NCBI RefSeq assembly: GCF_000744775.1 | Contig: NZ_JQMP01000003.1 | Coordinates: forward strand, 558,001-622,000 | DNA length: 64,000 nucleotides | Direction: 5' to 3' | Source of the DNA: Thermorudis peleae | Lineage (GTDB): Bacteria > Chloroflexota > Chloroflexia > Thermomicrobiales > Thermomicrobiaceae | In this document: positions 1-64,000 of the stretch, piece by piece | How the letters are laid out: every line of letters begins with the position of its first letter | How positions within the stretch are numbered: position 1 is the stretch's first letter | Made by a program: the position numbers and the translations under genes | The notes under the pieces: generated by a model | Databases searched by the model: none | Told to the model about the DNA's origin: nothing | The model's input: the letters and a program-made list of their open reading frames with translations, nothing else

Positions 1-1223
1 GCGCCAGGGTTCAGGCTGGCATGGGTGGGGATATCGGCATGAGATTGGCCGTCCCATGTCTCACCGTAAAGGTGCCAGCGGAAGGCCTCAACGAGGCTGC
101 GGAGCGTTGCCTCGATAACATCACGCCGTGGTGTACCGTCAGCCAAGAACCACCAGCTATCGCCAAGGTTGGTTGAGACGACGAAGGGCCAAGTCGTGCG
201 CCGAACATGCCCCTGGCTGTCTTGGACCGTTACGCGGACGGTATAGAGCCCAGGCTGCAGCGATGGCATCGTACTCGCTTGAGCCTGGAACGTGCCCAGG
301 CCATTGACTTGCATGGTCAAGGGCTGACTCGTGCTCGCTGTTGGCCCGGTAGCGAGTATGGCGGTGACGGCCGTAATCGGGTTTGGGCTCACCACGGTGA
401 AGGCGATCTGCACATTCCCCGGTGAGACGGTTGTCCATGGCTTGGGGGTAAGCGTGCTGAGTATTGGTCCAGCGACCAGTGGCGGCGGTGGCGGCGCCGT
501 GCTGATCACGCCGGTTGGTTCAAAGTCCCAGGTTGTGGTAATGCCGCCGCCGCTGAACGTAACATTGTCGATCGATCCCTGCCAATTGTTCCAGGTATAG
601 CCGCTCAAGCAACCAGCAGCGAGCATGAGGCTCGGCATCCCAGAGGCACTGGCGAGCCGGGCAGTTGGGTTCTGTGCAAGGTAGGTGCTCAGCGGTTGTG
701 GGTGGTCGCGGGTCAGTCCGGCCGTGCCGTTGGGCGACCACCAGAGGCCATTGAGCGCGTCCCAGGTCTGCCAGGTCTGAGACGTCACCGTGCCGTTTTG
801 GGACGGTTCGAAGATCAGCTGGTCATCGGGTGTGCCATCGCCCGTGAGATCAATGCTGAGTGTCAAGTACGGTGCTGCTGACGTGTTTGGTGTCTCGACA
901 TAGGTGCTGTACTGAAGTGTTGTAATGCTGCTGAGCGGGATATTTGTCAGTTGGGGGTAACGCACTTGGAACCAGCCCTTGCCATCGCTGGCGATGCGGA
1001 TCTCGAGGCTTCCCGAACCGCTTGGTGGGATAGCTGGTCCGCCGACAAACTCGCCGACCGCGAGCCCTCCGCCACTTGGGCAAGCGACCGCTTCCAACTC
1101 CCATCCGTCGGTGTTGACTGCTGCCGAGACGACTGGAATGCCAAATGCTCCGAACGCACCGACGAGGCTCAGGATCATCGCCGCGAGCCATTGAATGACT
1201 GCCAGTGTATGCCGGCGTGTCAT
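1..1223 (-). CDS. Secreted protein of unknown function, C-terminus beyond window edge
   Basis: The reverse strand is open without a stop from an ATG at 1223 to the first base of the window, about 407 codons, so the gene is truncated by the window and not by mutation. A GAGGGGG ribosome binding site lies just upstream. The N-terminus has basic residues (MTRR), a hydrophobic stretch to about residue 33 and a VSA-A type cleavage site, so it is probably exported. The mature part resembles an extracellular beta-sandwich: a region near 40-200 speaks of a calculated 'choice-of-anchor' type domain (DLTGDGTPDD, a W-rich stretch and a SIDNVTFSGG end), followed near residue 225 by an Ig-like segment. 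No catalytic motif is recognised. The family resemblance is an impression only; export is well supported. Confidence 0.7.
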   Translation of the reverse strand, partial: MTRRHTLAVIQWLAAMILSLVGAFGAFGIPVVSAAVNTDGWELEAVACPSGGGLAVGEFVGGPAIPPSGSGSLEIRIASDGKGWFQVRYPQLTNIPLSSITTLQYSTYVETPNTSAAPYLTLSIDLTGDGTPDDQLIFEPSQNGTVTSQTWQTWDALNGLWWSPNGTAGLTRDHPQPLSTYLAQNPTARLASASGMPSLMLAAGCLSGYTWNNWQGSIDNVTFSGGGITTTWDFEPTGVISTAPPPPPLVAGPILSTLTPKPWTTVSPGNVQIAFTVVSPNPITAVTAILATGPTASTSQPLTMQVNGLGTFQAQASTMPSLQPGLYTVRVTVQDSQGHVRRTTWPFVVSTNLGDSWWFLADGTPRRDVIEATLRSLVEAFRWHLYGETWDGQSHADIPTHASLNPG

Positions 1224-1301
1224 GGTATCCCCCTCGAGACCTGGCCCTTCCCTGCACTGTGACCTTAGCAAGCCTGGTTCCCTTCTGCAACCCCTCAGCT
1301 G

Positions 1302-1877
1302 TTAGGCTCTGTTTGCGCTACGTCCTGTGAGAAAGCCCCGTACGTATTGTGGTAAGTCAAGGGGAATGTGGAAGCTGAAGATATTGCCGAGGAGGAACCG
1401 TGCCATGAGCGGCCCGATGAAGGCTAAGGCCAACGTCTCGGCTGGCTCGCTCTTGGTGAGTCGACCATGCTGTTGGTGATGGCGAAAGAGCGCCATGACG
1501 CGTTCAAACGTCTGAAGGATTCCAGTTGGTGGATGGTTTGCAAGCAGTTCGGGGTGGCGAAGGAGTTCTGATAAGAGGCGCAGGAATAATCCACCGTCGG
1601 CTGCGATGAGGTCAAGGTAGGCTTGTCCGAGTGCGAGCAGGTCGTGCTCGACATCGTCCGAGGGGTCTGGTAAGGCGATCGTTGGGGTAAAGTAGTGCAG
1701 CGCTTCTTGCATCAGGTGCTGCTTTGATCCGAAATGCCGGAAGAGTGTGAGTTCTGTGACACCGGCAGTCTCAGCAATGATCCGCGTTGTTGCGCCGCGG
1801 TAGCCATACGTGGCCAGTGCTTCAAGCGCTGCAGTGAGAAGCCGCTGGTGAGCTGAGGTTTCCCCTTCTTTGATCAC
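1302..1877 (-). CDS. TetR/AcrR family transcriptional regulator
   Basis: A 191-aa protein starting at GTG 1877 behind GGAAGG. Residues about 10-55 form the TetR helix-turn-helix: a first helix (RLLTAALEALATYGYRGATT), then RIIAETAGVTELTLFRHFGSK with the characteristic T-x-x-x-x-F-x-F/H-F-x-S/G-K end. The C-terminal 130 residues are the variable ligand-binding and dimerisation part. It is divergent from the unknown gene at 2091, and the shared 210-bp gap is the obvious place for its operator. Its ligand cannot be inferred. TetR proteins near lipid genes often respond to acyl-CoA, but the beta-oxidation genes here lie far away. Confidence 0.85.
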   Translation of the reverse strand: MIKEGETSAHQRLLTAALEALATYGYRGATTRIIAETAGVTELTLFRHFGSKQHLMQEALHYFTPTIALPDPSDDVEHDLLALGQAYLDLIAADGGLFLRLLSELLRHPELLANHPPTGILQTFERVMALFRHHQQHGRLTKSEPAETLALAFIGPLMARFLLGNIFSFHIPLDLPQYVRGFLTGRSANRA

Positions 1878-1978
1878 GCATACGCCCTTCCGCGATCAAT
1901 CCTGCCTTACGGTACGATACTGTGGCCCCCTATAGTAGGTACTAACATGCCGGCGTCATTGTAGCAAGCAGCGACTTG

Positions 1979-2008
1979 TTGCGCGGCATATGCATGCAGT
2001 GGTATAGT
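1979..2008 (+). promoter_or_regulatory. Putative sigma-70 promoter
   Basis: TTGCGC (1979-1984) and TATAGT (2003-2008) are separated by 18 bp, ahead of the gene at 2091. The -10 matches consensus at five of six positions, the -35 only at TTG. Transcription would start close to 2015, immediately before the inverted repeat at 2018-2046. Confidence 0.35.
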
Positions 2009-2017
2009 TAAGAAAAC

Positions 2018-2046
2018 TTGCGCTTACTTGTATAAAGTAAGCGCAA
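2018..2046. promoter_or_regulatory. Perfect 12-bp inverted repeat, operator or leader hairpin
   Basis: TTGCGCTTACTT (2018-2029) and its exact complement AAGTAAGCGCAA (2035-2046) flank five bases, GTATA. It lies just downstream of the likely transcription start and 30-45 bp before the gene at 2091. A perfect 12-bp dyad fits a dimeric repressor operator; the TetR regulator next door is the nearest candidate. As RNA it would also fold as a hairpin, but no U-run follows, so termination is unlikely. Confidence 0.6.
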
Positions 2047-2090
2047 TCGGATCAGTTAAAGGAGTTGTAGATTTGATGGGAGGTGATACC

Positions 2091-2798
2091 GTGGCTGAAG
2101 GAAACCGGCAGCTCGCGTTGCAGCATGAGCGTGCGCTGAACACGTTCGTTCGTGAGATCTGGGGCCCAATTCCGGAAGAGCGTGAGGTTCGTTTGAAAAG
2201 CCTAAAGGCGTGGGGATTTGATCTGCTGCAAGGACTCCGTGGTGGCCAGGCTGCGTTTTTTGTCGCGGAAGCTGGACGGCGTCAGGCTGGTGAGCAGTAC
2301 GAGGAAGAGGGAGAATCCTATGCCGTGCATCGCATTGTCGACGAGCTCCGCGGCGCAACCTTGCGAATTCGCGTCGATCTCGAAGATCGACGCGGGGTGA
2401 TTCGCGCCTATCATCGCTCACCGGAGGGGCAGGATACATTGCTTTTTACGCTACCGGCGGGCGAGTTGTTGTTGGCCTTCTTCCGCAAGCGGGGATTTGG
2501 CAAGCTCTCACAGGCGTTCCACTCGAGTGGCTTGACAACAGAGTTGATCCAAGCGCGCGGACAGGTAGGGCGCGCTGTGCCCTTTGACCAACTTCCGGCC
2601 AAGTGGCGGCGCGCTCTCCGGGAAGCTCACGATGTGCTTCGGGATCGCACCGGCGTTGGGCGTTTTTCGCTGGTCTATTTTGGCCAGAACAAAGATGGGG
2701 ATGATCGCTACATTGTGACCTGGCTCTTGCCGACCATCCATCTGTTCGACGTTGATACCGCTGAGCATCTTGAAGGCCTGCTTGCTGCCCTAGATTAA
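2091..2798 (+). CDS. Unrecognised protein, 235 aa
   Basis: I do not recognise the family. I start it at GTG 2091 because a near-ideal GGAGGTGAT sits 7 nt before it; an in-frame ATG at 2076 and one at 2028 also exist, but 2028 lies inside the inverted repeat. The protein is soluble, with no signal peptide or membrane segment. It is rich in charged residues and has two alternating parts: residues about 1-130, with a run of acidic residues near EQYEEEGES, and a C-terminal half with RFSLVYFGQNKDGDDRY and a hydrophobic strand WLLPTIHLF. It stands alone between a divergent TetR gene and the oxidoreductase, so the repressor may control it. Confidence 0.7.
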   Translation: MAEGNRQLALQHERALNTFVREIWGPIPEEREVRLKSLKAWGFDLLQGLRGGQAAFFVAEAGRRQAGEQYEEEGESYAVHRIVDELRGATLRIRVDLEDRRGVIRAYHRSPEGQDTLLFTLPAGELLLAFFRKRGFGKLSQAFHSSGLTTELIQARGQVGRAVPFDQLPAKWRRALREAHDVLRDRTGVGRFSLVYFGQNKDGDDRYIVTWLLPTIHLFDVDTAEHLEGLLAALD

Positions 2799-2812
2799 GG
2801 GCGTACCCTCCG

Positions 2813-2830
2813 CTTGCCAACAGTGGCAAG
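2813..2830. repeat. Small hairpin between genes
   Basis: CTTGCC-AACAGT-GGCAAG is a perfect 6-bp stem between the unknown gene and the oxidoreductase. There is no T-run, so it may only mark the 3' end of the upstream message. Confidence 0.3.
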
Positions 2831-2866
2831 ATCAACAGTGAGAGAATCGCAAGGCAGGAGGGGGCT

Positions 2867-3874
2867 ATGGGACACCTCGGGTATTGTGCAAGTTTTGAGC
2901 AGTTTCACCCTCGTGATTTACTTCGCTGGAGCCAGCTTGCTGAGCAGTCTGGGTTTGACGCCGTGCTTGCTTCCGACCACTTTCATCCTTGGACGCCCGA
3001 GCAGGGGCAGAGCGGCTTCGTCTGGTCATGGCTTGGTGCACTTGGGGCGACCACGCGTCTGCGCTTCGGTGTCGGTGTCACAGCCCCAATTGGGTTCCGC
3101 TATCATCCAGCCATTATCGCCCAGGCTGCAGCGACGCTTGAGGCGATGTTTCCTGGCCGGTTCTGGCTCGGCGTGGGGGCAGGCGAGGCGCTGAACGAGC
3201 ATATTGTTGGGCGCTATTGGCCTGAAGCACCTGAGCGCATCCGCATACTGCTTGAGGCAATCGATGTGATCCAGCAACTCTTTACCGGGAAGGTTGTCAA
3301 GTACAGCGGTCGATATTTTACGCTTGAGAGTGCGCGATTATACACCATGCCGGAAACACCGCCTCCGGTGATTGTTGGCACGGCAGGTCCCTACATGAGT
3401 GAGCGTGCTGGCGAGCGGTGCGATGGCATCCTGACTCCCGGCGCAGCTGATGAAAAGTTGCGCCAGCTTCTGAGTCGTTTTGAAAAGGGGGCACGTTCGG
3501 CTGGGAAAGATCCGGTTCGTATGCCGCGCCTACTGCAGCTCCACGTTTCCTGGGCCGAGACTGATGAGGAAGCCCTGGAGCAGGCGATGCGCGAGTGGCC
3601 AAACGGTGGTATGGCCTTCCCCAAGGCGGATATCCGCAATCCCGAGGACTTTGCCGCAATGGCACGGCTGGTGCGTCCCGAGCATTTCCAGAACCGAGTG
3701 CTCATCTCGGCCGATCTTGAGCAGCATCGGGAACAGATTCAGCACTACATTGATCTCGGCTTTACGGAGATCTACGTCCACAATGTAGGGCGGAACCAAG
3801 AGGCTTTTATCAAAGCCTACGGCGAGCATGTCATCCCGAAGTTGCGCTGGCCTGAGCCAGTGACTGCGTCATGA
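2867..3874 (+). CDS. F420-dependent LLM-class oxidoreductase
   Basis: A 335-aa single-domain TIM-barrel enzyme of the luciferase-like family, in the branch that includes F420-dependent glucose-6-phosphate dehydrogenase and its relatives. Supporting motifs are SDHFHPW near residue 36 (active-site His in the FGD group), WSWLGALGATT, a GVGVTAPIGFRYHP loop, the PGRFWLGVGAGEALNEH motif near 103, and PPVIVGTAGPYMSERAGE near 166. The family reduces or oxidises substrates with the deazaflavin F420 rather than FMN; that is known of the family and not proved here. A GGAGGGG site precedes the ATG. The true substrate is unknown. A strong GC hairpin follows the stop. Confidence 0.85.
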   Translation: MGHLGYCASFEQFHPRDLLRWSQLAEQSGFDAVLASDHFHPWTPEQGQSGFVWSWLGALGATTRLRFGVGVTAPIGFRYHPAIIAQAAATLEAMFPGRFWLGVGAGEALNEHIVGRYWPEAPERIRILLEAIDVIQQLFTGKVVKYSGRYFTLESARLYTMPETPPPVIVGTAGPYMSERAGERCDGILTPGAADEKLRQLLSRFEKGARSAGKDPVRMPRLLQLHVSWAETDEEALEQAMREWPNGGMAFPKADIRNPEDFAAMARLVRPEHFQNRVLISADLEQHREQIQHYIDLGFTEIYVHNVGRNQEAFIKAYGEHVIPKLRWPEPVTAS

Positions 3875-3900
3875 GCCTTGTTCGTCCATAAACGCAGCGC

Positions 3901-3932
3901 GCCCCCCGTCAGGACTTTCCTGCGGGGGGGGG
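3901..3932 (+). terminator. GC-rich hairpin after the LLM oxidoreductase
   Basis: CCCCCCG-T-CAGGA pairs with TCCTG-CGGGGGG around a CTT loop, with one bulged T. The stem is very stable but lacks a T-run. It lies 27 bp after the stop codon and before the convergent 65-aa gene, so it may serve both directions. Confidence 0.5.
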
Positions 3933-3977
3933 CGATGCATGCGGGTTGTGTTGCAGTGTCGTACCGGCCACGACCGC

Positions 3978-4175
3978 TTAGCGAATGTCGAGGATCCGGA
4001 AGCGCCGGATTCGGCGCAGTCGTGGCGCGGTAGCCTCAGTTGTCTGCTCTTCGGCCTGATCCTGGGCAGTTGTTGTTGGCAGCGAGGACTCCTCGATCCG
4101 GCGCGGAACTGGTACCGCTCGGATCACTGGCCGACCATTTTGGGTGACGATGGTATAGCGCATATAATTCCGCAT
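3978..4175 (-). CDS. Small basic protein, 65 aa, unrecognised
   Basis: Starts at ATG 4175 behind an excellent AAAGGAGGGGA site; an upstream in-frame start at 4214 has no such site. The protein begins MRNYMRYTIVTQNGRPVIR, has a Thr/Gln/Glu-rich middle and ends in an Arg-rich tail (RLRRIRRFRILDIR). No membrane segment or known fold is visible. It is preceded by a promoter with a perfect TTGACA and a leader of about 230 nt with several strong stems and a terminator-like hairpin, suggesting expression controlled at the RNA level. The small size makes it uncertain, but the start site and upstream organisation argue it is real. Confidence 0.55.
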   Translation of the reverse strand: MRNYMRYTIVTQNGRPVIRAVPVPRRIEESSLPTTTAQDQAEEQTTEATAPRLRRIRRFRILDIR

Positions 4176-4408
4176 CGCTCCCCTCCTTTGGGCGTCTGCA
4201 TGTTTGGTGTGCACTGCGACACCCCCCGAGCTAGCTCGGGAGCGGAGGGGTGATGCGACAAGAGGAGATTAGAAATCCGCACCCGACCAGCTCGTGGGGG
4301 TTGTACTGCCTATCGGTCCAGCATCCATCGAACCAAACCCTCCACGAGACACAAAAACAGCGGCGTTACCTGCCGCTTCTCAATTCCGCTGGGCTCCATT
4401 GCCCAGCG
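4176..4408 (-). ncRNA. Candidate structured leader RNA with internal terminator
   Basis: Read on the reverse strand, the 230 nt before the 65-aa gene contain, in order: a perfect 8-bp stem with 6-nt loop (4387-4408), a 6-bp stem followed by five T's (4353-4377), a 10-bp stem with one bulged A (4338-4348 with 4291-4300) enclosing an inner GGTTC/GGACC helix, and a 16-bp palindrome CCCGAGCTAGCTCGGG (4225-4240). The Shine-Dalgarno site is at the end. The layout resembles a riboswitch or attenuator, but it matches none of the classes I tried to fit. This 329-bp stretch contains no other gene. Confidence 0.45.
4353..4377 (-). terminator. Intrinsic terminator or attenuator in the leader
   Basis: On the reverse strand AGCGGC (4377-4372) pairs with GCCGCT (4364-4359) around a 7-nt loop, followed by G and then five T's (4357-4353). 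It is only about 50 nt from the predicted transcription start, so it would end transcription before the 65-aa gene unless prevented. Confidence 0.5.
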
Positions 4409-4413
4409 CTCTC

Positions 4414-4442
4414 AGTGTACTCCGCCTATGCCTTTCTGTCAA
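4414..4442 (-). promoter_or_regulatory. Promoter of the structured leader
   Basis: On the reverse strand a perfect TTGACA (4442-4437), a 17-bp spacer and TACACT (4419-4414). The start point would be near 4407, at the base of the first hairpin. Confidence 0.6.
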
Positions 4443-4504
4443 GCGCTGCCCGTGCCCACGCGTTACACTGACACGACAGAGGCGACTGGCGGAGGAGGCG
4501 TGCC

Positions 4505-5899
4505 ATGGCAGATGTCGATGTTGCAGTAGTCGGAGCCGGTTACGCCGGCTTGACGGCTGCATGGCGGCTCCAGGAAGCCGGCGTGCGTGTCGTCGTGCTC
4601 GAAGCACGTGACCGAATCGGCGGGCGAGTCTGGTCGGTGCCGCTCAGCGAGGGGGGCACGAGCCCGGTGATCGACCTTGGCGGCCAGTGGGTTGGACCGG
4701 GACAGGAGCGTATCCTCCGTCTGGCTCGGCGCTTTGAGTTGCCGCTCGAGCGGGTCTATACCCGCGGGCGGCACCTTGTGCTGGTCGATGGGACTGCCCG
4801 TCCCTATCGCGGCCTCATTCCGCCGGTTGGCTTGAAGCGCACACTCCAGCTTGGCTGGCTTCTCTTGCGGCTTGATCTTGCAGCGCGGCGCATTCCGGTC
4901 GACTATCCCTGGTCGGGGCGTCGCGCGAAGTTACTTGATCGGCAAACGCTTGGAGACTGGCTCGACCGGCACGCACGTGATCCGGTGGTGCGCGGGTTGC
5001 TCGAGACGGCGATCACTGCGGTGTTCTCAGCTGAGCCCGAGGAATTGTCCTATCTCTATAGTCTGTTCTACATGCACAGTGGCAAGAGCTTCCAGCATCT
5101 GCTCAGCGTCCGAGGTGGAGCACAGGAACGGAAGTTTGCCTCTGGTGCTGACGCTCTTGCTCGCATCATCGCTGGAAAGCTCGGCAACCGTATCCATCTT
5201 GGGCAGCCGGTTCAGGCCATCGTGGCCTCGCCACAGGACGTGCTCATTCGCACACCTGATGAAACGGTTCATGCCAATTACGTTGTTGTCGCCGTGCCAC
5301 CGCCGTTGTGGCGAAAAATCGCTTTTGCACCAGAGTTGCCAGAATCACTGGCTGTGCTTTCCCACGAGATGAAGATGGGCGCGGTGATTAAATGGCATGT
5401 TGTCTTTGACGAGGCCTTCTGGCGTGAACGTGGCCTCTCAGGCCAGATTGTTGCGGCTGATGGGGATGTCCGTGTCGCGTTCGATAACAGTCCGCCGAGC
5501 GGTCGTCCTGGGATGCTTGTTGGCTTTCTTGAGGGGGCAGCGGCTCGTCGTCTCTCCTGGCTCTCAATGAACGAGCGCGCTGCGATTGTCCAGCGTTTTC
5601 TTGAGGCGGCTTTTGGCTCCTTGCCGCCAATCCGGCTCTATCGCGACCATGTCTGGCAAGCCGAACCTTGGTCAGAGGGAGCGTACGTTGCCAATATGGG
5701 ACCGGGGATTCTTTCGCGGCACTATCGGATGGTGCGTCGAAACTGGGGCCGGATCGTCTGGGCTGGTACTGAAACCTCGCCAGTGTGGTACGGCTACATT
5801 GAGGGTGCCATCTTGAGCGGAGCTCGCGCGGCCCTGCAAGTACTTGGCCTGGAGAGCTATCGCACAACGCCACCAAGCGACGCGCCACGCCTTCGCTAG
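4505..5899 (+). CDS. Flavin-containing amine oxidase family protein
   Basis: A 464-aa FAD enzyme. The N-terminus has the dinucleotide-binding motif VAVVGAGYAGLTAA (residues 5-18) followed by the second-strand Glu (VVVLEARDRIGGRV), the extended GG motif typical of monoamine oxidases. GGQWVGPGQERILRL near 60-75 is a conserved substrate/FAD segment. The C-terminal FAD-binding end is present: RIVWAGTETSPVWYGYIEGAILSGARAA. No signal peptide is seen. The family oxidises amines to imines with release of hydrogen peroxide, or desaturates other substrates; the actual substrate is unknown. The start has a GGAGGAGG site. It is not in an obvious operon. Confidence 0.88.
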   Translation: MADVDVAVVGAGYAGLTAAWRLQEAGVRVVVLEARDRIGGRVWSVPLSEGGTSPVIDLGGQWVGPGQERILRLARRFELPLERVYTRGRHLVLVDGTARPYRGLIPPVGLKRTLQLGWLLLRLDLAARRIPVDYPWSGRRAKLLDRQTLGDWLDRHARDPVVRGLLETAITAVFSAEPEELSYLYSLFYMHSGKSFQHLLSVRGGAQERKFASGADALARIIAGKLGNRIHLGQPVQAIVASPQDVLIRTPDETVHANYVVVAVPPPLWRKIAFAPELPESLAVLSHEMKMGAVIKWHVVFDEAFWRERGLSGQIVAADGDVRVAFDNSPPSGRPGMLVGFLEGAAARRLSWLSMNERAAIVQRFLEAAFGSLPPIRLYRDHVWQAEPWSEGAYVANMGPGILSRHYRMVRRNWGRIVWAGTETSPVWYGYIEGAILSGARAALQVLGLESYRTTPPSDAPRLR

Positions 5900-5954
5900 G
5901 TGATCAGATGATCTCTTGTCAGAAGAAGAGGGGCGGCGTAAAGTTACCGATTGC

Positions 5955-6001
5955 CCGCTGCCGGCAGCGGCCAGGCACAAAACGGGCGGGTAGCTGCCCG
6001 T
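5955..6001. repeat. Two hairpins between amine oxidase and exporter
   Basis: CCGCTGCCGGCAGCGG (5955-5970) is a perfect 16-bp palindrome, and ACGGGC (5982-5987) pairs with GCCCGT (5996-6001). There is no T-run. They may end the amine oxidase transcript or bind a regulator of the exporter. Confidence 0.35.
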
Positions 6002-6044
6002 TGAGAACGCTTCACGGCCGCTTGGGAAAGGGGAATGGTTACTG

Positions 6045-7526
6045 ATGGTGGAGACGGCAGCGCAAGCGGACATGACCAGACATCGACCGCGGACAAGCCG
6101 AGGGCCTGGCCTGCGGTCGATTTTCATTTTTATCGTGGTCGCGCTTGCCTTGCTCATGTCGAGTATCGATTCAACGATTGTGGCGGTTGGCTTGCCAGCC
6201 ATGGTCGAGGGGCTGAAGACGAACCTTGTCTGGCTTGGCTGGGTATTGACCGCGTACCAGCTTTCGCAGACTGTCGTGATGCCGATGGCCGGCAAGCTTA
6301 GTGACGAGCTTGGCCGTAAATGGCTCTTTCTGGGCTGCGTCTTTCTCTTCACGCTGAGCTCGTTGCTCTGTGCTCTTGCCCCCAATGTCTACTTACTGAT
6401 TCTCTTCCGTGTGTTTCAGGCGATGGGCGGCGGCGCGTTTTTGCCTTCAGCGTCAGGCATTGTGAGCGATGTTTTCGATGACCGCTGGCGCCCAACGGCA
6501 ATTGGCCTCTTCACGAGTGTCTTCCCCTTGGGAGGCATCATCGGGCCAAACGTCGGTGGCTGGATGATCGATCACTTTGGCTGGCGTTCGATCTTCTTCG
6601 TCAACGTGCCGATCGGGGTGGTTTTGCTCCTGGCTGGCTTGGTCTTGATTCCGCGCGGCGTGCGTGCCCCGGGGCAGCACCGCATTGACTTTCTGGGGGC
6701 GGGCCTGTTTGCGCTTGGAATTGTGGGGATCATGTATGGCATGACCGTCTGGGGGAACCAGGTCGTCTTTAGCTGGCAGGTTGCCCTCTGGATTGCTCTT
6801 GGGATTCTCGCCCTCGTTGCCTTTGTCTATCAAGAGAGCCGAGCACCCGACCCGATGGTCGAGTTGCGGCTGCTGCGCGAGCGTGCCTTCGCTGCGGTCA
6901 ACATCTATAATTTCCTCTACGGTGCCCTCGTCTTTGGCTTTTTTAGCTTTATCCCGCTCTATGCGATCGATGTCTATCACATGTCTGAGACGACTGCTGG
7001 GTTTATCCTCACACCCCGTGCCATCATTATGGTGCTGTGCTCGACGATAAGCTCGTTCGTTTTGATCCGTACTGGCTATCGGGTGCCAATGATCGCTGGG
7101 ATTCTCTTCGTCAGTCTCGGCCTGTTCTTGACCTCGCAAGGCTGGCAACATGTGACGCTCTTCGGCCACCCAGTCAGCGACGTCGTCCTGCTTTCAGCGC
7201 TTGTTGGGATCACCGGCATTGGCGTGGGGATCAGCGGGCCGGCATCGAATAATGCGGCGGTCGAGCTGATGCCTGAGGCCGTGGCCCGCATTATTGGACT
7301 CCGGGGCATGTTTCGCTCGACAGGAGGTGTGCTGGGTACGGCGACCATCGTGCTGCTACTGGCGCACTTCCAGAATCAGGGACACGGGCTTGAAGTCATT
7401 CTCCGTGGTCTTTCTGCCCTGATTCTGCTCGTGATTCCCATTATTTTCCTGATTCCGGATACGGCTCGGGCCCGCTGGCTGAAGCGGCAACAACAGCTGG
7501 CTCGGGTGCGGGGAGCGGGTGACTAA
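6045..7526 (+). CDS. DHA2-type MFS drug exporter (EmrB/QacA family)
   Basis: A 493-aa integral membrane protein with about 14 hydrophobic segments, the number typical of DHA2 proton antiporters. It has motif D1 near the first helix (LLMSSIDSTIVAVGLPAM), motif A between helices 2 and 3 (GKLSDELGRKWLF) and an antiporter motif C-like segment (SVFPLGGIIGPNVGGWM). The first about 25 residues are polar and Arg-rich; translation could start at the in-frame ATG at 6072, which would remove nine of them. The substrate cannot be read from sequence. It ends 5 bp from the convergent crotonase gene. Confidence 0.9.
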   Translation: MVETAAQADMTRHRPRTSRGPGLRSIFIFIVVALALLMSSIDSTIVAVGLPAMVEGLKTNLVWLGWVLTAYQLSQTVVMPMAGKLSDELGRKWLFLGCVFLFTLSSLLCALAPNVYLLILFRVFQAMGGGAFLPSASGIVSDVFDDRWRPTAIGLFTSVFPLGGIIGPNVGGWMIDHFGWRSIFFVNVPIGVVLLLAGLVLIPRGVRAPGQHRIDFLGAGLFALGIVGIMYGMTVWGNQVVFSWQVALWIALGILALVAFVYQESRAPDPMVELRLLRERAFAAVNIYNFLYGALVFGFFSFIPLYAIDVYHMSETTAGFILTPRAIIMVLCSTISSFVLIRTGYRVPMIAGILFVSLGLFLTSQGWQHVTLFGHPVSDVVLLSALVGITGIGVGISGPASNNAAVELMPEAVARIIGLRGMFRSTGGVLGTATIVLLLAHFQNQGHGLEVILRGLSALILLVIPIIFLIPDTARARWLKRQQQLARVRGAGD

Positions 7527-7531
7527 GCTCG

Positions 7532-8314
7532 TTACTGGCCGCGGAAGGCTGGTGCTCGCTTCTCGATGAACGCTTGCACGCCTTCGTGATAGTCTGCACT
7601 GCCGTACGTCTCAACCAGTAGTGCCCAGTACGCAGGGTCTTCGGTGGATGCACCGTTGGCAACCAGCCGTAGCAGCCGTTTGAGTCCCGCGATGACGTGT
7701 GGAGCCTGGGCGAGAAGACGCTGTACGTACATCCGGACAGTGCTCTCCAACTCGGCTGGTGGCACAACATGGGTGACAAGCCCAAGGCGGCGCGCTTCTT
7801 CGGCCGTGATGAGTTCGCCTCGGTAGACGAGGTCTTTCAACGCTGCCGGCCCGATCAACTCGAGGAGCAGCCGTGCCTCTTCAAGTCCAAGCATCACTCC
7901 AAGCCGCCCAATCGGTAGTCCAAAGGCTGCCTGTTGGCTCGCAATTCGGACGTCGCAGGCGGCTGCGAGTTCGAGCCCACCACCGACGGCTAACCCATGG
8001 ATGACGGCGATGACCGGTTGCGGTAGAGCCTGTATCCCACAGAGAGCGCGCCGAATCAGGTCGTCATACCGAGCTGCTTGCTCGGGGGTATTGCGCTGCG
8101 TTGGAAACTCGTGAATATCTGCGCCCGCACTGAAGGCTCGATCGCCCGCCCCGCGGACAAGGACGACGCGCACTGTTGGATCAGTTGCAAGCTGGGCCGT
8201 AATCTCGGCCAATGCCGTCCACATCGCCACCGTGATAGCATTCAATGCCTCTGGCCGGTTGAGCGTGAGGGTGGCAACTGGTCCATCTTGCGTAAGCAGC
8301 AGATGTTGGCTCAT
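7532..8314 (-). CDS. Enoyl-CoA hydratase/isomerase family protein
   Basis: A 260-aa crotonase-fold protein. The CoA and oxyanion-hole motifs are clear: AFSAGADIHEF near 61 and HGLAVGGGLELAAACDVRIAS near 103-123, including the first catalytic Glu. The second catalytic Glu of true hydratases, which sits in the QPEI segment, is replaced: the equivalent stretch reads FGLPIGRLGVM. The protein is therefore more likely an isomerase, a hydrolase or another crotonase activity than a classical hydratase. Its start overlaps the stop of the CoA-transferase gene by four bases (ATGA), so the two are translated together and probably act on the same acyl-CoA. Confidence 0.88.
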   Translation of the reverse strand: MSQHLLLTQDGPVATLTLNRPEALNAITVAMWTALAEITAQLATDPTVRVVLVRGAGDRAFSAGADIHEFPTQRNTPEQAARYDDLIRRALCGIQALPQPVIAVIHGLAVGGGLELAAACDVRIASQQAAFGLPIGRLGVMLGLEEARLLLELIGPAALKDLVYRGELITAEEARRLGLVTHVVPPAELESTVRMYVQRLLAQAPHVIAGLKRLLRLVANGASTEDPAYWALLVETYGSADYHEGVQAFIEKRAPAFRGQ

Positions 8315-9567
8315 GATGTGACCGCCGTTTCTTTGGTAATCGGCCCAAGGCGTACTGCCCCTTGTTCGGCGAGCGTTGCGATCTCCTCTGCCGTGTAGCC
8401 AAGCTCCTCAAGTACTTCACGCGTATGCTGGGCAAGGAGCGGCGGTGGGCGACGAATACTTGGGGGTGTGGCTGAAAGCTCGACAGCGGGGCCAATGAGT
8501 GGGATATCGCCGGCAAGGTCGTGCTGGACGCGTCGAACAATCCCAAGGTGCTGCACGACTTCACTTTCGAGCGCCTGCCCAATTGTCCAGATCGGCCCAC
8601 AGGCAACACCGGCCGCGCTGAGGCGCTCAAACCAGTGCTCGACGGTGTCATGCGCGAGTGCGGCTTCGAGCAGCGCGTTGAGTTCAGTCCGGTTGGCGAC
8701 TCGGTCGGCGTTGGTGGCAAAGCGCGGGTCATCAAGCCATTCTGGATGGCCGACGGTTTCAGCGAGCCGACGCCACATCTGCTCATTCGCAATGGCGATG
8801 TTCAGCATCCCATCCTTGGCACGGAATGCTCCGTAGGGCGCCGCAACATGGTGCTCGTTTCCGGCTGGCTCGGGGTCGCCACCGCCTGCTAGGTAGCGGC
8901 CGGTTTGGTACGTTAGGATGCCGATAATTGCACCGAGCAACGACGTGTCGACGCGCTGCCCTCTGCCTGTCCGCTGCCGGGCAACAATTGCGCCGAGGAT
9001 ACCGTAGGTAGCGAAGAGCGCGGCAAGAATGTCGCCAATCGCGACCCCGACGCGCAAGGGGCCGCTTTCCTTCGTCCCTGTGACGCTCATGAGTCCCGAC
9101 ATGCCTTGGGCAACCTGGTCAAAGGCTGGCAAGTGTGCATACGGCCCGCGTGGACCATATCCACTCACTTGACAGAAGATTAACGTTGGATTGACCTCAC
9201 GCAAGGTTGTTTCACCGAGGCCGAGCCGGTCCATTACCCCCGGACGGAAGTTGGTGATGATCACTGTGGCCTGCTCGGCGAGCTGGCGGGCGATGTGCCG
9301 ACCTGCCTCGGTCTTGAGGTCGAGGACGATGCTGCGCTTATTACGGTTAACCGAGAGGAAGTAGGGGCTCTCGCCGGCAACAAACGGTGGACCGTAGCCG
9401 CGTGCTGGGTCGCCTTCAGGCGGCTCAACTTTGATCACATCGGCGCCGAGGTCACCGAGAAGCATTCCGCACATCGGGCTCGAGACTGCCTGGCCAAACT
9501 CAAGGACCCGCTCACCTTCCAGCGGGAGAGGATCATTTGGGGACGCGAATGGTGACGAAATAGCCAT
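8311..9567 (-). CDS. CaiB/BaiF family CoA-transferase (class III)
   Basis: About 418 aa. The family moves CoA between carboxylic acids. Key features: LEFGQAVSSPMCGMLLGDLGADVIKVEPPEGDP at the N-terminus, NRNKRSIVLDLK, the PAFDQVAQGMSG motif carrying the aspartate that forms the acyl-enzyme anhydride, and a C-terminal GPAVELSATPPSIRRPPPLL segment. The start is uncertain: in-frame starts exist at 9648 (GTG overlapping the rsmI stop), 9585 and 9567. I chose 9567 because family members begin close to that point and a GGAG lies upstream. It is in one operon with rsmI and the crotonase. The acid substrate is unknown. Confidence 0.88.
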   Translation of the reverse strand: MAISSPFASPNDPLPLEGERVLEFGQAVSSPMCGMLLGDLGADVIKVEPPEGDPARGYGPPFVAGESPYFLSVNRNKRSIVLDLKTEAGRHIARQLAEQATVIITNFRPGVMDRLGLGETTLREVNPTLIFCQVSGYGPRGPYAHLPAFDQVAQGMSGLMSVTGTKESGPLRVGVAIGDILAALFATYGILGAIVARQRTGRGQRVDTSLLGAIIGILTYQTGRYLAGGGDPEPAGNEHHVAAPYGAFRAKDGMLNIAIANEQMWRRLAETVGHPEWLDDPRFATNADRVANRTELNALLEAALAHDTVEHWFERLSAAGVACGPIWTIGQALESEVVQHLGIVRRVQHDLAGDIPLIGPAVELSATPPSIRRPPPLLAQHTREVLEELGYTAEEIATLAEQGAVRLGPITKETAVTS

Positions 9568-9644
9568 GTGCACGTTCTTCTCCATCCCGCGCTGACAGTG
9601 CACCACTGTTTCCCTCTTCATCTTAATCGGGGAGTCGCGCCATG

Positions 9645-10481
9645 TCACGACTCGGTTTGTCCGTGGCCTTGCAGTGTGAGTGCAAGCCGGTACAGCCGGT
9701 TGCGCGGTAGGCCCGTTTCGGTGGCGATCAGTCTTGCGGCCGTACTTGGCGGATGCCCAGCTGCTAGGGCTGCGCGCAGGCGGGAGATAAGCTCGTCGTC
9801 GCTTGGCTCCGGCGTGCTATTGGCGAGCCCGATAACGAGCACGAATTCGCCCTTGACCGGGGTGGCAAGGTGCATTGTGGCGTGCTGGAGCGTTGTCCGC
9901 GTAATCTCCTCGTGCACCTTGGTCAGTTCACGACAAATGACCACGGGGCGGTCGCCGAGTTCGTTGGCGAGGTCAGCGAGTGTCGCTGCCAGCCGATGTG
10001 GCGCCTCGTAGAGCACGAGTGGATAGGGTAGCGCGGCAAGCTGGCGCAAGCGTGCGCGCCGGGCCTGGGCGGTGCGAGGCAGGAAGCCAAGGAACACGAA
10101 GCCGTCAGAGACGAGACCCGAGACAGAGACCGCGGCTGTCAGTGCTGATGGCCCAGGAATGGGGACGACCGGAAACCCTCTCTCCGCTGCGGCATTGACC
10201 AGTTCCTGCCCTGGATCAGCAATGCCGGGCATTCCCGCGTCGGTCACAAGGGCGACGTCGTGGTGGGTCAGTGCGTCGAGAATTTCGGCAAGCCGAGAGG
10301 GTGGGCTGTGCTCGTGGTAGCTCACCAGCCGCGTGTTGATGCCATAGTGCTGGAGCAGGATACGCGTGCGCCGCGTGTCTTCGGCAGCGATTAATGGCAC
10401 GCTACGCAGAACATCGAGCGCCCGCATCGTGATGTCGGCGAGGTTTCCGATGGGTGTCCCGACCACATACAGCGTTGCCAC
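9645..10481 (-). CDS. rsmI: 16S rRNA (cytidine-1402-2'-O)-methyltransferase
   Basis: A 278-aa SAM-dependent methyltransferase of the tetrapyrrole-methylase fold that modifies C1402 in the decoding centre of 16S rRNA. The signature is complete: LYVVGTPIGNLADITMRAL at the start, AAEDTRRTRILLQHYGI, SYHEHS, VTDAGMPGIADPGQELV and PIPGPSALTAAVSVSG. I start it at GTG 10481, which has GGAGGT 8 nt upstream and places the GTPIGNL motif at the usual position; a longer frame to 10607 would add 42 unrelated residues. It is divergent from dnaX with only 70 bp between, and its 3' end abuts the CoA-transferase gene. Confidence 0.95.
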   Translation of the reverse strand: MATLYVVGTPIGNLADITMRALDVLRSVPLIAAEDTRRTRILLQHYGINTRLVSYHEHSPPSRLAEILDALTHHDVALVTDAGMPGIADPGQELVNAAAERGFPVVPIPGPSALTAAVSVSGLVSDGFVFLGFLPRTAQARRARLRQLAALPYPLVLYEAPHRLAATLADLANELGDRPVVICRELTKVHEEITRTTLQHATMHLATPVKGEFVLVIGLANSTPEPSDDELISRLRAALAAGHPPSTAARLIATETGLPRNRLYRLALTLQGHGQTES

Positions 10482-10551
10482 CGTGGCGCACCTCCAGCGG
10501 TTATACTTCCTCATCAGCGAGTGTACCCGCCATCCGGCGGACGATCGTGAG

Positions 10552-12327
10552 ATGAGCATGGCCGAAGATCGACACGTTCTGCAGCAGCCGGCGGCGCAAT
10601 CCAACACCCTGTATCGAAAGTATCGCCCGCAATCGTTTGCACCTGGAGAGCTCGTTGGCCAAGAGGCGATTGCTCAGACGCTGCGCAACGCCATCGCCCA
10701 TGGCCGGGTAGCGCATGCCTATCTCTTCTGTGGTCCCCGCGGCACCGGCAAGACAAGCACAGCGCGCTTGTTGGCCAAAGCGGTCAATTGCCTCCACCCC
10801 GACCCATGGCAGCGGCCATGCAACACGTGCGAAGCTTGCCAGTTGATCAATACTAGTGCGACTGTCGACCTCATCGAGATTGACGCCGCTTCAAACCGTG
10901 GTGTCGATGATATTCGCGACTTACGCGAGAAAGTGAAGTATGCACCAGCTCAGCTCCGCGTCAAGTTCTACATTATCGACGAAGCCCACCAGTTGACGCG
11001 TGATGCGTGCAACGCCTTCCTGAAGACGCTCGAAGAGCCTCCGCCGCATGTTGTTTTCGTTCTCGCGACAACTGAGCCTGACAAACTGCTTGATACTGTC
11101 GCGTCGCGTTGCCAGCGGTTTGACTTCCGGCGTATCCCGCTCGAGGCGATGTGCGCCCGCTTGCGTACTGTTTGTGAACGGGAGGGCATCGTCGCCGATG
11201 AGCAGGCGCTTGAGCTGATCGCTCGGCACGCAAGCGGTAGTTTGCGTGATGCCTTGGTGCTACTGGAGCGTGTTCGGCTCTTTGCTGACACGCCGGATGG
11301 CCCAGCGACGTTGACAGCCGAACACGTGCGTGCCGCGCTTGGCCTGAGCCGAGACGAGCGGCTTGCTGCCCTCGTTGATGCTCTGATCGCTCGGGACGCT
11401 GGAGCAGCTTTGCGACTCATCAACGCTGTTGCTGAAGATGGCAGCGACATACAACAGTTCACTCGGCAGTTGCTGGATTACTTGCGTCTTCTCCTCCATA
11501 CTCGTGCCGGCGGTGTTGAACTCTTCGCTGACGAGCGAGCACGAAACCAGGCTGCACAACTTGATCTTGCTGGTTGGACGACCCTGCTCCGTGTTTTCAG
11601 CGGGCTAGACCTGAGTTTCCCCCGTAGTGGGATCGAGCCGCTCATTGTCCTTGAACTTGCTGCGGTTGAGGCGACACTGCGCCTCGATGGTGTGACAGCC
11701 ATGCCTGGCGTGCCTGCACCGTCGGCTGCTCGTCGTAGCAGTTTGCCACACGAGGAGGTGCCTCCAGCCCCGAGTCGCCCGGCCGCGGCAGTGCCGAGCG
11801 TACGCTCGGACCGTCAGCCTGTCCCGTCGGCGCGTCCTAGCTCGCCGCCTGCCCGCCCAGCGACGGCTTCGCCAACGGTGTCGTCATCTTCCTCAGAGCA
11901 GCATTTTGATGAGGAAGAACTCATCGAGCGCCTGGTCAATAACTGGCAGCGCATTCGGCGAGAAGTGCGGGCATTGAGCAGTAAAGCTGCGGCCAGTCTC
12001 GGCGACATCGAACCGGCACGCCTGCTTGGTGACGAACTCATCCTCGTCTCTCCCCACGAATTTCATCGCAATATGGTCAATCGCGATGCGAAAGTGCGTG
12101 AAGCGATTGTCCGAGTGCTTGAGCGTTACATCGGCCGTCGGGTGCAGATTCGCTGCCTTTCCCCCGAGGAAAACCGTGCGCTCGGTCACGCGACTCCGTC
12201 CGGCGCTTCTAATGTTGAGCCTGAGCCGCCAGCTACCGCGACGCCCGCGGCGGATCTGGGTGACGACGACCTTGAGCGACTGCGGGCAGCTCGCAGCATC
12301 TTTAATGCTCGTGATCTTCCCTCATAA
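10552..12327 (+). CDS. dnaX: DNA polymerase III subunit gamma/tau
   Basis: About 591 aa, the clamp-loader ATPase. The AAA+ core is complete: LYRKYRPQSF at the start, Walker A GPRGTGKT (61-68), a four-Cys zinc site (C80, C90, C93, C96), Walker B with YIIDEAHQL, and sensor 1 at VLATTEPDKL. Domain III follows, then a Pro/Ser/Ala-rich linker (about 385-450) and a C-terminal tau-like domain of 120 residues. No A-rich slippery run is visible in the linker, so I see no sign of programmed frameshifting to make a separate gamma. The start is at ATG 10552 or 10558 (ATG AGC ATG); neither has a strong ribosome site. Confidence 0.93.
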   Translation: MSMAEDRHVLQQPAAQSNTLYRKYRPQSFAPGELVGQEAIAQTLRNAIAHGRVAHAYLFCGPRGTGKTSTARLLAKAVNCLHPDPWQRPCNTCEACQLINTSATVDLIEIDAASNRGVDDIRDLREKVKYAPAQLRVKFYIIDEAHQLTRDACNAFLKTLEEPPPHVVFVLATTEPDKLLDTVASRCQRFDFRRIPLEAMCARLRTVCEREGIVADEQALELIARHASGSLRDALVLLERVRLFADTPDGPATLTAEHVRAALGLSRDERLAALVDALIARDAGAALRLINAVAEDGSDIQQFTRQLLDYLRLLLHTRAGGVELFADERARNQAAQLDLAGWTTLLRVFSGLDLSFPRSGIEPLIVLELAAVEATLRLDGVTAMPGVPAPSAARRSSLPHEEVPPAPSRPAAAVPSVRSDRQPVPSARPSSPPARPATASPTVSSSSSEQHFDEEELIERLVNNWQRIRREVRALSSKAAASLGDIEPARLLGDELILVSPHEFHRNMVNRDAKVREAIVRVLERYIGRRVQIRCLSPEENRALGHATPSGASNVEPEPPATATPAADLGDDDLERLRAARSIFNARDLPS

Positions 12328-12408
12328 CTGAGAAAACGCAGTATCATCAGGCTGTACGCCACCAGGCGCGGCGAACGCGCAGAAGAGAACAAGGACGGAG
12401 GGCGGATC

Positions 12409-13791
12409 GTGGCAGGGCGACAATTCCCCGAAGGCTTTCGGTGGGGAACAGCGACAGCATCATATCAGATCGAAGGGGCGGTCAACGAAGATGGCCGCGG
12501 CCCATCAATCTGGGATACGTTTAGCCATACGCCAGGCAAAACGCTGAACGGTGATACTGGCGATATTGCTGATGATCATTATCACCGCTGGCCCGAAGAC
12601 GTCTGGTTGATGCGTGAGCTTGGCCTCAACGCCTATCGCTTTTCAATTGCCTGGCCGCGCGTCCTGCCCTACGGTACTGGGGAGATCAATCAGAAGGGAC
12701 TTGATTTTTACGACCGCCTCGTCGATGGATTGCTCGCCAACGGCATTACGCCGTTTGTCACCCTCTATCATTGGGATCTTCCGCAGGCACTCCAAGACCG
12801 CGGTGGCTGGACTGTCCGCGAGACGACCGAGGCCTACGCCAACTATGTCGACGTTGTCGTCCAACGCCTCGGCGACCGTGTTCAGTACTGGATTACCCAT
12901 AATGAGCCCTGGGTTGTTGCGTATATTGGTCATTTCACTGGTCAACATGCGCCGGGTATCCGCGACATTGCGACGGCACTCCAAGTTGCGCACCACTTGT
13001 TGCTTTCTCACGGGCTTGCCGTTCAGGTGATCCGTGCGCGCCAGAGCAACGCCCAGGTGGGAATCACGCTGAATCTTTCGCCTGTGCATCCAGCCTCACC
13101 GTCTGAGGAAGATGTACGCGCAGCTCAGCTCGCTGACATGGGACTGAACCGATTCTTCCTCGATGCGGTCTTTGGGAAGGGCTATCCGGCAGAACTTGTC
13201 GCTGCGTATGGGCCGTTTGCTCCGCGGGTTGAAGCCGATGATCTGCGCATCATCGCTGTGCCGATCGATTTCCTTGGCGTCAATTACTATGCCCCGCAGT
13301 TCGTTCGGGCCGTCTCGTATGATCGCCATCCTCTGGGGATCGAAACGCTTGGACCTGAGGAACTCGCGCGGCGAAACTATCAGCTAACGGAGATGGGTTG
13401 GCCCGTTGTCCCCGATGGCCTCTACGAGTTACTCACGCGGATTCATCGCGACTACGCGCCACGTGCGATCTACATCACCGAAAACGGCGCGGCGTTGCCT
13501 GACCGCCTTGAGCGTGCTCGCGTCGATGATCCCCAGCGCATCGCATACTTGCATCAGCACCTTGTTGCGGCCCACCGGGCGATTGAGGAGGGGGTGCCGC
13601 TTCGGGGGTATTTCGTGTGGTCGTTGCTTGATAACTTCGAGTGGGCGTTCGGTTACAGCAAGCGCTTTGGACTGATCTATGTTGATTACGACACGCTGAT
13701 TCGGGTTCCCAAGGCGAGCTATAGCTGGTACCAACGCGTCACGCAAACGAACACGTTGCCAGACGACGCAGAGGTTCCAGGAAACGCGTGA
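12409..13791 (+). CDS. GH1 beta-glucosidase
   Basis: A 460-aa family 1 glycoside hydrolase, normal length. The N-terminal signature FRWGTATASYQIEGA is present. The acid/base Glu is residue 166 in THNEPW and the nucleophile is residue 358 in YITENGAA, so the retaining mechanism is intact. It also has YHWDLPQALQDRGGW and the C-terminal WSLLDNFEWAFGYSKRFGLIYVD sugar-binding segment. No signal peptide, so it acts on beta-linked glucosides or cello-oligosaccharides in the cytoplasm. GTG start with GGACGGAGGGCGG upstream. No transporter or other sugar gene is adjacent; the ABC pair that follows is not a sugar importer. Confidence 0.95.
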   Translation: MAGRQFPEGFRWGTATASYQIEGAVNEDGRGPSIWDTFSHTPGKTLNGDTGDIADDHYHRWPEDVWLMRELGLNAYRFSIAWPRVLPYGTGEINQKGLDFYDRLVDGLLANGITPFVTLYHWDLPQALQDRGGWTVRETTEAYANYVDVVVQRLGDRVQYWITHNEPWVVAYIGHFTGQHAPGIRDIATALQVAHHLLLSHGLAVQVIRARQSNAQVGITLNLSPVHPASPSEEDVRAAQLADMGLNRFFLDAVFGKGYPAELVAAYGPFAPRVEADDLRIIAVPIDFLGVNYYAPQFVRAVSYDRHPLGIETLGPEELARRNYQLTEMGWPVVPDGLYELLTRIHRDYAPRAIYITENGAALPDRLERARVDDPQRIAYLHQHLVAAHRAIEEGVPLRGYFVWSLLDNFEWAFGYSKRFGLIYVDYDTLIRVPKASYSWYQRVTQTNTLPDDAEVPGNA

Positions 13792-13816
13792 TTGGCGCTT
13801 ATTGAGGGAGTGCATT

Positions 13817-14803
13817 ATGGTCGAGACCTCGCCAGCAGCCCCTCCCGTACAACCAGCGGAAGAGGCGACTGCTCGACGACCGGTTATTGAAACGTTCGGC
13901 TTACGCAAGGAGTATGGCGAGCGCGTCGCCGTCGCCGACCTCACGTTACGCGTTGAAGAAGGCGAAGTATTTGGCTTCCTGGGCCCGAATGGCGCTGGCA
14001 AGACCACCTCTGTCAAAATGCTCATGGGGCTGATCCATCCCACGGGTGGCACGGCGCGAATCCTGGGGAAACCACTTGGCGATTTGGAGGCTCGTAAGCA
14101 GCTTGGCTTCCTGCCAGAACTGTTCCGCTTTCATGACTGGCTGCGAGGCGAGGAGTTGCTCGATTTTCATGGTCGTCTCTACGGCATGAGCCGTGCGGAG
14201 CGTCGGCGGCGCATCCCGGAAGTGCTCAAGCTTGTCGGCCTTGCCGATGTCGGGCATCTGCGCGTGCGCACGTACTCCAAGGGCATGCAGCAGCGCATTG
14301 GAATCGCTCAAGCCTTGCTGAACAATCCTCGCGTCGTTTTTCTTGACGAGCCGACATCGGCGCTTGACCCACTTGGGCGGCGTGATGTCCGTGAGCTGAT
14401 CTTGCGGCTGAAACACGAAGGGGTTACGGTTTTCCTTAACTCGCATTTGCTCAGCGAGGTCGAGAGTGTCTGTGACCGCGTCGCGATCGTCAATCACGGG
14501 CGTGTTGTCGCCATGGGGCCAATGGATGCACTCCTCAATCAAGAACTGACGGTAGAGTTTCGGTTGGGCGCGTTGCCTGATGCTGTGCTTGCGCGCTTGC
14601 GCCAACTACTCCAGGTTGAGGCGGTGCATGCTGGGCCGCCAGCGATGGTCGTGGCGCGTGCGCCCGATGAAGCGACGATCGCTCGCGCTGTTGATCTGCT
14701 AGTCCATGCTGGCGTGCCGGTCTATGGCGTCATGCCTGAACGGCGATCCCTTGAAGATGTCTTTGTTGCTATCGTCGCCCGCGAGGGGGGCGAACCGCAA
14801 TGA
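13817..14803 (+). CDS. ABC transporter ATP-binding protein
   Basis: About 328 aa. Walker A is GPNGAGKTTS near residue 58, the signature is YSKGMQQRIGIAQALL, Walker B is VVFLDEPTSALDP, and the switch His lies in FLNSHLLSEVE. The length, with about 90 residues after the ATPase core, matches exporter-type subunits of the CcmA/NatA group. I start at ATG 13817 behind GAGGGAG. The gene overlaps the permease gene by four bases, so the two form one exporter. Substrate unknown. Confidence 0.92.
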   Translation: MVETSPAAPPVQPAEEATARRPVIETFGLRKEYGERVAVADLTLRVEEGEVFGFLGPNGAGKTTSVKMLMGLIHPTGGTARILGKPLGDLEARKQLGFLPELFRFHDWLRGEELLDFHGRLYGMSRAERRRRIPEVLKLVGLADVGHLRVRTYSKGMQQRIGIAQALLNNPRVVFLDEPTSALDPLGRRDVRELILRLKHEGVTVFLNSHLLSEVESVCDRVAIVNHGRVVAMGPMDALLNQELTVEFRLGALPDAVLARLRQLLQVEAVHAGPPAMVVARAPDEATIARAVDLLVHAGVPVYGVMPERRSLEDVFVAIVAREGGEPQ

Positions 14804-15657
14804 AAGCTCTGGTCATCGCGCAGTTGACATTTCGCGAAGGGTTGCGCAAGAAGCTCGTCCTTGGAGTCCTCTTGATCAGCGTCATCTTTGTGGTGCTTTA
14901 TGCCTGGGGCTTCCACCTTTTCGTCCTTGACTGGCAGGAACGCGTCGCGCGCCGCGCAGCACGAGGTATGCCGACAATTGGAACGTACGAGATCTTCGCC
15001 AGTGCGATGGTGCTCCTTGGTCTCTGGACGGTCAACTTCCTCTCTGGGGTGATGACCATCTTCGCGGCTGTCGGCACCGTTTCCAGCGAAATCGATGCAG
15101 GGACGTTGCAAGCTATTGTTCCGAAGCCGATTCGACGCTGGGAGATTGTGTTTGGCAAATTCCTTGGCTTTGCCGGCATGCTTGGCGTTTACATCATCGC
15201 CATGGTGACGGCTGTTATCCTGACAGCCCGCTGGATTGGTCATTACACGCCGCCCAACGTCATCCAGGCCACGCTCCTGATTCTGCTGGTCATGGTCATT
15301 CTGCTCAGCTTGACGCTTCTGGGCAGTACCCTTCTCAGTACCGTTACGAATGGCGTCGTTGTCTTCATGCTGTATGGCCTTGCTATCACTGGTGGTCTCG
15401 TTGAGCAGATCGGCACGGCACTTGACAACGATGTCTTACGGCGTATTGGCATCATCAGCTCGCTTGTGATCCCGAGTGACAGTATGTGGCGCTTGGCCAG
15501 CTACCTTGTTCAACCGCGGATTGCGGTCAATTTCCTTGGCCCGAATCCATTTGGCACGACTACACCACCGAGTGCCCTTGCTGTCGAGTACAGCGTGGCG
15601 TACGCCGTGATCATGTTGCTGCTGGGGATGCTTGCCTTTCGGTATCGTGATTTATAA
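14800..15657 (+). CDS. ABC-2 type transporter permease
   Basis: A 285-aa membrane protein with about six hydrophobic segments: one near 20-45, one near 70-95, a pair near 130-185, one near 190-215 and a final one at 260-280. The stretch VSSEIDAGTLQAIVPKPIRRWEIVFGKFLG is the typical cytoplasmic coupling segment of ABC-2 permeases of the NatB/CcmB type. It is translationally coupled to the preceding ATPase (ATGA overlap). Confidence 0.88.
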   Translation: MKALVIAQLTFREGLRKKLVLGVLLISVIFVVLYAWGFHLFVLDWQERVARRAARGMPTIGTYEIFASAMVLLGLWTVNFLSGVMTIFAAVGTVSSEIDAGTLQAIVPKPIRRWEIVFGKFLGFAGMLGVYIIAMVTAVILTARWIGHYTPPNVIQATLLILLVMVILLSLTLLGSTLLSTVTNGVVVFMLYGLAITGGLVEQIGTALDNDVLRRIGIISSLVIPSDSMWRLASYLVQPRIAVNFLGPNPFGTTTPPSALAVEYSVAYAVIMLLLGMLAFRYRDL

Positions 15658-15682
15658 GGCGGTTGAGCAGAAAGGGAGACGG

Positions 15683-16330
15683 ATGACGCTCACGGTTGCG
15701 GTGGTTCCAAGCGGACCTTTGGAAACGAATAGCTATGTGATCGTAGATCTTGACCAACATCTTGCCTTCGTCATCGATGCGCCACCAGGTTCTGCTGACA
15801 TGCTCGTCGAGACAGTACAACAGCATCAGGCCCGCGCGATCGCTCTTGTGATCACGCATACCCATTGGGACCACATCGGCGATGCTGCTGTGTTGCGGCG
15901 ACGCCTTGGTGCGCCAATCCTCGCCCACCGTCTTGCTGTACCAGGGCTTGAACAGCCGCGAGCGTTGATTGGTGAGTTGCCGTTTACGATCGAGCCGGCT
16001 CCTCCTGACCGCACGCTCAGTGATGGTGAAACGCTTACGCTCGGCACGTGGACGTTCCAGGTCATCCATACGCCTGGCCATGCACCTGAGCAACTCTCGC
16101 TCTATCAGCCTGATCACGGCTGGCTCTTCTGTGGCGACACGCTGTTCCAGAATGGCTACGGACGGGTTGACTTGCCTGGCTCGAGTGTCGAGCAGACGAT
16201 TGCTACACTTCGCCGCTTGCTCACCTTACCAGCCGAAACGGTCGTCTACCCCGGCCACGGCGGCACGACAACAATTGGCCGTGAAAGCGGCTGGATTCGC
16301 CAACTTGTCGAAAGCACGTCCGCGCGCTAA
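15683..16330 (+). CDS. MBL-fold metallo-hydrolase, glyoxalase II-like
   Basis: A 215-aa protein with all metal motifs of the metallo-beta-lactamase fold: THTHWDHIGD near residues 58-67, HTPGHAPEQLSLY near 115, CGDTLF near 140 and a final PGHG near 195. These bind two metals. The short form without a C-terminal glutathione domain resembles bacterial YcbL-type thioester hydrolases. Start at ATG 15683 behind AAAGGGAG. It follows the permease closely and overlaps the convergent M16 gene by four bases. Confidence 0.9.
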   Translation: MTLTVAVVPSGPLETNSYVIVDLDQHLAFVIDAPPGSADMLVETVQQHQARAIALVITHTHWDHIGDAAVLRRRLGAPILAHRLAVPGLEQPRALIGELPFTIEPAPPDRTLSDGETLTLGTWTFQVIHTPGHAPEQLSLYQPDHGWLFCGDTLFQNGYGRVDLPGSSVEQTIATLRRLLTLPAETVVYPGHGGTTTIGRESGWIRQLVESTSAR

Positions 16331-17595
16331 TGGGCGAGCAATGCCTGGAATGGTGCTGGATCGTCATATGGGCCAATGATGGCAAGTGCCGTGTGTTCAG
16401 GCTGGAAGAGCGTTGCTGCTAACGCTTGAATCGCTTCGCTCGTGACAGCTTCAATACGAGCGATCACTTCATCAGGCGTGAGAATCTCGCCGTAGACGAG
16501 CTCCTGCCCGCCAATCCAGCTGGCGACCGCTCGGCTGTCTTCGAGCCCCATAACGATGCGGCCGCGCCGCAACGCCTTGGCCCGTTCAAGCTCATCTTCT
16601 GGCACAGGTTCAACCTGTAGCTTTGTCAACTCTCGCTGAATGGCTTCGATTGCTCGTGGTGCTTGGGCAACGTCTGTACCAGCATAGACAACTGACTGTC
16701 CGGCATCGGCATAGGAACGGAAATAGCCATAGACCTCGTAGGCTAAGCCCAGCCGCTCGCGAATTTCTTTGAAGAGCCGCGAACTCATACCAGAGCTGAG
16801 AATGGTATCGAGCATGTCCTGCACAAAACGCCGTTCATCACGGTAGGAGAGCGCGGGCAATCCCAAGCACAGGTGTGCCTGCTCGGTTGGCCGAGAGAGC
16901 AGCAACGCTTGTGGTAAATCAGGCCGCGGGCTGGCTGGTGTAAGCTCTGGTTCCGGCCCTGTTGGCAGATTGCCAAAGTACTTGGCTGCAAGCTCAACGA
17001 CCTGGTCGTGCCAGATATCTCCTGCGGCAGCAATGACCAGCCGATTCGCGCGGTATTGTGCCGTCAAGTACTGTTGGAGATCATCCCGACTAATGCCCTG
17101 TACCGTCTCGATTGAGCCGATGATCGGCCGTCCGAGGGGATGGCCATCCCAGAGTGCTGTGTCGATCAGATCATGGATATAGTCATCTGGCGTATCGTAG
17201 ATCCCGCGAATTTCTTCGATAATAACCCGCCGCTCTTTCTCTAGCTCAAGTGGATCGAACCGGGAATTGGTGATCATATCGGCCAGGACGTCGAAGGCTT
17301 GGGGCAAGGCGTCGCTCGGTACCTTGGCCCAGTAGTTGGTGCTCTCCCGGTCGGTTGCTGCATTGAGCATGCCACCCACGCCTTCGATTGCGGCTGTGAT
17401 TTCAACGGGATCCGGTCGGCGCTCCGTGCCCTTGAAGAGCATGTGCTCGAGGAAATGCGAAATGCCAGCCTGCTGATCGGTCTCATGCCGTGCACCAACA
17501 CCGAAGTAGAGTATTAACGTCGCTGAGCGCACGTGACTCATGCGACTTGTCACAACACGTACGCCGTTTGGCAATATCGTCTTCTGATATTCCAT
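16327..17595 (-). CDS. M16 family zinc peptidase (processing-peptidase-like)
   Basis: About 422 aa. It carries the inverted zinc motif H47-F-L-E50-H51 in ISHFLEHMLFKGT, followed by the more distal Glu region (LEKERRVIIEEI) that completes the site, so it is an active-type subunit. The C-terminal half holds the second M16 domain, with RLGLAYEVYGYFRSYADAG. The family includes the bacterial YmxG and the mitochondrial processing peptidase beta subunit. Start choices are ATG 17595 and GTG 17607. The cinA-like gene ends 22 bp upstream on the same strand, so the two are co-transcribed. Confidence 0.92.
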   Translation of the reverse strand: MEYQKTILPNGVRVVTSRMSHVRSATLILYFGVGARHETDQQAGISHFLEHMLFKGTERRPDPVEITAAIEGVGGMLNAATDRESTNYWAKVPSDALPQAFDVLADMITNSRFDPLELEKERRVIIEEIRGIYDTPDDYIHDLIDTALWDGHPLGRPIIGSIETVQGISRDDLQQYLTAQYRANRLVIAAAGDIWHDQVVELAAKYFGNLPTGPEPELTPASPRPDLPQALLLSRPTEQAHLCLGLPALSYRDERRFVQDMLDTILSSGMSSRLFKEIRERLGLAYEVYGYFRSYADAGQSVVYAGTDVAQAPRAIEAIQRELTKLQVEPVPEDELERAKALRRGRIVMGLEDSRAVASWIGGQELVYGEILTPDEVIARIEAVTSEAIQALAATLFQPEHTALAIIGPYDDPAPFQALLAH

Positions 17596-17617
17596 GGGGA
17601 ACAGCACCCTTTCTTCC

Positions 17618-18127
17618 TCAATCGTTGCTGGAAGATGTATCATGGATAAGTTCCTGCGCGCAGCGAAGGGCAAGTGCCAGGGCGGCGCTTGCAGCCTGAA
17701 CAATCACCGCCAGTCGGTCGCCCGAAAACAGTTGCTGCTCGACAACCACTGCCTGTGGTGTCGCACAGGCGATGTAGACCAGGCCGACTGGCTTTGTCGG
17801 CGTTGCACCGCCCGGGCCGGCAATACCAGTTGTGGCGAGCCCGAGCGTCGCTCCGGTTCGAGCCTGAATCCCTTTAGCCATTGCTTCAGCACATGGTGCG
17901 CTGACCGCCCCGAAACGCTCGAGAATCTCTGCCGGGACATCAAGCAACTGCTGCTTGAGCGCGTTGCTGTAGGACACAACGCCGCCAAGGAAGTATGCCG
18001 AACTGCCTGGAATCGTCGTAATGCGGTGCGCGAGATAGCCGCCGGTACACGATTCAGCTGTCGCGAGGGTTATACCAGCGGCGATACAGGTCGTTGCAAG
18101 CGTCTCTTCTGGGAGTGGAATGGTCAT
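17618..18127 (-). CDS. pncC: CinA C-terminal family nicotinamide-nucleotide amidase
   Basis: About 169 aa, corresponding only to the C-terminal amidase domain of CinA. Motifs: TLATAESCTGGYLAHRIT with the catalytic Ser region, GGVVSYSNALKQQLL, VSAPCAEAMAKG, and GIAGPGGATPTKPVGLVYIA. The family deamidates nicotinamide mononucleotide in pyridine-nucleotide recycling. The start is uncertain between ATG 18127 and GTG 18148. Stand-alone PncC proteins of this size are common. Confidence 0.88.
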   Translation of the reverse strand: MTIPLPEETLATTCIAAGITLATAESCTGGYLAHRITTIPGSSAYFLGGVVSYSNALKQQLLDVPAEILERFGAVSAPCAEAMAKGIQARTGATLGLATTGIAGPGGATPTKPVGLVYIACATPQAVVVEQQLFSGDRLAVIVQAASAALALALRCAQELIHDTSSSND

Positions 18128-18340
18128 CGCACTCAGCTCAGCCTCCACCGACTACGCTGACAAATCAGTATAGCGTACGTGTTACCATGCACGGCGCTGC
18201 GGTGCACGGTGTTACTGCATGGGGAAGTGTTAGGAGCGAGGTCGGCCCCCCGCTGCGCTGTTGGTGGACAACGCTCGGCCGGTGCAGTATACCGGATGTG
18301 TCGGTTAGCAACAGGTTACTTCTGTGGAAAGGGACGGGTG

Positions 18341-18727
18341 ATGCGCTGGACACGGCGGGATGTGTTGTGGCGGGGGCTCATGGCATTGTTAGGGAGCTGG
18401 CTCGTTACAGCCCCATTTGATGCTTGTCGGAAAGCTGGCAAGGCGAGCGACTTTGTGACCATACGTGCTACGGAGTATGCCTTCACCCCAGCGTCACTCT
18501 CGGCGCACGTTGGGCAGACCGTGCGGATTCGCTTCGAAAATCATGGCTCCTTACAGCACAATTTCGTCATTGACAATGTTATTTGGAGCGCGATGGTCGA
18601 TCCAGGAAAGACGGTTGAGCTGGAGTTCACGGCTCCCAATCAGCCTGGTAACTATCCCTATTACTGTGCTGTCCCAGGTCATCGTGAACTCGGCATGCAA
18701 GGCATGCTTCACGTCACGCCGTCATAA
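18341..18727 (+). CDS. Exported cupredoxin (plastocyanin/azurin-like)
   Basis: A 128-aa protein. The N-terminus has a twin-arginine pattern (MRWTRRDVLWRG) and a hydrophobic core, suggesting Tat export, and a Cys at residue 29 that might be lipidated, though the lipobox is poor. The mature part is a blue-copper domain with all four type 1 ligands: H73 (LQHNF), C109, H114 and M119 in YYCAVPGHRELGM. Such proteins carry electrons outside the membrane. It stands alone, so its partners are not visible. Start at ATG 18341 behind GGAAAGGGA. The 213 bp upstream show nothing else I recognise. Confidence 0.85.
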   Translation: MRWTRRDVLWRGLMALLGSWLVTAPFDACRKAGKASDFVTIRATEYAFTPASLSAHVGQTVRIRFENHGSLQHNFVIDNVIWSAMVDPGKTVELEFTAPNQPGNYPYYCAVPGHRELGMQGMLHVTPS

Positions 18728-18730
18728 CGC

Positions 18731-20032
18731 CTAGGCTGAATCTGCCGGGGCGAACACTTCCTGCGGTGTTGTCATCAGTTGATCAGCTGCGCGGCTTGCG
18801 GGCACGACCCCCGCAAGAAGCGCGCTCACGAGCAACGTAATTCCAGTTGCCGCCAGTATCAGGCGTGCGCCGAGTGCGTCGCCAACCCAGCCTCCGATAC
18901 CGTTGGCGATCAACGTTACTGCGAAGATCAGCGCAGAACGCAGGGTGAAGATTCTGCCGAGCATCTGGCCAGGGACGCAGCGGTGGACGATCGTTACGCT
19001 CGGGATGAGAACTAGCATATTGCCGATCCCGCTCACGGCCATCATCGCGATAGCCGTCCAAAGGGTATGTGTCCACGCAAGGCCGATGAATGCTCCACCC
19101 ATTAGCAGTAAGCCGAGGATTACCAGTGAGCCGAGCCGACGCAGTTCACGCAGGCTGAGTACCATGGCACCGAGCACGCAGCCCACGCCAATGCCAAAGT
19201 TCAGCAGTGCATACGCACGGGTACCATCGCTAAAGACTGTCCAGGCATAGCCGATCAACAGCGGGGTCGCAATACCTGCGCTTAGCGGTCCAAGCAGCAT
19301 GATGATCGTGTTCGTTCGTACAACGGCGTGCTGACGTAGAAAGTACAGACCATCGCGGAGTTCCTGCCAGCCCGAGTAGATGAGGGCGCCCACAGTACGC
19401 TGTTCGATGTTGTGCTGTGCTATTGCTGGTAGGCGCAAGTGGCTGAGGAGCATGGCCGAGAGCCCATAGACAAAGGCGGTCGTGCCAAATGCGATGAGGA
19501 GGCCGGTATTGGCGTCAGTCAGTTTCGTGAGCAAGCCAATACCGAAGCCGGCAACGGGATAGCCAAGCAGATCACCAACACTTTCGATCATCGACGAGAA
19601 CGAGTTTGCTTGGTTTAACGATTCGGGCGGAACCACTGAGGGGATAGCCGCCAGCTTGGCCGGCCGGTAGAACACCGCGAGGGCGTTGATCACGAACAGC
19701 AAGAGATAGACGGCCCAAAACGCTCGTGGTGCGACGATCGGCAAGAGTAAGACTGGGATGACCCGGGCGATGTCTGAGAAGACCATCAGCCGCCGCCGGT
19801 CGAACCGGTCAATCAGAACCCCACCGGCTGGGCCAAGAACAAGGTCGGGCAATCCAGCAGCGATGAAGGCAATGCCAGCGTCAAGCAATGAACCAGTAAG
19901 AGTGTAGATGAGGTTTGCCAGAGCGACGCGATGAATGCGATCACCGAACGTCATCAACAAATCGGAGACCCACAGGATCGTGAAATCGCGGTTGCGCAGC
20001 AGTGAACTCACTGCAGCTATCCGCTCACGCAT
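18731..20032 (-). CDS. MFS transporter (EntS-like)
   Basis: About 433 aa with roughly 12 hydrophobic segments. The start FTILWVSDLLMTFGDRIHRVALANLIY and the loop GPAGGVLIDRFDRRRLMVFSD are typical of the MFS_3 group, which includes the enterobactin exporter EntS. Start at ATG 20032 behind GGTGGAG; a reading frame reaching 20395 would add an Arg-rich, non-membrane extension without a ribosome site. It sits beside rpmH, where dnaA is found in many bacteria. Substrate unknown. Confidence 0.85.
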   Translation of the reverse strand: MRERIAAVSSLLRNRDFTILWVSDLLMTFGDRIHRVALANLIYTLTGSLLDAGIAFIAAGLPDLVLGPAGGVLIDRFDRRRLMVFSDIARVIPVLLLPIVAPRAFWAVYLLLFVINALAVFYRPAKLAAIPSVVPPESLNQANSFSSMIESVGDLLGYPVAGFGIGLLTKLTDANTGLLIAFGTTAFVYGLSAMLLSHLRLPAIAQHNIEQRTVGALIYSGWQELRDGLYFLRQHAVVRTNTIIMLLGPLSAGIATPLLIGYAWTVFSDGTRAYALLNFGIGVGCVLGAMVLSLRELRRLGSLVILGLLLMGGAFIGLAWTHTLWTAIAMMAVSGIGNMLVLIPSVTIVHRCVPGQMLGRIFTLRSALIFAVTLIANGIGGWVGDALGARLILAATGITLLVSALLAGVVPASRAADQLMTTPQEVFAPADSA

Positions 20033-20201
20033 CTCCCCCGCTCCACCTTCCCGTGCAGCGTAACCAGATAATGAGGTGCCAAGAGCGAGTATAGCCAATA
20101 CGTCTCGTCTACAACGAGGGGTAGGTAGTACGAATGTCACTGGATGACTTACCGGAGAGCGGATTAGCTTATTATGCCTGTTTGGTGATAGATCTGCTCG
20201 A

Positions 20202-20231
20202 TTGACACTCGGATGGAGAGAACAGTACACT
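20202..20231 (+). promoter_or_regulatory. Promoter of the rpmH operon
   Basis: A perfect TTGACA (20202-20207), an 18-bp spacer and TACACT (20226-20231). The start point would be near 20238, giving a 60-nt leader before rpmH. Confidence 0.6.
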
Positions 20232-20243
20232 TCCCGTGCCGTG

Positions 20244-20273
20244 GCGGCAAGGATGCCGCGCGGGCATTTTTTT
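20244..20273 (+). promoter_or_regulatory. Attenuator-like leader before rpmH
   Basis: Two mutually exclusive hairpins share bases 20253-20259. Hairpin A is GCGGCA-AGGA-TGCCGC (20244-20259). Hairpin B is ATGCC-GCGCG-GGCAT (20253-20267) and runs straight into seven T's (20267-20273), the shape of an intrinsic terminator. Folding A would prevent B. The arrangement lies inside the short leader of the L34 gene. Confidence 0.45.
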
Positions 20274-20297
20274 GCAAGGTAACGGAAGGTGGGCACA

Positions 20298-20462
20298 ATG
20301 CCAAAGCGGACGTACCAGCCCAAACGGCTCCCCCGCAAGCGGAAGCATGGCTTCCGGGCACGTATGCGTACCCGTGGCGGGCGACTCGTCCTCAAGCGGC
20401 GGCGGCTGAAGGGGCGGTGGAAGCTGACCGTTTCTGACGAGAAGAAGCCGACGATTCGTTAA
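20298..20462 (+). CDS. rpmH: 50S ribosomal protein L34
   Basis: A 54-aa, very basic protein beginning [19 protein letters not shown], which is the L34 signature, followed by [19 protein letters not shown]. It is a few residues longer than the usual 44-50 because of a C-terminal tail (SDEKKPTIR). A GGAAGGTGGG site precedes the ATG. It heads the rnpA-yidD-yidC-khpB cluster. Confidence 0.97.
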
Positions 20463-20474
20463 TCAACCCGGCGA

Positions 20475-20876
20475 ATGATTGCGCGAGCACTGCGACTGCG
20501 TCGTTCGGCTGACTTCGCTGCAGTGCGCCGGCAGGGGCGTACGGTGAGCGGGCAGCTCGTTGTGCTCGCGTATCGGCCGAACGGCCTGGAGCACAACCGC
20601 TATGGCGTGGCGGTCGGGCGTCGCATCGGCAAAGCCGTTCGCCGTAACCGCATCAAGCGCTGGCTTCGCGAGAGTGTGCGTCGGCTTCATCCCCAGCTGC
20701 GTCAAGGATATGACCTGGTCTTTATTGCGCGCGGCTCGCTGGCTGACCCGGCGGTGACGTATCATGATGTTGCTCGCTGCATGGAGGGGCTTGTCCAGCG
20801 AGTCGGTCTGCTGATTGAGTCGAACGAGGCCTCAACCAATGCTGCATCGTCGCCGACCGAAGTGATAACAGCCTGA
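20475..20876 (+). CDS. rnpA: Ribonuclease P protein component
   Basis: A 133-aa basic protein that assists the RNase P RNA in tRNA 5' processing. Conserved elements are the N-terminal [17 protein letters not shown], the [12 protein letters not shown] strand and the RNR-type motif [12 protein letters not shown]. It starts 12 bp after rpmH. The C-terminal 20 residues after the core are a Ser/Thr/Ala-rich tail. The RNA subunit gene is not in this window. Confidence 0.95.
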
Positions 20877-20887
20877 GGGCCGTTTCG

Positions 20888-21100
20888 ATGCTTACGCGTC
20901 TTGTGCTCGTACTTATCCGATTCTATCAGCGGTGGATCTCCCCGGGCTTACCAGCGGCCTGTCGCTATACACCAACGTGCTCGGAATACAGCTATCAGGC
21001 GATTGCCAAGTACGGTATCATCAAAGGCGGTATGCTGGCGGTCTGGCGCATTATCCGCTGCAACCCGTTTACCCGTGGTGGATATGATCCAGTGCCCTAG
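20888..21100 (+). CDS. yidD: Membrane protein insertion efficiency factor
   Basis: A 70-aa protein matching YidD throughout: [31 protein letters not shown] and [18 protein letters not shown], with the conserved Cys residues. The N-terminus is an amphipathic membrane-associated helix. It lies between rnpA and yidC, the standard order. Confidence 0.95.
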
Positions 21101-21152
21101 CGATATGCTGGGATAAAACGCGGCAAAGCATCACAAAGCAGGAGGCACACGG

Positions 21153-22145
21153 TTGTTCATCTGGGATGCGTTTGTTCACCTTATCGAGCTTGCGCTTGAT
21201 CGCACCGCTATTCTCGTCGGCAGTGGGGGGCTGGCGATTATCCTGTTAACGATCTTGTTACGCACCCTCATGTTGCCCTTCACCATCCGGGCAGTCCGCT
21301 CGCAGGCTGCGCTTGCCGAAATGCAGCCCAAGCTGCGCGAATTGCAGAAGAAATATGGTCATGACCGGCAGCGGTATTCGGCTGAAGTGATGAAGCTCTA
21401 TCAAGAGCACAATGTCAGCCCAACTGCCGGCTGTCTACCGATGCTTCTTCAAATTCCTATCTTCTTTGCGCTCTACTTTGCGATCCGCAATCTGTCAACG
21501 AGTGGGTCCGGGGTGTGGAGTCACGGGTTTCTGTGGCTGCCGAATTTGGCGAGCCCTGACCCGCTGAAGATCCTGCCGATTCTGGCTGGTGTGTTTCAGT
21601 TCATCCAAGCCCGCATGTCGCGCCCGGCCGGCCAGGGCAAGGTGCAGGACCCCCAACAGCAGATGATGTACACGATGATGTTGTTCATGCCGCTCATGGT
21701 TGTCGCCTTTGGCTGGAACTTTGCCTCAGGGCCGGTGATCTACTGGGTGGTGTCAGCCATCTACGCCGTCGTTCAACAGTGGCTTATTACTGGCTGGGGT
21801 GGCATGCTCGATTGGTTCCCGTTCTTGCCCGATTTGCCTGAGCACCGGCGGCTTGGCTACGTCGATCCGGCGAAGCGAAACCAGCAGCAAGCGCGGCAGG
21901 GTTCCGGCGGGCTCATGGGCTTGATCAATAAGCAAGTTGAGAAGCAAATCCGGCGCGTTGAAGAGCAGCGTGGGGTGGCACCATCGACAAACCAGCAGGG
22001 TCAGGCGTCTGCGGCTACCACTGCGCGCGGGGAGGCTGAGCGGAGCGAGCCGGCACCATCTACTCCCCTTGACCCAGCCGCTCTTGTGCCGCGGCGGAGC
22101 CGTCCCGTGAAGCAGAAGCCGTCGTCGACACCGAGCAAGCAATAA
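21153..22145 (+). CDS. yidC: YidC/Oxa1 membrane protein insertase
   Basis: A 330-aa insertase of the short, Gram-positive-like type without the large periplasmic domain of proteobacteria. Hydrophobic segments lie near 25-45, 100-115, 140-160, 180-200 and 205-220; RTLMLPFTIRAVRSQAALAEMQPKLRELQKKYGHD is the conserved first cytoplasmic loop and PTAGCLPMLLQIPIFFALY the conserved third segment. The C-terminal 90 residues are basic and rich in Gln/Ala/Pro, probably ribosome-contacting. It uses a TTG start, well supported by GGAGG 8 nt upstream. Confidence 0.95.
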   Translation: MFIWDAFVHLIELALDRTAILVGSGGLAIILLTILLRTLMLPFTIRAVRSQAALAEMQPKLRELQKKYGHDRQRYSAEVMKLYQEHNVSPTAGCLPMLLQIPIFFALYFAIRNLSTSGSGVWSHGFLWLPNLASPDPLKILPILAGVFQFIQARMSRPAGQGKVQDPQQQMMYTMMLFMPLMVVAFGWNFASGPVIYWVVSAIYAVVQQWLITGWGGMLDWFPFLPDLPEHRRLGYVDPAKRNQQQARQGSGGLMGLINKQVEKQIRRVEEQRGVAPSTNQQGQASAATTARGEAERSEPAPSTPLDPAALVPRRSRPVKQKPSSTPSKQ

Positions 22146-22186
22146 GATACCCGCGCCGCGCCGGCCCAAGGGGAAGGGCTGCGAGC

Positions 22187-22900
22187 ATGGCACAGAAGCA
22201 GGTGGTCGAAATTCAGGCACGAACTGTTGATGATGCTGTTCGACTCGCGCTTGAGCAACTCGGGTTGCCACGTGAGCAAGTGCACGTTGAAGTCCTTGTC
22301 GATAATGTCGCCGAAGGCGGCGAAGCGCTTGTGCGGGTCACGCCACTCCATGTCCTGGCGAATAGTGGAAATGCAACACGCACCGCTCCTCCTCGTGTAG
22401 ATCCACAGACTGAAGCGCTCGTCAAGCAAGTGGTCCGTGAGTTGCTGTCGGCGATGGGCTTCACGTGCGATGTTATGGCTGTCGATAACCCATCAATCAT
22501 CGAGCTGGGACCGAACGATCCACCAACAGTCTTTATTGATATTTTTGGCCCGCGTGCTGGGATGTTGATTGGGCGTCGTGGGGAACATCTGGCCCAGTTG
22601 CAATACCTGGTGAACGTTTTAGTTAACCGGCGACTGCCCCAGTGGACGCGGGTTATTCTTGACATTGAAGGGTATCGTAGTCGGCGCGAGGAATCACTGA
22701 TTAATCTGGCGCAACGCGTTGCCCGACAAGTTGCTCGCACACGGCGTCCGGTAACGCTCGAGCCGATGCCTGCGAATGAACGCCGCGTGATCCACGTCGC
22801 GCTGCGGAATCATCCTGATGTGACGACACGGAGTAGCGGGGAGGGTGACCAACGCCGTGTGACGATTTATCCGCGTGGGATGGCGCCAGCTGACGGCTGA
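22187..22900 (+). CDS. khpB: Jag/KhpB family RNA-binding protein
   Basis: A 237-aa protein with the three-part Jag layout: an N-terminal Jag-N domain (EIQARTVDDAVRLALEQLGL, 8-60), a KH domain with the GxxG-type loop GMLIGRRGEHLAQLQYLVN (near 122-140) and a C-terminal R3H domain ending in ANERRVIHVALRNHPDVTT. It binds RNA and is linked to cell division and envelope control in Gram-positive bacteria. It follows yidC as usual. Confidence 0.93.
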   Translation: MAQKQVVEIQARTVDDAVRLALEQLGLPREQVHVEVLVDNVAEGGEALVRVTPLHVLANSGNATRTAPPRVDPQTEALVKQVVRELLSAMGFTCDVMAVDNPSIIELGPNDPPTVFIDIFGPRAGMLIGRRGEHLAQLQYLVNVLVNRRLPQWTRVILDIEGYRSRREESLINLAQRVARQVARTRRPVTLEPMPANERRVIHVALRNHPDVTTRSSGEGDQRRVTIYPRGMAPADG

Positions 22901-22926
22901 GCTGCGCTCACGCATGGCGAGGAGTC

Positions 22927-23814
22927 ATGACGACAGGGAACCCAGCGGCTCCTGACTACGTGGCCATTGGGCACGTCACGGTTGACCTCTTGCCTGATGG
23001 TCGGCAAGTTCTTGGTGGCACGGCGCTCTATGCTGCGCTGACTGCAGCCCGATTTGGCTTGCACGCTGCCGTGCTGACCCGTGGCAACTTCGGTGCCTAC
23101 AATCCGAACGTGCTCGAAGACCTTACCCGCTTTGCCCGTGAAATTGCTATCATCGTCCAGGAGGCAACAAGCGCAACAGTCTTCGCGAACCGCACAGTTG
23201 CTGGCCGTCGTGAGCAGACGTTGCACGGATGGGCTGGTGTGATCGACCTCAACGGCCTGCCACCAACGTGGCGCTCCGCACGGATTATTCACCTTGCACC
23301 AGTGGCGCAGGAAATCGATCCCCGGCAGGCTGGCCGCTTGACTCCTGAATACCTCGGTGTTACCCCACAGGGCTGGATGCGCCAGTGGCCGCGGGCGCTT
23401 CCTGGACGGGTCCGTCTTACCCCACTTCGGCTTCCATTGGAGCTCTTGAGCCATATCGATGGGCTTGTGCTCAATGCTGAAGAGCACACGCTTGCCCGCG
23501 ACGAGATTGAGGCGGTATCGCGACGTGGGCTCGTTGCGATCACGCGCGGACCAGATGGTGCCCAGCTGATCGACCGCGGGCGTGTCTACGATATACCAGC
23601 CTATGCGGTACCCGTGGCTGATGACGTCGGAGCCGGCGACGTCTTTGCGTCGGTGCTCTTTCTGCTGCGGGCTGATCGTGAACCGGTCAGCTTCGCTGGT
23701 CGCATGGCGGCTGCAGCGGCGGCGTTGCGTATTCAGGGGCAGGGGCCCGATGCCGTGCCGACGCGAGCAGCAGTTGAAGAGTTCCTCGAGCGACGAGGCG
23801 ATTTGCGTCGCTAA
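22927..23814 (+). CDS. PfkB family carbohydrate kinase
   Basis: A 295-aa ribokinase-fold protein. The N-terminal YVAIGHVTVDLLPDG and GGTALYAALTAARFG motifs bind the substrate; the C-terminal DDVGAGDVFASVL motif carries the catalytic Asp. The middle resembles short PfkB members without a lid. The sugar or nucleoside substrate cannot be predicted. It starts 24 bp after khpB and may be co-transcribed; its stop overlaps the convergent deacylase gene by four bases. Confidence 0.85.
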   Translation: MTTGNPAAPDYVAIGHVTVDLLPDGRQVLGGTALYAALTAARFGLHAAVLTRGNFGAYNPNVLEDLTRFAREIAIIVQEATSATVFANRTVAGRREQTLHGWAGVIDLNGLPPTWRSARIIHLAPVAQEIDPRQAGRLTPEYLGVTPQGWMRQWPRALPGRVRLTPLRLPLELLSHIDGLVLNAEEHTLARDEIEAVSRRGLVAITRGPDGAQLIDRGRVYDIPAYAVPVADDVGAGDVFASVLFLLRADREPVSFAGRMAAAAAALRIQGQGPDAVPTRAAVEEFLERRGDLRR

Positions 23815-24308
23815 GCACTACCCTCTGCATGCGGTGACTCGGTAATCTCCTCCACACGGGCATTGGTTAAGCGGACAATATCGGCGGGGGCAATGGCAAG
23901 CATCGCGTCGCTTGCGCCTCCGCCGCCGTAGACGACTGCGTGCGCAAGCAGTGAGGCATCGACGACAACCGGCAACGGTGTAAGGTGGCCGACGGGTGGG
24001 GTTGCTCCCGGGGGGTAGCCGGTAGCCTGTTCGACTATGGCTGGGGAGGCCAAGCGTAGTCGTTCTCCGCCAACAAGGGCGGCAAGCTTTGCTGGATCGA
24101 CGCGTCGATCGCCGGGTACGACGGCGAGGACGAGTGTACCGTTGCTGTTTGCGAACACGAGCGATTTGATGATCTGGCCTGGTGGTACACCGAGTGCTGC
24201 CGCTGCTTCTGGTACTGTTGCTGTTGAGCGACCAGGATAGAGCAACTGTGCGTCGACATGATGTGCAGCAAGATAGGCGGCAAGTGTCTCTGGTGTGCCA
24301 CGTGCCAT
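23811..24308 (-). CDS. YbaK-type aminoacyl-tRNA deacylase
   Basis: A 165-aa trans-editing domain. It has the conserved Lys in GQIIKSLVFANSNG, the PGDRRVDPAKLAALVG segment, the GYPPGATPPVGH motif and a C-terminal GGGGASDAMLAIAP loop. YbaK/ProX proteins hydrolyse mischarged Cys-tRNAPro or Ala-tRNAPro; which one applies here is not clear. It lies downstream of greA in the same direction, after a strong hairpin. Confidence 0.9.
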   Translation of the reverse strand: MARGTPETLAAYLAAHHVDAQLLYPGRSTATVPEAAAALGVPPGQIIKSLVFANSNGTLVLAVVPGDRRVDPAKLAALVGGERLRLASPAIVEQATGYPPGATPPVGHLTPLPVVVDASLLAHAVVYGGGGASDAMLAIAPADIVRLTNARVEEITESPHAEGSA

Positions 24309-24336
24309 TCTTTGCTATCCCCTCCAGCGTATGGCA

Positions 24337-24381
24337 TGCCCCAGGGGCAAGGAATCACCGTTGGGGAAGGCCCCTGGGGCA
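24337..24381 (-). terminator. 12-bp hairpin downstream of greA
   Basis: TGCCCCAGGGGC (24337-24348) and its exact complement (24370-24381) flank 21 bases, 5 bp after the greA stop. Each arm is also nearly self-complementary. There is no T-run, so the terminator role is inferred from position. Confidence 0.5.
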
Positions 24382-24386
24382 GGATG

Positions 24387-24854
24387 TTACTCAATCCGGA
24401 CGATACGTGCGGAAAAGGTGCGCGCTGGTGCTTCAATTGTCACCACATCGCCGACTCGGTGGCCAAGCAGCGCCCGGCCGACCGGCGACTCGTTCGAGAT
24501 GCGGCCTGCTGACGGCTTTGCCTCGACCGCTCCAACGATGGTATAGGTCTCTTCTTCACCATCGATCTCAATGGTGACCGTCGAGCCGATGCGTACGACT
24601 GAACGGTCGGTTCCATCCTCTTCGATGACCTCAACGCGTTTGAGCAGCTCTTCAATTTCGCGGATACGGCCTTCAATAAAGCCCTGGTCATGCTTGGCTG
24701 CATCATAGGCCGCATTCTCTCGGATATCGCCGTGCTCCCGCGCTTCCTGAATAATCCGGGCAATTTCGGGTCGGCGCCGCTTGACCAAGTCCTCATATTC
24801 CCGCTGTAGTGCTTCAAGCCCTTCACGGGTAATCGGAATCTTCTCACGTGCCAT
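24387..24854 (-). CDS. greA: Transcription elongation factor GreA
   Basis: A 155-aa protein of standard length. Residues 1-75 form the antiparallel coiled coil with ITREGLEALQREYEDLVKRRRP and the acidic tip around HGDIRENAAYDAAKHDQ, which carries the residues that stimulate cleavage of backtracked RNA. The C-terminal FKBP-like domain ends SPVGRALLGHRVGDVVTIEAP. It rescues stalled RNA polymerase. Confidence 0.96.
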   Translation of the reverse strand: MAREKIPITREGLEALQREYEDLVKRRRPEIARIIQEAREHGDIRENAAYDAAKHDQGFIEGRIREIEELLKRVEVIEEDGTDRSVVRIGSTVTIEIDGEEETYTIVGAVEAKPSAGRISNESPVGRALLGHRVGDVVTIEAPARTFSARIVRIE

Positions 24855-24977
24855 TGCTCGTTCACCACTTCCTTACCAGTATGACAGTCTGCGACAGCTG
24901 CCGCGTACATCAGCCCGGTAGTGGGCGAACACTCATGATACACAGCAGCAGGTACTTTCTGCCAATCCCCTCTGTTC

Positions 24978-25649
24978 CTAGTATGGTGGAGAGACATCAG
25001 CAGCAATGCGTAGTTTCACGCGGATAACGTAGGGACTTTGGTTGGTGATGGTAAGTGTGGTGCAGCCAACTCGGATAATGCCATTTGGCCCGCTGCCGAG
25101 CGGCATCGTTGTCCCCTGGCGTGTGCCATTGAGGGAGAGCTGGAGGTCAGAAGGAACAGGGTAGGGAAGAATGACCTGCCATGCAACAGCGAGGCCAAAC
25201 GCCGCGCAGGGTGGTTGCTGTGTGTAGCCAATGCGGGCAGCGAGATCAAAAGGATCCCACGTCTGTGTGCCTCCATTCGGATCAAGCTGGATAATCAGGA
25301 AGTTTTCAACGACGCGATGAGTGAATGGAGTCGCGATCGGGATGCGTGGTGGATCCGGTGGCGGCGTCGGTGTGCCAGGACGTGGGGTTGCCGTTGGTGG
25401 AAGGTTCGGCGTTGGTGTGGGAGGTGGCGTCGGCGTACTCGTCGATTGCAACGGAGTAGGGGTAGGCAAAGGCAGTGGGGTCGGGAATGCTGGTGCAGGT
25501 TGAGCGGGCACAGTATGAGCAGGCACAGCGGGAAGTTGCGTGCTCTGCGGTAGCGCGGTTGGCGACGTAGCGTGTGAGCAGGACACGATGGCGAGGATGC
25601 TCAGGAGCATCGCCCAACGCAGAGGTCGCTTCACGGGTCTGCCTGCCAT
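24978..25649 (-). CDS. Lipoprotein with Pro/Thr-rich stalk
   Basis: About 223 aa, starting at ATG 25649 behind AGAGGAGA. A basic N-terminus and hydrophobic segment end in the lipobox LAIVSC, so the mature protein is probably lipid-anchored on the outside of the membrane. Residues about 30-105 are a low-complexity Pro/Thr stalk. A compact C-terminal domain of about 110 residues follows, beginning FTHRVVENFLIIQLDPNGG and containing two Cys (PPCAAFG and RVGCTTL) that could form a disulfide. The domain is not recognised. Confidence 0.75.
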   Translation of the reverse strand: MAGRPVKRPLRWAMLLSILAIVSCSHATSPTALPQSTQLPAVPAHTVPAQPAPAFPTPLPLPTPTPLQSTSTPTPPPTPTPNLPPTATPRPGTPTPPPDPPRIPIATPFTHRVVENFLIIQLDPNGGTQTWDPFDLAARIGYTQQPPCAAFGLAVAWQVILPYPVPSDLQLSLNGTRQGTTMPLGSGPNGIIRVGCTTLTITNQSPYVIRVKLRIAADVSPPY

Positions 25650-25769
25650 GGTCTCTCCTCTGCTCGCGTCTTCTGCCTGAGCAATTCTGGGAGATGGCCT
25701 CAGTGAGAGCAAGCATGTCTATCATGCTTGACAAGGCCGGCAAAACATGTCACGATAACAATACATGCG

Positions 25770-25785
25770 GCTGAACAGCCGCTTG
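25770..25785. repeat. Small dyad upstream of argF
   Basis: GCGGCT-GAAC-AGCCGC is a perfect 6-bp inverted repeat in the 256-bp gap between the lipoprotein and argF genes. A perfect TTGACA lies about 40 bp before it, without a good -10 at normal spacing. I see no gene in this gap. Confidence 0.3.
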
Positions 25786-25905
25786 CTAGAGATTGTGGAA
25801 AGGAAGCTGCCGGATGCGCCTCCGGCTCAGGCACAGGCTCAGCTTGCTCACTGACGTGTCGGTGACGACGCGAGGCTGGGGTGTGGGTACTGAGAGGAGG
25901 CACCA

Positions 25906-26883
25906 ATGGCAGTATCTTCAGCGAAGACCGTTTTTCATCTCTTGACGGATGACGACCTTGCTCCCGAACAGGCGCAGGCTCTGATCGCGCTTGCGGCTGA
26001 GCTAAAGGCGCAGCATCAGGCTGGTCATCCGCAACATCATCTCCTGCGTGGCAAAACTCTCGCAATGATCTTCCAGAAGCCGTCAACACGCACGCGCGTT
26101 GCCTTTGAAGCTGGCATGGCCCAGCTTGGCGGTCATGCACTCTATCTTTCGACCAACGACTTGCAGCTTGGCCGAGGCGAAACAATTGCTGATACGGCCC
26201 GCGTGCTCTCACGCTATGTTGATGTCATCATGGCACGCGTCTTCAAGCATGCCGACGTCGTTGAGCTTGCTACCTATGCCACGGTTCCCGTCATCAACGG
26301 GCTCTCTGACCTTGCTCATCCGACCCAGGGTCTGGCTGATATGCTGACGATCAAGGAGCATCTTGGTGGCTGGGAAGGGCGGACACTTGCCTATCTGGGC
26401 TGTGCCAACAACATGGCTCATTCGCTGGCGCTTTCCGGGGCCCTCGTCGGACTCAACGTCCGCCTTGCCTGTCCGCCGGTGTGTGCACCCGATGCGACGA
26501 TATTGGCGCGGGCTCAAGCCATTGCTGCAAAGACTGGTGCTCAGATCACCGTCCATGCAGATCCCTGGGAAGCGGTGGCCGGCGTCGATGTCGTGTACAC
26601 CGATGTCTGGGTGAGCATGGGACAACAGGCGACCCCGACATTGCTCGAAGCCTTGCGGCCATACCAGGTTACGCCAGCGATCATGGCAGCAGCTGGGCCG
26701 CAGGCGATTTTCATGCACTGCTTGCCGATGTATCGTGGACAGGAAGTCGTTGCTGAGGTTGCTGATGGGCCACAGTCGGTTATCTTCGATCAGGCTGAGA
26801 ATCGCCTGCACCTGCACAAGGCGTTGCTGGTTGCGCTGCTGACCGATGCAGGCACGCGTGTTTTCAGCGGTACGACGGCCTAG
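25906..26883 (+). CDS. argF: Ornithine carbamoyltransferase
   Basis: A 325-aa enzyme that makes citrulline from ornithine and carbamoyl phosphate in arginine synthesis. The carbamoyl-phosphate motif is KPSTRTRVAFE (near 62-72), the second motif is HPTQGLADMLTI, and the ornithine-loop HCLPMYRGQE is complete, which distinguishes it from aspartate transcarbamoylase. It has a GAGAGGAGG site. No other arg genes are adjacent. Confidence 0.96.
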   Translation: MAVSSAKTVFHLLTDDDLAPEQAQALIALAAELKAQHQAGHPQHHLLRGKTLAMIFQKPSTRTRVAFEAGMAQLGGHALYLSTNDLQLGRGETIADTARVLSRYVDVIMARVFKHADVVELATYATVPVINGLSDLAHPTQGLADMLTIKEHLGGWEGRTLAYLGCANNMAHSLALSGALVGLNVRLACPPVCAPDATILARAQAIAAKTGAQITVHADPWEAVAGVDVVYTDVWVSMGQQATPTLLEALRPYQVTPAIMAAAGPQAIFMHCLPMYRGQEVVAEVADGPQSVIFDQAENRLHLHKALLVALLTDAGTRVFSGTTA

Positions 26884-26939
26884 GAGGGCTCTTACTGCTG
26901 GAAGTTGGAGAGGACAGCCATCATGGTAAGGAGCGGCCT

Positions 26940-27332
26940 GTGGATCGCCAGCATGCCGTGATGGATAAGCAGTTTCACGTGACAGTCAACAACGTTGATT
27001 GCAATGCGCAGGTGACGCGCGATGGCGCACGTGTGACGTTAGACATGACCTGCCGACACACTGCTCGACGGCAGGCACGCATTGGCGAACCGCTTGCTTT
27101 ACGCGCATGGGGCCATCTCAGGCAAGATCAGCGGTTGGCCGTGCAGTACGGCGTTTGGGTACTGTGGGATAGTGCCGAGCATCAGCGGCTCCGCTGGGGT
27201 GAAGATGTGCTTTCGGTTCCGCAAGATCTCGAGCCGTGGCTCCGGCAGCTTGGATTCCCAGCATCTGTTGCCGAGTCGCTTGCCGAGCATCTTGCGACAT
27301 GGCTGCGCAGCACAAGCGAGCCAGGGTCATAA
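26940..27332 (+). CDS. Hypothetical protein, 130 aa
   Basis: Starts at GTG 26940, directly behind AAGGAG. The protein is soluble, rich in Trp, Arg and Gln, and has two parts: an N-terminal half of alternating hydrophobic residues suggesting strands (FHVTVNNVDCNAQV, ARVTLDMTC) and a helical C-terminus (EPWLRQLGF, VAESLAEHLATWL). No known family is recognised. It follows argF by 56 bp and may share its transcript. Its 3' end overlaps the end of the convergent CARF nuclease gene by six bases. Confidence 0.7.
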   Translation: MDRQHAVMDKQFHVTVNNVDCNAQVTRDGARVTLDMTCRHTARRQARIGEPLALRAWGHLRQDQRLAVQYGVWVLWDSAEHQRLRWGEDVLSVPQDLEPWLRQLGFPASVAESLAEHLATWLRSTSEPGS

Positions 27333-28733
27333 ACGTTGTCGCTCCTGTGCTATCTGTGCCAGGCCCAAGGCCTGGTCAAGCAGCTCCGGCCCTGGGAACT
27401 GTTGGTGACGTAGGACCTTCGGCCGCGCTTTGCTAGGCAGCGCTTGCAGTGCCTCCTGGCAGAGCTTGAGTCCGAGCTTGCCCTTGTCTCGCCAGGCCTC
27501 AGCTGAGACGGGTGTCAGTCCATGGGCAAGCAGCGAGTAATTGCGCGTCGCAAGGAAGTCGCGCACCTTGCCGGCATGTGCGCTATACCAGGCTCCGAGT
27601 GGTTCGTCGGGATAGGCAGCAAGGAGTTCCCAGCTCTGGGTCAGGGCCAGGCGGATTGACCCCTCGCCGGTACCGGTTGCGGGATCGAGTTCACGGCGTG
27701 TGGTGAGCCGAGTGCGAAGCGGCTCGGGTACACGGGTGAGGTCAACGTCGCTCGTAAGAATGCCATGTCCGATGGCAAGACGGAGTTGGGCGAGGAGTTC
27801 GAGGGCGCGATAGATCCGGGCGATCGCGTCGTCGTAGCGTGCCTGGGCAGCCCGGCGCTCGGCGTTGAACAGGAGGTCGACGATGATAATGACGGGATCG
27901 TTGATCTGCCGGAGTTGTTCAGCGACGGCGTTGGCGGTTTGACCGGGTGTCCAGTCGGAGGGCTTCTGGAATGAAAAGGCTGCTACCACTCCCTGTATGG
28001 CCTCCAGGACGGGGAGCCAGCTGTGCCAATCGCGGCGGTAGATCTCGAGGAGGCGCTGTGCAGTAGTCAACTCGTACCGGTCCCAGGCATCAAAGGCCCG
28101 GCAGAGATCACGCGCTTTTTCGATCTGCTTCCGAAAGGTCGAGGAGAGCTCGCGCCTCATCGCTTCGTCGAGCGCTGCAGCGGCTTCGGCATAGTCGAAG
28201 CGCTTGAGCGCAGCCCGGGCAAGTGCGATGAACCGATAGGCGCGCATGTCATGAATACCAGAGACCGGCGCGAAGCTTTCGGTGCCGGGAATCACGGTTG
28301 CCTGCTGCCCTCGTGCCCCACGCACGAGACGCAACTGCACCTCGGGCGATCCCTCGCTGTCGAACGCAGCGAGCACGAGTGCTGCGCTCATTGACTTGGT
28401 GCCGGCGGTGTAATCGGCCAGGAGTTCCGCATCAGGGAAGCGGCGGCGCAGATCGGCGAAGCAGGTGACGAGCGCCTCGTAGCAGCGAACGAGGTCATCG
28501 GGATCGGCTAGGGTGAGTACCTCGTAGTGCTCAGGAGAGAGGCCAGTTAGTGTAGCGTACTCGGCGACGAAGCTAAAGCTTCCCCCCTGGGTCTCACCCG
28601 GCTGGGAGCAGACGAAGACGACGTAGTCAGGGTGAGCCTCACGGAGGGCGAATGCCTCTGGCCGCTCGGCAACGTTTCCGTTCATTGGTTTCCCCACGTT
28701 GAGGACGAGCACACGACGGACGTACTGTTGCAT
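27327..28733 (-). CDS. CARF-HEPN CRISPR-associated protein (TIGR02710-like)
   Basis: About 468 aa, the last gene of the cmr operon. The N-terminal 180 residues form a CARF-type Rossmann sensor: strand VRRVLVLNVG at the start and the ligand motif DYTAGTKSM (residues 108-116 counted from a GTG one codon earlier). The middle is helical. The C-terminal part has RNYSLLAHG, an R-x6-H pattern that fits a HEPN ribonuclease site. Known relatives (Csm6/Csx1) are RNases switched on by cyclic oligoadenylate made by Cas10. This protein is likely the collateral RNase of the system. Start at ATG 28733 with GGAGG 7 nt upstream; the GTG one codon earlier is possible. Confidence 0.85.
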   Translation of the reverse strand: MQQYVRRVLVLNVGKPMNGNVAERPEAFALREAHPDYVVFVCSQPGETQGGSFSFVAEYATLTGLSPEHYEVLTLADPDDLVRCYEALVTCFADLRRRFPDAELLADYTAGTKSMSAALVLAAFDSEGSPEVQLRLVRGARGQQATVIPGTESFAPVSGIHDMRAYRFIALARAALKRFDYAEAAAALDEAMRRELSSTFRKQIEKARDLCRAFDAWDRYELTTAQRLLEIYRRDWHSWLPVLEAIQGVVAAFSFQKPSDWTPGQTANAVAEQLRQINDPVIIIVDLLFNAERRAAQARYDDAIARIYRALELLAQLRLAIGHGILTSDVDLTRVPEPLRTRLTTRRELDPATGTGEGSIRLALTQSWELLAAYPDEPLGAWYSAHAGKVRDFLATRNYSLLAHGLTPVSAEAWRDKGKLGLKLCQEALQALPSKARPKVLRHQQFPGPELLDQALGLAQIAQERQRL

Positions 28734-28736
28734 CAC

Positions 28737-29684
28737 TCATCCTCCGTTGTGGAATACACCATAGCCGCTGGTCGTCTTGGCGCCGAAGCCCAGCTGGGCG
28801 AGTCCCTTTTGCAGCCAGCCTGTCGCAAGCGCACGCAGGCGGCCATCGGGATCGCGCGCATCCTGCCGGAGCCCGATCGCGATCCGGTAGCGCGTGCCGG
28901 GTGCGACAGTGAGGAAGGTGATCGGGGTCGGGTTCTGCCAGGGGGTCGGCGGGGTGTCACCGCGATAGTAGTCTGGGTAGTGGGGCGTCATCACGTCGAG
29001 TTCCAGGCGCCAGCCCGGCTCGGGGTAGGCATCGAAGAAAACAAGTGCTCCTGCCTGGGCGACCTCGTACGCTTCCCCCGACGTGGGTACGCGGCTGAAG
29101 ACGGCGAGAAAAGCGGGATCCGACTCGTCGCGCTGCTCGACCAGGTGCGCGTAGGCACGTGCGACACCCTTGAGACCGCTGCCCGGTAGCACAGGGAATC
29201 CGAGGCGGTCGAAACGGAAGCCGGCCTCTAGTGGTCCCTGTGCACCGAGCCCGGTGACGAGGCGGCTTTCCAGTTGGAGAGAAAATGGCTCGGCTCCGGC
29301 TGCTCGCACGATTGCCTCCCAGCGCGCCAGCACATGTTGCGCGAGATCGCTTCTGGCAAGCCGCTCGACCGCCGCGATGACCTCGCGCAGGAAGTCGCGG
29401 CGTGGTGTCGAGTCGGTACGGTCGCCGAAGACGGCCGCTTCTGGGGCGAAGCGGTCGAAGAGGAGGGCTGGGTTCGCCACCCGGCCTTGCGCGCTGCTCC
29501 AGAACATCCGCGTAGCGGACGGGAGGAGCGGGTGCGGCCGAGCTTGCTCGCCGCTGGGGCGGTTAGCCGATCGGTCGCGTTCGCGTGGTGGGCCGGAGCG
29601 GCCACTCGAAGGATGTTGCGCCCTGCCACGTTGCGGTGGACGGCCGTTACCACGCGGCTGGTCGGATCGTGGGCGCTCGCGCAT
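28737..29684 (-). CDS. cmr6: Type III-B RAMP protein Cmr6
   Basis: A 315-aa protein of the Cmr effector complex. The RAMP core starts near residue 105 with RLVTGLG and has LPGSGLKGVARAYA (near 168), DVMTPHYPDYYRGD and the Gly-rich end GFGAKTTSGYGVF, the usual Cmr6 hallmarks. The first about 50 residues are an Arg/Pro/Gly/Ser-rich, disordered tail. It is genuinely translated, since AAGGAG lies directly before the ATG and the upstream cmr5 stop codon falls in the same site. It binds the crRNA 3' end region in known complexes. Confidence 0.93.
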   Translation of the reverse strand: MRERPRSDQPRGNGRPPQRGRAQHPSSGRSGPPRERDRSANRPSGEQARPHPLLPSATRMFWSSAQGRVANPALLFDRFAPEAAVFGDRTDSTPRRDFLREVIAAVERLARSDLAQHVLARWEAIVRAAGAEPFSLQLESRLVTGLGAQGPLEAGFRFDRLGFPVLPGSGLKGVARAYAHLVEQRDESDPAFLAVFSRVPTSGEAYEVAQAGALVFFDAYPEPGWRLELDVMTPHYPDYYRGDTPPTPWQNPTPITFLTVAPGTRYRIAIGLRQDARDPDGRLRALATGWLQKGLAQLGFGAKTTSGYGVFHNGG

Positions 29685-29688
29685 CGGC

Positions 29689-30099
29689 TCACTCCTTCAC
29701 CAGGTCGGCTTCGGCGAACCGCTTGAGCCAGGAAAGAAAGGCGAGGGCTTCCAGCGTGGCCCGCCGGTACTCGGCGACACTCGCCTGGCAAACGATCCAC
29801 TCGCGAAGATCGTCCTGCTCCTGACCGATGACTTGCTTCCCTATCCAGCGCGAGAGGTCGCGGGCGAGGTGGAGATGAGCGTTGATCTGCCCAGATTTTT
29901 CGGGCTTCTTGGAAAAGAGAAACGCCAGCGTCTGCCCCAGGCCGTGCAGTTGAACGAGCGAGGCTGCCTCGCGCGCGAGCTGGCCATATTCTGATGGGTA
30001 GCTCGTCTCCTTGACCGCTGCCACGCATTCCCAGGCGCGTGCTGCACGTTGCTGCTCAAGCGTTTGTTGGCGTGGTGTTGTATGTGCTGGCTGGCTCAT
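29689..30099 (-). CDS. cmr5: Type III-B small subunit Cmr5
   Basis: A 136-aa all-helical protein. Typical features are the N-terminal QQRAARAWECV helix, the EYGQLAREAASLVQLHGLGQTLAFLFSK stretch and the C-terminal EALAFLSWLKRFAEADL. It forms the minor filament of the Cmr complex. Start at ATG 30099 behind AAGGGGAGGGG; it is 13 bp after cmr4. Confidence 0.93.
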   Translation of the reverse strand: MSQPAHTTPRQQTLEQQRAARAWECVAAVKETSYPSEYGQLAREAASLVQLHGLGQTLAFLFSKKPEKSGQINAHLHLARDLSRWIGKQVIGQEQDDLREWIVCQASVAEYRRATLEALAFLSWLKRFAEADLVKE

Positions 30100-30112
30100 T
30101 GTTCCCCTCCCC

Positions 30113-31036
30113 TTAAACCCGTGCCACGCGCAGGGCGACGGCACCGCGGCCGGTCGTCTCATCGCCACCGAGCCGGACACGCCGACCGTCGAGCTTGCCC
30201 GTCAACCAGCCGAGGAGCGACTGGGCGCCCTCATTCATCTTGTCGTAACGCGAGCGGGTAGCTGCTAAGAGACCGACCAGGAGTGTTTCCGCCGGCAATG
30301 CCTCGGTGGTCCAGAGTGCTCCTTGGTCGACTGTTTTCGTCTCATCCTTCAAGCGCACGTGAGCCTCGATTTCAGTTCCATAGAGCACGAAATCGCGAAA
30401 ATCATTGTCGGCCAGAACGCAGAGATGCTTGGCAAGATTTTCCCGCCACCAGCTGTATTCCGGCGACTGAGGCAGGGCGTGAGCAGTGAGCCACTCGGCT
30501 AGCACCGAGACGTGATCAGCGAGCTCGCTGACCAGCGTGAAGCTGTATTCCTCAAGAACCACTCCGGTCTGCTGGCCCGCTTGCACGCGCAAGGCACTGC
30601 TGCTGGTAACGGCGCACTGGCCCGGCTGCAGGGCAATGAAGCGGGTAGGGTCGACTGGCCCCTCGATCCCGGCTAGCTGTGCGAGCCGACCGAGGCGAGC
30701 CAGGGCGGTGGGACTCGTCGTCCATGCGAAGACACCGGACAGTGAACGAACCGGAAAGAGAACGATCTGAAGGTCAGTGACCTGAAGGCAACCAGCGTGA
30801 CTTGAGGCTTCCTCTGGTCGATCCGGCCCGAAGAGAGCACGGTGCCGCTCGGCATCCGCACCATTTGTCTGCGTTGTTGCCCGGAGTACTCCTTTAACGC
30901 TGGAAGCCTGGACAATCGGAAAGCCGGTGATCCGCTCGCGCTGGATCGGCAAGTCCACCGTCCCTAGCGCTCGACCGGTTCCGGCATGAAGCGGAGTCTC
31001 GCAGTAGGCAAAGAGCAGCGCACACGCTTCAGCCAT
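30113..31036 (-). CDS. cmr4: Type III-B backbone RAMP Cmr4
   Basis: A 307-aa backbone subunit that cuts target RNA at 6-nt intervals in known Cmr complexes. The N-terminal motif LHAGTGRALGTVDLPIQRE carries the predicted catalytic Asp28, and ITGFPIVQASSVKGVLR is the signature next to it. The C-terminal RAMP loop is GGDETTGRGAVALR. It begins one base after the cmr3 stop. Confidence 0.95.
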   Translation of the reverse strand: MAEACALLFAYCETPLHAGTGRALGTVDLPIQRERITGFPIVQASSVKGVLRATTQTNGADAERHRALFGPDRPEEASSHAGCLQVTDLQIVLFPVRSLSGVFAWTTSPTALARLGRLAQLAGIEGPVDPTRFIALQPGQCAVTSSSALRVQAGQQTGVVLEEYSFTLVSELADHVSVLAEWLTAHALPQSPEYSWWRENLAKHLCVLADNDFRDFVLYGTEIEAHVRLKDETKTVDQGALWTTEALPAETLLVGLLAATRSRYDKMNEGAQSLLGWLTGKLDGRRVRLGGDETTGRGAVALRVARV

Positions 31037-31037
31037 G

Positions 31038-32108
31038 TCACCATACTCCGATCGCTACTGTACCGAATCCGATCTCTCGGCCCCAATCGCTCACCGTGAA
31101 CCACGGAAACTCGCTCGACCAGCGCGGCCGCGCCGTACCGCGGGCGACGAAGTAATAGGCGCTGCCGGCCGGCACTGCCCGCTGGGCGGGGCGTTCGCTC
31201 CCCCGCGCGATGTCGAACCCCCCAATCGTCTCGTACCGATCGAGTGCTGCGGCGACCAGCTCTACCTGACCATCGAAAACGGTGCGCCAATCGTACGGTT
31301 GCCAGCCTTGAGCGAAGATCGCTGGTGTGAGGAAGTAGAGCACGAACCGCTCGGGCAGCGGGTCTGGTATCGGTGGTGGGACGAACGAGGCGAGCTCCTC
31401 GAATCGGGCCGAACGCCGCTCGCCGCCGAGTGCCAGGACCCCCGTTTCCTCAGGCCAGTCGAGCCCGGTGAAGGAGACAAGCAACCCGACACCGGGGGCT
31501 GGCCGGACGTAGCGCGCTTCGTAGTAGAGCCCCTCGCGTGTGGTGCGGCGCGACGAATCCTGGGCGATGCCGATGCGAACTTCGTCTTCCCAGAGTGTTT
31601 CCTGCCGAACGCCGAATACTGACTCGCCCTGACAGTAGGCAGGAAGAGCGGCTAAGCGCAACCACATGCGCTGGCTCACCTTCTCCAATCCTTCCTCGCC
31701 CGTCTCCCAGAGCGGAAAGAGCAAGGGAGTTGGTGCGTTCATGCGCAACCAACCCGGTGGCTCCTTCGGGGCTGGGAGGCGTTGGAGCTGGCGACCGTGG
31801 GTAGTTGCGTCGGCGGGCGGAGCGAGAAGGACCTCGAGTTGTCCAGTCTCATCCCGGCGCGCAACGAGCGGCCCGGCCAGGCGCAATGGCCCCCAGTCGT
31901 CTGGTCCACCGACCGTCGCGGCGACCGCTGATGTGTCCCACACGGGGACACGGCTGTGCACGATGAGGTGATGGGTGCGCAGCGCGCCCTGCATGACGAG
32001 CGGACTGGGTGGGAAACGGCTTGCTGCGCGGAATTGCTGCCCGGCTGTGAATGGACGGCCATCACGGAAGAGCCAGACATCAAGTGGCTCTAGGAACAAC
32101 GTCTTCAC
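31038..32108 (-). CDS. cmr3: Type III-B RAMP protein Cmr3
   Basis: About 356 aa, starting at GTG 32108 behind AGGAGGCGGGG and overlapping the cmr2 stop by four bases. It begins KTLFLEPLDVWLFRDGRPFTAG, the Cmr3 signature that binds the crRNA 5' tag, and includes PPSPLVMQGALRTHHL. The Gly-rich C-terminus is EIGFGTVAIGVW. It pairs with Cmr2 at the base of the complex. Confidence 0.94.
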   Translation of the reverse strand: MKTLFLEPLDVWLFRDGRPFTAGQQFRAASRFPPSPLVMQGALRTHHLIVHSRVPVWDTSAVAATVGGPDDWGPLRLAGPLVARRDETGQLEVLLAPPADATTHGRQLQRLPAPKEPPGWLRMNAPTPLLFPLWETGEEGLEKVSQRMWLRLAALPAYCQGESVFGVRQETLWEDEVRIGIAQDSSRRTTREGLYYEARYVRPAPGVGLLVSFTGLDWPEETGVLALGGERRSARFEELASFVPPPIPDPLPERFVLYFLTPAIFAQGWQPYDWRTVFDGQVELVAAALDRYETIGGFDIARGSERPAQRAVPAGSAYYFVARGTARPRWSSEFPWFTVSDWGREIGFGTVAIGVW

Positions 32109-33919
32109 TCCCCGCCTCCTCTCGCCAGAAAGCGAGCTAGCGCGAGCCAATCGGCCAACTGTGCTGGCCCAGGGGGTACCCGTTCGAGCTGGTGCGTGTT
32201 GGTCTCATCCGGCAGACTCGCCCGCAGTTGGTCGTAGCTCATCGCGAAGGCGTACAGCCGATCAACGAGGTGCTCACGCTCTTCGCTCGTCCCGGATGGC
32301 CACTCCCCCTGACGCTTCACGGCGCGGGCAAGCACTGCCCGGAACGCGGCGTCGACCTGCGGGAAGGCACGGGCAAGCTGCCGCAGGTCAGTTGGCAGAC
32401 GCCCAGAGAGGCTCCCAGCACCGTCGCGGCGAAAACGGTCAACGAGGTCGGTCAGGTCGAGTGCTGCCAGCTGGTCCGTGCGAGCGACGACGCGGATGGT
32501 CTCGCCCCCACGCGGCTGGAGTTCGACGGCAATGGCGCTCTTTCCCGGCAGCCGTTTGGCTCGCTTCTCTGCCTCGCGAGCACTCTGGAGAAGGTCACCG
32601 AGCGGCTCCAGCCAGTGTCCGATCGCAATCCCGGCCGATGCAGTGCGCCCACCGGTCTTTTCCAAGAAGGTGCGGGCAAGCGTCAGGGCGAGCGGCACGG
32701 CCTGCTCAGCTGGTGCCAACGCGACCACGTCGTCGCCACCGCGGTAGACGTAGACACCGTCGGGCGCCGCAGCCTGCAGGACATTTTCCGCTGCGTCGGC
32801 GAAGTGCGTGAGGGCGCGGCTAACCTCGCGGTGGGCCTCGACGCCACCTTCGGCCAGCACGCTGGCCAGCCATTGCCCCATTGAGTCGCCGTCGAGCACC
32901 AGGACTGCCACATAGCGTGACGGACGATGGCCAACTACTTGGTAGAGCTTGGCCAGGCGAGCACGTGCGTCGCGGAGTATCGAGTCAACCTGGGTACGTC
33001 GCTGCTCAGCTCGAGCCGGGTCGAGGCCGAGTTCCTCAACCAGCGCTGGCCACTCGAGCGTTGCCTCGTAGAGAAAGGCGCCATCGTAGGGAAAGCCTTC
33101 GATCGCGAGGCCGGTCCGGCGATACCGATCTGGTTGCTCGCCGAACGCAGTCACGAGGAGTTCGAAAGCATCACGGTACGACGCGAGGGCTTGTGCTGCC
33201 TGCACGGCCGCTCGGCGAGCGAAGGGGCGGGCGGTGATCGTCGGTACCGAGGGGTACGATGTCTTTGCACCATGGAAGCGCTTCACTGTACCGACCGCAT
33301 CAAGCCGCTCGTGCTCGCCGACAAGCCGCGCACCGCGAGGATGCCGGCGTACCCTGCGCCAGAAAGCGCGGGGATCTTCGCCGTCGCAGGCGAGTGCGGC
33401 GCGATTGCCGCTGAGCGTGTCCTTGGCACCCGCCTCGGCATGCTGGACGAAGACGCGCGTCTTCTTGAGCGCGGCGACACCAGCCTGGGATCGGCCAAAC
33501 GCCGTTGCATAATCGTCGTTCTCGATACGCGCGGCAGCCCAGTAGACTTCCCAGAGATCCGCAACCTGTGACCGCCACTGCCGCTCAAGCTTCTCGTCGA
33601 GATCGACCAGCCCCCGGAGTGTGGTGAGTGCCTCGTCGGCGAATGCCTGCCAGCGAGCCTGGAGCGCTGCAGTTGCCTGCTGGGCAAGTTGCTTGGCATC
33701 CTCCCTAGGTACGCGGGCGACGATGACATTCGGTGGGTCACCGGCATCGAGGTTAGCCGGGTAGATCAGGTCGGCACCAGCTTCCTGGAGTGAGCGGGCA
33801 GCAGCCCGGACCAGCTCGGCCAGGATACGGCTGCCGGCGTAGAGGTCAGCTGTCCGTCGGGCTTCAGCGATGAACGTCTGGACTGGGCTAACAGTGAAGC
33901 GGAGGAGTGCGTCAGGCAT
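32105..33919 (-). CDS. cmr2: Type III-B Cas10 protein Cmr2
   Basis: About 604 aa. The first palm domain begins RFTVSPVQTFIAEARRTADLYAGSRILAEL. The second palm has VLVLDGDSMGQWL and the intact catalytic GGDD motif (residues 394-397), so it should make cyclic oligoadenylate. No HD nuclease domain is visible at the N-terminus, as in a subset of Cmr2 proteins, so DNA cleavage is unlikely. Start at ATG 33919 with GGAGG 6 nt upstream, overlapping cmr1 by eight bases. The CARF-HEPN protein at the end of the operon is the expected receiver of the signal. Confidence 0.95.
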   Translation of the reverse strand: MPDALLRFTVSPVQTFIAEARRTADLYAGSRILAELVRAAARSLQEAGADLIYPANLDAGDPPNVIVARVPREDAKQLAQQATAALQARWQAFADEALTTLRGLVDLDEKLERQWRSQVADLWEVYWAAARIENDDYATAFGRSQAGVAALKKTRVFVQHAEAGAKDTLSGNRAALACDGEDPRAFWRRVRRHPRGARLVGEHERLDAVGTVKRFHGAKTSYPSVPTITARPFARRAAVQAAQALASYRDAFELLVTAFGEQPDRYRRTGLAIEGFPYDGAFLYEATLEWPALVEELGLDPARAEQRRTQVDSILRDARARLAKLYQVVGHRPSRYVAVLVLDGDSMGQWLASVLAEGGVEAHREVSRALTHFADAAENVLQAAAPDGVYVYRGGDDVVALAPAEQAVPLALTLARTFLEKTGGRTASAGIAIGHWLEPLGDLLQSAREAEKRAKRLPGKSAIAVELQPRGGETIRVVARTDQLAALDLTDLVDRFRRDGAGSLSGRLPTDLRQLARAFPQVDAAFRAVLARAVKRQGEWPSGTSEEREHLVDRLYAFAMSYDQLRASLPDETNTHQLERVPPGPAQLADWLALARFLARGGGE

Positions 33920-35069
33920 AATGTACCTCCGCAACGTTGGAGAAGTTCTTGTACAAGCTTTCGGCAACGATCTTGTGTAGGTCTTCTAACTTCTCTATCT
34001 TCACTAATCCGATATCACTGTACAATTGAGATTTAAATAATGTAACGACACCGATGAGTTGCCTTTTAACAGTTTGCGTTACTGAAAAGCAGAGGGGTGA
34101 AGGTCTTCTAACTTTCGCTACGGGTGTAGCTTTTAGCGGGGCACCCAGTACGATACGATCATGCAACTCAAAGGCTTCACGCGTATCGAGTAGAAATTGC
34201 TGAAAGCATCGCAACGCAACCTTCCATGGTTGGTCTTCCTTGGCAGTAGCTGGTGATACCATACCTGATGAACTGGTGGAGCGCTCGCCATTAAATGAAA
34301 CCAGCCAGATGAAGCAGTAAGACGGATGGAGAATTTCCCAGCGGGGCAAACTAGTGGAAAACTCGGCGCTAACCCCGAATTTAGCCCGAATTTCTGAGAG
34401 GTTTTGCCCGACCTGTTGAGCGGCTGAATTTAGCTCAGGAAGGAGGTGAAGAGGAAGCTTGTTGATTGACATTGGGCGATAGCCAACGCTCCCATCAGGT
34501 AATCTCGTGGGACGAAATTCAACCCCGATGCTTCCTGCAGCACGCCTGCTTCGCGCTCCTAGACCCCCAAGGTGGATCAGTAGCCACGTAGCAATCAGAG
34601 CTTTTTGCCACGCAGTTCCGCTTATATCGCGGGGTACCCCAAAGCGTTCTGCTAGCTCGAGAGTAAATGTTGAACCTGGGGCGAAATACATCCTTGATAG
34701 CTGGGATTTGCCAGATTGTTGCATGCCGAATAATAAATATTTCATCTCAACTAGTGAAGTATCAAACCTCTCGATCTTGGTGGACCGGCCTGCAACCCGC
34801 ACGACGATCTTGGAGGCACCGGCTTTGCTCTCACCCCCAGCTTCGCCGAATGTCTCAGCCTCGACCCGGCGGATCTTGGCAAGTGCCGCATCGTCCGTCC
34901 CGTAGCAGCCGCCGAGGAGCGCGCGTAGCCAGAAGCGCAACGCCCCGCGTACGGCCGTTGCCCGGAGTTCTGGCTGGCCGCGTGGGTCGGCACCACCGAG
35001 AAAGAGTGGTGTAAGGGTCTCCAGTGGAAAGAGGATACGGTGTGGCGTCGCTACCGTCTGTTCGCTCAT
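33912..35069 (-). CDS. cmr1: Type III-B RAMP protein Cmr1
   Basis: About 385 aa, first gene of the operon, starting at ATG 35069 behind GAGGTGGGAATC. The N-terminal RAMP has LETLTPLFLGGAD and the hallmark RATAVRGALRFWLRALLGG. The C-terminal two-thirds are unrecognised beyond Cmr1-like helices and are much more AT-rich than the neighbours, with codon use unlike the rest of the window. The frame is intact. The change suggests a recombined or recently acquired segment. Cmr1 caps the top of the complex. Confidence 0.9.
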   Translation of the reverse strand: MSEQTVATPHRILFPLETLTPLFLGGADPRGQPELRATAVRGALRFWLRALLGGCYGTDDAALAKIRRVEAETFGEAGGESKAGASKIVVRVAGRSTKIERFDTSLVEMKYLLFGMQQSGKSQLSRMYFAPGSTFTLELAERFGVPRDISGTAWQKALIATWLLIHLGGLGARSRRAAGSIGVEFRPTRLPDGSVGYRPMSINKLPLHLLPELNSAAQQVGQNLSEIRAKFGVSAEFSTSLPRWEILHPSYCFIWLVSFNGERSTSSSGMVSPATAKEDQPWKVALRCFQQFLLDTREAFELHDRIVLGAPLKATPVAKVRRPSPLCFSVTQTVKRQLIGVVTLFKSQLYSDIGLVKIEKLEDLHKIVAESLYKNFSNVAEVHYA

Positions 35070-35168
35070 GATTCCCACCTCTTCTTCGAGTGCTCTGACG
35101 AGCCGTGCCTGGCAGTCCAGCCTGTCTGTGCGTTGCCGCAGCAAAGTCAGCCCGGATACGCCGGCAGC

Positions 35169-35996
35169 CTAGGGCAGACCGAGGGCATCGCGAGCTTGCT
35201 CGATCGTGACTGCGAAGTTCACTCCCTGGATCGTGACTCCTGCACGCTCACGCACACCCCACGCCGCAATCCCGACGACCTCGCCGCGTTCGTTCAGCAC
35301 AGGCCCGCCACTGTTCCCCGGGTTCATTGCGGCATCGGTTTGCAAACAGGCTACCCCGTCGATGACCCGTCGGCCCGACAGCACCCCACGCGTTACCGTT
35401 GGGTCGCCGAGTAAGTCAGCGCCTAACGCATAGCCCACCACGTAGAGTGGGTCACCTGGCTCTAACACGGCAGCGCTGCCCAGGGGAAGTGGCCGCAACC
35501 CGCCCGTATCGTTCGCCTCAAGCAGTGCCACATCGGCATGCTCGTTGACTCGCAACACATGTGCCGGATGTTCCTGCCCGTCTGGCGTGATCACGCGCAC
35601 TTGGGGAGCGTCAGCAATGACGTGCGCGGCCGTCAGGATCCGTGTCGTGGTTCCCTGCTGCTGCCAGGCAAAGCCAGTACCTTGCCCGTTCGGAGTCCGC
35701 ACCTGTACGACGCCAGCTAGTGCGGATCGGGCTGGGTTCGTCGAGTTGCTCAGCGCTGTGGGCGTCATCCCAGCCGTTGGCGTAGTACCGGGCGTGGATG
35801 CTTTCGGCGTGGGGTTTGGGCTCGTCTGCGTGCCAACCGGTGTCGCTAACGGTGTCACAGTGAGTTGGACACGTGGATCGAGCGTCGGTGGGGCTGGGGC
35901 TGGTCCCCAGGCGCGGCTGAGCAGCAGCCCGCCGGCGACCAGCCCGCCGACAATAATCACGAGTGCTACGGTGAGTCCTGCCGTTACCAAGCGCAT
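35169..35996 (-). CDS. Membrane-anchored trypsin-like serine protease
   Basis: A 275-aa protein. Residues 7-26 are a membrane anchor or signal, followed by a Pro/Thr-rich stalk (31-88). The S1 domain carries a full triad: H125 (LTAAHVI), D155 (NEHADVALLE) and S229 (PGNSGGPV). There is no PDZ domain, unlike DegP. It is probably an extracytoplasmic quality-control or signalling protease. Start at ATG 35996 behind GGAGG. It lies 13 bp after the zinc-ribbon gene and may be co-transcribed. Confidence 0.9.
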   Translation of the reverse strand: MRLVTAGLTVALVIIVGGLVAGGLLLSRAWGPAPAPPTLDPRVQLTVTPLATPVGTQTSPNPTPKASTPGTTPTAGMTPTALSNSTNPARSALAGVVQVRTPNGQGTGFAWQQQGTTTRILTAAHVIADAPQVRVITPDGQEHPAHVLRVNEHADVALLEANDTGGLRPLPLGSAAVLEPGDPLYVVGYALGADLLGDPTVTRGVLSGRRVIDGVACLQTDAAMNPGNSGGPVLNERGEVVGIAAWGVRERAGVTIQGVNFAVTIEQARDALGLP

Positions 35997-36009
35997 AGTG
36001 CCTCCGGAC

Positions 36010-36996
36010 TTAGCTGGGAAGCTGGTTCAGCAGTGCATTCCGCTGGGCGAAAAGTTCACGTAACCGCTGGATACTGGCGTTTGCCCGGCTCGATGCCTGC
36101 TGGTAGGCAACGGCGCTGCCGTAGCGGTAGGCGTCTTGCATGTCGATGAACGCCTCGACCAGGTTTCCAAATTCCTTGTGAATCTCGTTGTCCAGTACGA
36201 CAACCTTGGCCAGCACCGTGCCCGCTTGCTCAGCTGTAGCTGCTCGCGACTGCTGGCGTGAGGCTTCCTGCTGGGCCTGCTGGAGCTGGCGGTTACGGTC
36301 GTCGAGCGACTGTTGTAGGCTCGACACTTTGGTCTGCAATTCAGCGTTGCTGCTGCGCAAGGCCGCTGCTTCCCCGGCCAGCTTGTCGCGCTCCTGCGTC
36401 ACCTGGTCGCGTTCTTGCGTGAGGCGGTCACGTTGGTTGGTGAGCTGCCGCACTTGGTCTTGTAAGCCAATATTCGCATCCGTGAGGCTCTGCACCTGTC
36501 CCTGAAGCGTACTGATCGTCGTGTTGCGCTGCCGGATCTGGGTCGTTGCATAGGCTGCGCCTATCCCGAGTGCCAGCAGGAGTACAGTGGTGAGCACACC
36601 CAACAGCGCGGCCACGATGCCCCAGGTGCGCCGTGGAGGCGCTGCGAGCAGCGGTTCACTGGCTGCCCAGGCAGGTTGCGCTGCCGGAACGGATGCTGGC
36701 ACCACCGCTTCGAGCGGCCGTGTCTGCTCAGGTGGAGGTGGTGGCGACGCGGTTGTGTTGCTAGAGGTGGCGGCGCGCTCCATTGGTTCCGGGGCCACGT
36801 GTGGTGTGTCAACCGGCTGTCCTGCTGGTGCCGCATCTGCGAGATGAGCTGGCGTTGCAGCCGGTGTCGTCGCTGCGATGGGTGTGCCCGACCCGTCTCC
36901 GGTTGCAGGAGCCGCCGCTGGGTGCAAGGCCGTGCCACAGTGGGGGCAGAAGCGAGCTTCATCGCTCACTGGTGCCTGACAGTGTGCGCAGTGCAT
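36010..36996 (-). CDS. Zinc-ribbon membrane protein with coiled coil
   Basis: A 328-aa protein. The N-terminus is a double CxxC zinc ribbon (C3, C6 and C17, C20 in HCAHCQAP and FCPHCGTA). A Pro/Ala/Thr-rich linker covers 25-120. One transmembrane helix lies near 127-150. Residues about 155-255 form a long coiled coil with heptads rich in Gln, Leu and Asp. The C-terminal 70 residues are helical. The topology would place the zinc ribbon in the cytoplasm and the coil outside. No specific function is known. It may work with the protease next door. Confidence 0.8.
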   Translation of the reverse strand: MHCAHCQAPVSDEARFCPHCGTALHPAAAPATGDGSGTPIAATTPAATPAHLADAAPAGQPVDTPHVAPEPMERAATSSNTTASPPPPPEQTRPLEAVVPASVPAAQPAWAASEPLLAAPPRRTWGIVAALLGVLTTVLLLALGIGAAYATTQIRQRNTTISTLQGQVQSLTDANIGLQDQVRQLTNQRDRLTQERDQVTQERDKLAGEAAALRSSNAELQTKVSSLQQSLDDRNRQLQQAQQEASRQQSRAATAEQAGTVLAKVVVLDNEIHKEFGNLVEAFIDMQDAYRYGSAVAYQQASSRANASIQRLRELFAQRNALLNQLPS

Positions 36997-37033
36997 AGGG
37001 CAACGCGTCCTTTCCGTCGTGTGCCGTGCAGTC

Positions 37034-37058
37034 GCTACTACTTGTGCTAGTACTTGTG
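37034..37058. repeat. Short tandem repeat
   Basis: A tandem copy of ACTTGTGCTAG sits between the 3' end of the secreted module gene and the start of the zinc-ribbon gene. No function is apparent. Confidence 0.4.
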
Positions 37059-38366
37059 CTAGCTGCCGAGACTTTGTAGCACTTGCATCGCAGCAGCGAA
37101 CTCGGCTGCGGCCGTTCTGAGAAAGCCAGGATCGCCGGTGTCAAGGAATGCTCGGAGCGCGCGAGCCCCGTTATCGAGGTGGTCGGTCAGCAGTGTCAGC
37201 CGACTATGGAGGGTTCCGAGGCTCGGTGGCGGTGTAATAGAGCGGAACGTTTCAGCGATATCCTGGATGTACTGGAGCCGGCTTGTTGTGTCGTCGTACC
37301 AGTGCTGGCTCCCCAGGTTCGGCGTCTGCAGAAGCGGCTGCAGCGAGTCGAAGATCGTGGACAGTTGAAGGATCGTTGGTACGACGGCGTCAAGGTAGCT
37401 GAGTTCAGAATCGCGTGCTCCACTGTAACCTTGCGTGTCTTGCCAGCCGTAGCTGTAGCGGCCGAGGCCGAGTTGCTCGTAACGCCAGGTGTAATAGTGC
37501 TGGCCGACGTTGCCCGCTTCGACACGCCAGCCGGGTGGGTTATCTGGCGTGTAGGTCAGGACCCGCCGTTCAAAGACTTGCACTAGCACCCGTTTCGGCA
37601 CTCCACCGACTAATACCGTTGTCCAGTAGGCTTCAGTCAACGGCAGTCCGGTCGCGTAGAAAGGATTGGAGAAGAGTGGCCCCTGCTGGAACTGTCCGTC
37701 CCAGTAAATCGTTCCCGTGCTGTTCATGAAGTCCCAGAAGACCGATGCCACAGTGTGGTTTGTCTCGCGCACGTAGTAGGCTGCAGTGACGTTATATCGC
37801 GCGAGCGCTTGATCAGCGCCGACATTGCCGGCCCGGTCAACCGTTTGGATAATCACCCAGCCAGTTGGAACTGGGCTGAAGCCCATGAGACGGTTGAAGG
37901 TCGCATAGGTTGGCCCATTCGGATCGTTGGCGTCGCCCGCGACGTTGACCTGAGCTGGGCTGAAGTCGAGAAACCGGTTGTCACCAACTTGTACCTTGCC
38001 GGTAATCAGTTCCTTAGCCAGCAGCCCATTCGTAACATACCAGGGGTTTACTGGGTCAGCCCCTTGATCGGTAATTTCCATGCGCGTTTTGTCGAAATAT
38101 TGCACCAGGCGATAGTTGTAGCTCTGGTTATGGATTGATCCCTCGGCATACGGTTCAAAGATGACGTGGGTGTTGGCTTGCGGACCCCACATCCACGTCC
38201 GGTTTGCCCGCCCAGCAGCGACTGGTCGGTCGGTTCGATTCCAGGTGCGCTGAAAAGCGGCATTGAGACCACCGCTTGCTGCTGCCTGTGTTGGTGCGCT
38301 TGGCAAAGCAACAAGAAAGCTGAGCAACAACAGGCTGACAAGTGACCAACGGACACGCCGTGTCAT
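37059..38366 (-). CDS. Secreted protein, Chloroflexi-type YFDK module
   Basis: About 435 aa, starting at ATG 38366 behind GGGAGGGG. Signal peptide: MTRRVRWSLVSLLLLSFLVAL to a PTQA-A cleavage site. Residues about 35-310 are a module shared with the protein at 62205-63995: W-x-W-G-P, RLVQYFDKTRMEI, PWYVTNGLLAKEL, GKVQVGDNRFLD, FWDFMN, VQVFERRVLTYTP and GNVGQHYYTWRY occur in the same order. A C-terminal helical region of about 110 residues (LDAVVPTILQLSTIFDSLQPLL, TLLTDHLDNGARALRAFL) is unique to this copy. The module is Trp/Tyr-rich and looks like a cell-surface domain. Function unknown. Confidence 0.8.
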   Translation of the reverse strand: MTRRVRWSLVSLLLLSFLVALPSAPTQAAASGGLNAAFQRTWNRTDRPVAAGRANRTWMWGPQANTHVIFEPYAEGSIHNQSYNYRLVQYFDKTRMEITDQGADPVNPWYVTNGLLAKELITGKVQVGDNRFLDFSPAQVNVAGDANDPNGPTYATFNRLMGFSPVPTGWVIIQTVDRAGNVGADQALARYNVTAAYYVRETNHTVASVFWDFMNSTGTIYWDGQFQQGPLFSNPFYATGLPLTEAYWTTVLVGGVPKRVLVQVFERRVLTYTPDNPPGWRVEAGNVGQHYYTWRYEQLGLGRYSYGWQDTQGYSGARDSELSYLDAVVPTILQLSTIFDSLQPLLQTPNLGSQHWYDDTTSRLQYIQDIAETFRSITPPPSLGTLHSRLTLLTDHLDNGARALRAFLDTGDPGFLRTAAAEFAAAMQVLQSLGS

Positions 38367-38660
38367 AAATCCCCTCCCTTGTTCGATCAGCCGCACACCT
38401 TCGCCGTTCTAGTACATAGCAGAGTGCGAGAACCCTGGTGTTCCTGTCCCTGGTACTGAGACACCTTGTGTGCACGACGTGCCCGTCACTCCCCTTATGA
38501 TGAATTAGGATGGTGTACTCATCGTTGGCACCTCCTTTCTGTCATCATGCTGACTACATTCCATTCTCGTGCGATACTCGCTATGAACCGTGCAGGAGCA
38601 CGGCGGCCAAAAACACTATCGGATACGGTATTGGTCGGAGTGTAACGGAAAGGTAAATCC
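38367..38660. other. 294-bp divergent gap with a short SD-led reading frame
   Basis: Lies between the secreted protein and the M20 peptidase genes, which are transcribed apart. On the reverse strand a strong GGAGGTGCC site (38535-38527) stands 4 nt before ATG 38522, but the frame stops after five codons (TAA) and then stays open to about 38411. No other gene is evident. Confidence 0.3.
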
Positions 38661-40031
38661 ATGACAAGCGCTGCGGAAGTGTACCTCCAGGAGCATGAAG
38701 AGGAGTTGCTACGTGCCTACTTTGACTTGCTCCGTATCCCCAGCGTCAGCGCACTACCACAACATCAGGACGACGTGCGGCGCGCGGCGGAGTGGGTTGC
38801 GGAGCGCTTGCGGCACATTGGGGTACCCCACGTCGAGCTCTTGCCGACAGAGCGTAATCCTGTTGTCTATGGCGAGTGGTTGGTCGATCCTGCCAAGCCT
38901 ACTGCATTGCTCTATGGCCATTATGACGTCCAACCGCCCGATCCACTCGACCTCTGGGAGACGCCACCGTTTGAACCGACGGTACGCAATGGACGGGTTT
39001 ATGCCCGTGGGGCATCCGATGATAAGGGGAATCTCTTCGCTGCACTCTGTGGGGTTGAGGCGCTTGTGCGCACCCAGGGGAAGCCGCCCATCAACCTGAA
39101 GTTCTTCTTCGAGGGCGAAGAGGAGATTGGCAGTCCTAGTCTTGCTCCGGTAATTGAGGCACATCGCCAGAAGCTCGCCTGTGATTTTGTCATTTCAGCC
39201 GACGGTGGCATGTATGACTATGATCTGCCGTCAGTGACGCTCTCCTCAAAGGGGCTTTGCGCCTGCGAAGTGGTGCTACGCACTGCTGCCACTGACCTGC
39301 ATTCTGGCCAATATGGTGCAGCGGTTCCGAATGCTGTGCAGTCGCTCGTACAACTGGCAGCGACGTTTCATACCCCAGAAGGCAAGGTGGCGATTGCGGG
39401 CTTCTACGATAAGGTGCGCGAGTTGACGCCCGAAGAGCGTGCGGAGATCGCGGCCGTGCCGTTCAACGAGCAACAATTGCTTGAGCGCGTTGGTGCCAAG
39501 GCTCTTTGGGGGGAGCCGGGATATAGTCCGCTCGAGCGGATGTGGGCGCGCCCCACACTTGACTTGAACGGCATTTGGGGCGGGTTCCAGGGTGAAGGCG
39601 TAAAGACTGTAACGCCTTGCGAGGCACACGTAAAGATTACCTGTCGCTTGGTGCCTGACCAGGATCCAGAGGAGATCCTCGACCTTATCGAGCGCCATGT
39701 CACTACGCATTGCCCACCCTGGGCGGAAGTCTCTGTCAAGCGCTTCCCGGGCTCAGCTCGGCCCTTTGCCGTGCGGCGCGATCACCCGGCGTTGCTCACG
39801 GCGAAGCAGGTACTCCGCGAGCTCTATGGGAAAGAGCCGCTTGCTGAGCGTACAGGTGGCACAGTTCCGGTTGCTGAGCTGTTCCAGCGTCTACTCGGTG
39901 CCGATATGATCTTTTTCGCGTGGGGTATGCCAGATAACCGGGTACATGCGCCCAACGAATCCTATCGCCTTGAGGATTTTCGGATGATGGCCCGCGCCTA
40001 TACACGCTACCTTGAGGCGTTGGCTCGCTAG
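38661..40031 (+). CDS. M20 family dipeptidase
   Basis: A 456-aa zinc peptidase of the CNDP/PepV-like type. Metal and catalytic residues are in place: His in LYGHYDVQP, the bridging Asp in RGASDDKGN, the catalytic Glu pair in FEGEEEIGSP, Asp in ISADGGM and the final His in VHAPNESYR. The inserted dimerisation domain spans about 215-345. It hydrolyses dipeptides or similar amides. The start has GGAAAGG. It is followed at once by the fumarase beta gene. Close to the MurNAc salvage operon, it could help degrade wall peptides, but that is speculation. Confidence 0.93.
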   Translation: MTSAAEVYLQEHEEELLRAYFDLLRIPSVSALPQHQDDVRRAAEWVAERLRHIGVPHVELLPTERNPVVYGEWLVDPAKPTALLYGHYDVQPPDPLDLWETPPFEPTVRNGRVYARGASDDKGNLFAALCGVEALVRTQGKPPINLKFFFEGEEEIGSPSLAPVIEAHRQKLACDFVISADGGMYDYDLPSVTLSSKGLCACEVVLRTAATDLHSGQYGAAVPNAVQSLVQLAATFHTPEGKVAIAGFYDKVRELTPEERAEIAAVPFNEQQLLERVGAKALWGEPGYSPLERMWARPTLDLNGIWGGFQGEGVKTVTPCEAHVKITCRLVPDQDPEEILDLIERHVTTHCPPWAEVSVKRFPGSARPFAVRRDHPALLTAKQVLRELYGKEPLAERTGGTVPVAELFQRLLGADMIFFAWGMPDNRVHAPNESYRLEDFRMMARAYTRYLEALAR

Positions 40032-40052
40032 ATGCTGAGTGAGGCAGCGGCG

Positions 40053-40622
40053 ATGTCGGTACCACGCCGAATCACCGCGCCGTTCGATGAGGAGACAGTG
40101 AAGTCGTTGCGTGCAGGTGACGAGGTGCGAATCAGTGGGGTTCTCCTCACTGCACGCGATGCTGCTCACCGCCGACTCGCCGCTGCCCTCCACGCTGGCC
40201 AGCCGCTGCCGGTTGATCTGCGCGGCCAGGTCATCTACTACACCGGGCCTACACCTGCGCCGCCGGGCAAGATCATCGGCGCGGCTGGCCCAACAACAAG
40301 TAGCCGGATGGATCCTTTCACACCCGCTCTGTTGGCTGCGGGATTGCGCGGCATGATTGGCAAGGGCAAACGCAGCCTTGCTGTCCGTCAGGCGATCGTA
40401 CGCTATGGCGCCGTCTATTTTGCGGCACTGGGTGGGGCTGGGGCGCTCCTGGCACGCAGCATTACGGCGGTTGAGTGCCTGGCATATCCAGAGCTTGGTC
40501 CAGAAGCGATCTATCGCCTGACTGTCATCGACTTTCCGGCAGTGGTCATTAATGACTGCTATGGTGGTGATTGGTACGAGCAGGCAGCGGCTGGCTATGC
40601 CGACGAACCTGTAGTGCCGTAA
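40053..40622 (+). CDS. Fumarase / tartrate dehydratase beta subunit, orphan
   Basis: About 189 aa, matching the C-terminal (beta) domain of class I Fe-S hydro-lyases: ISGVLLTARDAAHRRL, VIYYTGPTPAPPGKIIGAAGPTTSSRMDPF, GLRGMIGKGKRS and FAALGGAGALLA. The beta subunit supplies substrate-binding residues; the Fe-S cluster lies in the alpha subunit, which is not adjacent here. It must pair with an alpha subunit encoded elsewhere or be a leftover. I start at ATG 40053 behind GAGG; ATG 40032, next to the upstream stop, is possible. Its 3' end overlaps the convergent kinase gene by 28 bp. Confidence 0.88.
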   Translation: MSVPRRITAPFDEETVKSLRAGDEVRISGVLLTARDAAHRRLAAALHAGQPLPVDLRGQVIYYTGPTPAPPGKIIGAAGPTTSSRMDPFTPALLAAGLRGMIGKGKRSLAVRQAIVRYGAVYFAALGGAGALLARSITAVECLAYPELGPEAIYRLTVIDFPAVVINDCYGGDWYEQAAAGYADEPVVP

Positions 40623-41557
40623 ACCTGCGAGTTGGTGTCACGCTCGAGGAGCGTCTGCGCTAGGCGGAGTGCCCCGACTGCTGGTTCGGTGACAATGCTG
40701 ACTGGCCCGATTGGGATTGTGATGGCCTGCACGGCCTGCTCACGCCACCACGCGTGATGGATAAATAATCCACCGCTCAAGGCCAGTGGTGGCTCAGGAA
40801 GGCTCAACCGGGCGGCGACGGCGTCAACGTGGCGGGCGAGTGCTCGTGCCTGTGTGCTGACAAGCTGGCGGGCGTCGTCATTGCCGGCTTCTGCGAGGGC
40901 GAGCACAACTGGGGCAAGCGTGGCTAAACGGTCGGGGCGTCCGCGGGCGTCTTGATAGACAGCGGTAATGAGCTGCTCTGGTGTATTCAGCCCCCACGCC
41001 TGTAATACTGCCGTCAACACGTCGGTCGCCTGTGCCCGCCCGTCGGCCGTTTGTGCGGCGAGCCGCAGCGCCTCAAGCGCGAGGGCACAGCCGCTCCCTT
41101 CGTCGCCAAAGAGATAGCCCCAGCCGCCAGTGCGTGCGAGCCGTCCGTCAGGTGCCCGCCCATAGCAGATCGAGCCGGTTCCACTCACCAATGCAATTCC
41201 CCAGCCATCTGGGCAGCCGGCTGCTAAGAGCGGGAGTGCATCGTTGACTACCACGAGCCGTTGGGCTAATCCCTGTGCCTCAAGCGCCGCTGTGACGCGT
41301 GCCTGATCGTCTGGTCGATCGACTCCGGCCAACGCAACACATGCGACGGCTACTGGCAAGGCCGTATTGTCTAACCCCGCGTTGGCGAGCGCTCGTTCGG
41401 TTGCGGTCACAATTGCAGTCACTGCGGCAGCAAGGCCAACAGTCTGATAGTTCGCCCTCCCGGCATTGCCGCGGCCCCGCACGTGACCAGTTGCGTCACC
41501 GACCAATGCAACGGTTTTGCTACCGCCTCCGTCAATCCCAAGAATGAGCTGGCTCAT
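40595..41557 (-). CDS. murK: BadF-family sugar kinase, probable MurNAc/GlcNAc kinase
   Basis: A 320-aa ASKHA-fold kinase. The phosphate motif [15 protein letters not shown] is at the N-terminus, the second motif is [13 protein letters not shown], and [13 protein letters not shown] follows; this is the arrangement of N-acetylglucosamine kinases of the BadF/BadG family. Its position behind murQ (ATGA overlap) and namZ points to MurK, which in Clostridium phosphorylates MurNAc and GlcNAc at O6. The function is inferred from context and family. Confidence 0.85.
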
Positions 41558-42471
41558 GGTGATGTCAACTCCAGGGCGCGACGAATGCGTCCACCACTCT
41601 GGGCGAGGCGCCGCCGAGCTTCAGGTGCGTCGACGCCAGCCAGTGCCATGACAATTGCGGTTTTCGCCTCACCGTTGGCTCGCTCCAAGAGCTCTCGTGC
41701 GCTGGTTTCGTCCAAACCAGTTGCCTGGGCAACGATTCTCGTCGCACGCTGCCAAAGCTTCTGGTTCGTCGGGAGTAAATCGACCATCAAGTTGCCGTAG
41801 GTCTTACCGAGCAAGATCATCGCGGTCGTACTGAGCGCGTTGAGCGTCAGTTTCTGAGCTGTGCCGGCTTTCATCCTGGTGGAGCCAGCGATGACCTCCG
41901 GGCCAACGATCACAGCGATGGTAAGATCGACGTGCTCAGCGAGTTGACTCGGATGGTTACAGGTTAACCCAGCGGTGAATGCCCCGCGCGCCCGTGCTGC
42001 ATCAACGGCACCGATCACGTATGGCGTACGGCCGCTGGCGCTGATACCCACAACGACGTCGCCTGCCGTGACCTCGCGTGCTGCAATGTCACGCGCACCT
42101 TGCTCTGCGTCGTCCTCGGCGGCCTCAACGGCCTGGGTAAGGGCGGCTGGCCCGCCCGCGATCAAGGCGCATACTTGGGCAGGATCGACACGGTAGGTCG
42201 GCGGTAATTCTGCCGCGTCGAGTGCGCCAAGTCGGCCAGATGTTCCAGCACCGACATAGATGAGACGTCCGCCACGAGCAAGTCGTGCTGCGACGATCTC
42301 GGCGAGCGCAGCAATTTTACCGGCTTGTCGCGCAACTGCCTCTGCGACACGGGCTTCTTCGTTCAAAATGGTTGTGACGATCTCCTCAGCAGGGCGCAGA
42401 TCAAGATCATGGGTGGTTGGGTTCACCGCTTCTGTTAGCATTGCCTGCATTCGCTCTGCATCAGGCGGCAT
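41554..42471 (-). CDS. murQ: N-acetylmuramic acid 6-phosphate etherase
   Basis: A 305-aa SIS-domain lyase that removes lactate from MurNAc-6-phosphate to give GlcNAc-6-phosphate. Motifs: [12 protein letters not shown] at the N-terminus, [18 protein letters not shown] (sugar-phosphate binding), the conserved Glu in [22 protein letters not shown], and [23 protein letters not shown]. Standard length. It lies between namZ (16 bp) and the kinase (four-base overlap). Confidence 0.96.
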
Positions 42472-42486
42472 CGTACTCCCTTTCTA

Positions 42487-43659
42487 TCAGTCTGGATAGA
42501 GGCTGACAGACGCACGCTCGGCGGCAAAGGCCTGTTCGTCTTCTTTCCAGCTCGCAGCAATCGCGTCAGGGGGCACGCCCGCTTCCAGTGCCTGCCGTAG
42601 TTGTGGCGTGCCAGCTAACAGATCGATGACAACGCGGCCATCTTCCCATTGGCGCCAGGAGAATGCGTCAGGATTTTGCGCTCGTAACGCTGCCAGGAGC
42701 GTGATCCCTAAACGGACTGGCTGCAGTGCTGCGGGGTCGAGCACGTGCAGTTGCACGCCACCACAACGTGTTCCGGCGTGTTTGCTCCACTGAGGGATGA
42801 AGTAAGCCGGACGAGCCCGCAAGCCTGGCAGCCCCGCTGCGTTTACAGTCTCCGCGAGAACAAAGGGGTCGATCCAAGGGGCACCAACCAGCTGAAATGG
42901 CAGCGTGGTGCCGCGCCCCTCTGAACAGTTCGTTGCCTCGAGGAGACACGTCCCAGGGTAGAGGAATGTTGCCGTCAGCGTGGGCAGGTTTGGTGAAGGC
43001 GGGACCCACGGCAGGCCAGTCTGGTCGAAGCGCTGGCTTCGCCGCCAATGAGCGACTGGCACAATGATCGGCTCGGGCCACTCTGCCTGTTGGGCAAAGA
43101 GTCGAGCAAGTTCCCCGAGTGTCAGACCATGTCGAATCGGCAGTGGGAAAATGCCGACGAACGAGCGCAGCGATGGATCGAGTCGTGGCCCTTCAATCGC
43201 GCCACCGAGCGGATTCGGCCGATCAAGGACAACAACTGGTACGCCAGCCTGGGCTGCGGCTGCCTGGAGGGCAAAGAGTGTGCTCGGGTAGGTATAGAAC
43301 CGGGCTCCCACATCTTGCAGATCGACGATGATGGCATCGAGGCCTTCTAGCATAGCTGGCGTTGGCGCCCGTTGCTCACCATACAGGCTATAGACGGGCA
43401 GGCCAGTGTGGGGGTCAGTGGTGTGTGGTACCGGCTCACCTGCTTGCCGATCACCCCACACCCCGTGTTCCGGACCAAAGAGCACAACGAGCTTGACCCA
43501 GTCGCTGGCGCGTAACCGCTCGACAGTACTCCGTAGCTGTCGGTCAACGCCGGTCGGGTTGGTGAGGAGCCCAACCCGAGCGCCATGCCTGAGTGGCCAA
43601 CCTTCTGCCTTAAGCCGTTCGACGCCTGGAATAACGCTCAGGTTTCCCGCTTCATCCAT
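42487..43659 (-). CDS. namZ: Exo-beta-N-acetylmuramidase, DUF1343 family
   Basis: About 390 aa, start at ATG 43659. It matches the DUF1343/YbbC family throughout: GLLTNPTGVDRQLRSTVERL, LFGPEHGVWGDRQAGE with the conserved Glu-His, YSLYGEQRAPTPAMLEGLDAIIVDLQDVGARFYTYPSTL and DRPNPLGGAIEGP. The family member NamZ of Bacillus releases terminal MurNAc from peptidoglycan fragments. No signal peptide is visible at this start, so here it may act inside the cell on imported muropeptides. First gene of the operon. Confidence 0.9.
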   Translation of the reverse strand: MDEAGNLSVIPGVERLKAEGWPLRHGARVGLLTNPTGVDRQLRSTVERLRASDWVKLVVLFGPEHGVWGDRQAGEPVPHTTDPHTGLPVYSLYGEQRAPTPAMLEGLDAIIVDLQDVGARFYTYPSTLFALQAAAAQAGVPVVVLDRPNPLGGAIEGPRLDPSLRSFVGIFPLPIRHGLTLGELARLFAQQAEWPEPIIVPVAHWRRSQRFDQTGLPWVPPSPNLPTLTATFLYPGTCLLEATNCSEGRGTTLPFQLVGAPWIDPFVLAETVNAAGLPGLRARPAYFIPQWSKHAGTRCGGVQLHVLDPAALQPVRLGITLLAALRAQNPDAFSWRQWEDGRVVIDLLAGTPQLRQALEAGVPPDAIAASWKEDEQAFAAERASVSLYPD

Positions 43660-43710
43660 ATCACATTCCCGCAATCCTCTCGACGCGAGTCTCGCTAGCT
43701 GCACAAGACT

Positions 43711-43766
43711 TGTCAAGGCTTGGCCAGGTTGCAGTCCAAAAAAAGAAGATGCCATCAACCTTGACA
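43711..43766. promoter_or_regulatory. Divergent -35 elements in an inverted repeat
   Basis: TTGTCAAGG (43710-43718) and CCTTGACAA (43759-43767) are exact complements, each holding a perfect TTGACA -35 box pointing outwards: one towards namZ (with a weak GAGACT -10 at 43693-43688), one towards fadN (with a weak TACCGT at 43784-43789). The pair could also be one operator. Confidence 0.4.
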
Positions 43767-43890
43767 ACAGTCAGGCCACGCGCTACCGTTGTAATAGACT
43801 GCGTTTGGATGAGCGTGCAATGGAGTTCGGGTTAGCCCGCGATACTCGCCTGCTGCTAACGGCGAGGTATGCGGTAGTAAGGGGAAGCGA

Positions 43891-46197
43891 ATGCGGATCA
43901 GGCGCGTTGGGGTTGTCGGCGCGGGCACAATGGGCAGCGGCATCGCTGCGCTGGTTGCCTCGGTCGGCATCCCGGTTGTCCTGCTTGATGTGCCCGGGAC
44001 TGGCCAACGGCTTGAAGTCGTCCAACGGGGGCTGCGTCGAGCATTAGAGGCGCGGCCCCCAGCGTTTTATGACCCCGCTCGTGCTGCGCTCATCACTCTG
44101 GGAACGATCGATGACGATCTGCCACGCCTCGCTGAGTGTGACTGGATTGTTGAGGCAATCATTGAGCAACCCGAGCCGAAGCAAGCGCTGTTCGCCAAGC
44201 TTGAGTCAATCGTGCATCCTAAGGCGATCGTTTCCTCGAATACCTCCGGTATTCCGATCCACATCTTGGCCGAGGGACGCGGCGAAGCTTTCCGACGCCG
44301 CTTCCTTGGCACGCACTTCTTCAATCCGCCGCGCTACCTGCACCTGTTGGAAATCATCCCGCTGCCTGAGACTGATCCGGAAGTCGTTGAGACGATGGCG
44401 CACTTTGCCGACTACATACTCGGCAAGGGCGTTGTGCGGGCCAAGGATACGCCGGGCTTTATTGCGAACCGATTGGGCGTCTATGGCATGGTGCAGGCCT
44501 TGCGGCTCATGGAGCAGTTTGATCTAACGGTCGATGAGGTTGATGGCCTGACAGGACCACTCCTCGGGCGACCACGCTCGGCCACGTTCCGCACTACTGA
44601 CCTGACTGGTCTCGATATCCTCCAGCATGTTGCCGGCGAACTCGGGGCAACGACGGGCGACGATTTTGCGTTGCCTGACTGGGTGCATGAGATGGCACGG
44701 CAAGGTCGGCTAGGCGAAAAGACTGGCGCGGGCTTTTATCGTCGCGAAGGCCGGGCGATTTTCACGCTTGACTGGAAGACCGGTGAATATCGTCCGCGTC
44801 AGGAGCTGGCGACGCCAGAAGTGAAAGCCTTGCTGCGCCAGCCCTTGCCAGAGCGTCTACGCGGTGCATTGCAGTTGCCAGGCAACTATGGCCCCTTCCT
44901 ACGCGCGCTGCTCGCTCGGACGTTCCACTATACGCTGATGCGAGCTCCTGAGATTGCCTATGATCTCGTTGATATCGACCGCGCGCTTGAGTGGGGCTTT
45001 GGCTGGGAACTTGGGCCGTTTGCCACCATGGATGCGCTTGGGCTTGATACTGTTCGGCACCTGCTCGGTGAGCACGGGCTGGACGAGCCGCCGTTGCTGC
45101 AGCAGGCTGGTCCTGCCTTCTACCAGCGTCAGAACGGTACACGCCTGGTGCTCACGCTCGACGGTGGCCGCAAGCCGGTTACACCGCCGCCTGGGCAAAT
45201 CTCACTGCGCTTCATCAAAGAAGAGCAGCGGGAGTTACTTGCCTCGCCCGATGCCGCACTCCTTGATCTCGGCGATGGCGTGGTGCTCCTTGAATTCCGC
45301 AGTAAGCAGAACACGCTGGGCGATGGCGTGTTAACGATGATTGAACGCGCTATCGACTTTATCGTTGAGCGGGGTTACGCTGGCTTAGTCATCGGCAACG
45401 AAGATCCCCGTGTCTTCTCCGCTGGCGCGAACTTGGTTGAAATTCTGACGCTGGCCAAGGCAGGGCAATGGGACATGCTTGATCAAGCCGTGCGTCGCTT
45501 CCAGCGCATGACGACAGGGCTGCGTGATGCGCCCTTCCCCGTTGTTGTAGCCGCTTTCGGCATGACGCTGGGCGGCGGTGCTGAAATGGCGCTCTATGCC
45601 GATCATGTGCAGGCTGCAGCAGAACTGGCGATTGGTCTCGTTGAGACGGGCGTTGGGCTCATCCCGGCTGGCGGTGGCACGACGGCCCTGCTCCGGCGCT
45701 TCAGCGAGGAACTGCAACCGTATGAGCAGGCTGATCCCTTTGAGGCTGTTCGCCGTGCGTTCAACCTCATTGCCTTTGCTCGCGTAAGCGGCAGCGCGTT
45801 TGAGGCCCGTAGCTTGGGCTATCTGCGGCCGAGTGACGGGATTACGATCAACCGTGATCGCCTTATCGCCGATGCCAAAGCGCGTGTCCTGCTCCTCGCG
45901 CCAAGCTATGTTCCACCAGTGCCTGGCCCCATCCAGGTTCTGGGCAATGAAGCGCTTGGCAATCTGCGTTACGCGATCTGGGCAGCGCGCGAGGCGAACC
46001 AAATTAGCGAGCATGATGCCTTCATTGGCGAGCAACTCGCCCTCATCCTTTCGGGTGGCGAAGGGCCGGCCCGAACTGTTCCGGAACAGACGGTACTTGA
46101 TCTCGAGCGTGAGGCGTTCCTGCGCTTACTTGGCACAGCGAAGACGCAGGAGCGCATTGTCTATATGCTCGAAAATGGCAAGCCGTTGCGAAACTAG
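43891..46197 (+). CDS. fadN: 3-hydroxyacyl-CoA dehydrogenase/enoyl-CoA hydratase fusion
   Basis: A 768-aa bifunctional enzyme in the FadN order, dehydrogenase first. Residues 4-17 are the NAD motif [29 protein letters not shown] and [20 protein letters not shown] complete the dehydrogenase, followed by its helical C-domain. The C-terminal crotonase domain (from about 445) has [11 protein letters not shown], the first catalytic Glu in [15 protein letters not shown] and the second in [16 protein letters not shown], so both activities look intact. It catalyses the second and third steps of fatty-acid beta-oxidation. First gene of the fad operon. Confidence 0.95.
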
Positions 46198-46213
46198 AGA
46201 GGCGGCACGAACC

Positions 46214-47380
46214 ATGCGTGAAGCAGTCATTTTGAGTGCAGTCCGGAGCCCGGTGGCCCGCGGCAAGCCAGATGGCGCACTTGCCCATGTCCACCCGGTT
46301 GATTTGTCAGCTGCGGTTATGCGTGCAGCAGTCGAACGTGCTGGTGTTGATCCTGGCAAGCTCGACGATGTGCTCTGGGGTTGCGCCATGCCCGAGGCCT
46401 CTCAGGGGCTCAATGTTGCTCGGCTCTCCATCTTGCGCGCCGGTTTCCCGACAAGTGTCCCAGGTGCCACAGTCAATCGATTCTGCTCAAGTGGACTACA
46501 GACCATTGCGATGGCGGCCCAGTCGATTATGACTGGTATGGCTGACCTTGTTCTTGCTGGCGGCGTTGAGATGATGAGCCAGATGCCGATGTCGGGCTAC
46601 CATACGCGCATTCACCCTGAGCTTACCGAGGCGTACATCGGCATGGGCTTCACTGCGGAGCGCGTTGCTGAGCGCTGGGGCATCCCTCGGGAAGAGCAAG
46701 ATGCGTACGCGCTTGAGAGCCATCGCAAAGCAGCGCAGGCGTGGGATGCTGGCCTCTTCGATGACGAAATCGTGCCGATTCCAGTTGGCACGGATGGCGA
46801 TGGCCAGACCCGCTGGTTTACCCGTGATGAAACGATTCGACCTGATACGTCACTTGAAAAGCTAGCGGCCCTGCGGCCAGCCTTCAAGGTCAATGGCACG
46901 GTCACTGCTGGTAACTCTAGCCCCTATTCTGATGGCGCGGCTGCCGTTGTCCTCGCCAGCCGCGAATTTGCCGAAGCCCATGGCCTGCAACCACTTGCGC
47001 GCTTCGTTACCTTCGCGGTGGCTGGCGTTGATCCAGACATTATGGGCATTGGTCCTGCCCGGGCAATCCCGAAGGCGCTTGCGCGTGCTGGCATTGATCT
47101 TGATGACCTCAAACGTATTGAGCTGAACGAAGCCTTTGCTGCCCAGGTGCTCGCTGTCATTAAGGAAGCGGAATTGCCACGCGAGCGTCTCAATATCCAA
47201 GGCGGGGCAATCGCGCTCGGCCATCCACTCGGCGCGACTGGTGCGAAGCTGACGGCGACGCTTGTCCATGCTCTCCGCCGTGAAGGTGGTGGCTACGGCA
47301 TGGTCACGATGTGCATTGGCGGTGGAATGGGTGCCGCGGGCATCTTTGAAGTCTTTGCCAATGGCAAGGCCTCACGGTAG
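46214..47380 (+). CDS. fadA: Acetyl-CoA C-acyltransferase (thiolase)
   Basis: A 388-aa thiolase performing the last step of beta-oxidation. The nucleophilic Cys91 lies in [11 protein letters not shown], the catalytic His in [13 protein letters not shown] and the second Cys in [36 protein letters not shown] is the usual loop. Start at ATG 46214, 17 bp after fadN; the same frame extends upstream into fadN but without a start site of its own. Confidence 0.96.
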
Positions 47381-47406
47381 TGCGCGCAAGGAAAGGAAGG
47401 GTTGCC

Positions 47407-48582
47407 ATGGATTTCCAGTTGACACCGGAACAGCAAGCGCTTCGTGATCGCGCTCGAGCCTTTGCCGAACGGGAGATTTTGCCAGTCGCTGCCAAATATG
47501 ACCGCGAAGAGGCCCATCCGCACGAAGTGATCCTTCGTGCTCGTGCTGAAGGGCTGACAGAACTTGGCATCCCGCGTGAATATGGTGGCCCAGGCCTTGG
47601 CGCGCTTGACGTTGCGATCGTCAGCGAGCAGTTCGCTTGGGCATGCCCAGGCATGGCGACGGCGCTCGGCATGAACGGCCTGGCGGCTGAACCGATCATC
47701 ATCGCTGGCACGGAGGAACAGAAGCGCCGCTGGTTGCCTCGCTTAACCCAAGGCGAATATGCAAGCTATGCTGTCACGGAGCCCGATGCGGGATCTGACG
47801 TTGCCAGTATGACGACCCGTGCTGAACGCCGTGGCGACCACTATGTCATTAACGGCGTAAAGCGCTGGATTGGCAATGCCCCGCACGCAAACTTCATGGT
47901 GGTCTTTGCCAAGACTGATCCATCGGCTGGCCATCGGGGTATCAGTGCCTTCATTGTCGAGCGGGATACGCCTGGTATTGAAGTGCGCAAGTTGCACAAA
48001 TTCGGTCAGCGTGCCGTGCAGAATGGCGAGATTACCTTTACTGATGTCGTGGTGCCTGCTGAAAACCGTCTCGGGAACGAGGGCGATGGCTTCCTGATCG
48101 CGATGAAAGTCTTTGACCGCACCCGTCCGATGGTCGCGGCATTTGGTGTTGGTGTGATCCAGCGTTGCCTCGATGAATCGCTGCGATATGCCCTCCAGCG
48201 GCGCACGATGGGCCAGCCGATCATCCAACATCAGGCTGTTGGTCATAAGATTGCGGAGATGCAAATCCGTCTCAATGCCGCTCGGTGGCTCACCTATCAC
48301 GCTGCCTGGCTTGCTGACCAAGGGCAGCGCAATACGCTCGAGGCTGCCCTTGCGAAGGCGTTCGCTGCTGATAGTGCAATGTGGGCCGCAACGGAGGCAA
48401 TGCAAATCTTTGGTGGGAACAGTTACAGCATCGATTACCCGATCGAGAAGATTTTCCGCGACACCAAGCTCTTGCAAATCTACGAGGGTACAAGCGAGAT
48501 CCAGCGCAACATTATCGTGCGGGAGCTTGCCAAAGCGGCAATCGCAGCAGCGACAGCCGCTGCGGGTGTGCCAGCCTTCTAG
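47407..48582 (+). CDS. fadE: Acyl-CoA dehydrogenase
   Basis: A 391-aa flavoenzyme that introduces the double bond in the first step of beta-oxidation. Motifs: YAVTEPDAGSDVASMTTRAERRGDHYVINGVKRWI (flavin and substrate loop), the FGQRAVQNGEITFTDVVVP segment, the ALQRRTMGQPIIQHQAVGHKIAEMQ helix and the C-terminal IYEGTSEIQRNII with the catalytic Glu. Start at ATG 47407 behind AAAGGAAGGG. It follows fadA by 26 bp, as in the Bacillus fadNAE operon. Confidence 0.95.
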   Translation: MDFQLTPEQQALRDRARAFAEREILPVAAKYDREEAHPHEVILRARAEGLTELGIPREYGGPGLGALDVAIVSEQFAWACPGMATALGMNGLAAEPIIIAGTEEQKRRWLPRLTQGEYASYAVTEPDAGSDVASMTTRAERRGDHYVINGVKRWIGNAPHANFMVVFAKTDPSAGHRGISAFIVERDTPGIEVRKLHKFGQRAVQNGEITFTDVVVPAENRLGNEGDGFLIAMKVFDRTRPMVAAFGVGVIQRCLDESLRYALQRRTMGQPIIQHQAVGHKIAEMQIRLNAARWLTYHAAWLADQGQRNTLEAALAKAFAADSAMWAATEAMQIFGGNSYSIDYPIEKIFRDTKLLQIYEGTSEIQRNIIVRELAKAAIAAATAAAGVPAF

Positions 48583-48644
48583 TGTGGCGCGCGGTGCGCT
48601 TGCGGAACACTGAGAGCACGCAACCGTTGGAGAGGAGCCTGGCA

Positions 48645-50294
48645 ATGTTACGCGGACTCATGATGGACTATCAACTCACCCTTCCTGCCATGCTTCGACG
48701 AGCCGAAACATTCTTCCCCCATAAGGAAATCGTCACCCGGCTCCCCAACAAGGAGCTATTCCGCTATACCTACGCCGATATGGCGCGCCGCACAAAGCAA
48801 CTTGCGCTTGCACTGCAACGCCTTGGTGTCCAGGAGGGTGATCGAGTTGCGACACTCTGTTGGAACCATCATCAGCATCTCGAAGCCTACTTCGGTATCC
48901 CAGCGACGGGTGCGGTGCTGCATACCCTTAACCTACGCCTGCCGCCCGACGACTTAGCCTATATCATCAATCACGCCGAAGATCGCGTGATCTTAGTTGA
49001 CCAAATCTTGTTGCCGGTTTTCGAGCGCGTGCGCGACCGCGTTCAACCTGAGCATGTCATTGTCGTCGGCGCCGCTGGCCCAGTGCCCGAGGGAATGCTC
49101 GACTATGAGCAGTTGCTCGCAGCTGAAGACCCCAATGCGTTCACCTATCGTGAGTTGAACGAGTGGCAAGCTGCAGCCATGTGTTATACCTCGGGCACGA
49201 CCGGGCGGCCAAAGGGCGTTCTCTACTCGCACCGTGCCATTGTGCTCCATTCGCTGGTCAGTGCCTTGCCTGACTGTACTGCTCTCTCAGAATCAGATGT
49301 GTTAATGCCCGTTGTGCCAATGTTCCATGTGAATGCCTGGGGGATGCCCTTCACAGCTACCATGCTCGGTGCCAAGCAGGTCTTCCCAGGTCCTCACCTC
49401 GATCCCCAGAGCTTGGCTGAGTTGATCCATCAGGAGCGTGTCACGTTCACCGCTGGTGTGCCAACGATCTGGCTCGGCTTGCTGCAGTTCCTTGACAAGC
49501 ATCCTGGCGAGTATGACCTCTCAAGCTTGCGAGCTATTACATCGGGTGGTCAGGCCGCGCCCGAGGCCATGATTCGGGGGTTCCAGGAACGGCATGGGAT
49601 TCATGTCTACACTGGCTGGGGCATGACCGAGACAACGCCGATTGGCTTGCTCGTTGGGCAAACGAAGGAGTTGCTTGAACGGCCACTCGATGAGCAGTAT
49701 CGCTATCGCGCGAAGGCTGGTCGACCGTTGCCCTTCTTTGAAGTGCGCATTCGCAATGAGAACGGTATTGCTCCGTGGGATGGCAAGACCATGGGTGAGC
49801 TGGAGGTGCGCGCTCCATGGGTTGCCAGCGCGTACTACAACTACCCTGAAGGTGCTAGCTCCTTTACTGAGGATGGATGGTTGCGCACAGGCGACATTGC
49901 GACGATCGATCCCGAGGGCTGGGTTGAAATCCAGGATCGGGCGAAGGATGTGGTCAAGTCCGGTGGCGAGTGGATCAGCTCAGTGCGTCTTGAGAATGCA
50001 CTCATGGCGCATCCCGCAGTTGCCGAAGCTGCTGTCGTGCCGGCCGAGCATCCCAAGTGGCTCGAGCGGCCGATCGCGCTGGTGGTGCTCAAGGAAGGCC
50101 AGCACGCTACTCCGGAAGAGTTGCGCGCGTTCCTTGAACAGCAGTTCCCACGCTGGTGGTTGCCGGATGCCTTCATCTTCGTCCCTGAGATTCCGAAGAC
50201 CTCGACCGGCAAATTCCTGAAGGCTGCTTTGCGTGACCAGTATCGCAAGTATCTGATTGAATCAGGGTTGGCTGTTACGCCCTCGTCCGAATAG
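48645..50294 (+). CDS. Fatty-acid CoA ligase (AMP-binding)
   Basis: A 549-aa adenylate-forming enzyme. The ATP loop is CYTSGTTGRPKGVLYSHRA, followed by GWGMTETTPIG and DGWLRTGDIATIDPEGWVEIQDRAKDVVKSGGEWIS, and the C-terminal Lys is in PKTSTGKFLKA. The sequence resembles long/medium-chain acyl-CoA synthetases. It activates fatty acids for the enzymes upstream and is the last gene of the fad operon. Start at ATG 48645 behind AGAGGAG. Confidence 0.94.
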   Translation: MLRGLMMDYQLTLPAMLRRAETFFPHKEIVTRLPNKELFRYTYADMARRTKQLALALQRLGVQEGDRVATLCWNHHQHLEAYFGIPATGAVLHTLNLRLPPDDLAYIINHAEDRVILVDQILLPVFERVRDRVQPEHVIVVGAAGPVPEGMLDYEQLLAAEDPNAFTYRELNEWQAAAMCYTSGTTGRPKGVLYSHRAIVLHSLVSALPDCTALSESDVLMPVVPMFHVNAWGMPFTATMLGAKQVFPGPHLDPQSLAELIHQERVTFTAGVPTIWLGLLQFLDKHPGEYDLSSLRAITSGGQAAPEAMIRGFQERHGIHVYTGWGMTETTPIGLLVGQTKELLERPLDEQYRYRAKAGRPLPFFEVRIRNENGIAPWDGKTMGELEVRAPWVASAYYNYPEGASSFTEDGWLRTGDIATIDPEGWVEIQDRAKDVVKSGGEWISSVRLENALMAHPAVAEAAVVPAEHPKWLERPIALVVLKEGQHATPEELRAFLEQQFPRWWLPDAFIFVPEIPKTSTGKFLKAALRDQYRKYLIESGLAVTPSSE

Positions 50295-50336
50295 CCAGCC
50301 GTTGTCGCTGACGCTCGACCATGCAGGAATGAGATC

Positions 50337-50374
50337 GGCGCCGGGGCTGACCAGTACTGCCGCCCCGGCGCCGG
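50337..50374. terminator. 12-bp GC hairpin between convergent operons
   Basis: CGGCGCCGGGGC (50337-50348) pairs exactly with GCCCCGGCGCCG (50363-50374) around a 14-nt loop, midway between the CoA ligase and nrdB stops. It probably ends transcription from both sides; no T-run is present. Confidence 0.6.
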
Positions 50375-50390
50375 TGCGCATGGTGTATGG

Positions 50391-51389
50391 CTAACTGCGC
50401 TCACGGCCAACTTCATAGTGCACGTTGCGTGCCTCGAAGAAGTTGACCAGTTCTGGTACATCAAGCTGGGTGGCCATCCACTTGAGTGGGTTAGGATTGC
50501 CAAACGCGGCCGGGAGCCCGAGTTCCTCGAGACGCCGGTCAGCCACGTAACGAACGTAGCCGTTGAGCGCGTCGGCGCTGAGCCCGATGATCGGCTGCGG
50601 CAGGACTGCGCGGTTATACCGCTCTTCGAGTTCCACTGCCTCGAGAATGAGCTGCTGGACGGTTTGTGCAAATGCTGGCGTCATAATCTCTGGATGCTCT
50701 TCGAGTAATGTTGTGATCAGGTGGATGCCGAACGAAAGATGCAGGCTCTCGTCCTTCAACACCCAATCGACGATACTGCACAGCCCGCGTAGCAGGTTTC
50801 GCTGTCGGAAGGCCAGTGCCAGCGCAAAGCCTGAATAGAAGAAAATTCCTTCCAGCACAACGAAGAAACCGATGAGGTTATGGCACAATCGCTGCACACC
50901 TTCGACTGTCGAAATGTCCGGCTCAACAAGCCATCCTTCGATTAGCCGACGCTGGAACGCCTCCTTGGCAGCGACATCGGGGTGATCGGTATGAAGCGCG
51001 AAGACCCGCGCTCGGTCGACTGGCAACGTCTTGATGACATATTCAAATGCCATAGTGTGGTTCGCTTCTTCCCAGGCCTGGCGCGCGAGGTAGAGCCGTA
51101 CTTCCGGTGCCGTGATTGGCCGGTAGAGCGAGAGGAGCAGGTTCGTCGTAACGAGCGATTCCATGGGATTGAAGAAGCCCAAGAACATCTCGACCGCTCG
51201 TCGCTCTTCATCGCTGAGTCGCTCGTGCCAGTCACGCACGTCATCATGGAGCGGGACTTCCTCCGGGAACCAGGTATTATGTTTGGCTTGTTGTACATGA
51301 GCATACGCCCAGGGATATCGTAGAGGGAAAAGCTCAACGGCAGCGAGTGGATCACCACCAAGGAGTGAGCGCGCTGGTGCTTCTGCCAT
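50391..51389 (-). CDS. nrdB: Ribonucleotide reductase R2, class Ic-type
   Basis: A 332-aa ferritin-like radical subunit. Metal ligands are E77 (NPMES), E108 and H111 (WEEANH), E180 (VVLEGIFF), and E214 and H217 (KDESLH). Two features mark it as class Ic: the first ligand is Glu instead of Asp, and the position of the radical tyrosine (four after H111) is F115. The spacings (77-108-111-115 and 180-214-217) match the Chlamydia enzyme (89-120-123-127 and 193-227-230), which uses a Mn/Fe centre. It lies 47 bp after nrdA on the same strand. Confidence 0.93.
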   Translation of the reverse strand: MAEAPARSLLGGDPLAAVELFPLRYPWAYAHVQQAKHNTWFPEEVPLHDDVRDWHERLSDEERRAVEMFLGFFNPMESLVTTNLLLSLYRPITAPEVRLYLARQAWEEANHTMAFEYVIKTLPVDRARVFALHTDHPDVAAKEAFQRRLIEGWLVEPDISTVEGVQRLCHNLIGFFVVLEGIFFYSGFALALAFRQRNLLRGLCSIVDWVLKDESLHLSFGIHLITTLLEEHPEIMTPAFAQTVQQLILEAVELEERYNRAVLPQPIIGLSADALNGYVRYVADRRLEELGLPAAFGNPNPLKWMATQLDVPELVNFFEARNVHYEVGRERS

Positions 51390-51436
51390 TGCTGTTGCCT
51401 CCTTCTTCCGCGTCTGTGTTCATCACTTTGCCGGGG

Positions 51437-53773
51437 CTACTGGCAGCTCTCGCACGTGCCGTCGAGGCTGCAATGGGCGCCATTTGCGCTATGCATGCTG
51501 TTCTGTGCTAGCACGTCTTGCTCAGCGAGTTGCACCCACTGTGGGCGTCGCCGTGCCTTGTTCACCGCAACCGTCGACTGTTCTGCCTGCATGCGTGGCT
51601 GGACGAAGCAGTAATAGGTGCTCTTGAGACCTTTGCGCCATGCTGTGAGATAGACCTCGCTCAGCTGTCCAGGGCGGTCGGCATGGTGGTACAGGTTGCG
51701 GCTTACACCCATGTCAACCCACTTCTGGACGCGTGCCGCAACCTCAATGTAGGCTTCGGGCGTGATCTGGTAGGCAGTGGGGAAGCGGTCGACGAGATCT
51801 GGCGGGCATTCGGGAATCTGCCGTAGGTCGCCACGGGCTTCGATGAGTCGGGGCACGAGTGCGGTCCATAACCCGCGCTGACGCAAGCTCTCCACCAGCA
51901 CTGGGTTAATTTCAAGGAACTTGCCCGAGAGCGTCTGCCGGCTGAACACATTGCTGTAATACGGGTCGAGACTTGGTGTGGTCCCTGCGATCAAGGCAAT
52001 CGTTGCCGTTGGGGCAATAGCCATCACCGCGCCATTCCGCATCCCACGTCGCACGCGTTCCCGAACAACGTCCCAGTCCAGCCGCATGGTGCGATCGACC
52101 GCGATCGGCTGCTCGCGTCGCTCATCGAGTTCGGCGATGGTGTCAATCGGCACTTGTCCGCGTGCCCAGCGGCTCTGGGCGAAGGTTGGGAAGCTCCCGC
52201 GCTCGCCTGCGAGTTCGTGACTAGCCAAAATCGCGTGGTAACTCACGAACTCAGCGAGCTGATCGGCGAGTTCAGCTGCTGCTGGGGCGTTGTACGACAG
52301 CCCTTGCCGGGCTAACACTTCAGCAAAGCCCATCATCCCCAGCCCAACTGGTCGATTCCGCAGATTGCTCGCTTCGGCTCGTGGTGAGGGATAGAGGTTG
52401 AGATCGATCACATTGTCCAACGCTCGCATGGCAAGTCGCACTGTGTGAGCCAGTTGATCCCAGTCCATCGTGCCGTCGGCTCGCAGGTGGCGTGCGAGGT
52501 TCACACTGCCGAGGTTGCAAACGGCAACCTCCTCGTGACTTGTTGGCAAGAAGATTTCGGTGCAAAGATTGCTTGAGTGGATCATGCCGGCCAACATAGC
52601 GCGATGGTTTGCCGTGTCCTTGAACGTGATCCAGGGATGGCCGGTTTCCATGAGGCTGGCGAGTATCTGCAGCCAAAGTTCGCGAGCTGGCAGGCGCCGC
52701 CAGGCGCGGCGCGGTAGCTCGCCGTTCGCAGCCTGTTGGCAGAGGGTGCGGTAGCGCGCGCTGAATGCTTCGCCGAACAACTCGGGGAGTTCGGGCGCAA
52801 CAGCCGGGTCGAAGAGGTACCAGTCGGCATCAGCCTCGACACGTCGGAAGAATTCATCGGGGATCCATAGCGCAGTGTTGAGCGACGGTGTGCGTCGATA
52901 GGGATCGCCAGCATTGCGCCGTAGGTCGAGGAAGGCTTCGACTTCCAGGTGCCACGGCTCGAGATAAACACACATGGTGCCGCGTCGCCGTCCACCTTGG
53001 CTCACTGAGGCAAGCAGTGCGTCATAGAGGTGGAGGAAGGGAATCAGGCCACCACTCGTACCGTTGATGCCCTTGACCGGTGAGCCAACCGCGCGAATCT
53101 TGCTTACTGCCGTGCCGATCCCACCCGCATATTTGGCGAGCATCCCAAATTCGTGTGCCGAACTGAGGATGCTTTCCAGACTGTCTTCGACTTCAGCGAG
53201 GTAGCAGGAAGCCAATTGGTGATGCGGTGTGCCGGCATTGAAGAGCGTTGGCGTGCTCGGTACGTAGTGCAGCGTACTCATCAGCTTATACCAGCGGAGC
53301 GCCCACTGCTCACGTTCCCCGCGTGGTTCGCGCAACGCCAAACCCATGGCTACCCGCATCCAGAGCGCTTGCGGGGCTTCAAGAAGCTGCCGCGTTTCGG
53401 GATGACGCACAAGATAGCGATCAGCCAGTGTTGCCAGTGCAACGTAGCTCAGAAGGGCATCCCGTTCCGGGACAATGGCTTGCGCTAGCAACTCAAGGTC
53501 GTAGTCAAGTAGGGCTGGATCAAGCGCACCGACTTCGACGCCGTACCGTACATACGTCGGAAAGTAGTCACGGTAGGCAAGGTGTGGCTGCCCAGCAATC
53601 TCCAATGCGATCTTCGCCAGCAACGCTCGCGCGGCGTCAGCCTGTGCTTCAGGCTCTTCTGGCAGGCGCTGGAGGGAGTCAAGAATGCGCTGTTCGAGCC
53701 ACGCAGCTGATGGTACGGCCTCAGTGTGCAACGACGTCGCCAGCGATGCAGGTGCGCGGAGTTCTGCAACCAT
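51437..53773 (-). CDS. nrdA: Ribonucleoside-diphosphate reductase large subunit
   Basis: A 778-aa class I R1. Substrate-site residues are intact: Asn, Cys and Glu in HSSNLCTEI, the redox Cys in VAVCNLGSVNLA and the first redox Cys in HQLASCYLAEVEDSLES. The allosteric loop is AKYAGGIGTAVSKIRAVGS and the C-terminus ends in a CESC pair that would re-reduce the active site. No ATP-cone is visible at the N-terminus, so the overall activity switch seems absent. Start at ATG 53773 behind AAGGGAGG. A cobalamin riboswitch precedes it. Confidence 0.95.
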   Translation of the reverse strand: MVAELRAPASLATSLHTEAVPSAAWLEQRILDSLQRLPEEPEAQADAARALLAKIALEIAGQPHLAYRDYFPTYVRYGVEVGALDPALLDYDLELLAQAIVPERDALLSYVALATLADRYLVRHPETRQLLEAPQALWMRVAMGLALREPRGEREQWALRWYKLMSTLHYVPSTPTLFNAGTPHHQLASCYLAEVEDSLESILSSAHEFGMLAKYAGGIGTAVSKIRAVGSPVKGINGTSGGLIPFLHLYDALLASVSQGGRRRGTMCVYLEPWHLEVEAFLDLRRNAGDPYRRTPSLNTALWIPDEFFRRVEADADWYLFDPAVAPELPELFGEAFSARYRTLCQQAANGELPRRAWRRLPARELWLQILASLMETGHPWITFKDTANHRAMLAGMIHSSNLCTEIFLPTSHEEVAVCNLGSVNLARHLRADGTMDWDQLAHTVRLAMRALDNVIDLNLYPSPRAEASNLRNRPVGLGMMGFAEVLARQGLSYNAPAAAELADQLAEFVSYHAILASHELAGERGSFPTFAQSRWARGQVPIDTIAELDERREQPIAVDRTMRLDWDVVRERVRRGMRNGAVMAIAPTATIALIAGTTPSLDPYYSNVFSRQTLSGKFLEINPVLVESLRQRGLWTALVPRLIEARGDLRQIPECPPDLVDRFPTAYQITPEAYIEVAARVQKWVDMGVSRNLYHHADRPGQLSEVYLTAWRKGLKSTYYCFVQPRMQAEQSTVAVNKARRRPQWVQLAEQDVLAQNSMHSANGAHCSLDGTCESCQ

Positions 53774-53830
53774 GGTGTCCTCCCTTCAGTGTGAGTTCAG
53801 GCGGGTGACGTGATGCCGATGGTCACACCA

Positions 53831-53868
53831 CGCCGTGTGTTCCCGGGAATGCGCATGCCCACACGGCG
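53831..53868 (-). promoter_or_regulatory. Possible expression platform of the B12 riboswitch
   Basis: CGCCGTGTG (53831-53839) and CACACGGCG (53860-53868) form a perfect 9-bp stem about 60 bp upstream of the nrdA start, with the palindrome TTCCCGGGAA in its loop. It lies between riboswitch core and gene, where a switching hairpin is expected. No T-run is seen. Confidence 0.35.
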
Positions 53869-53965
53869 ACGGCATCCGTGTTGTCGCGAGCCTCCACGAC
53901 CGACAGTGCGGTCATCTGCGGCACGCTGCATTGCGCCCACCCGCGAGACGCAATCGCAGCCAGAG

Positions 53966-54140
53966 GGGAGCGAGTCGGTCTTCGGGCTTGCGGATCACCC
54001 TACTTGCCGCGTCTTCCCAGCGGAGTTTCCGCCAGTGACACGCGAGTGCGCCTGGGGTGACGCCTCGCTGCGGCGTTCGTCCCCGCTCACCGCTGCGGGG
54101 CAGCGCCGGATTTGCACCGGACTTCCCGGCACTCGCTCCC
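53966..54140 (-). promoter_or_regulatory. Cobalamin (B12) riboswitch upstream of nrdAB
   Basis: Read on the reverse strand, the closing stem GGGAGCGAGT (54140-54131) pairs with ACTCGCTCCC (53975-53966). Inside are the conserved GGGAAG, then CCGGTGCAAATCCGG and CTGCCCCGC (54127-54095), a CACTGG and TGGGAAG pair, and the B12 box GCCCGAAGACCGACTCG (53989-53971 region). These are the core elements of adenosylcobalamin riboswitches. It would lower nrdAB expression when B12 is plentiful, as in bacteria that also own a B12-dependent class II reductase. Confidence 0.9.
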
Positions 54141-54147
54141 GGCCGGG

Positions 54148-54194
54148 CCACAAGATGCTGAGTGTTTCTCGCTGTTTGCCCCTGCATCTTGTGG
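54148..54194 (-). other. 11-bp hairpin at the 5' end of the nrdAB leader
   Basis: CCACAAGATGC (54148-54158) and its exact complement (54184-54194) flank 25 bases, at the predicted 5' end of the transcript just before the riboswitch core. It may stabilise the message or form an extra outer helix. Confidence 0.5.
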
Positions 54195-54203
54195 TCATCC
54201 CCT

Positions 54204-54232
54204 AGTCTAGTCAGGCGTCAAGGAAGCGGCAA
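54204..54232 (-). promoter_or_regulatory. Promoter of nrdAB
   Basis: On the reverse strand TTGCCG (54232-54227), 17 bp, then TAGACT (54209-54204), each four of six matches. The start would be near 54197, directly at the hairpin. The 608-bp gap 53774-54381 is thus leader, riboswitch, promoter and the copA 3' hairpin, with no other gene. Confidence 0.4.
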
Positions 54233-54320
54233 GGGTTGCCAGGGAGGCAAGGAGACATAATCCGAGGCGGGCTTTCGCTCGTCTTCAGCGGATTTGCTGC
54301 GAAGGGCCAATGGTGCTGCT

Positions 54321-54351
54321 GGCCAACCTGTCACAGTGTGGCAGGTTGGCC
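54321..54351 (-). terminator. 10-bp hairpin downstream of copA
   Basis: GGCCAACCTG (54321-54330) pairs with CAGGTTGGCC (54342-54351) around 11 bases, 30 bp after the copA stop. There is no T-run; the role is inferred from position. Confidence 0.5.
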
Positions 54352-54381
54352 ATGGTGTCGAGATGGCTTGACATCGACGGT

Positions 54382-56937
54382 TTAGGACGTGCGGGGTTGT
54401 AGGTGGGTGCTTGGAGCAGTGCCACAGTGCGTTGCTGAAAGACTCCGTAAGCGCAGCGAATTGGTGACGACGAAGACTGAACTGAAGGCCATAGCACCAG
54501 CAGCAAGCATCGGGTTCAGTAGCCCGACTGCAGCAACCGGGATAAGAATGACATTGTACGCGAATGCCCAGAAGAGGTTCCAGCGAATCGTCCGCAGCGT
54601 GCGCCGCGCTAACGTTAGCGCGGTGACTACGCCGCGCACGTCGCCGCCGATCAGGACGATGTCGCCGCTTTCAATTGCGATGTCCGTCCCAGTCCCTATC
54701 GCGATTCCAACGTCGGCTTGTGCAAGCGCCGGGGCATCGTTAATCCCGTCGCCAACCATGCCGACACGTTCACCTTGTGCTTGGAGCGTTCGTACGATCT
54801 CGGCCTTCTGCTGAGGTAGCACTTCCGCGATCACGCGGTCGATCCCGAGTTGGGATGCAATAGCCTTGGCCGTCGCTGTGGTGTCACCGGTTACCAGCAC
54901 AAGGGAAAGTCCCAGAGCACGAAGTGCCTCGACAGCCTCACGGCTGCCCGGCTTGAGGGTGTCAGCCAGGGCGAGGACTCCCACGACTTGGTGAGAGCGC
55001 GCGACAAGGACCGCGGTCTTCCCCTCGGCAGCCAGCTTGGCGACGATCGCCTGCGCTTCGCCGAGCGCAATGCCCTGCGACGCTAAAAATCGTGCATTAC
55101 CAACTAGCACTGGCGCGCCCTCGATCGTGGCCTGAATGCCAAGGCCCGGTTCAGCTTGGACATTGGTAACCGTCCCGTCTAGCTCAAGCCCACGGGCTTG
55201 TGCCGCGGCGACGATGGCCCGACCAAGCGGGTGCTCACTGCGGGATTCCGCCAGCGCTGCTAGTTTCAACACAGATGCCTCGTCCAGCTCGGCGAGCGGC
55301 ACCACGTCTGTCACTTCAGGTTTGCCGTTCGTCACCGTGCCGGTCTTGTCGAGTACGAGCGTCGTGAGCTGAGCGGCCCGCTCAAGTGCCTCACCACCTT
55401 TGATCAGCACACCGTGACTCGCACCAGTACCAGTTGCGACGATGATCGCCGTTGGGGTTGCAAGGCCCATTGCACACGGGCAAGCAATAACGAGCACAGC
55501 GACAGCGGGGAGCAATGCTTGGCCAACCGTGCCGGTGGCGAAGTACCAGCCGACGAATGTCACGGCAGCGACGGCCATAACAACTGGGACAAAGACGCTG
55601 GCCACGCGATCAGCCAGAGACTGGATCGGTGCCTTTGACCCCTGCGCCTGCCGCACGAGCCGGATAATTTGAGCAAGTGTCGTCTCAGCGCCGACCCGCG
55701 TTGCCCGAAGAGTAAACGTCCCTGTCGTGTTCACGGTGCCACCAAGGACCTGGCTGCCCGGCGCTTCCTCAACGGGGATGCTTTCACCGGTCATCGCGCT
55801 TTCATCAACGGCAGAGCGACCTTCGACAACAATGCCGTCAACCGGGATCCGCTCGCCTGGCCGCACAATGACGAGGTCACCCGGCCGGACCGCACTCGCT
55901 GGTATGTCGACCTCTCGCCCGCCGCGGATAACATGTGCCGTGCTCGGTTGCAGCCGTACCAGTGCACTGACTGCAGCTGACGTTTGTCCACGAGCGCGCC
56001 GCTCCAGGTAGCGCCCCAGCAGAATCAAGGTAATGATCACCGTTGCCGTGTCATAGTACAGCTGCATACTCGCCTGATGGTGGAGTCGCGAGGCGGTGAG
56101 ACGTGGCAGGATCGTGTTCCATGCTGAGTAGAAAAATGCCGCTGTCGTGCCTAAGCTCACCAGCGTGTCCATCGTGAACTGGCCATGCCGCAGGTTCTTC
56201 AGTGCCGTAGCATGGAAGCGCCAACCAGCGTATGCCCACACTGGCAACGACAGGGCCAGGAGGACGAGGTCAACACCTGGCCAGTGCATGAAGAACATGT
56301 TGAGTACGGCAACAGGAACTGTCAGGATGGCGCTGAGGAGCAAATCACGACGCAGGCGCGCAAGCTGTTGATCGTTCGATCCTTCTGTTTCGGCTGCTGC
56401 TTCCGTTCCACTTGGTTCATCAACGACCTGCGCGTGATAGCCCGCAGCTTCCACCGCGCGGAGCATCGCATCGATCGTAGCCTGGGTGGGATCATAGTGT
56501 ACTTGGGCTTGCTCAGTTGCGAGGTTGACGGTTGCCTCGGCAACGCCCGGCACGCGCTGTAACGCCCGTTCGACGCGTCGCACACAGGAAGCGCAGGTCA
56601 TACCCTCGATCGCAAGTGTCACGATCGCAGCATGCGCCTCTCCGGCGTCACTGTGTTGGTCAGTGTTGTGTACCTCCAACACCCGCGCGCCGTAGCCTGC
56701 TGCTTCGACTTGCTGCACGAGGGCCGCTTCGTCTACTGCTGTGGGATCAAAGACAACGCGAGCTTGTTCCGTCGCAAGGTTGACCGATGCCTGTGCTACG
56801 CCTGGTAGCTTGCTCAGCGCACGTTCAACCCGACGGACACACGAAGCGCACGTCATTCCTTCAATGGCGAGCACTGCCTCTGCTGGTGATCCTGTTTGTT
56901 GTTCAGGTATTCGGTCGCGCGTTTCCGTCGTGTTCAT
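54382..56937 (-). CDS. copA: Copper-exporting P1B-type ATPase
   Basis: An 851-aa heavy-metal ATPase. Two N-terminal metal-binding domains each carry GMTCASC (Cys 30/33 and 115/118). Eight hydrophobic segments follow. The transport motif is [13 protein letters not shown], the phosphorylation site [10 protein letters not shown], the ADP-site SEHPLGRAI and the hinge [21 protein letters not shown] with two CASC domains indicates Cu(I) export. It starts two bases after the csoR stop codon, so regulator and pump are translationally coupled. The stop is 54382. Confidence 0.96.
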
Positions 56938-56939
56938 CG

Positions 56940-57275
56940 TTAGCTCACACTCTGGGTAAATCGCTCAACGGCCTCCGTCAGCTCCTGGATGAGCATCTCG
57001 CGCTCTTCTGGTGCAGCGGTTAGCAAGCAGCCGCGGATGTGGTCTTCCAGGAGGAGCAAGCCGATGCTGCGAGCTGCGGCAATGACCGAAGAGAGCTGAG
57101 TTAAGACGTCAACACAGTAGCGATCTTCTTCGATCATGCGTTGAATGCCTCGCACTTGCCCTTCGATACGGCGTAAACGGGCAAGAATGCGTGCTTTGTC
57201 CTGGCGATACGAATCGACTCGCTTCACAGAATGCTCGCTGTGTTCAGGTGGCATGCTGTCCATCGTATCCTCCAT
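56940..57275 (-). CDS. csoR: Copper-sensing repressor CsoR
   Basis: A 111-aa helical DUF156 protein. The copper ligands are C54 (RYCVDV), H79 and C83 (DHIRGC), the X-C-H-C pattern of Cso[21 protein letters not shown] is the conserved basic helix that contacts DNA. It should leave DNA when it binds Cu(I), turning on its own gene and copA. A matching operator overlaps the promoter. Start at ATG 57275; an in-frame Met lies at residue 5. Confidence 0.95.
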
Positions 57276-57310
57276 GCACGCCGATGCGTACGTGTGATAC
57301 TCCTCTAGGG

Positions 57311-57339
57311 ATTATACCCCCTGAGGGTATCACTTGCAA
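57311..57339 (-). promoter_or_regulatory. Promoter of csoR-copA
   Basis: On the reverse strand TTGCAA (57339-57334), a 17-bp spacer and a perfect TATAAT (57316-57311). The spacer is occupied by the CsoR operator. Confidence 0.75.
57314..57330. promoter_or_regulatory. CsoR operator
   Basis: ATACCC (57314-57319), CCTGA, GGGTAT (57325-57330): a perfect inverted repeat of the G/C-rich type flanked by AT that CsoR proteins bind. It overlaps the -10 box and spacer, so the bound repressor would exclude RNA polymerase. Confidence 0.75.
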
Positions 57340-57363
57340 TGATCATGATGGGCGATGCAGCGA

Positions 57364-57759
57364 TTAGGCTTCGGGAGCCGGCGGTGGAGGCGTGTCCCGT
57401 GAAACGAGATGATCAAAGTATGCGCGCAGTTGCGCAAGATCTTCCTCGCTGAGGTCTTCAATCCGGAGCATGCTGTTGCGTGCTCCTTCGAGGGCGCGAA
57501 TAAGCTCGTCAAGTTTGAGTTGCACTGCCACGCTATCGCGATTGACTGCGTTCTGAATGAGGAAGACCATCAGAAAGGTGAGCACTGATGTAGCTGTATT
57601 AACTACGAGTTGCCAGGTGTCGCTGAAGTGGAAGATGGGTCCACTTACCGCCCAAATGACGATGCCGAACAGAGCAGCAATGAAGGCCACCGGGTGTCCC
57701 ATGGCCCATGCAGTCCAACGCGAGAACCGGTCGAATGCTTGTATAACCTTTGGCTTCAT
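57364..57759 (-). CDS. Low-affinity iron permease family protein
   Basis: A 131-aa membrane protein resembling the Iron_permease (PF04120) family. Two hydrophobic helices lie near 22-42 and 50-70 (HPVAFIAALFGIVIWAVSGP and WQLVVNTATSVLTFLMVFLIQNAVNRDS), followed by a conserved LKLDELIRALEGARNSMLRIEDLSEEDL helix and an acidic/Pro-rich tail. Bacterial members are small and their iron-transport role is uncertain. It lies upstream of csoR, 25 bp past the csoR -35 box. Confidence 0.8.
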   Translation of the reverse strand: MKPKVIQAFDRFSRWTAWAMGHPVAFIAALFGIVIWAVSGPIFHFSDTWQLVVNTATSVLTFLMVFLIQNAVNRDSVAVQLKLDELIRALEGARNSMLRIEDLSEEDLAQLRAYFDHLVSRDTPPPPAPEA

Positions 57760-57836
57760 GTGCCCTCCAAACGTCTGACGTCAATATGTGTCGTGAGCCG
57801 ACGCAATGCTCGCGCACGATCATAGCATGCGTGCGG

Positions 57837-59333
57837 CTACCTGAGTACAAGGGTCTGGACTATGCCAGTTTGGAGGTGGACCGTCCGGATCGCGTGATTA
57901 TTCGTGTCAGCGATGTAGAGTACGCCGTTGCCGACAGCCAGCCCGCCGGGTTCCCAGAATGTTGCGTTGTCAGCCGGGCCGTCCTGCAGTCCTGGCTGGC
58001 CGGTGCCGAGCCAGCTTCGGCATTCCCGCGTTATCGGGTCGAGCCGTTTAATCTTGTTGTTATAGCTATCGGCAACGTAGAGCGTGCCAGCCTGCCAGGC
58101 TACGTCAAGCGGATGTTGCAGCCGCACCGCGTCACCAGTGCCATCCCGGTCGCCGAAATCAAACAGACCGACGCCGACGAGCCGGTGAACGAGCAGGTCA
58201 CGGGGTGCTTTCCCAACCCGGGGCAGATCAACAGCCCGAATTGCGCTCGCTTCACTATCTGCTACGTAGAGCACATTGTTACCAAGGGTAAGCCCGCTTG
58301 GTTGAGCAAACCACGCCCGTTCCAGCGGCCCACCTTGGATGCCTTCCATGCCCGAGCCAGCGTAGGGGCGGAGCATGCCACTGACGAGATCAAGTGCCCA
58401 AATCTGGTGCATGCCAGCCATTGCGATGTAAAGTGTTGTTCCATCCAACGCTAAGGCCCATGGGCTCCGCAAATCGCGTTCACGGGCAGGGCCAGCGCTT
58501 GCATAGGTGAATCCAAGCTGGCCAGCCCCCGCGATGGTTTCGACAGTGCCGTGGTCCAGGTCGACGCGTCGGATTGCATGGTTGCCGGTGTCCGCGACGT
58601 AGAGTGTCTGATCCTGTACGACAAGCCCATAGGGATGTGAGAACGCCGCGGTTTCAACGGTACCGTCATTGAATCCAGCGATGCCGCTGCCAATCATCTG
58701 CTGGACGTGCCCTGTGGGGTCGGTGACGACAATCCGATGGTGTCCAGTATCAGCAATGAAGAGGCGCTGATGTACCGAATCGAAAAAGACTTTGCCCGGA
58801 AATGCCAACAAGCTGTCTGGCTGTGGCTCTGGCTGAAGCCAGTCACGCGGCTGGCGATCGATGAGTCCTTGTGCATCATACTCGCGGATTAACCGGCGTA
58901 AAACGGCGGCAAGACGGTCTGCTGGCACTTCACCAGCTTGTGCGCCGACAACGTAGCCGCGTGGATCGAGAATCGCGATCGTTGGCCACGCATTGACGCC
59001 GTACTGCCGCCAGAGCCGCAGTTGTGGGTCGTTGACGACGGGATGGGTGATGCCGTAGCGTCGGACTGCTTGCCGGACGTTCTCATCGTCGTGTTCAGCA
59101 GGAAACTTTGGCGAATGTACGCCGATGACGATAACCTCATTGGCAAACTCATGCTCGACTTTCCCCAACTGGGAAAGGAGATGCAAGCAGTTAATTCAAC
59201 AGTAAGTCCAGAAGTCGAGGATGACGACTTTGCCACGAATGTCTGCCAAGGTGACTGGTCGTGTCGTGTTAAACCAGCGGAGACCGTTGGGAAAATCTGG
59301 CGCTCGGACCGGGCCCCAATCGAATGCTGCCAT
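57837..59333 (-). CDS. Thioredoxin/NHL-repeat protein, candidate selenoprotein (UGA at codon 46)
   Basis: About 498 aa if the in-frame TGA at 59198-59196 is read as selenocysteine. It starts at ATG 59333 behind AAGGAG. Residues 1-150 are a thioredoxin-like domain of the NHLRC2 type: [15 protein letters not shown], then U46, then [17 protein letters not shown]. Relatives have CCINC here, so U46 replaces the nucleophilic Cys of the CxxC (giving UINC). [20 protein letters not shown] and [15 protein letters not shown] support the fold. Residues about 175-495 are NHL repeats ([40 protein letters not shown]) forming a beta-propeller. No signal peptide. The frame is clean on both sides of the TGA, and a SECIS-like hairpin follows it. 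An alternative is a frame starting at TTG 59186, but this would lack half the thioredoxin fold. Confidence 0.8.
59159..59177 (-). promoter_or_regulatory. SECIS-like hairpin 3' of the in-frame TGA
   Basis: On the reverse strand CTTTCCC-AGTTG-GGGAAAG forms a perfect 7-bp stem with a 5-nt loop. The stem starts 18 nt and the loop 25 nt after the TGA, within the spacing of bacterial SECIS elements, and a G is in the second loop position as SelB-binding loops require. The sequence is inside the reading frame, as expected in bacteria. Confidence 0.65.
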
Positions 59334-59495
59334 TGTTCTGCTCCTTCACTTTCCCTGCAATCCTACCGGATCTGGCACGGTGGTGTGAGCATACGGCATC
59401 ACACCTTCAGAGAAAGATGTTGTGTGTCGACAAATACCTGTGGGCTTATCGATTAGAGTGGTCGTACTTATTGTCAGCGAAGGGACTGCGCAGGA

Positions 59496-60599
59496 ATGAC
59501 TGAGGGGTGCAGATCACGTGGTACGTGCGTCTGCCAAGCCAACGTTTCGGCCGCGCCTTCTGAAGGACGGTATCTTTTTATCTGGCCTGTCAATATGCAT
59601 GCAGCAACGAAACTCCGTCGTGCATGTGTCGATACTGGTTGTGCAGTGCACGAGGTCGATGCTGGGATGATCGTAACCCTCGGTGATACGCAGACGCCTG
59701 CCGATCTCTTGCAGCACCTGCTGCGCGCTGTGACGCGTGAAGAGGCCGAGCATACCCGCGTCCTTGTTGCTCGCGAGCCGTCACTCCAACTTGCCGACGT
59801 GCCCAATATCCGCTCACTGCGCCAAGCGACGGCCTATGCGCAGGGCATTTGGCTGCGCACGTTGCTCGCTGAACATCGGCTCACCAGTGTCTTTCAGCCT
59901 ATTGTCCGGGCTGATCGCCCAAGCGAAATCATCGGCTATGAAGCGCTCCTACGTGGTGTTCATGAAGATGGCAGCTTGCTCCCGGCCGGTATGATTCTTT
60001 CGGCAGCCCGCGACGCCGGTCTCATGACAGCTCTTGATGTTGCTGGCCGCACGTGCGCGATTCGCGAGGCGAAGCGTCATCATTTGTCTGGCTTACTCTT
60101 CATCAATTTCACGCCGACAGCGGTGTACGATCCTGCGGCATGCTTAATGACAACAGTGAAGGCCGCTCATGATGCTGGATTGAATCCAGCGTCCGTTGTG
60201 TTCGAGGTTATTGAAGCCGAAGAACTCGATGATCTGGAACATGTCCAGGCTGTATTGCAAGCCTATCGTGCATTTGGCTTCCGCGTTGCGCTTGATGATA
60301 TCGGCTCAGGCTATTCCGGCCTAAGCTGGCTGAGCGTGCTGCGCCCAGATTTTCTGAAAATTGATCGCCAGCTTGTCCACGGTGTCGCTGATGATCACGT
60401 GAAGGCAACCATCCTGAACAAGATTATCGAGCTTGGCCATGAGCTTGGCATTACGGTCATTGCTGAGGGCGTTGAACGCTTGCACGACTTCTTCTGGCTG
60501 CGCGACCATGGTGCTGCACTGGTGCAAGGGTTCCTGTTTGCACGGCCAGCGGCGCCGCCACCAGCTATTGACCCTGCGGTTCTCGAGCGCGTTGCCTAG
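59496..60599 (+). CDS. EAL-domain cyclic-di-GMP phosphodiesterase
   Basis: A 367-aa protein. Residues about 120-355 are the EAL domain with all catalytic parts: GYEALLRG, the metal-binding Asn in FINFTP, Glu in FEVIEAEE, Asp pair in ALDDIGSGYSG, Lys in FLKIDRQ, Glu in VIAEGVER and the C-terminal QGFLFARP. It should hydrolyse c-di-GMP. The first 118 residues are a separate cytoplasmic region of unknown type, starting RYLFIWPVNMHAATKL, probably a sensory or dimerisation part. No GGDEF domain or membrane segment. Confidence 0.93.
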   Translation: MTEGCRSRGTCVCQANVSAAPSEGRYLFIWPVNMHAATKLRRACVDTGCAVHEVDAGMIVTLGDTQTPADLLQHLLRAVTREEAEHTRVLVAREPSLQLADVPNIRSLRQATAYAQGIWLRTLLAEHRLTSVFQPIVRADRPSEIIGYEALLRGVHEDGSLLPAGMILSAARDAGLMTALDVAGRTCAIREAKRHHLSGLLFINFTPTAVYDPAACLMTTVKAAHDAGLNPASVVFEVIEAEELDDLEHVQAVLQAYRAFGFRVALDDIGSGYSGLSWLSVLRPDFLKIDRQLVHGVADDHVKATILNKIIELGHELGITVIAEGVERLHDFFWLRDHGAALVQGFLFARPAAPPPAIDPAVLERVA

Positions 60600-60605
60600 C
60601 TCCTC

Positions 60606-60662
60606 TTCACGACGGGGCAGCGCTCTCCTATACTGGAGTTATCCGGGAGCGGCTGCCCCGTC
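60606..60662 (+). promoter_or_regulatory. Promoter inside a long hairpin before the aminotransferase
   Basis: GACGGGGCAGC (60611-60621) and its exact complement (60652-60662) form an 11-bp stem extended by GCTC/GAGC. Inside the loop lies TATACT (60629-60634), 17 bp after TTCACG (60606-60611). The hairpin may end the EAL transcript; the same DNA appears to start transcription of the next gene. Confidence 0.4.
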
Positions 60663-60695
60663 AGTGCAGCCAAACGGTTTACCCTAGGAGGTTGT

Positions 60696-62117
60696 ATGTA
60701 TACCGGCACGTCGCTGTCGGGCACGTCGCGTTTTGCCCGCAGCCAGGAACTCTTTGCACGCATTGCGCGGACGATCGCGGGGGGCGAAAGCTCCTATGCC
60801 CGGCTGAAGAAAGGTCTTGAACTCTGCTTCGATCATGGCGAGGGCTCACATTTCTGGGATGTCGATGGAAATGAGTACATCGACTATTCGCTTGGTTATG
60901 GGCCGCTCCTCTTTGGGCATCGTCCGCAGTGGCTCATTGAGGCGGTAATGGAAGCGGTTGCGCACTATGGTACCCTCTCGACGTTTCCCTACGAGCTCGA
61001 TGCCGAAGTTGGCGAGCTGATTACCGAGCTTGTACCAGGCGTTGAGCTCCTCCGGTTCGCCAACTCCGGCACCGAAGCAACAATGGCTGCTGCCCGCCTT
61101 GCCCGCGCGTACACTGGCCGTACGAAAATCGTGCAGATGGAAGGCGGCTATCACGGCTGGGCTGACACGCACTTCTGGTCGAGCCATCCCGATGTCTGGC
61201 AACCAACGATTCGTCCGTACTCTCCAACGCCAATTCCAGGCTCTCGCGGCATCCCGGCTGTGTATGGTGACGCACTCCTCATTGCCCAATACAATGATCG
61301 CGAAGGACTCGAACGTCTCTTCGCAGAGCATGGATCAGACATTGCGGCAGTGCTCGTTGAGCCGGTGCAGTGCAATAGTGGCGTTATCCTTCCCGAGCCT
61401 GGCTATCTGGAGTTCTTGCGAGAGATTACCAAGGCCTATGGAGCGCTATTAATTTTCGACGAGGTGATCACCGGCTTTCGGCTTGCTCCTGGTGGGGCAC
61501 AAGAACGGTTCGGTGTTATCCCTGATCTTGCCACCTTTGCCAAGGCGCTTGGCGGAGGTTTCCCGATTGCTGCTTTTGGTGGCTCGGCTGACGTCATGGC
61601 ATTGGAAGCGACCAACCAGGTCATGCATGGTGGAACATATACCGCGAATGTCCTCGCGCTGGCTGCGGCGAAGGCTGTGCTGACACGCATCCGCGAGCAG
61701 CGCGAGGCAATCTGGGCTATCCTCGATGGCTTTGGGGAGCAGCTTCGTCAGGGGTTGCAGGAAGCGTGTGAGGCCGCTGGCCTGCGCTGCATCGTCCAGG
61801 GGATTGGGCCGGTATGGCATATCTTCTTTGCGAAGCACGATGCTCCTGCTCTTGATCGGATTCGCAACTATCGTGATGCCCACGCTTACGCCAGTATCGA
61901 TCTCTTTGATCGCTTCCACCGCGCAATGCTGGAGCGTGGTGTCTATTTCCATCCGTATCATCTGGAGCGGTGGTTCCTCTCGGCTGTTCACACGGCTGAT
62001 GATGTTGCCCAAACGCTCCAGGCTGCTGCCGAGGCTGCGGCCGACGTTGCAGCCTCACTGCGACGTCAGCCCGAAGGCGCTGGTTCCGTGACAACCATGT
62101 CGGGCATTGCCCAGTAG
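60696..62117 (+). CDS. Class III aminotransferase, glutamate-1-semialdehyde aminomutase-like
   Basis: A 473-aa PLP enzyme. HFWDVDGNEYIDYSLGYGPLLFGH is the N-terminal motif, NSGTEATMAAARLARAYTGR binds phosphate, MEGGYHGW and VEPVQCNSG follow, IFDEVITGFR holds the PLP-nitrogen Asp, and AKALGGGFPIAAFGG the PLP Lys. It resembles HemL but has a 40-residue Ala-rich C-terminal extension and differs in the substrate loop, so another amino-group shift or transamination is possible. Start at ATG 60696 behind AGGAGG. Confidence 0.88.
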   Translation: MYTGTSLSGTSRFARSQELFARIARTIAGGESSYARLKKGLELCFDHGEGSHFWDVDGNEYIDYSLGYGPLLFGHRPQWLIEAVMEAVAHYGTLSTFPYELDAEVGELITELVPGVELLRFANSGTEATMAAARLARAYTGRTKIVQMEGGYHGWADTHFWSSHPDVWQPTIRPYSPTPIPGSRGIPAVYGDALLIAQYNDREGLERLFAEHGSDIAAVLVEPVQCNSGVILPEPGYLEFLREITKAYGALLIFDEVITGFRLAPGGAQERFGVIPDLATFAKALGGGFPIAAFGGSADVMALEATNQVMHGGTYTANVLALAAAKAVLTRIREQREAIWAILDGFGEQLRQGLQEACEAAGLRCIVQGIGPVWHIFFAKHDAPALDRIRNYRDAHAYASIDLFDRFHRAMLERGVYFHPYHLERWFLSAVHTADDVAQTLQAAAEAAADVAASLRRQPEGAGSVTTMSGIAQ

Positions 62118-62150
62118 GGGTGTCTGTGGCGCGATAGTTGAGAGCAAAGC

Positions 62151-62180
62151 GAAGGCCGGACCCACCCGGGTCCGGCCTTC
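62151..62180. terminator. 13-bp bidirectional hairpin
   Basis: GAAGGCCGGACCC pairs exactly with GGGTCCGGCCTTC around ACCC, between the convergent aminotransferase and secreted protein genes. TTC follows on the top strand but no longer T-run. Confidence 0.7.
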
Positions 62181-62204
62181 TTCGGGGGAAGGGGATGAGC
62201 GTGT

Positions 62205-63995
62205 TTAGGAGAGGAGGTTGAGCAGCACAATAACGTGGCGGCTCACCATCGTCACGTGGTTGTTTGCATCATAGGCACGGATAATGACAGTGACATTCAC
62301 CTGCAATAGCCCTACCCCTGGCAGGAGATTCCCAGGCACGCTGGCCGATGTTGAGAATTGAACAGAGGGTTGTGGCGGAGTGAGCGTCTTGATCGTGATC
62401 TCGCCAGTCGTACCGCGGCTTGTCACGATTTCGTAGGTGACGCGGGACACGCCGCACCGATCGCTTGCTGTACCGCTGATTGGGATTCCACCGAGCACGA
62501 GGATAGCGATGGTCGCTCCTTCACTTGGCGAGGTCACGTTCAAGGTTGGGGCTGCCGGGCAGGTTGGTGTCGGTGTTGGGGTTGGTGTAGCAGGTGGGGT
62601 TACTGTTGGTGTTGGCGTCGGAGTCGGTGTTGGCGTCGGAGTCGGTGTTGGCGTTGGTGTGCCACCACCCCCGGTGCCGCCACCACCGGCGCCACCGCCG
62701 CTGCCGGAGCCACCACCAGGCGTCGGTGTCACCGTCGGCGTTGGGCTACTTCCACCCGAGGAACCACCCGAACCGCCAGATCCGCCAGGCCCACCGTTTC
62801 CACCACTTGAACCACCAGATCCACTAGATCCACCGGTCCCACCGTTGCCACCACTTGAACCACCGGATCCGCCAGTGCCACTACCGGTTCCAGTGCTTCC
62901 TCCTGACGAACCGCCGGTGCCTCCGCTTCCGGTATTCCCGCCACTGTTCCCGCCAGTACCGCCGCTCGTGCCACTACCGGTGCTACCACCGCTGCCTCCC
63001 GAGGTACCACCTCCACCACTGGTGCCGCCGGTATTGCTGCCCGCGCCACCAGATCCGCCTGAGCCTGGTGCTGGACAGGCAACGGCGCCCACCCCGTCGT
63101 AACGCCATCGATAATAGTGCTGACCGATGTTGCCCATCTCGACTTTCCAGGGATCAGGGTTGGACGGTGTGTAGGTTAGCACCCGGCGTTCAAAGACCTG
63201 AAACATCACCCACTGTTGCGTACCAGCTACCTTGGCCTGCACCCAGTAGGGCTCAGAGATTGGATAGCCCATCACGTAAATCCAGTTGAACCATGGAGTT
63301 TGCGTTTGATAGTTGCCGTTGTTGTAGATGATTCCTTCGTGGTTCATGAAATCCCAGAATGCCCGAGGGATATTATGACCAAGTGTCGTGTCGTAGTAGA
63401 CATACTCGAGGTCGGCGCTCTGTCCGCCTGGATAGGTACCTCGTGTCCCGTCTGGATTGAGCACGGTCATTGCGTAAGAACCAGTTTGTTGGGGAGCGCC
63501 CGTACCACTCGTATTAATAAGGTTGCGTAGATCGGCATAGGTTGGCCAGGCATTGTCAGGATCACCAACGACGGAAATATGGGCACCATCGCAACGATCG
63601 AGGAATTGAGCGTTGCCAACCTGAATACGCCCAAGAATCAGCTCTTCGCTGAGGAGTCCGTTCGTGATGTACCAAGGGCTATTGGGATCGGTGACATCGG
63701 TCAGGCTAATCTCCATGCGACTTTTGTCGAAATACTGAACGAGGCGTTTGCCTCCGGGGCTCTCGGTGTAGGGTTCGTAAAGCCCTGGCGTATTTGGCCC
63801 TGGGCCCCAGAGCCATGAGCGGTTGGTTGCGGTATGGGAGGAGACGGGGAGGTCGTAGCGCTCCCATAGCAATCGCATGGTCGGATCAGCAAAATCAGCA
63901 GCCTGGACAGGGTCATGAGCTGTCCAGAGTGGAAGAACGAGCGTCAACGCAAGCCAGCACATGGCTAGGCGTAACCAGAGGGAGTGGCGTCTCAT
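62205..63995 (-). CDS. Large secreted YFDK-module protein with Gly/Ser stalk
   Basis: A 596-aa protein. Signal peptide MRRHSLWLRLAMCWLALTLVL to about residue 32 (VQAAD). Residues about 40-310 repeat the module of the protein at 37059-38366: W-L-W-G-P, RLVQYFDKSRMEI, PWYITNGLLSEEL, GRIQVGNAQFLDR, FWDFMN, VMGYPISEPYW, FQVFERRVLTYTP and GNIGQHYYRWRY. Residues about 320-430 are a Gly/Ser linker and 430-490 a Thr/Pro linker, both extended. The C-terminal 110 residues, starting near TLNVTSPSEGATIAIL, look like an Ig-like surface domain. It is probably displayed outside the cell. The start is 5 bp from the window edge, so its upstream site cannot be seen. Confidence 0.85.
   Translation of the reverse strand: MRRHSLWLRLAMCWLALTLVLPLWTAHDPVQAADFADPTMRLLWERYDLPVSSHTATNRSWLWGPGPNTPGLYEPYTESPGGKRLVQYFDKSRMEISLTDVTDPNSPWYITNGLLSEELILGRIQVGNAQFLDRCDGAHISVVGDPDNAWPTYADLRNLINTSGTGAPQQTGSYAMTVLNPDGTRGTYPGGQSADLEYVYYDTTLGHNIPRAFWDFMNHEGIIYNNGNYQTQTPWFNWIYVMGYPISEPYWVQAKVAGTQQWVMFQVFERRVLTYTPSNPDPWKVEMGNIGQHYYRWRYDGVGAVACPAPGSGGSGGAGSNTGGTSGGGGTSGGSGGSTGSGTSGGTGGNSGGNTGSGGTGGSSGGSTGTGSGTGGSGGSSGGNGGTGGSSGSGGSSGGNGGPGGSGGSGGSSGGSSPTPTVTPTPGGGSGSGGGAGGGGTGGGGTPTPTPTPTPTPTPTPTPTVTPPATPTPTPTPTCPAAPTLNVTSPSEGATIAILVLGGIPISGTASDRCGVSRVTYEIVTSRGTTGEITIKTLTPPQPSVQFSTSASVPGNLLPGVGLLQVNVTVIIRAYDANNHVTMVSRHVIVLLNLLS
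62608..62661. repeat. 18-bp tandem repeat encoding the Thr/Pro linker
   Basis: Two exact copies of GGTGTTGGCGTCGGAGTC and a diverged third copy (62608-62625, 62626-62643, 62644-62661) encode TPTPTP in the linker. Neighbouring Gly/Ser codons (about 62680-63060) are degenerate and not tandem at DNA level. Confidence 0.6.
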
Positions 63996-64000
63996 CGCGG

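Follow-up and report, generated by a model that had tools for sequence, protein, structure and literature searches.

In Streptomyces coelicolor the ribonucleotide reductase operon nrdABS is preceded by a B12 riboswitch, which acts at the level of transcription (Borovok et al. 2006, as described in PMC4991794). The nrdDG genes of Desulfovibrio and Desulfuromonas are likewise preceded by B12 elements (PMC545781), and Sun et al., whose genomes include Chloroflexi, list a regulon category made up of isozymes of enzymes that depend on B12 (PMC3766115). For the metE leader of Priestia megaterium, mutations have established that a kissing loop stabilises the P13 hairpin, and that the 3' strand of an opened P13 pairs with the OFF hairpin (PMC10653944). 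B12 riboswitches on B12-independent reductases are already known, then, from Streptomyces and from deltaproteobacteria; that the present locus adds another lineage, together with modest new comparative detail, is well supported. In the literature that we searched, no paper was found to treat this leader, nor the control of class Ic enzymes in Thermomicrobiales.

The locus lies in the window, by which we mean the whole 64-kb stretch of DNA analysed. It resembles S. coelicolor nrdABS, a parallel drawn by an earlier reading made from the letters of the window (the sequence-only reading) and borne out by PMC4991794, in that nrdAB is led by a predicted AdoCbl riboswitch and shares its genome with nrdJ, with the B12-independent reductase as back-up. 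It differs in belonging to another phylum and in having no nrdS after nrdB, where the S. coelicolor operon includes it. The logic is also that predicted for Desulfovibrio and Desulfuromonas, in which the B12-independent isozyme would be off and NrdJ used when B12 is present, although the target there is the anaerobic class III reductase and here a class I enzyme. Whereas transcriptional control has been demonstrated in S. coelicolor, control in the window is a prediction, built upon the following features.

54204–54232, minus strand: predicted nrdAB promoter, with −35 TTGCCG (54232–54227), a 17-bp spacer and −10 TAGACT (54209–54204)
54148–54194, minus strand: 11-bp hairpin (54194–54184 with 54158–54148), predicted to open the mRNA, immediately before P1 of the aptamer
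53956–54151, minus strand: aptamer of a cobalamin riboswitch (RF00174), its core conserved in class relatives
54099–54095, minus strand: L5 loop CCCGC, within the aptamer
53988–53977, minus strand: B12 box AGCCCGAAGACC, within the RF00174 match
51437–53773, minus strand: nrdA (778 aa), encoding the large subunit of a class I ribonucleotide reductase (TIGR02506, 656.8 bits; PF02867, PF00317)
50391–51389, minus strand: nrdB (332 aa), encoding the small subunit, of class Ic type (Glu77, Phe115)

An Rfam scan of the whole 64-kb window gave a single match, to the cobalamin riboswitch RF00174 at 54151–53956 on the minus strand (75.3 bits, where the gathering score is 31.5; E 9.8e-17). The match covers model positions 1–189, end to end except for one side arm, and its 3' end at 53956 lies 182 nt from nrdA. 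The sequence-only reading had recognised a B12 riboswitch here from its core helices and B12 box; the covariance-model (Infernal) match that it proposed as a check agrees, and both the B12 box AGCCCGAAGACC and the C-rich L5 are present. The missing side arm, at model positions ∼22–44, is absent from all six family aptamers, that of the window included, and present in most class relatives. As the full model still matches, its loss does not exclude membership of RF00174. The leader RNA is predicted to bind AdoCbl or a related corrinoid.

The predicted −35 hexamer begins at 54232, the end coordinate that the sequence-only reading had given for the leader. Each of the six leaders from the window genus and its sister genus has the pattern TTGNNN-N17-TANACT, 11–13 nt before the hairpin, and the nrdAB mRNA is predicted to start near 54197; a consensus promoter scan on its own did not call the nrdAB promoter. 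The hairpin itself, described before as an extra 11-bp stem at the 5' end, is found in each of the six family leaders, with 97% of pair cells kept and four pairs altered on both sides. Since this exceeds shuffled and slid controls, the hairpin is genuinely conserved; at the start predicted for the mRNA it may act as a cap against degradation or as a support for P1. The promoter, the covariation of this hairpin, and a P13 whose loop is complementary to L5 are new anatomy beyond the sequence-only reading.

The two genes are separated by 47 nt. NrdA matches only the two core Pfam domains, and an ATP-cone domain was not found. In NrdB the first metal ligand is Glu77 and the radical tyrosine is replaced by Phe115, residues that give the protein the class Ic label by sequence, with a predicted Mn/Fe cofactor. 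The closest PDB structures, 1syy, 4d8f and 2ani, which we take to be the class Ic R2 of Chlamydia trachomatis, agree with this signature and with the class Ic-type enzyme named in the sequence-only reading. Over 101 NrdB proteins compared, the first ligand and radical site were Glu and Phe (E/F) in 71, Asp and Tyr (D/Y) in 25, and Glu and Leu (E/L) in five (L018, L026, L051, L100 and L121); several of the Glu/Leu operons also have a cobalamin riboswitch.

The Streptomyces literature (PMC4991794) speaks of class Ia, whereas the residues in the window are of class Ic. In a wider survey of 80 NrdA loci from GTDB genomes, our own model placed a riboswitch before 11 of 46 E/F, 2 of 3 E/L and 5 of 25 D/Y operons; Rfam confirmed all five model-positive loci among those rescanned. 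The E/F cases are from actinomycetes (Mumia, Jiangella, Actinotalea, Prauserella, Saccharopolyspora, Kribbella, Nocardiopsis and Umezawaea) and from one MAG each of Bacillota, Clostridiales and Planctomycetota. Since every riboswitch-preceded actinomycete NrdB in the survey (8/8) is E/F, class Ic does not set the window case apart: nrdAB operons led by a B12 riboswitch occur widely, and many of them, in several phyla, encode class Ic enzymes.

Within the class, NrdA relatives were present in 30 of 150 genomes, and at 22 of the relatives' 29 loci Rfam detected a cobalamin riboswitch in front of nrdA; our own model added one more (L032, E 9e-4). Among the six remaining loci, the sequence upstream is almost nil at two (L012 and L014) and short at one (L024), and the other three (L013, L019 and L023) gave no riboswitch match despite ∼0.7–1.5 kb of it. 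Most class nrdA leaders with enough upstream sequence thus carry the riboswitch. One of these three loci, L013 (genome G033), which has no match within ∼1.5 kb upstream, encodes an NrdA with an N-terminal extension, and its genome has nrdJ. Family f12 (L027, L028, L029, L031 and L033), with genomes of 6–7 Mb, has AdoCbl-II or marginal RF00174 aptamers before nrdA, and in place of NrdJ_Z it has RTPR-like class II genes that score below the curated cut-off. That the same logic appears with two subtypes of aptamer and with class II enzymes of two kinds suggests repeated selection, and the rule that a B12-free reductase is off when B12 is present would extend to Thermomicrobiales and to much of class Chloroflexia.

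The B12-dependent counterpart is encoded in the window genome (assembly of 2.93 Mb, 97% complete) by a complete nrdJ of 1135 aa; a genome with no class II nrdJ would have spoken against the sequence-only reading. Every family genome tested has nrdJ, as do most in the order, and different NrdJ_Z genes occur in f8 and some others; three genomes of the order, all fragmentary (G081, G099 and G113), yielded no class II gene. The nrdJ of two relatives, L153 (G011) and L154 (G065), contains intein-like in-frame insertions, two of them in the latter; one of the form NPC|VTGDTLI...VVHN|CSEY sits at the active-site region in relatives, and the nrdJ of the window genome is free of such insertions.

The window genome gave no match to cobJ, the marker of corrin-ring synthesis, and its B12 is therefore probably imported. 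A candidate uptake system is led by the one other cobalamin riboswitch of the genome, an RF01482 match of 51.2 bits that lies outside the window (L036:2439–7851, on G000 C3). It precedes an alpha/alpha-toroid (SCO2321-like) secreted protein, an SCO2322-like protein, an unannotated hydrophobic protein, presumably the permease, and ECF-type ATPases; the toroid protein presumably recalls the transcobalamin fold. Dependence on uptake is probably general, with cobJ above cut-off in only one of 46 class genomes. We also considered whether genomes with riboswitch-led nrdAB are B12 auxotrophs and those with nrdJ only are B12 makers, and rejected this division on that count of cobJ and on its absence from nrdJ-only relatives too.

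The region between the aptamer and nrdA contains the features of a switch, as follows.

53930–53954, minus strand: P13 hairpin of the expression platform, stem and loop conserved after P1 in relatives
53944–53940, minus strand: L13 loop GCGGG, within P13, complementary to L5 CCCGC
53853–53926, minus strand: predicted alternative helix, P13 3' flank (53926–53920) with 53859–53853, putative ON state
53812–53876, minus strand: nested 9-bp hairpin (53868–53860 with 53839–53831) inside a 7-bp outer helix (53876–53870 with 53818–53812), putative OFF state
53807–53834, minus strand: 10-bp hairpin (53834–53825 with 53816–53807), incompatible with the 9-bp hairpin; putative ON state
53779–53784, minus strand: nrdA Shine–Dalgarno sequence GGGAGG

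P13 follows P1 directly, and its loop is able to pair with L5. A kissing loop between L5 and L13, with the 3' side of P13 as the switching strand, would make this leader like those of P. megaterium metE and Escherichia coli btuB (PMC10653944). Consistent with such a role, enforcing P13 flips the predicted ensemble of the window leader (at 37°C) from the hairpin at 53834–53807 to the nested 9-bp hairpin. The probability of the alternative helix falls from 0.57–0.77 without enforced P13 to ≤0.25 with it, that of the 10-bp hairpin falls from 0.72–0.81 to 0.08–0.29, and that of the nested 9-bp hairpin rises from 0.11–0.23 to 0.66–0.89. A 9-bp hairpin before the start codon, as the sequence-only reading had reported, does exist, and was seen only in the window genome.

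The output of the platform is less clear. The metE leader ends in a terminator and that of btuB in an RBS hairpin, whereas the window leader shows neither clearly. The Shine–Dalgarno sequence is unpaired with probability 0.45, compared with 0.52 when the upstream sequence is shuffled, and so is not more hidden than in shuffled leaders; nor is the RBS clearly hidden in either fold, with P13 enforced or not. Pairing of the start codon region by CGUGGUGU (53832–53825) with ACACCAUG (53778–53771), a helix of 8 bp, was rejected at an ensemble probability of ≤0.04. An intrinsic terminator was rejected too: no GC-rich hairpin with a U-tract occurs in 53700–54500, and no hairpin of the leader is followed by a U-tract. 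With the RBS not clearly hidden and no such terminator, the output step in the window is left without support. A search for an NrdR box in the window found none at ≤3 mismatches; NrdR is encoded in the genome.

The sister genus, by contrast, does have an RBS hairpin. There P13 is followed by a strong hairpin that holds the RBS. In four of five leaders the RBS is paired nearly throughout, and the sequence of the hairpin varies between species while the pairing is kept. In two of these leaders (L008 and L010), when P13 is not enforced, the P13 region pairs with the anti-RBS strand instead; with P13 enforced, the RBS hairpin is still formed. The downstream half of the window platform has diverged from that of the sister genus.

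We consider it probable that the nrdAB leader is an AdoCbl-sensing OFF switch, and, within the limits of what sequence can show, the interpretation offered by the sequence-only reading is supported. Counting against the OFF switch are the lack of support for its last step in the window genome, the three loci with upstream sequence but no riboswitch match (L013, L019 and L023), and the three fragmentary genomes that yielded no class II gene. Transcription would start near 54197, with the stable hairpin capping the mRNA. With B12 plentiful, the aptamer would bind AdoCbl, L5 would kiss L13, and the stabilised P13 would deny its own 3' flank a downstream partner; the hairpin of the OFF state could then form, NrdAB would not be made, and DNA precursors would come from the AdoCbl-dependent NrdJ. 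With B12 scarce, P13 would open, its 3' flank would pair downstream and the leader would refold, permitting synthesis of the O2-dependent, B12-independent NrdAB. The last step is presumably RBS sequestration in the sister genus.

For the window genome the last step may instead be transcription, the nested 9-bp hairpin or Rho stopping RNA polymerase when B12 is bound, in which case the function would still be OFF by B12. P13 promotes the 9-bp hairpin, which lies ∼45 nt upstream of a Shine–Dalgarno sequence that is not clearly sequestered, and Streptomyces nrdABS is itself under transcriptional control (PMC4991794); the want of a U-tract behind any hairpin and the clear RBS hairpin of the sister genus argue the other way, and we place this route somewhat short of an even chance. 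A wider proposal is that the family riboswitch is a structural variant, in which the side arm has been lost and the 5' hairpin, abutting P1, joins in aptamer folding, whilst the output of the platform has changed between the sister genera, away from RBS sequestration in the window genome, with the P13 switching strand kept. We regard this as rather unlikely.

It is very unlikely that the aptamer is a decayed remnant which no longer senses B12. The missing side arm could be read in this way, as could the score, which at 75 bits is lower than in most class relatives (up to 121 bits); but the same variant occurs in two genera with the B12 box, L5, P13/L13 and peripheral domain intact, and a decaying element would not keep those parts. 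That B12 turns nrdAB on is likewise very unlikely. One activating corrinoid riboswitch is known, in which P13 and the terminator are mutually exclusive (PMC10653944); here P13 shares no strand with the putative OFF hairpin and uses its 3' flank to compete with it, in the manner of the repressing type, the sister-genus RBS hairpin stays formed with P13 enforced, and there is no obvious benefit in B12 inducing a B12-independent isozyme. As an AdoCbl-sensing OFF switch, the leader would provide a class Ic reductase with a testable means of being turned off.

Directly upstream on the same strand (54382–57275, minus strand) are genes for a CsoR-type repressor and a copper P-type ATPase (copA-like, with two HMA domains), and an inverted repeat at ∼54321–54352 may end this csoR/copA operon.
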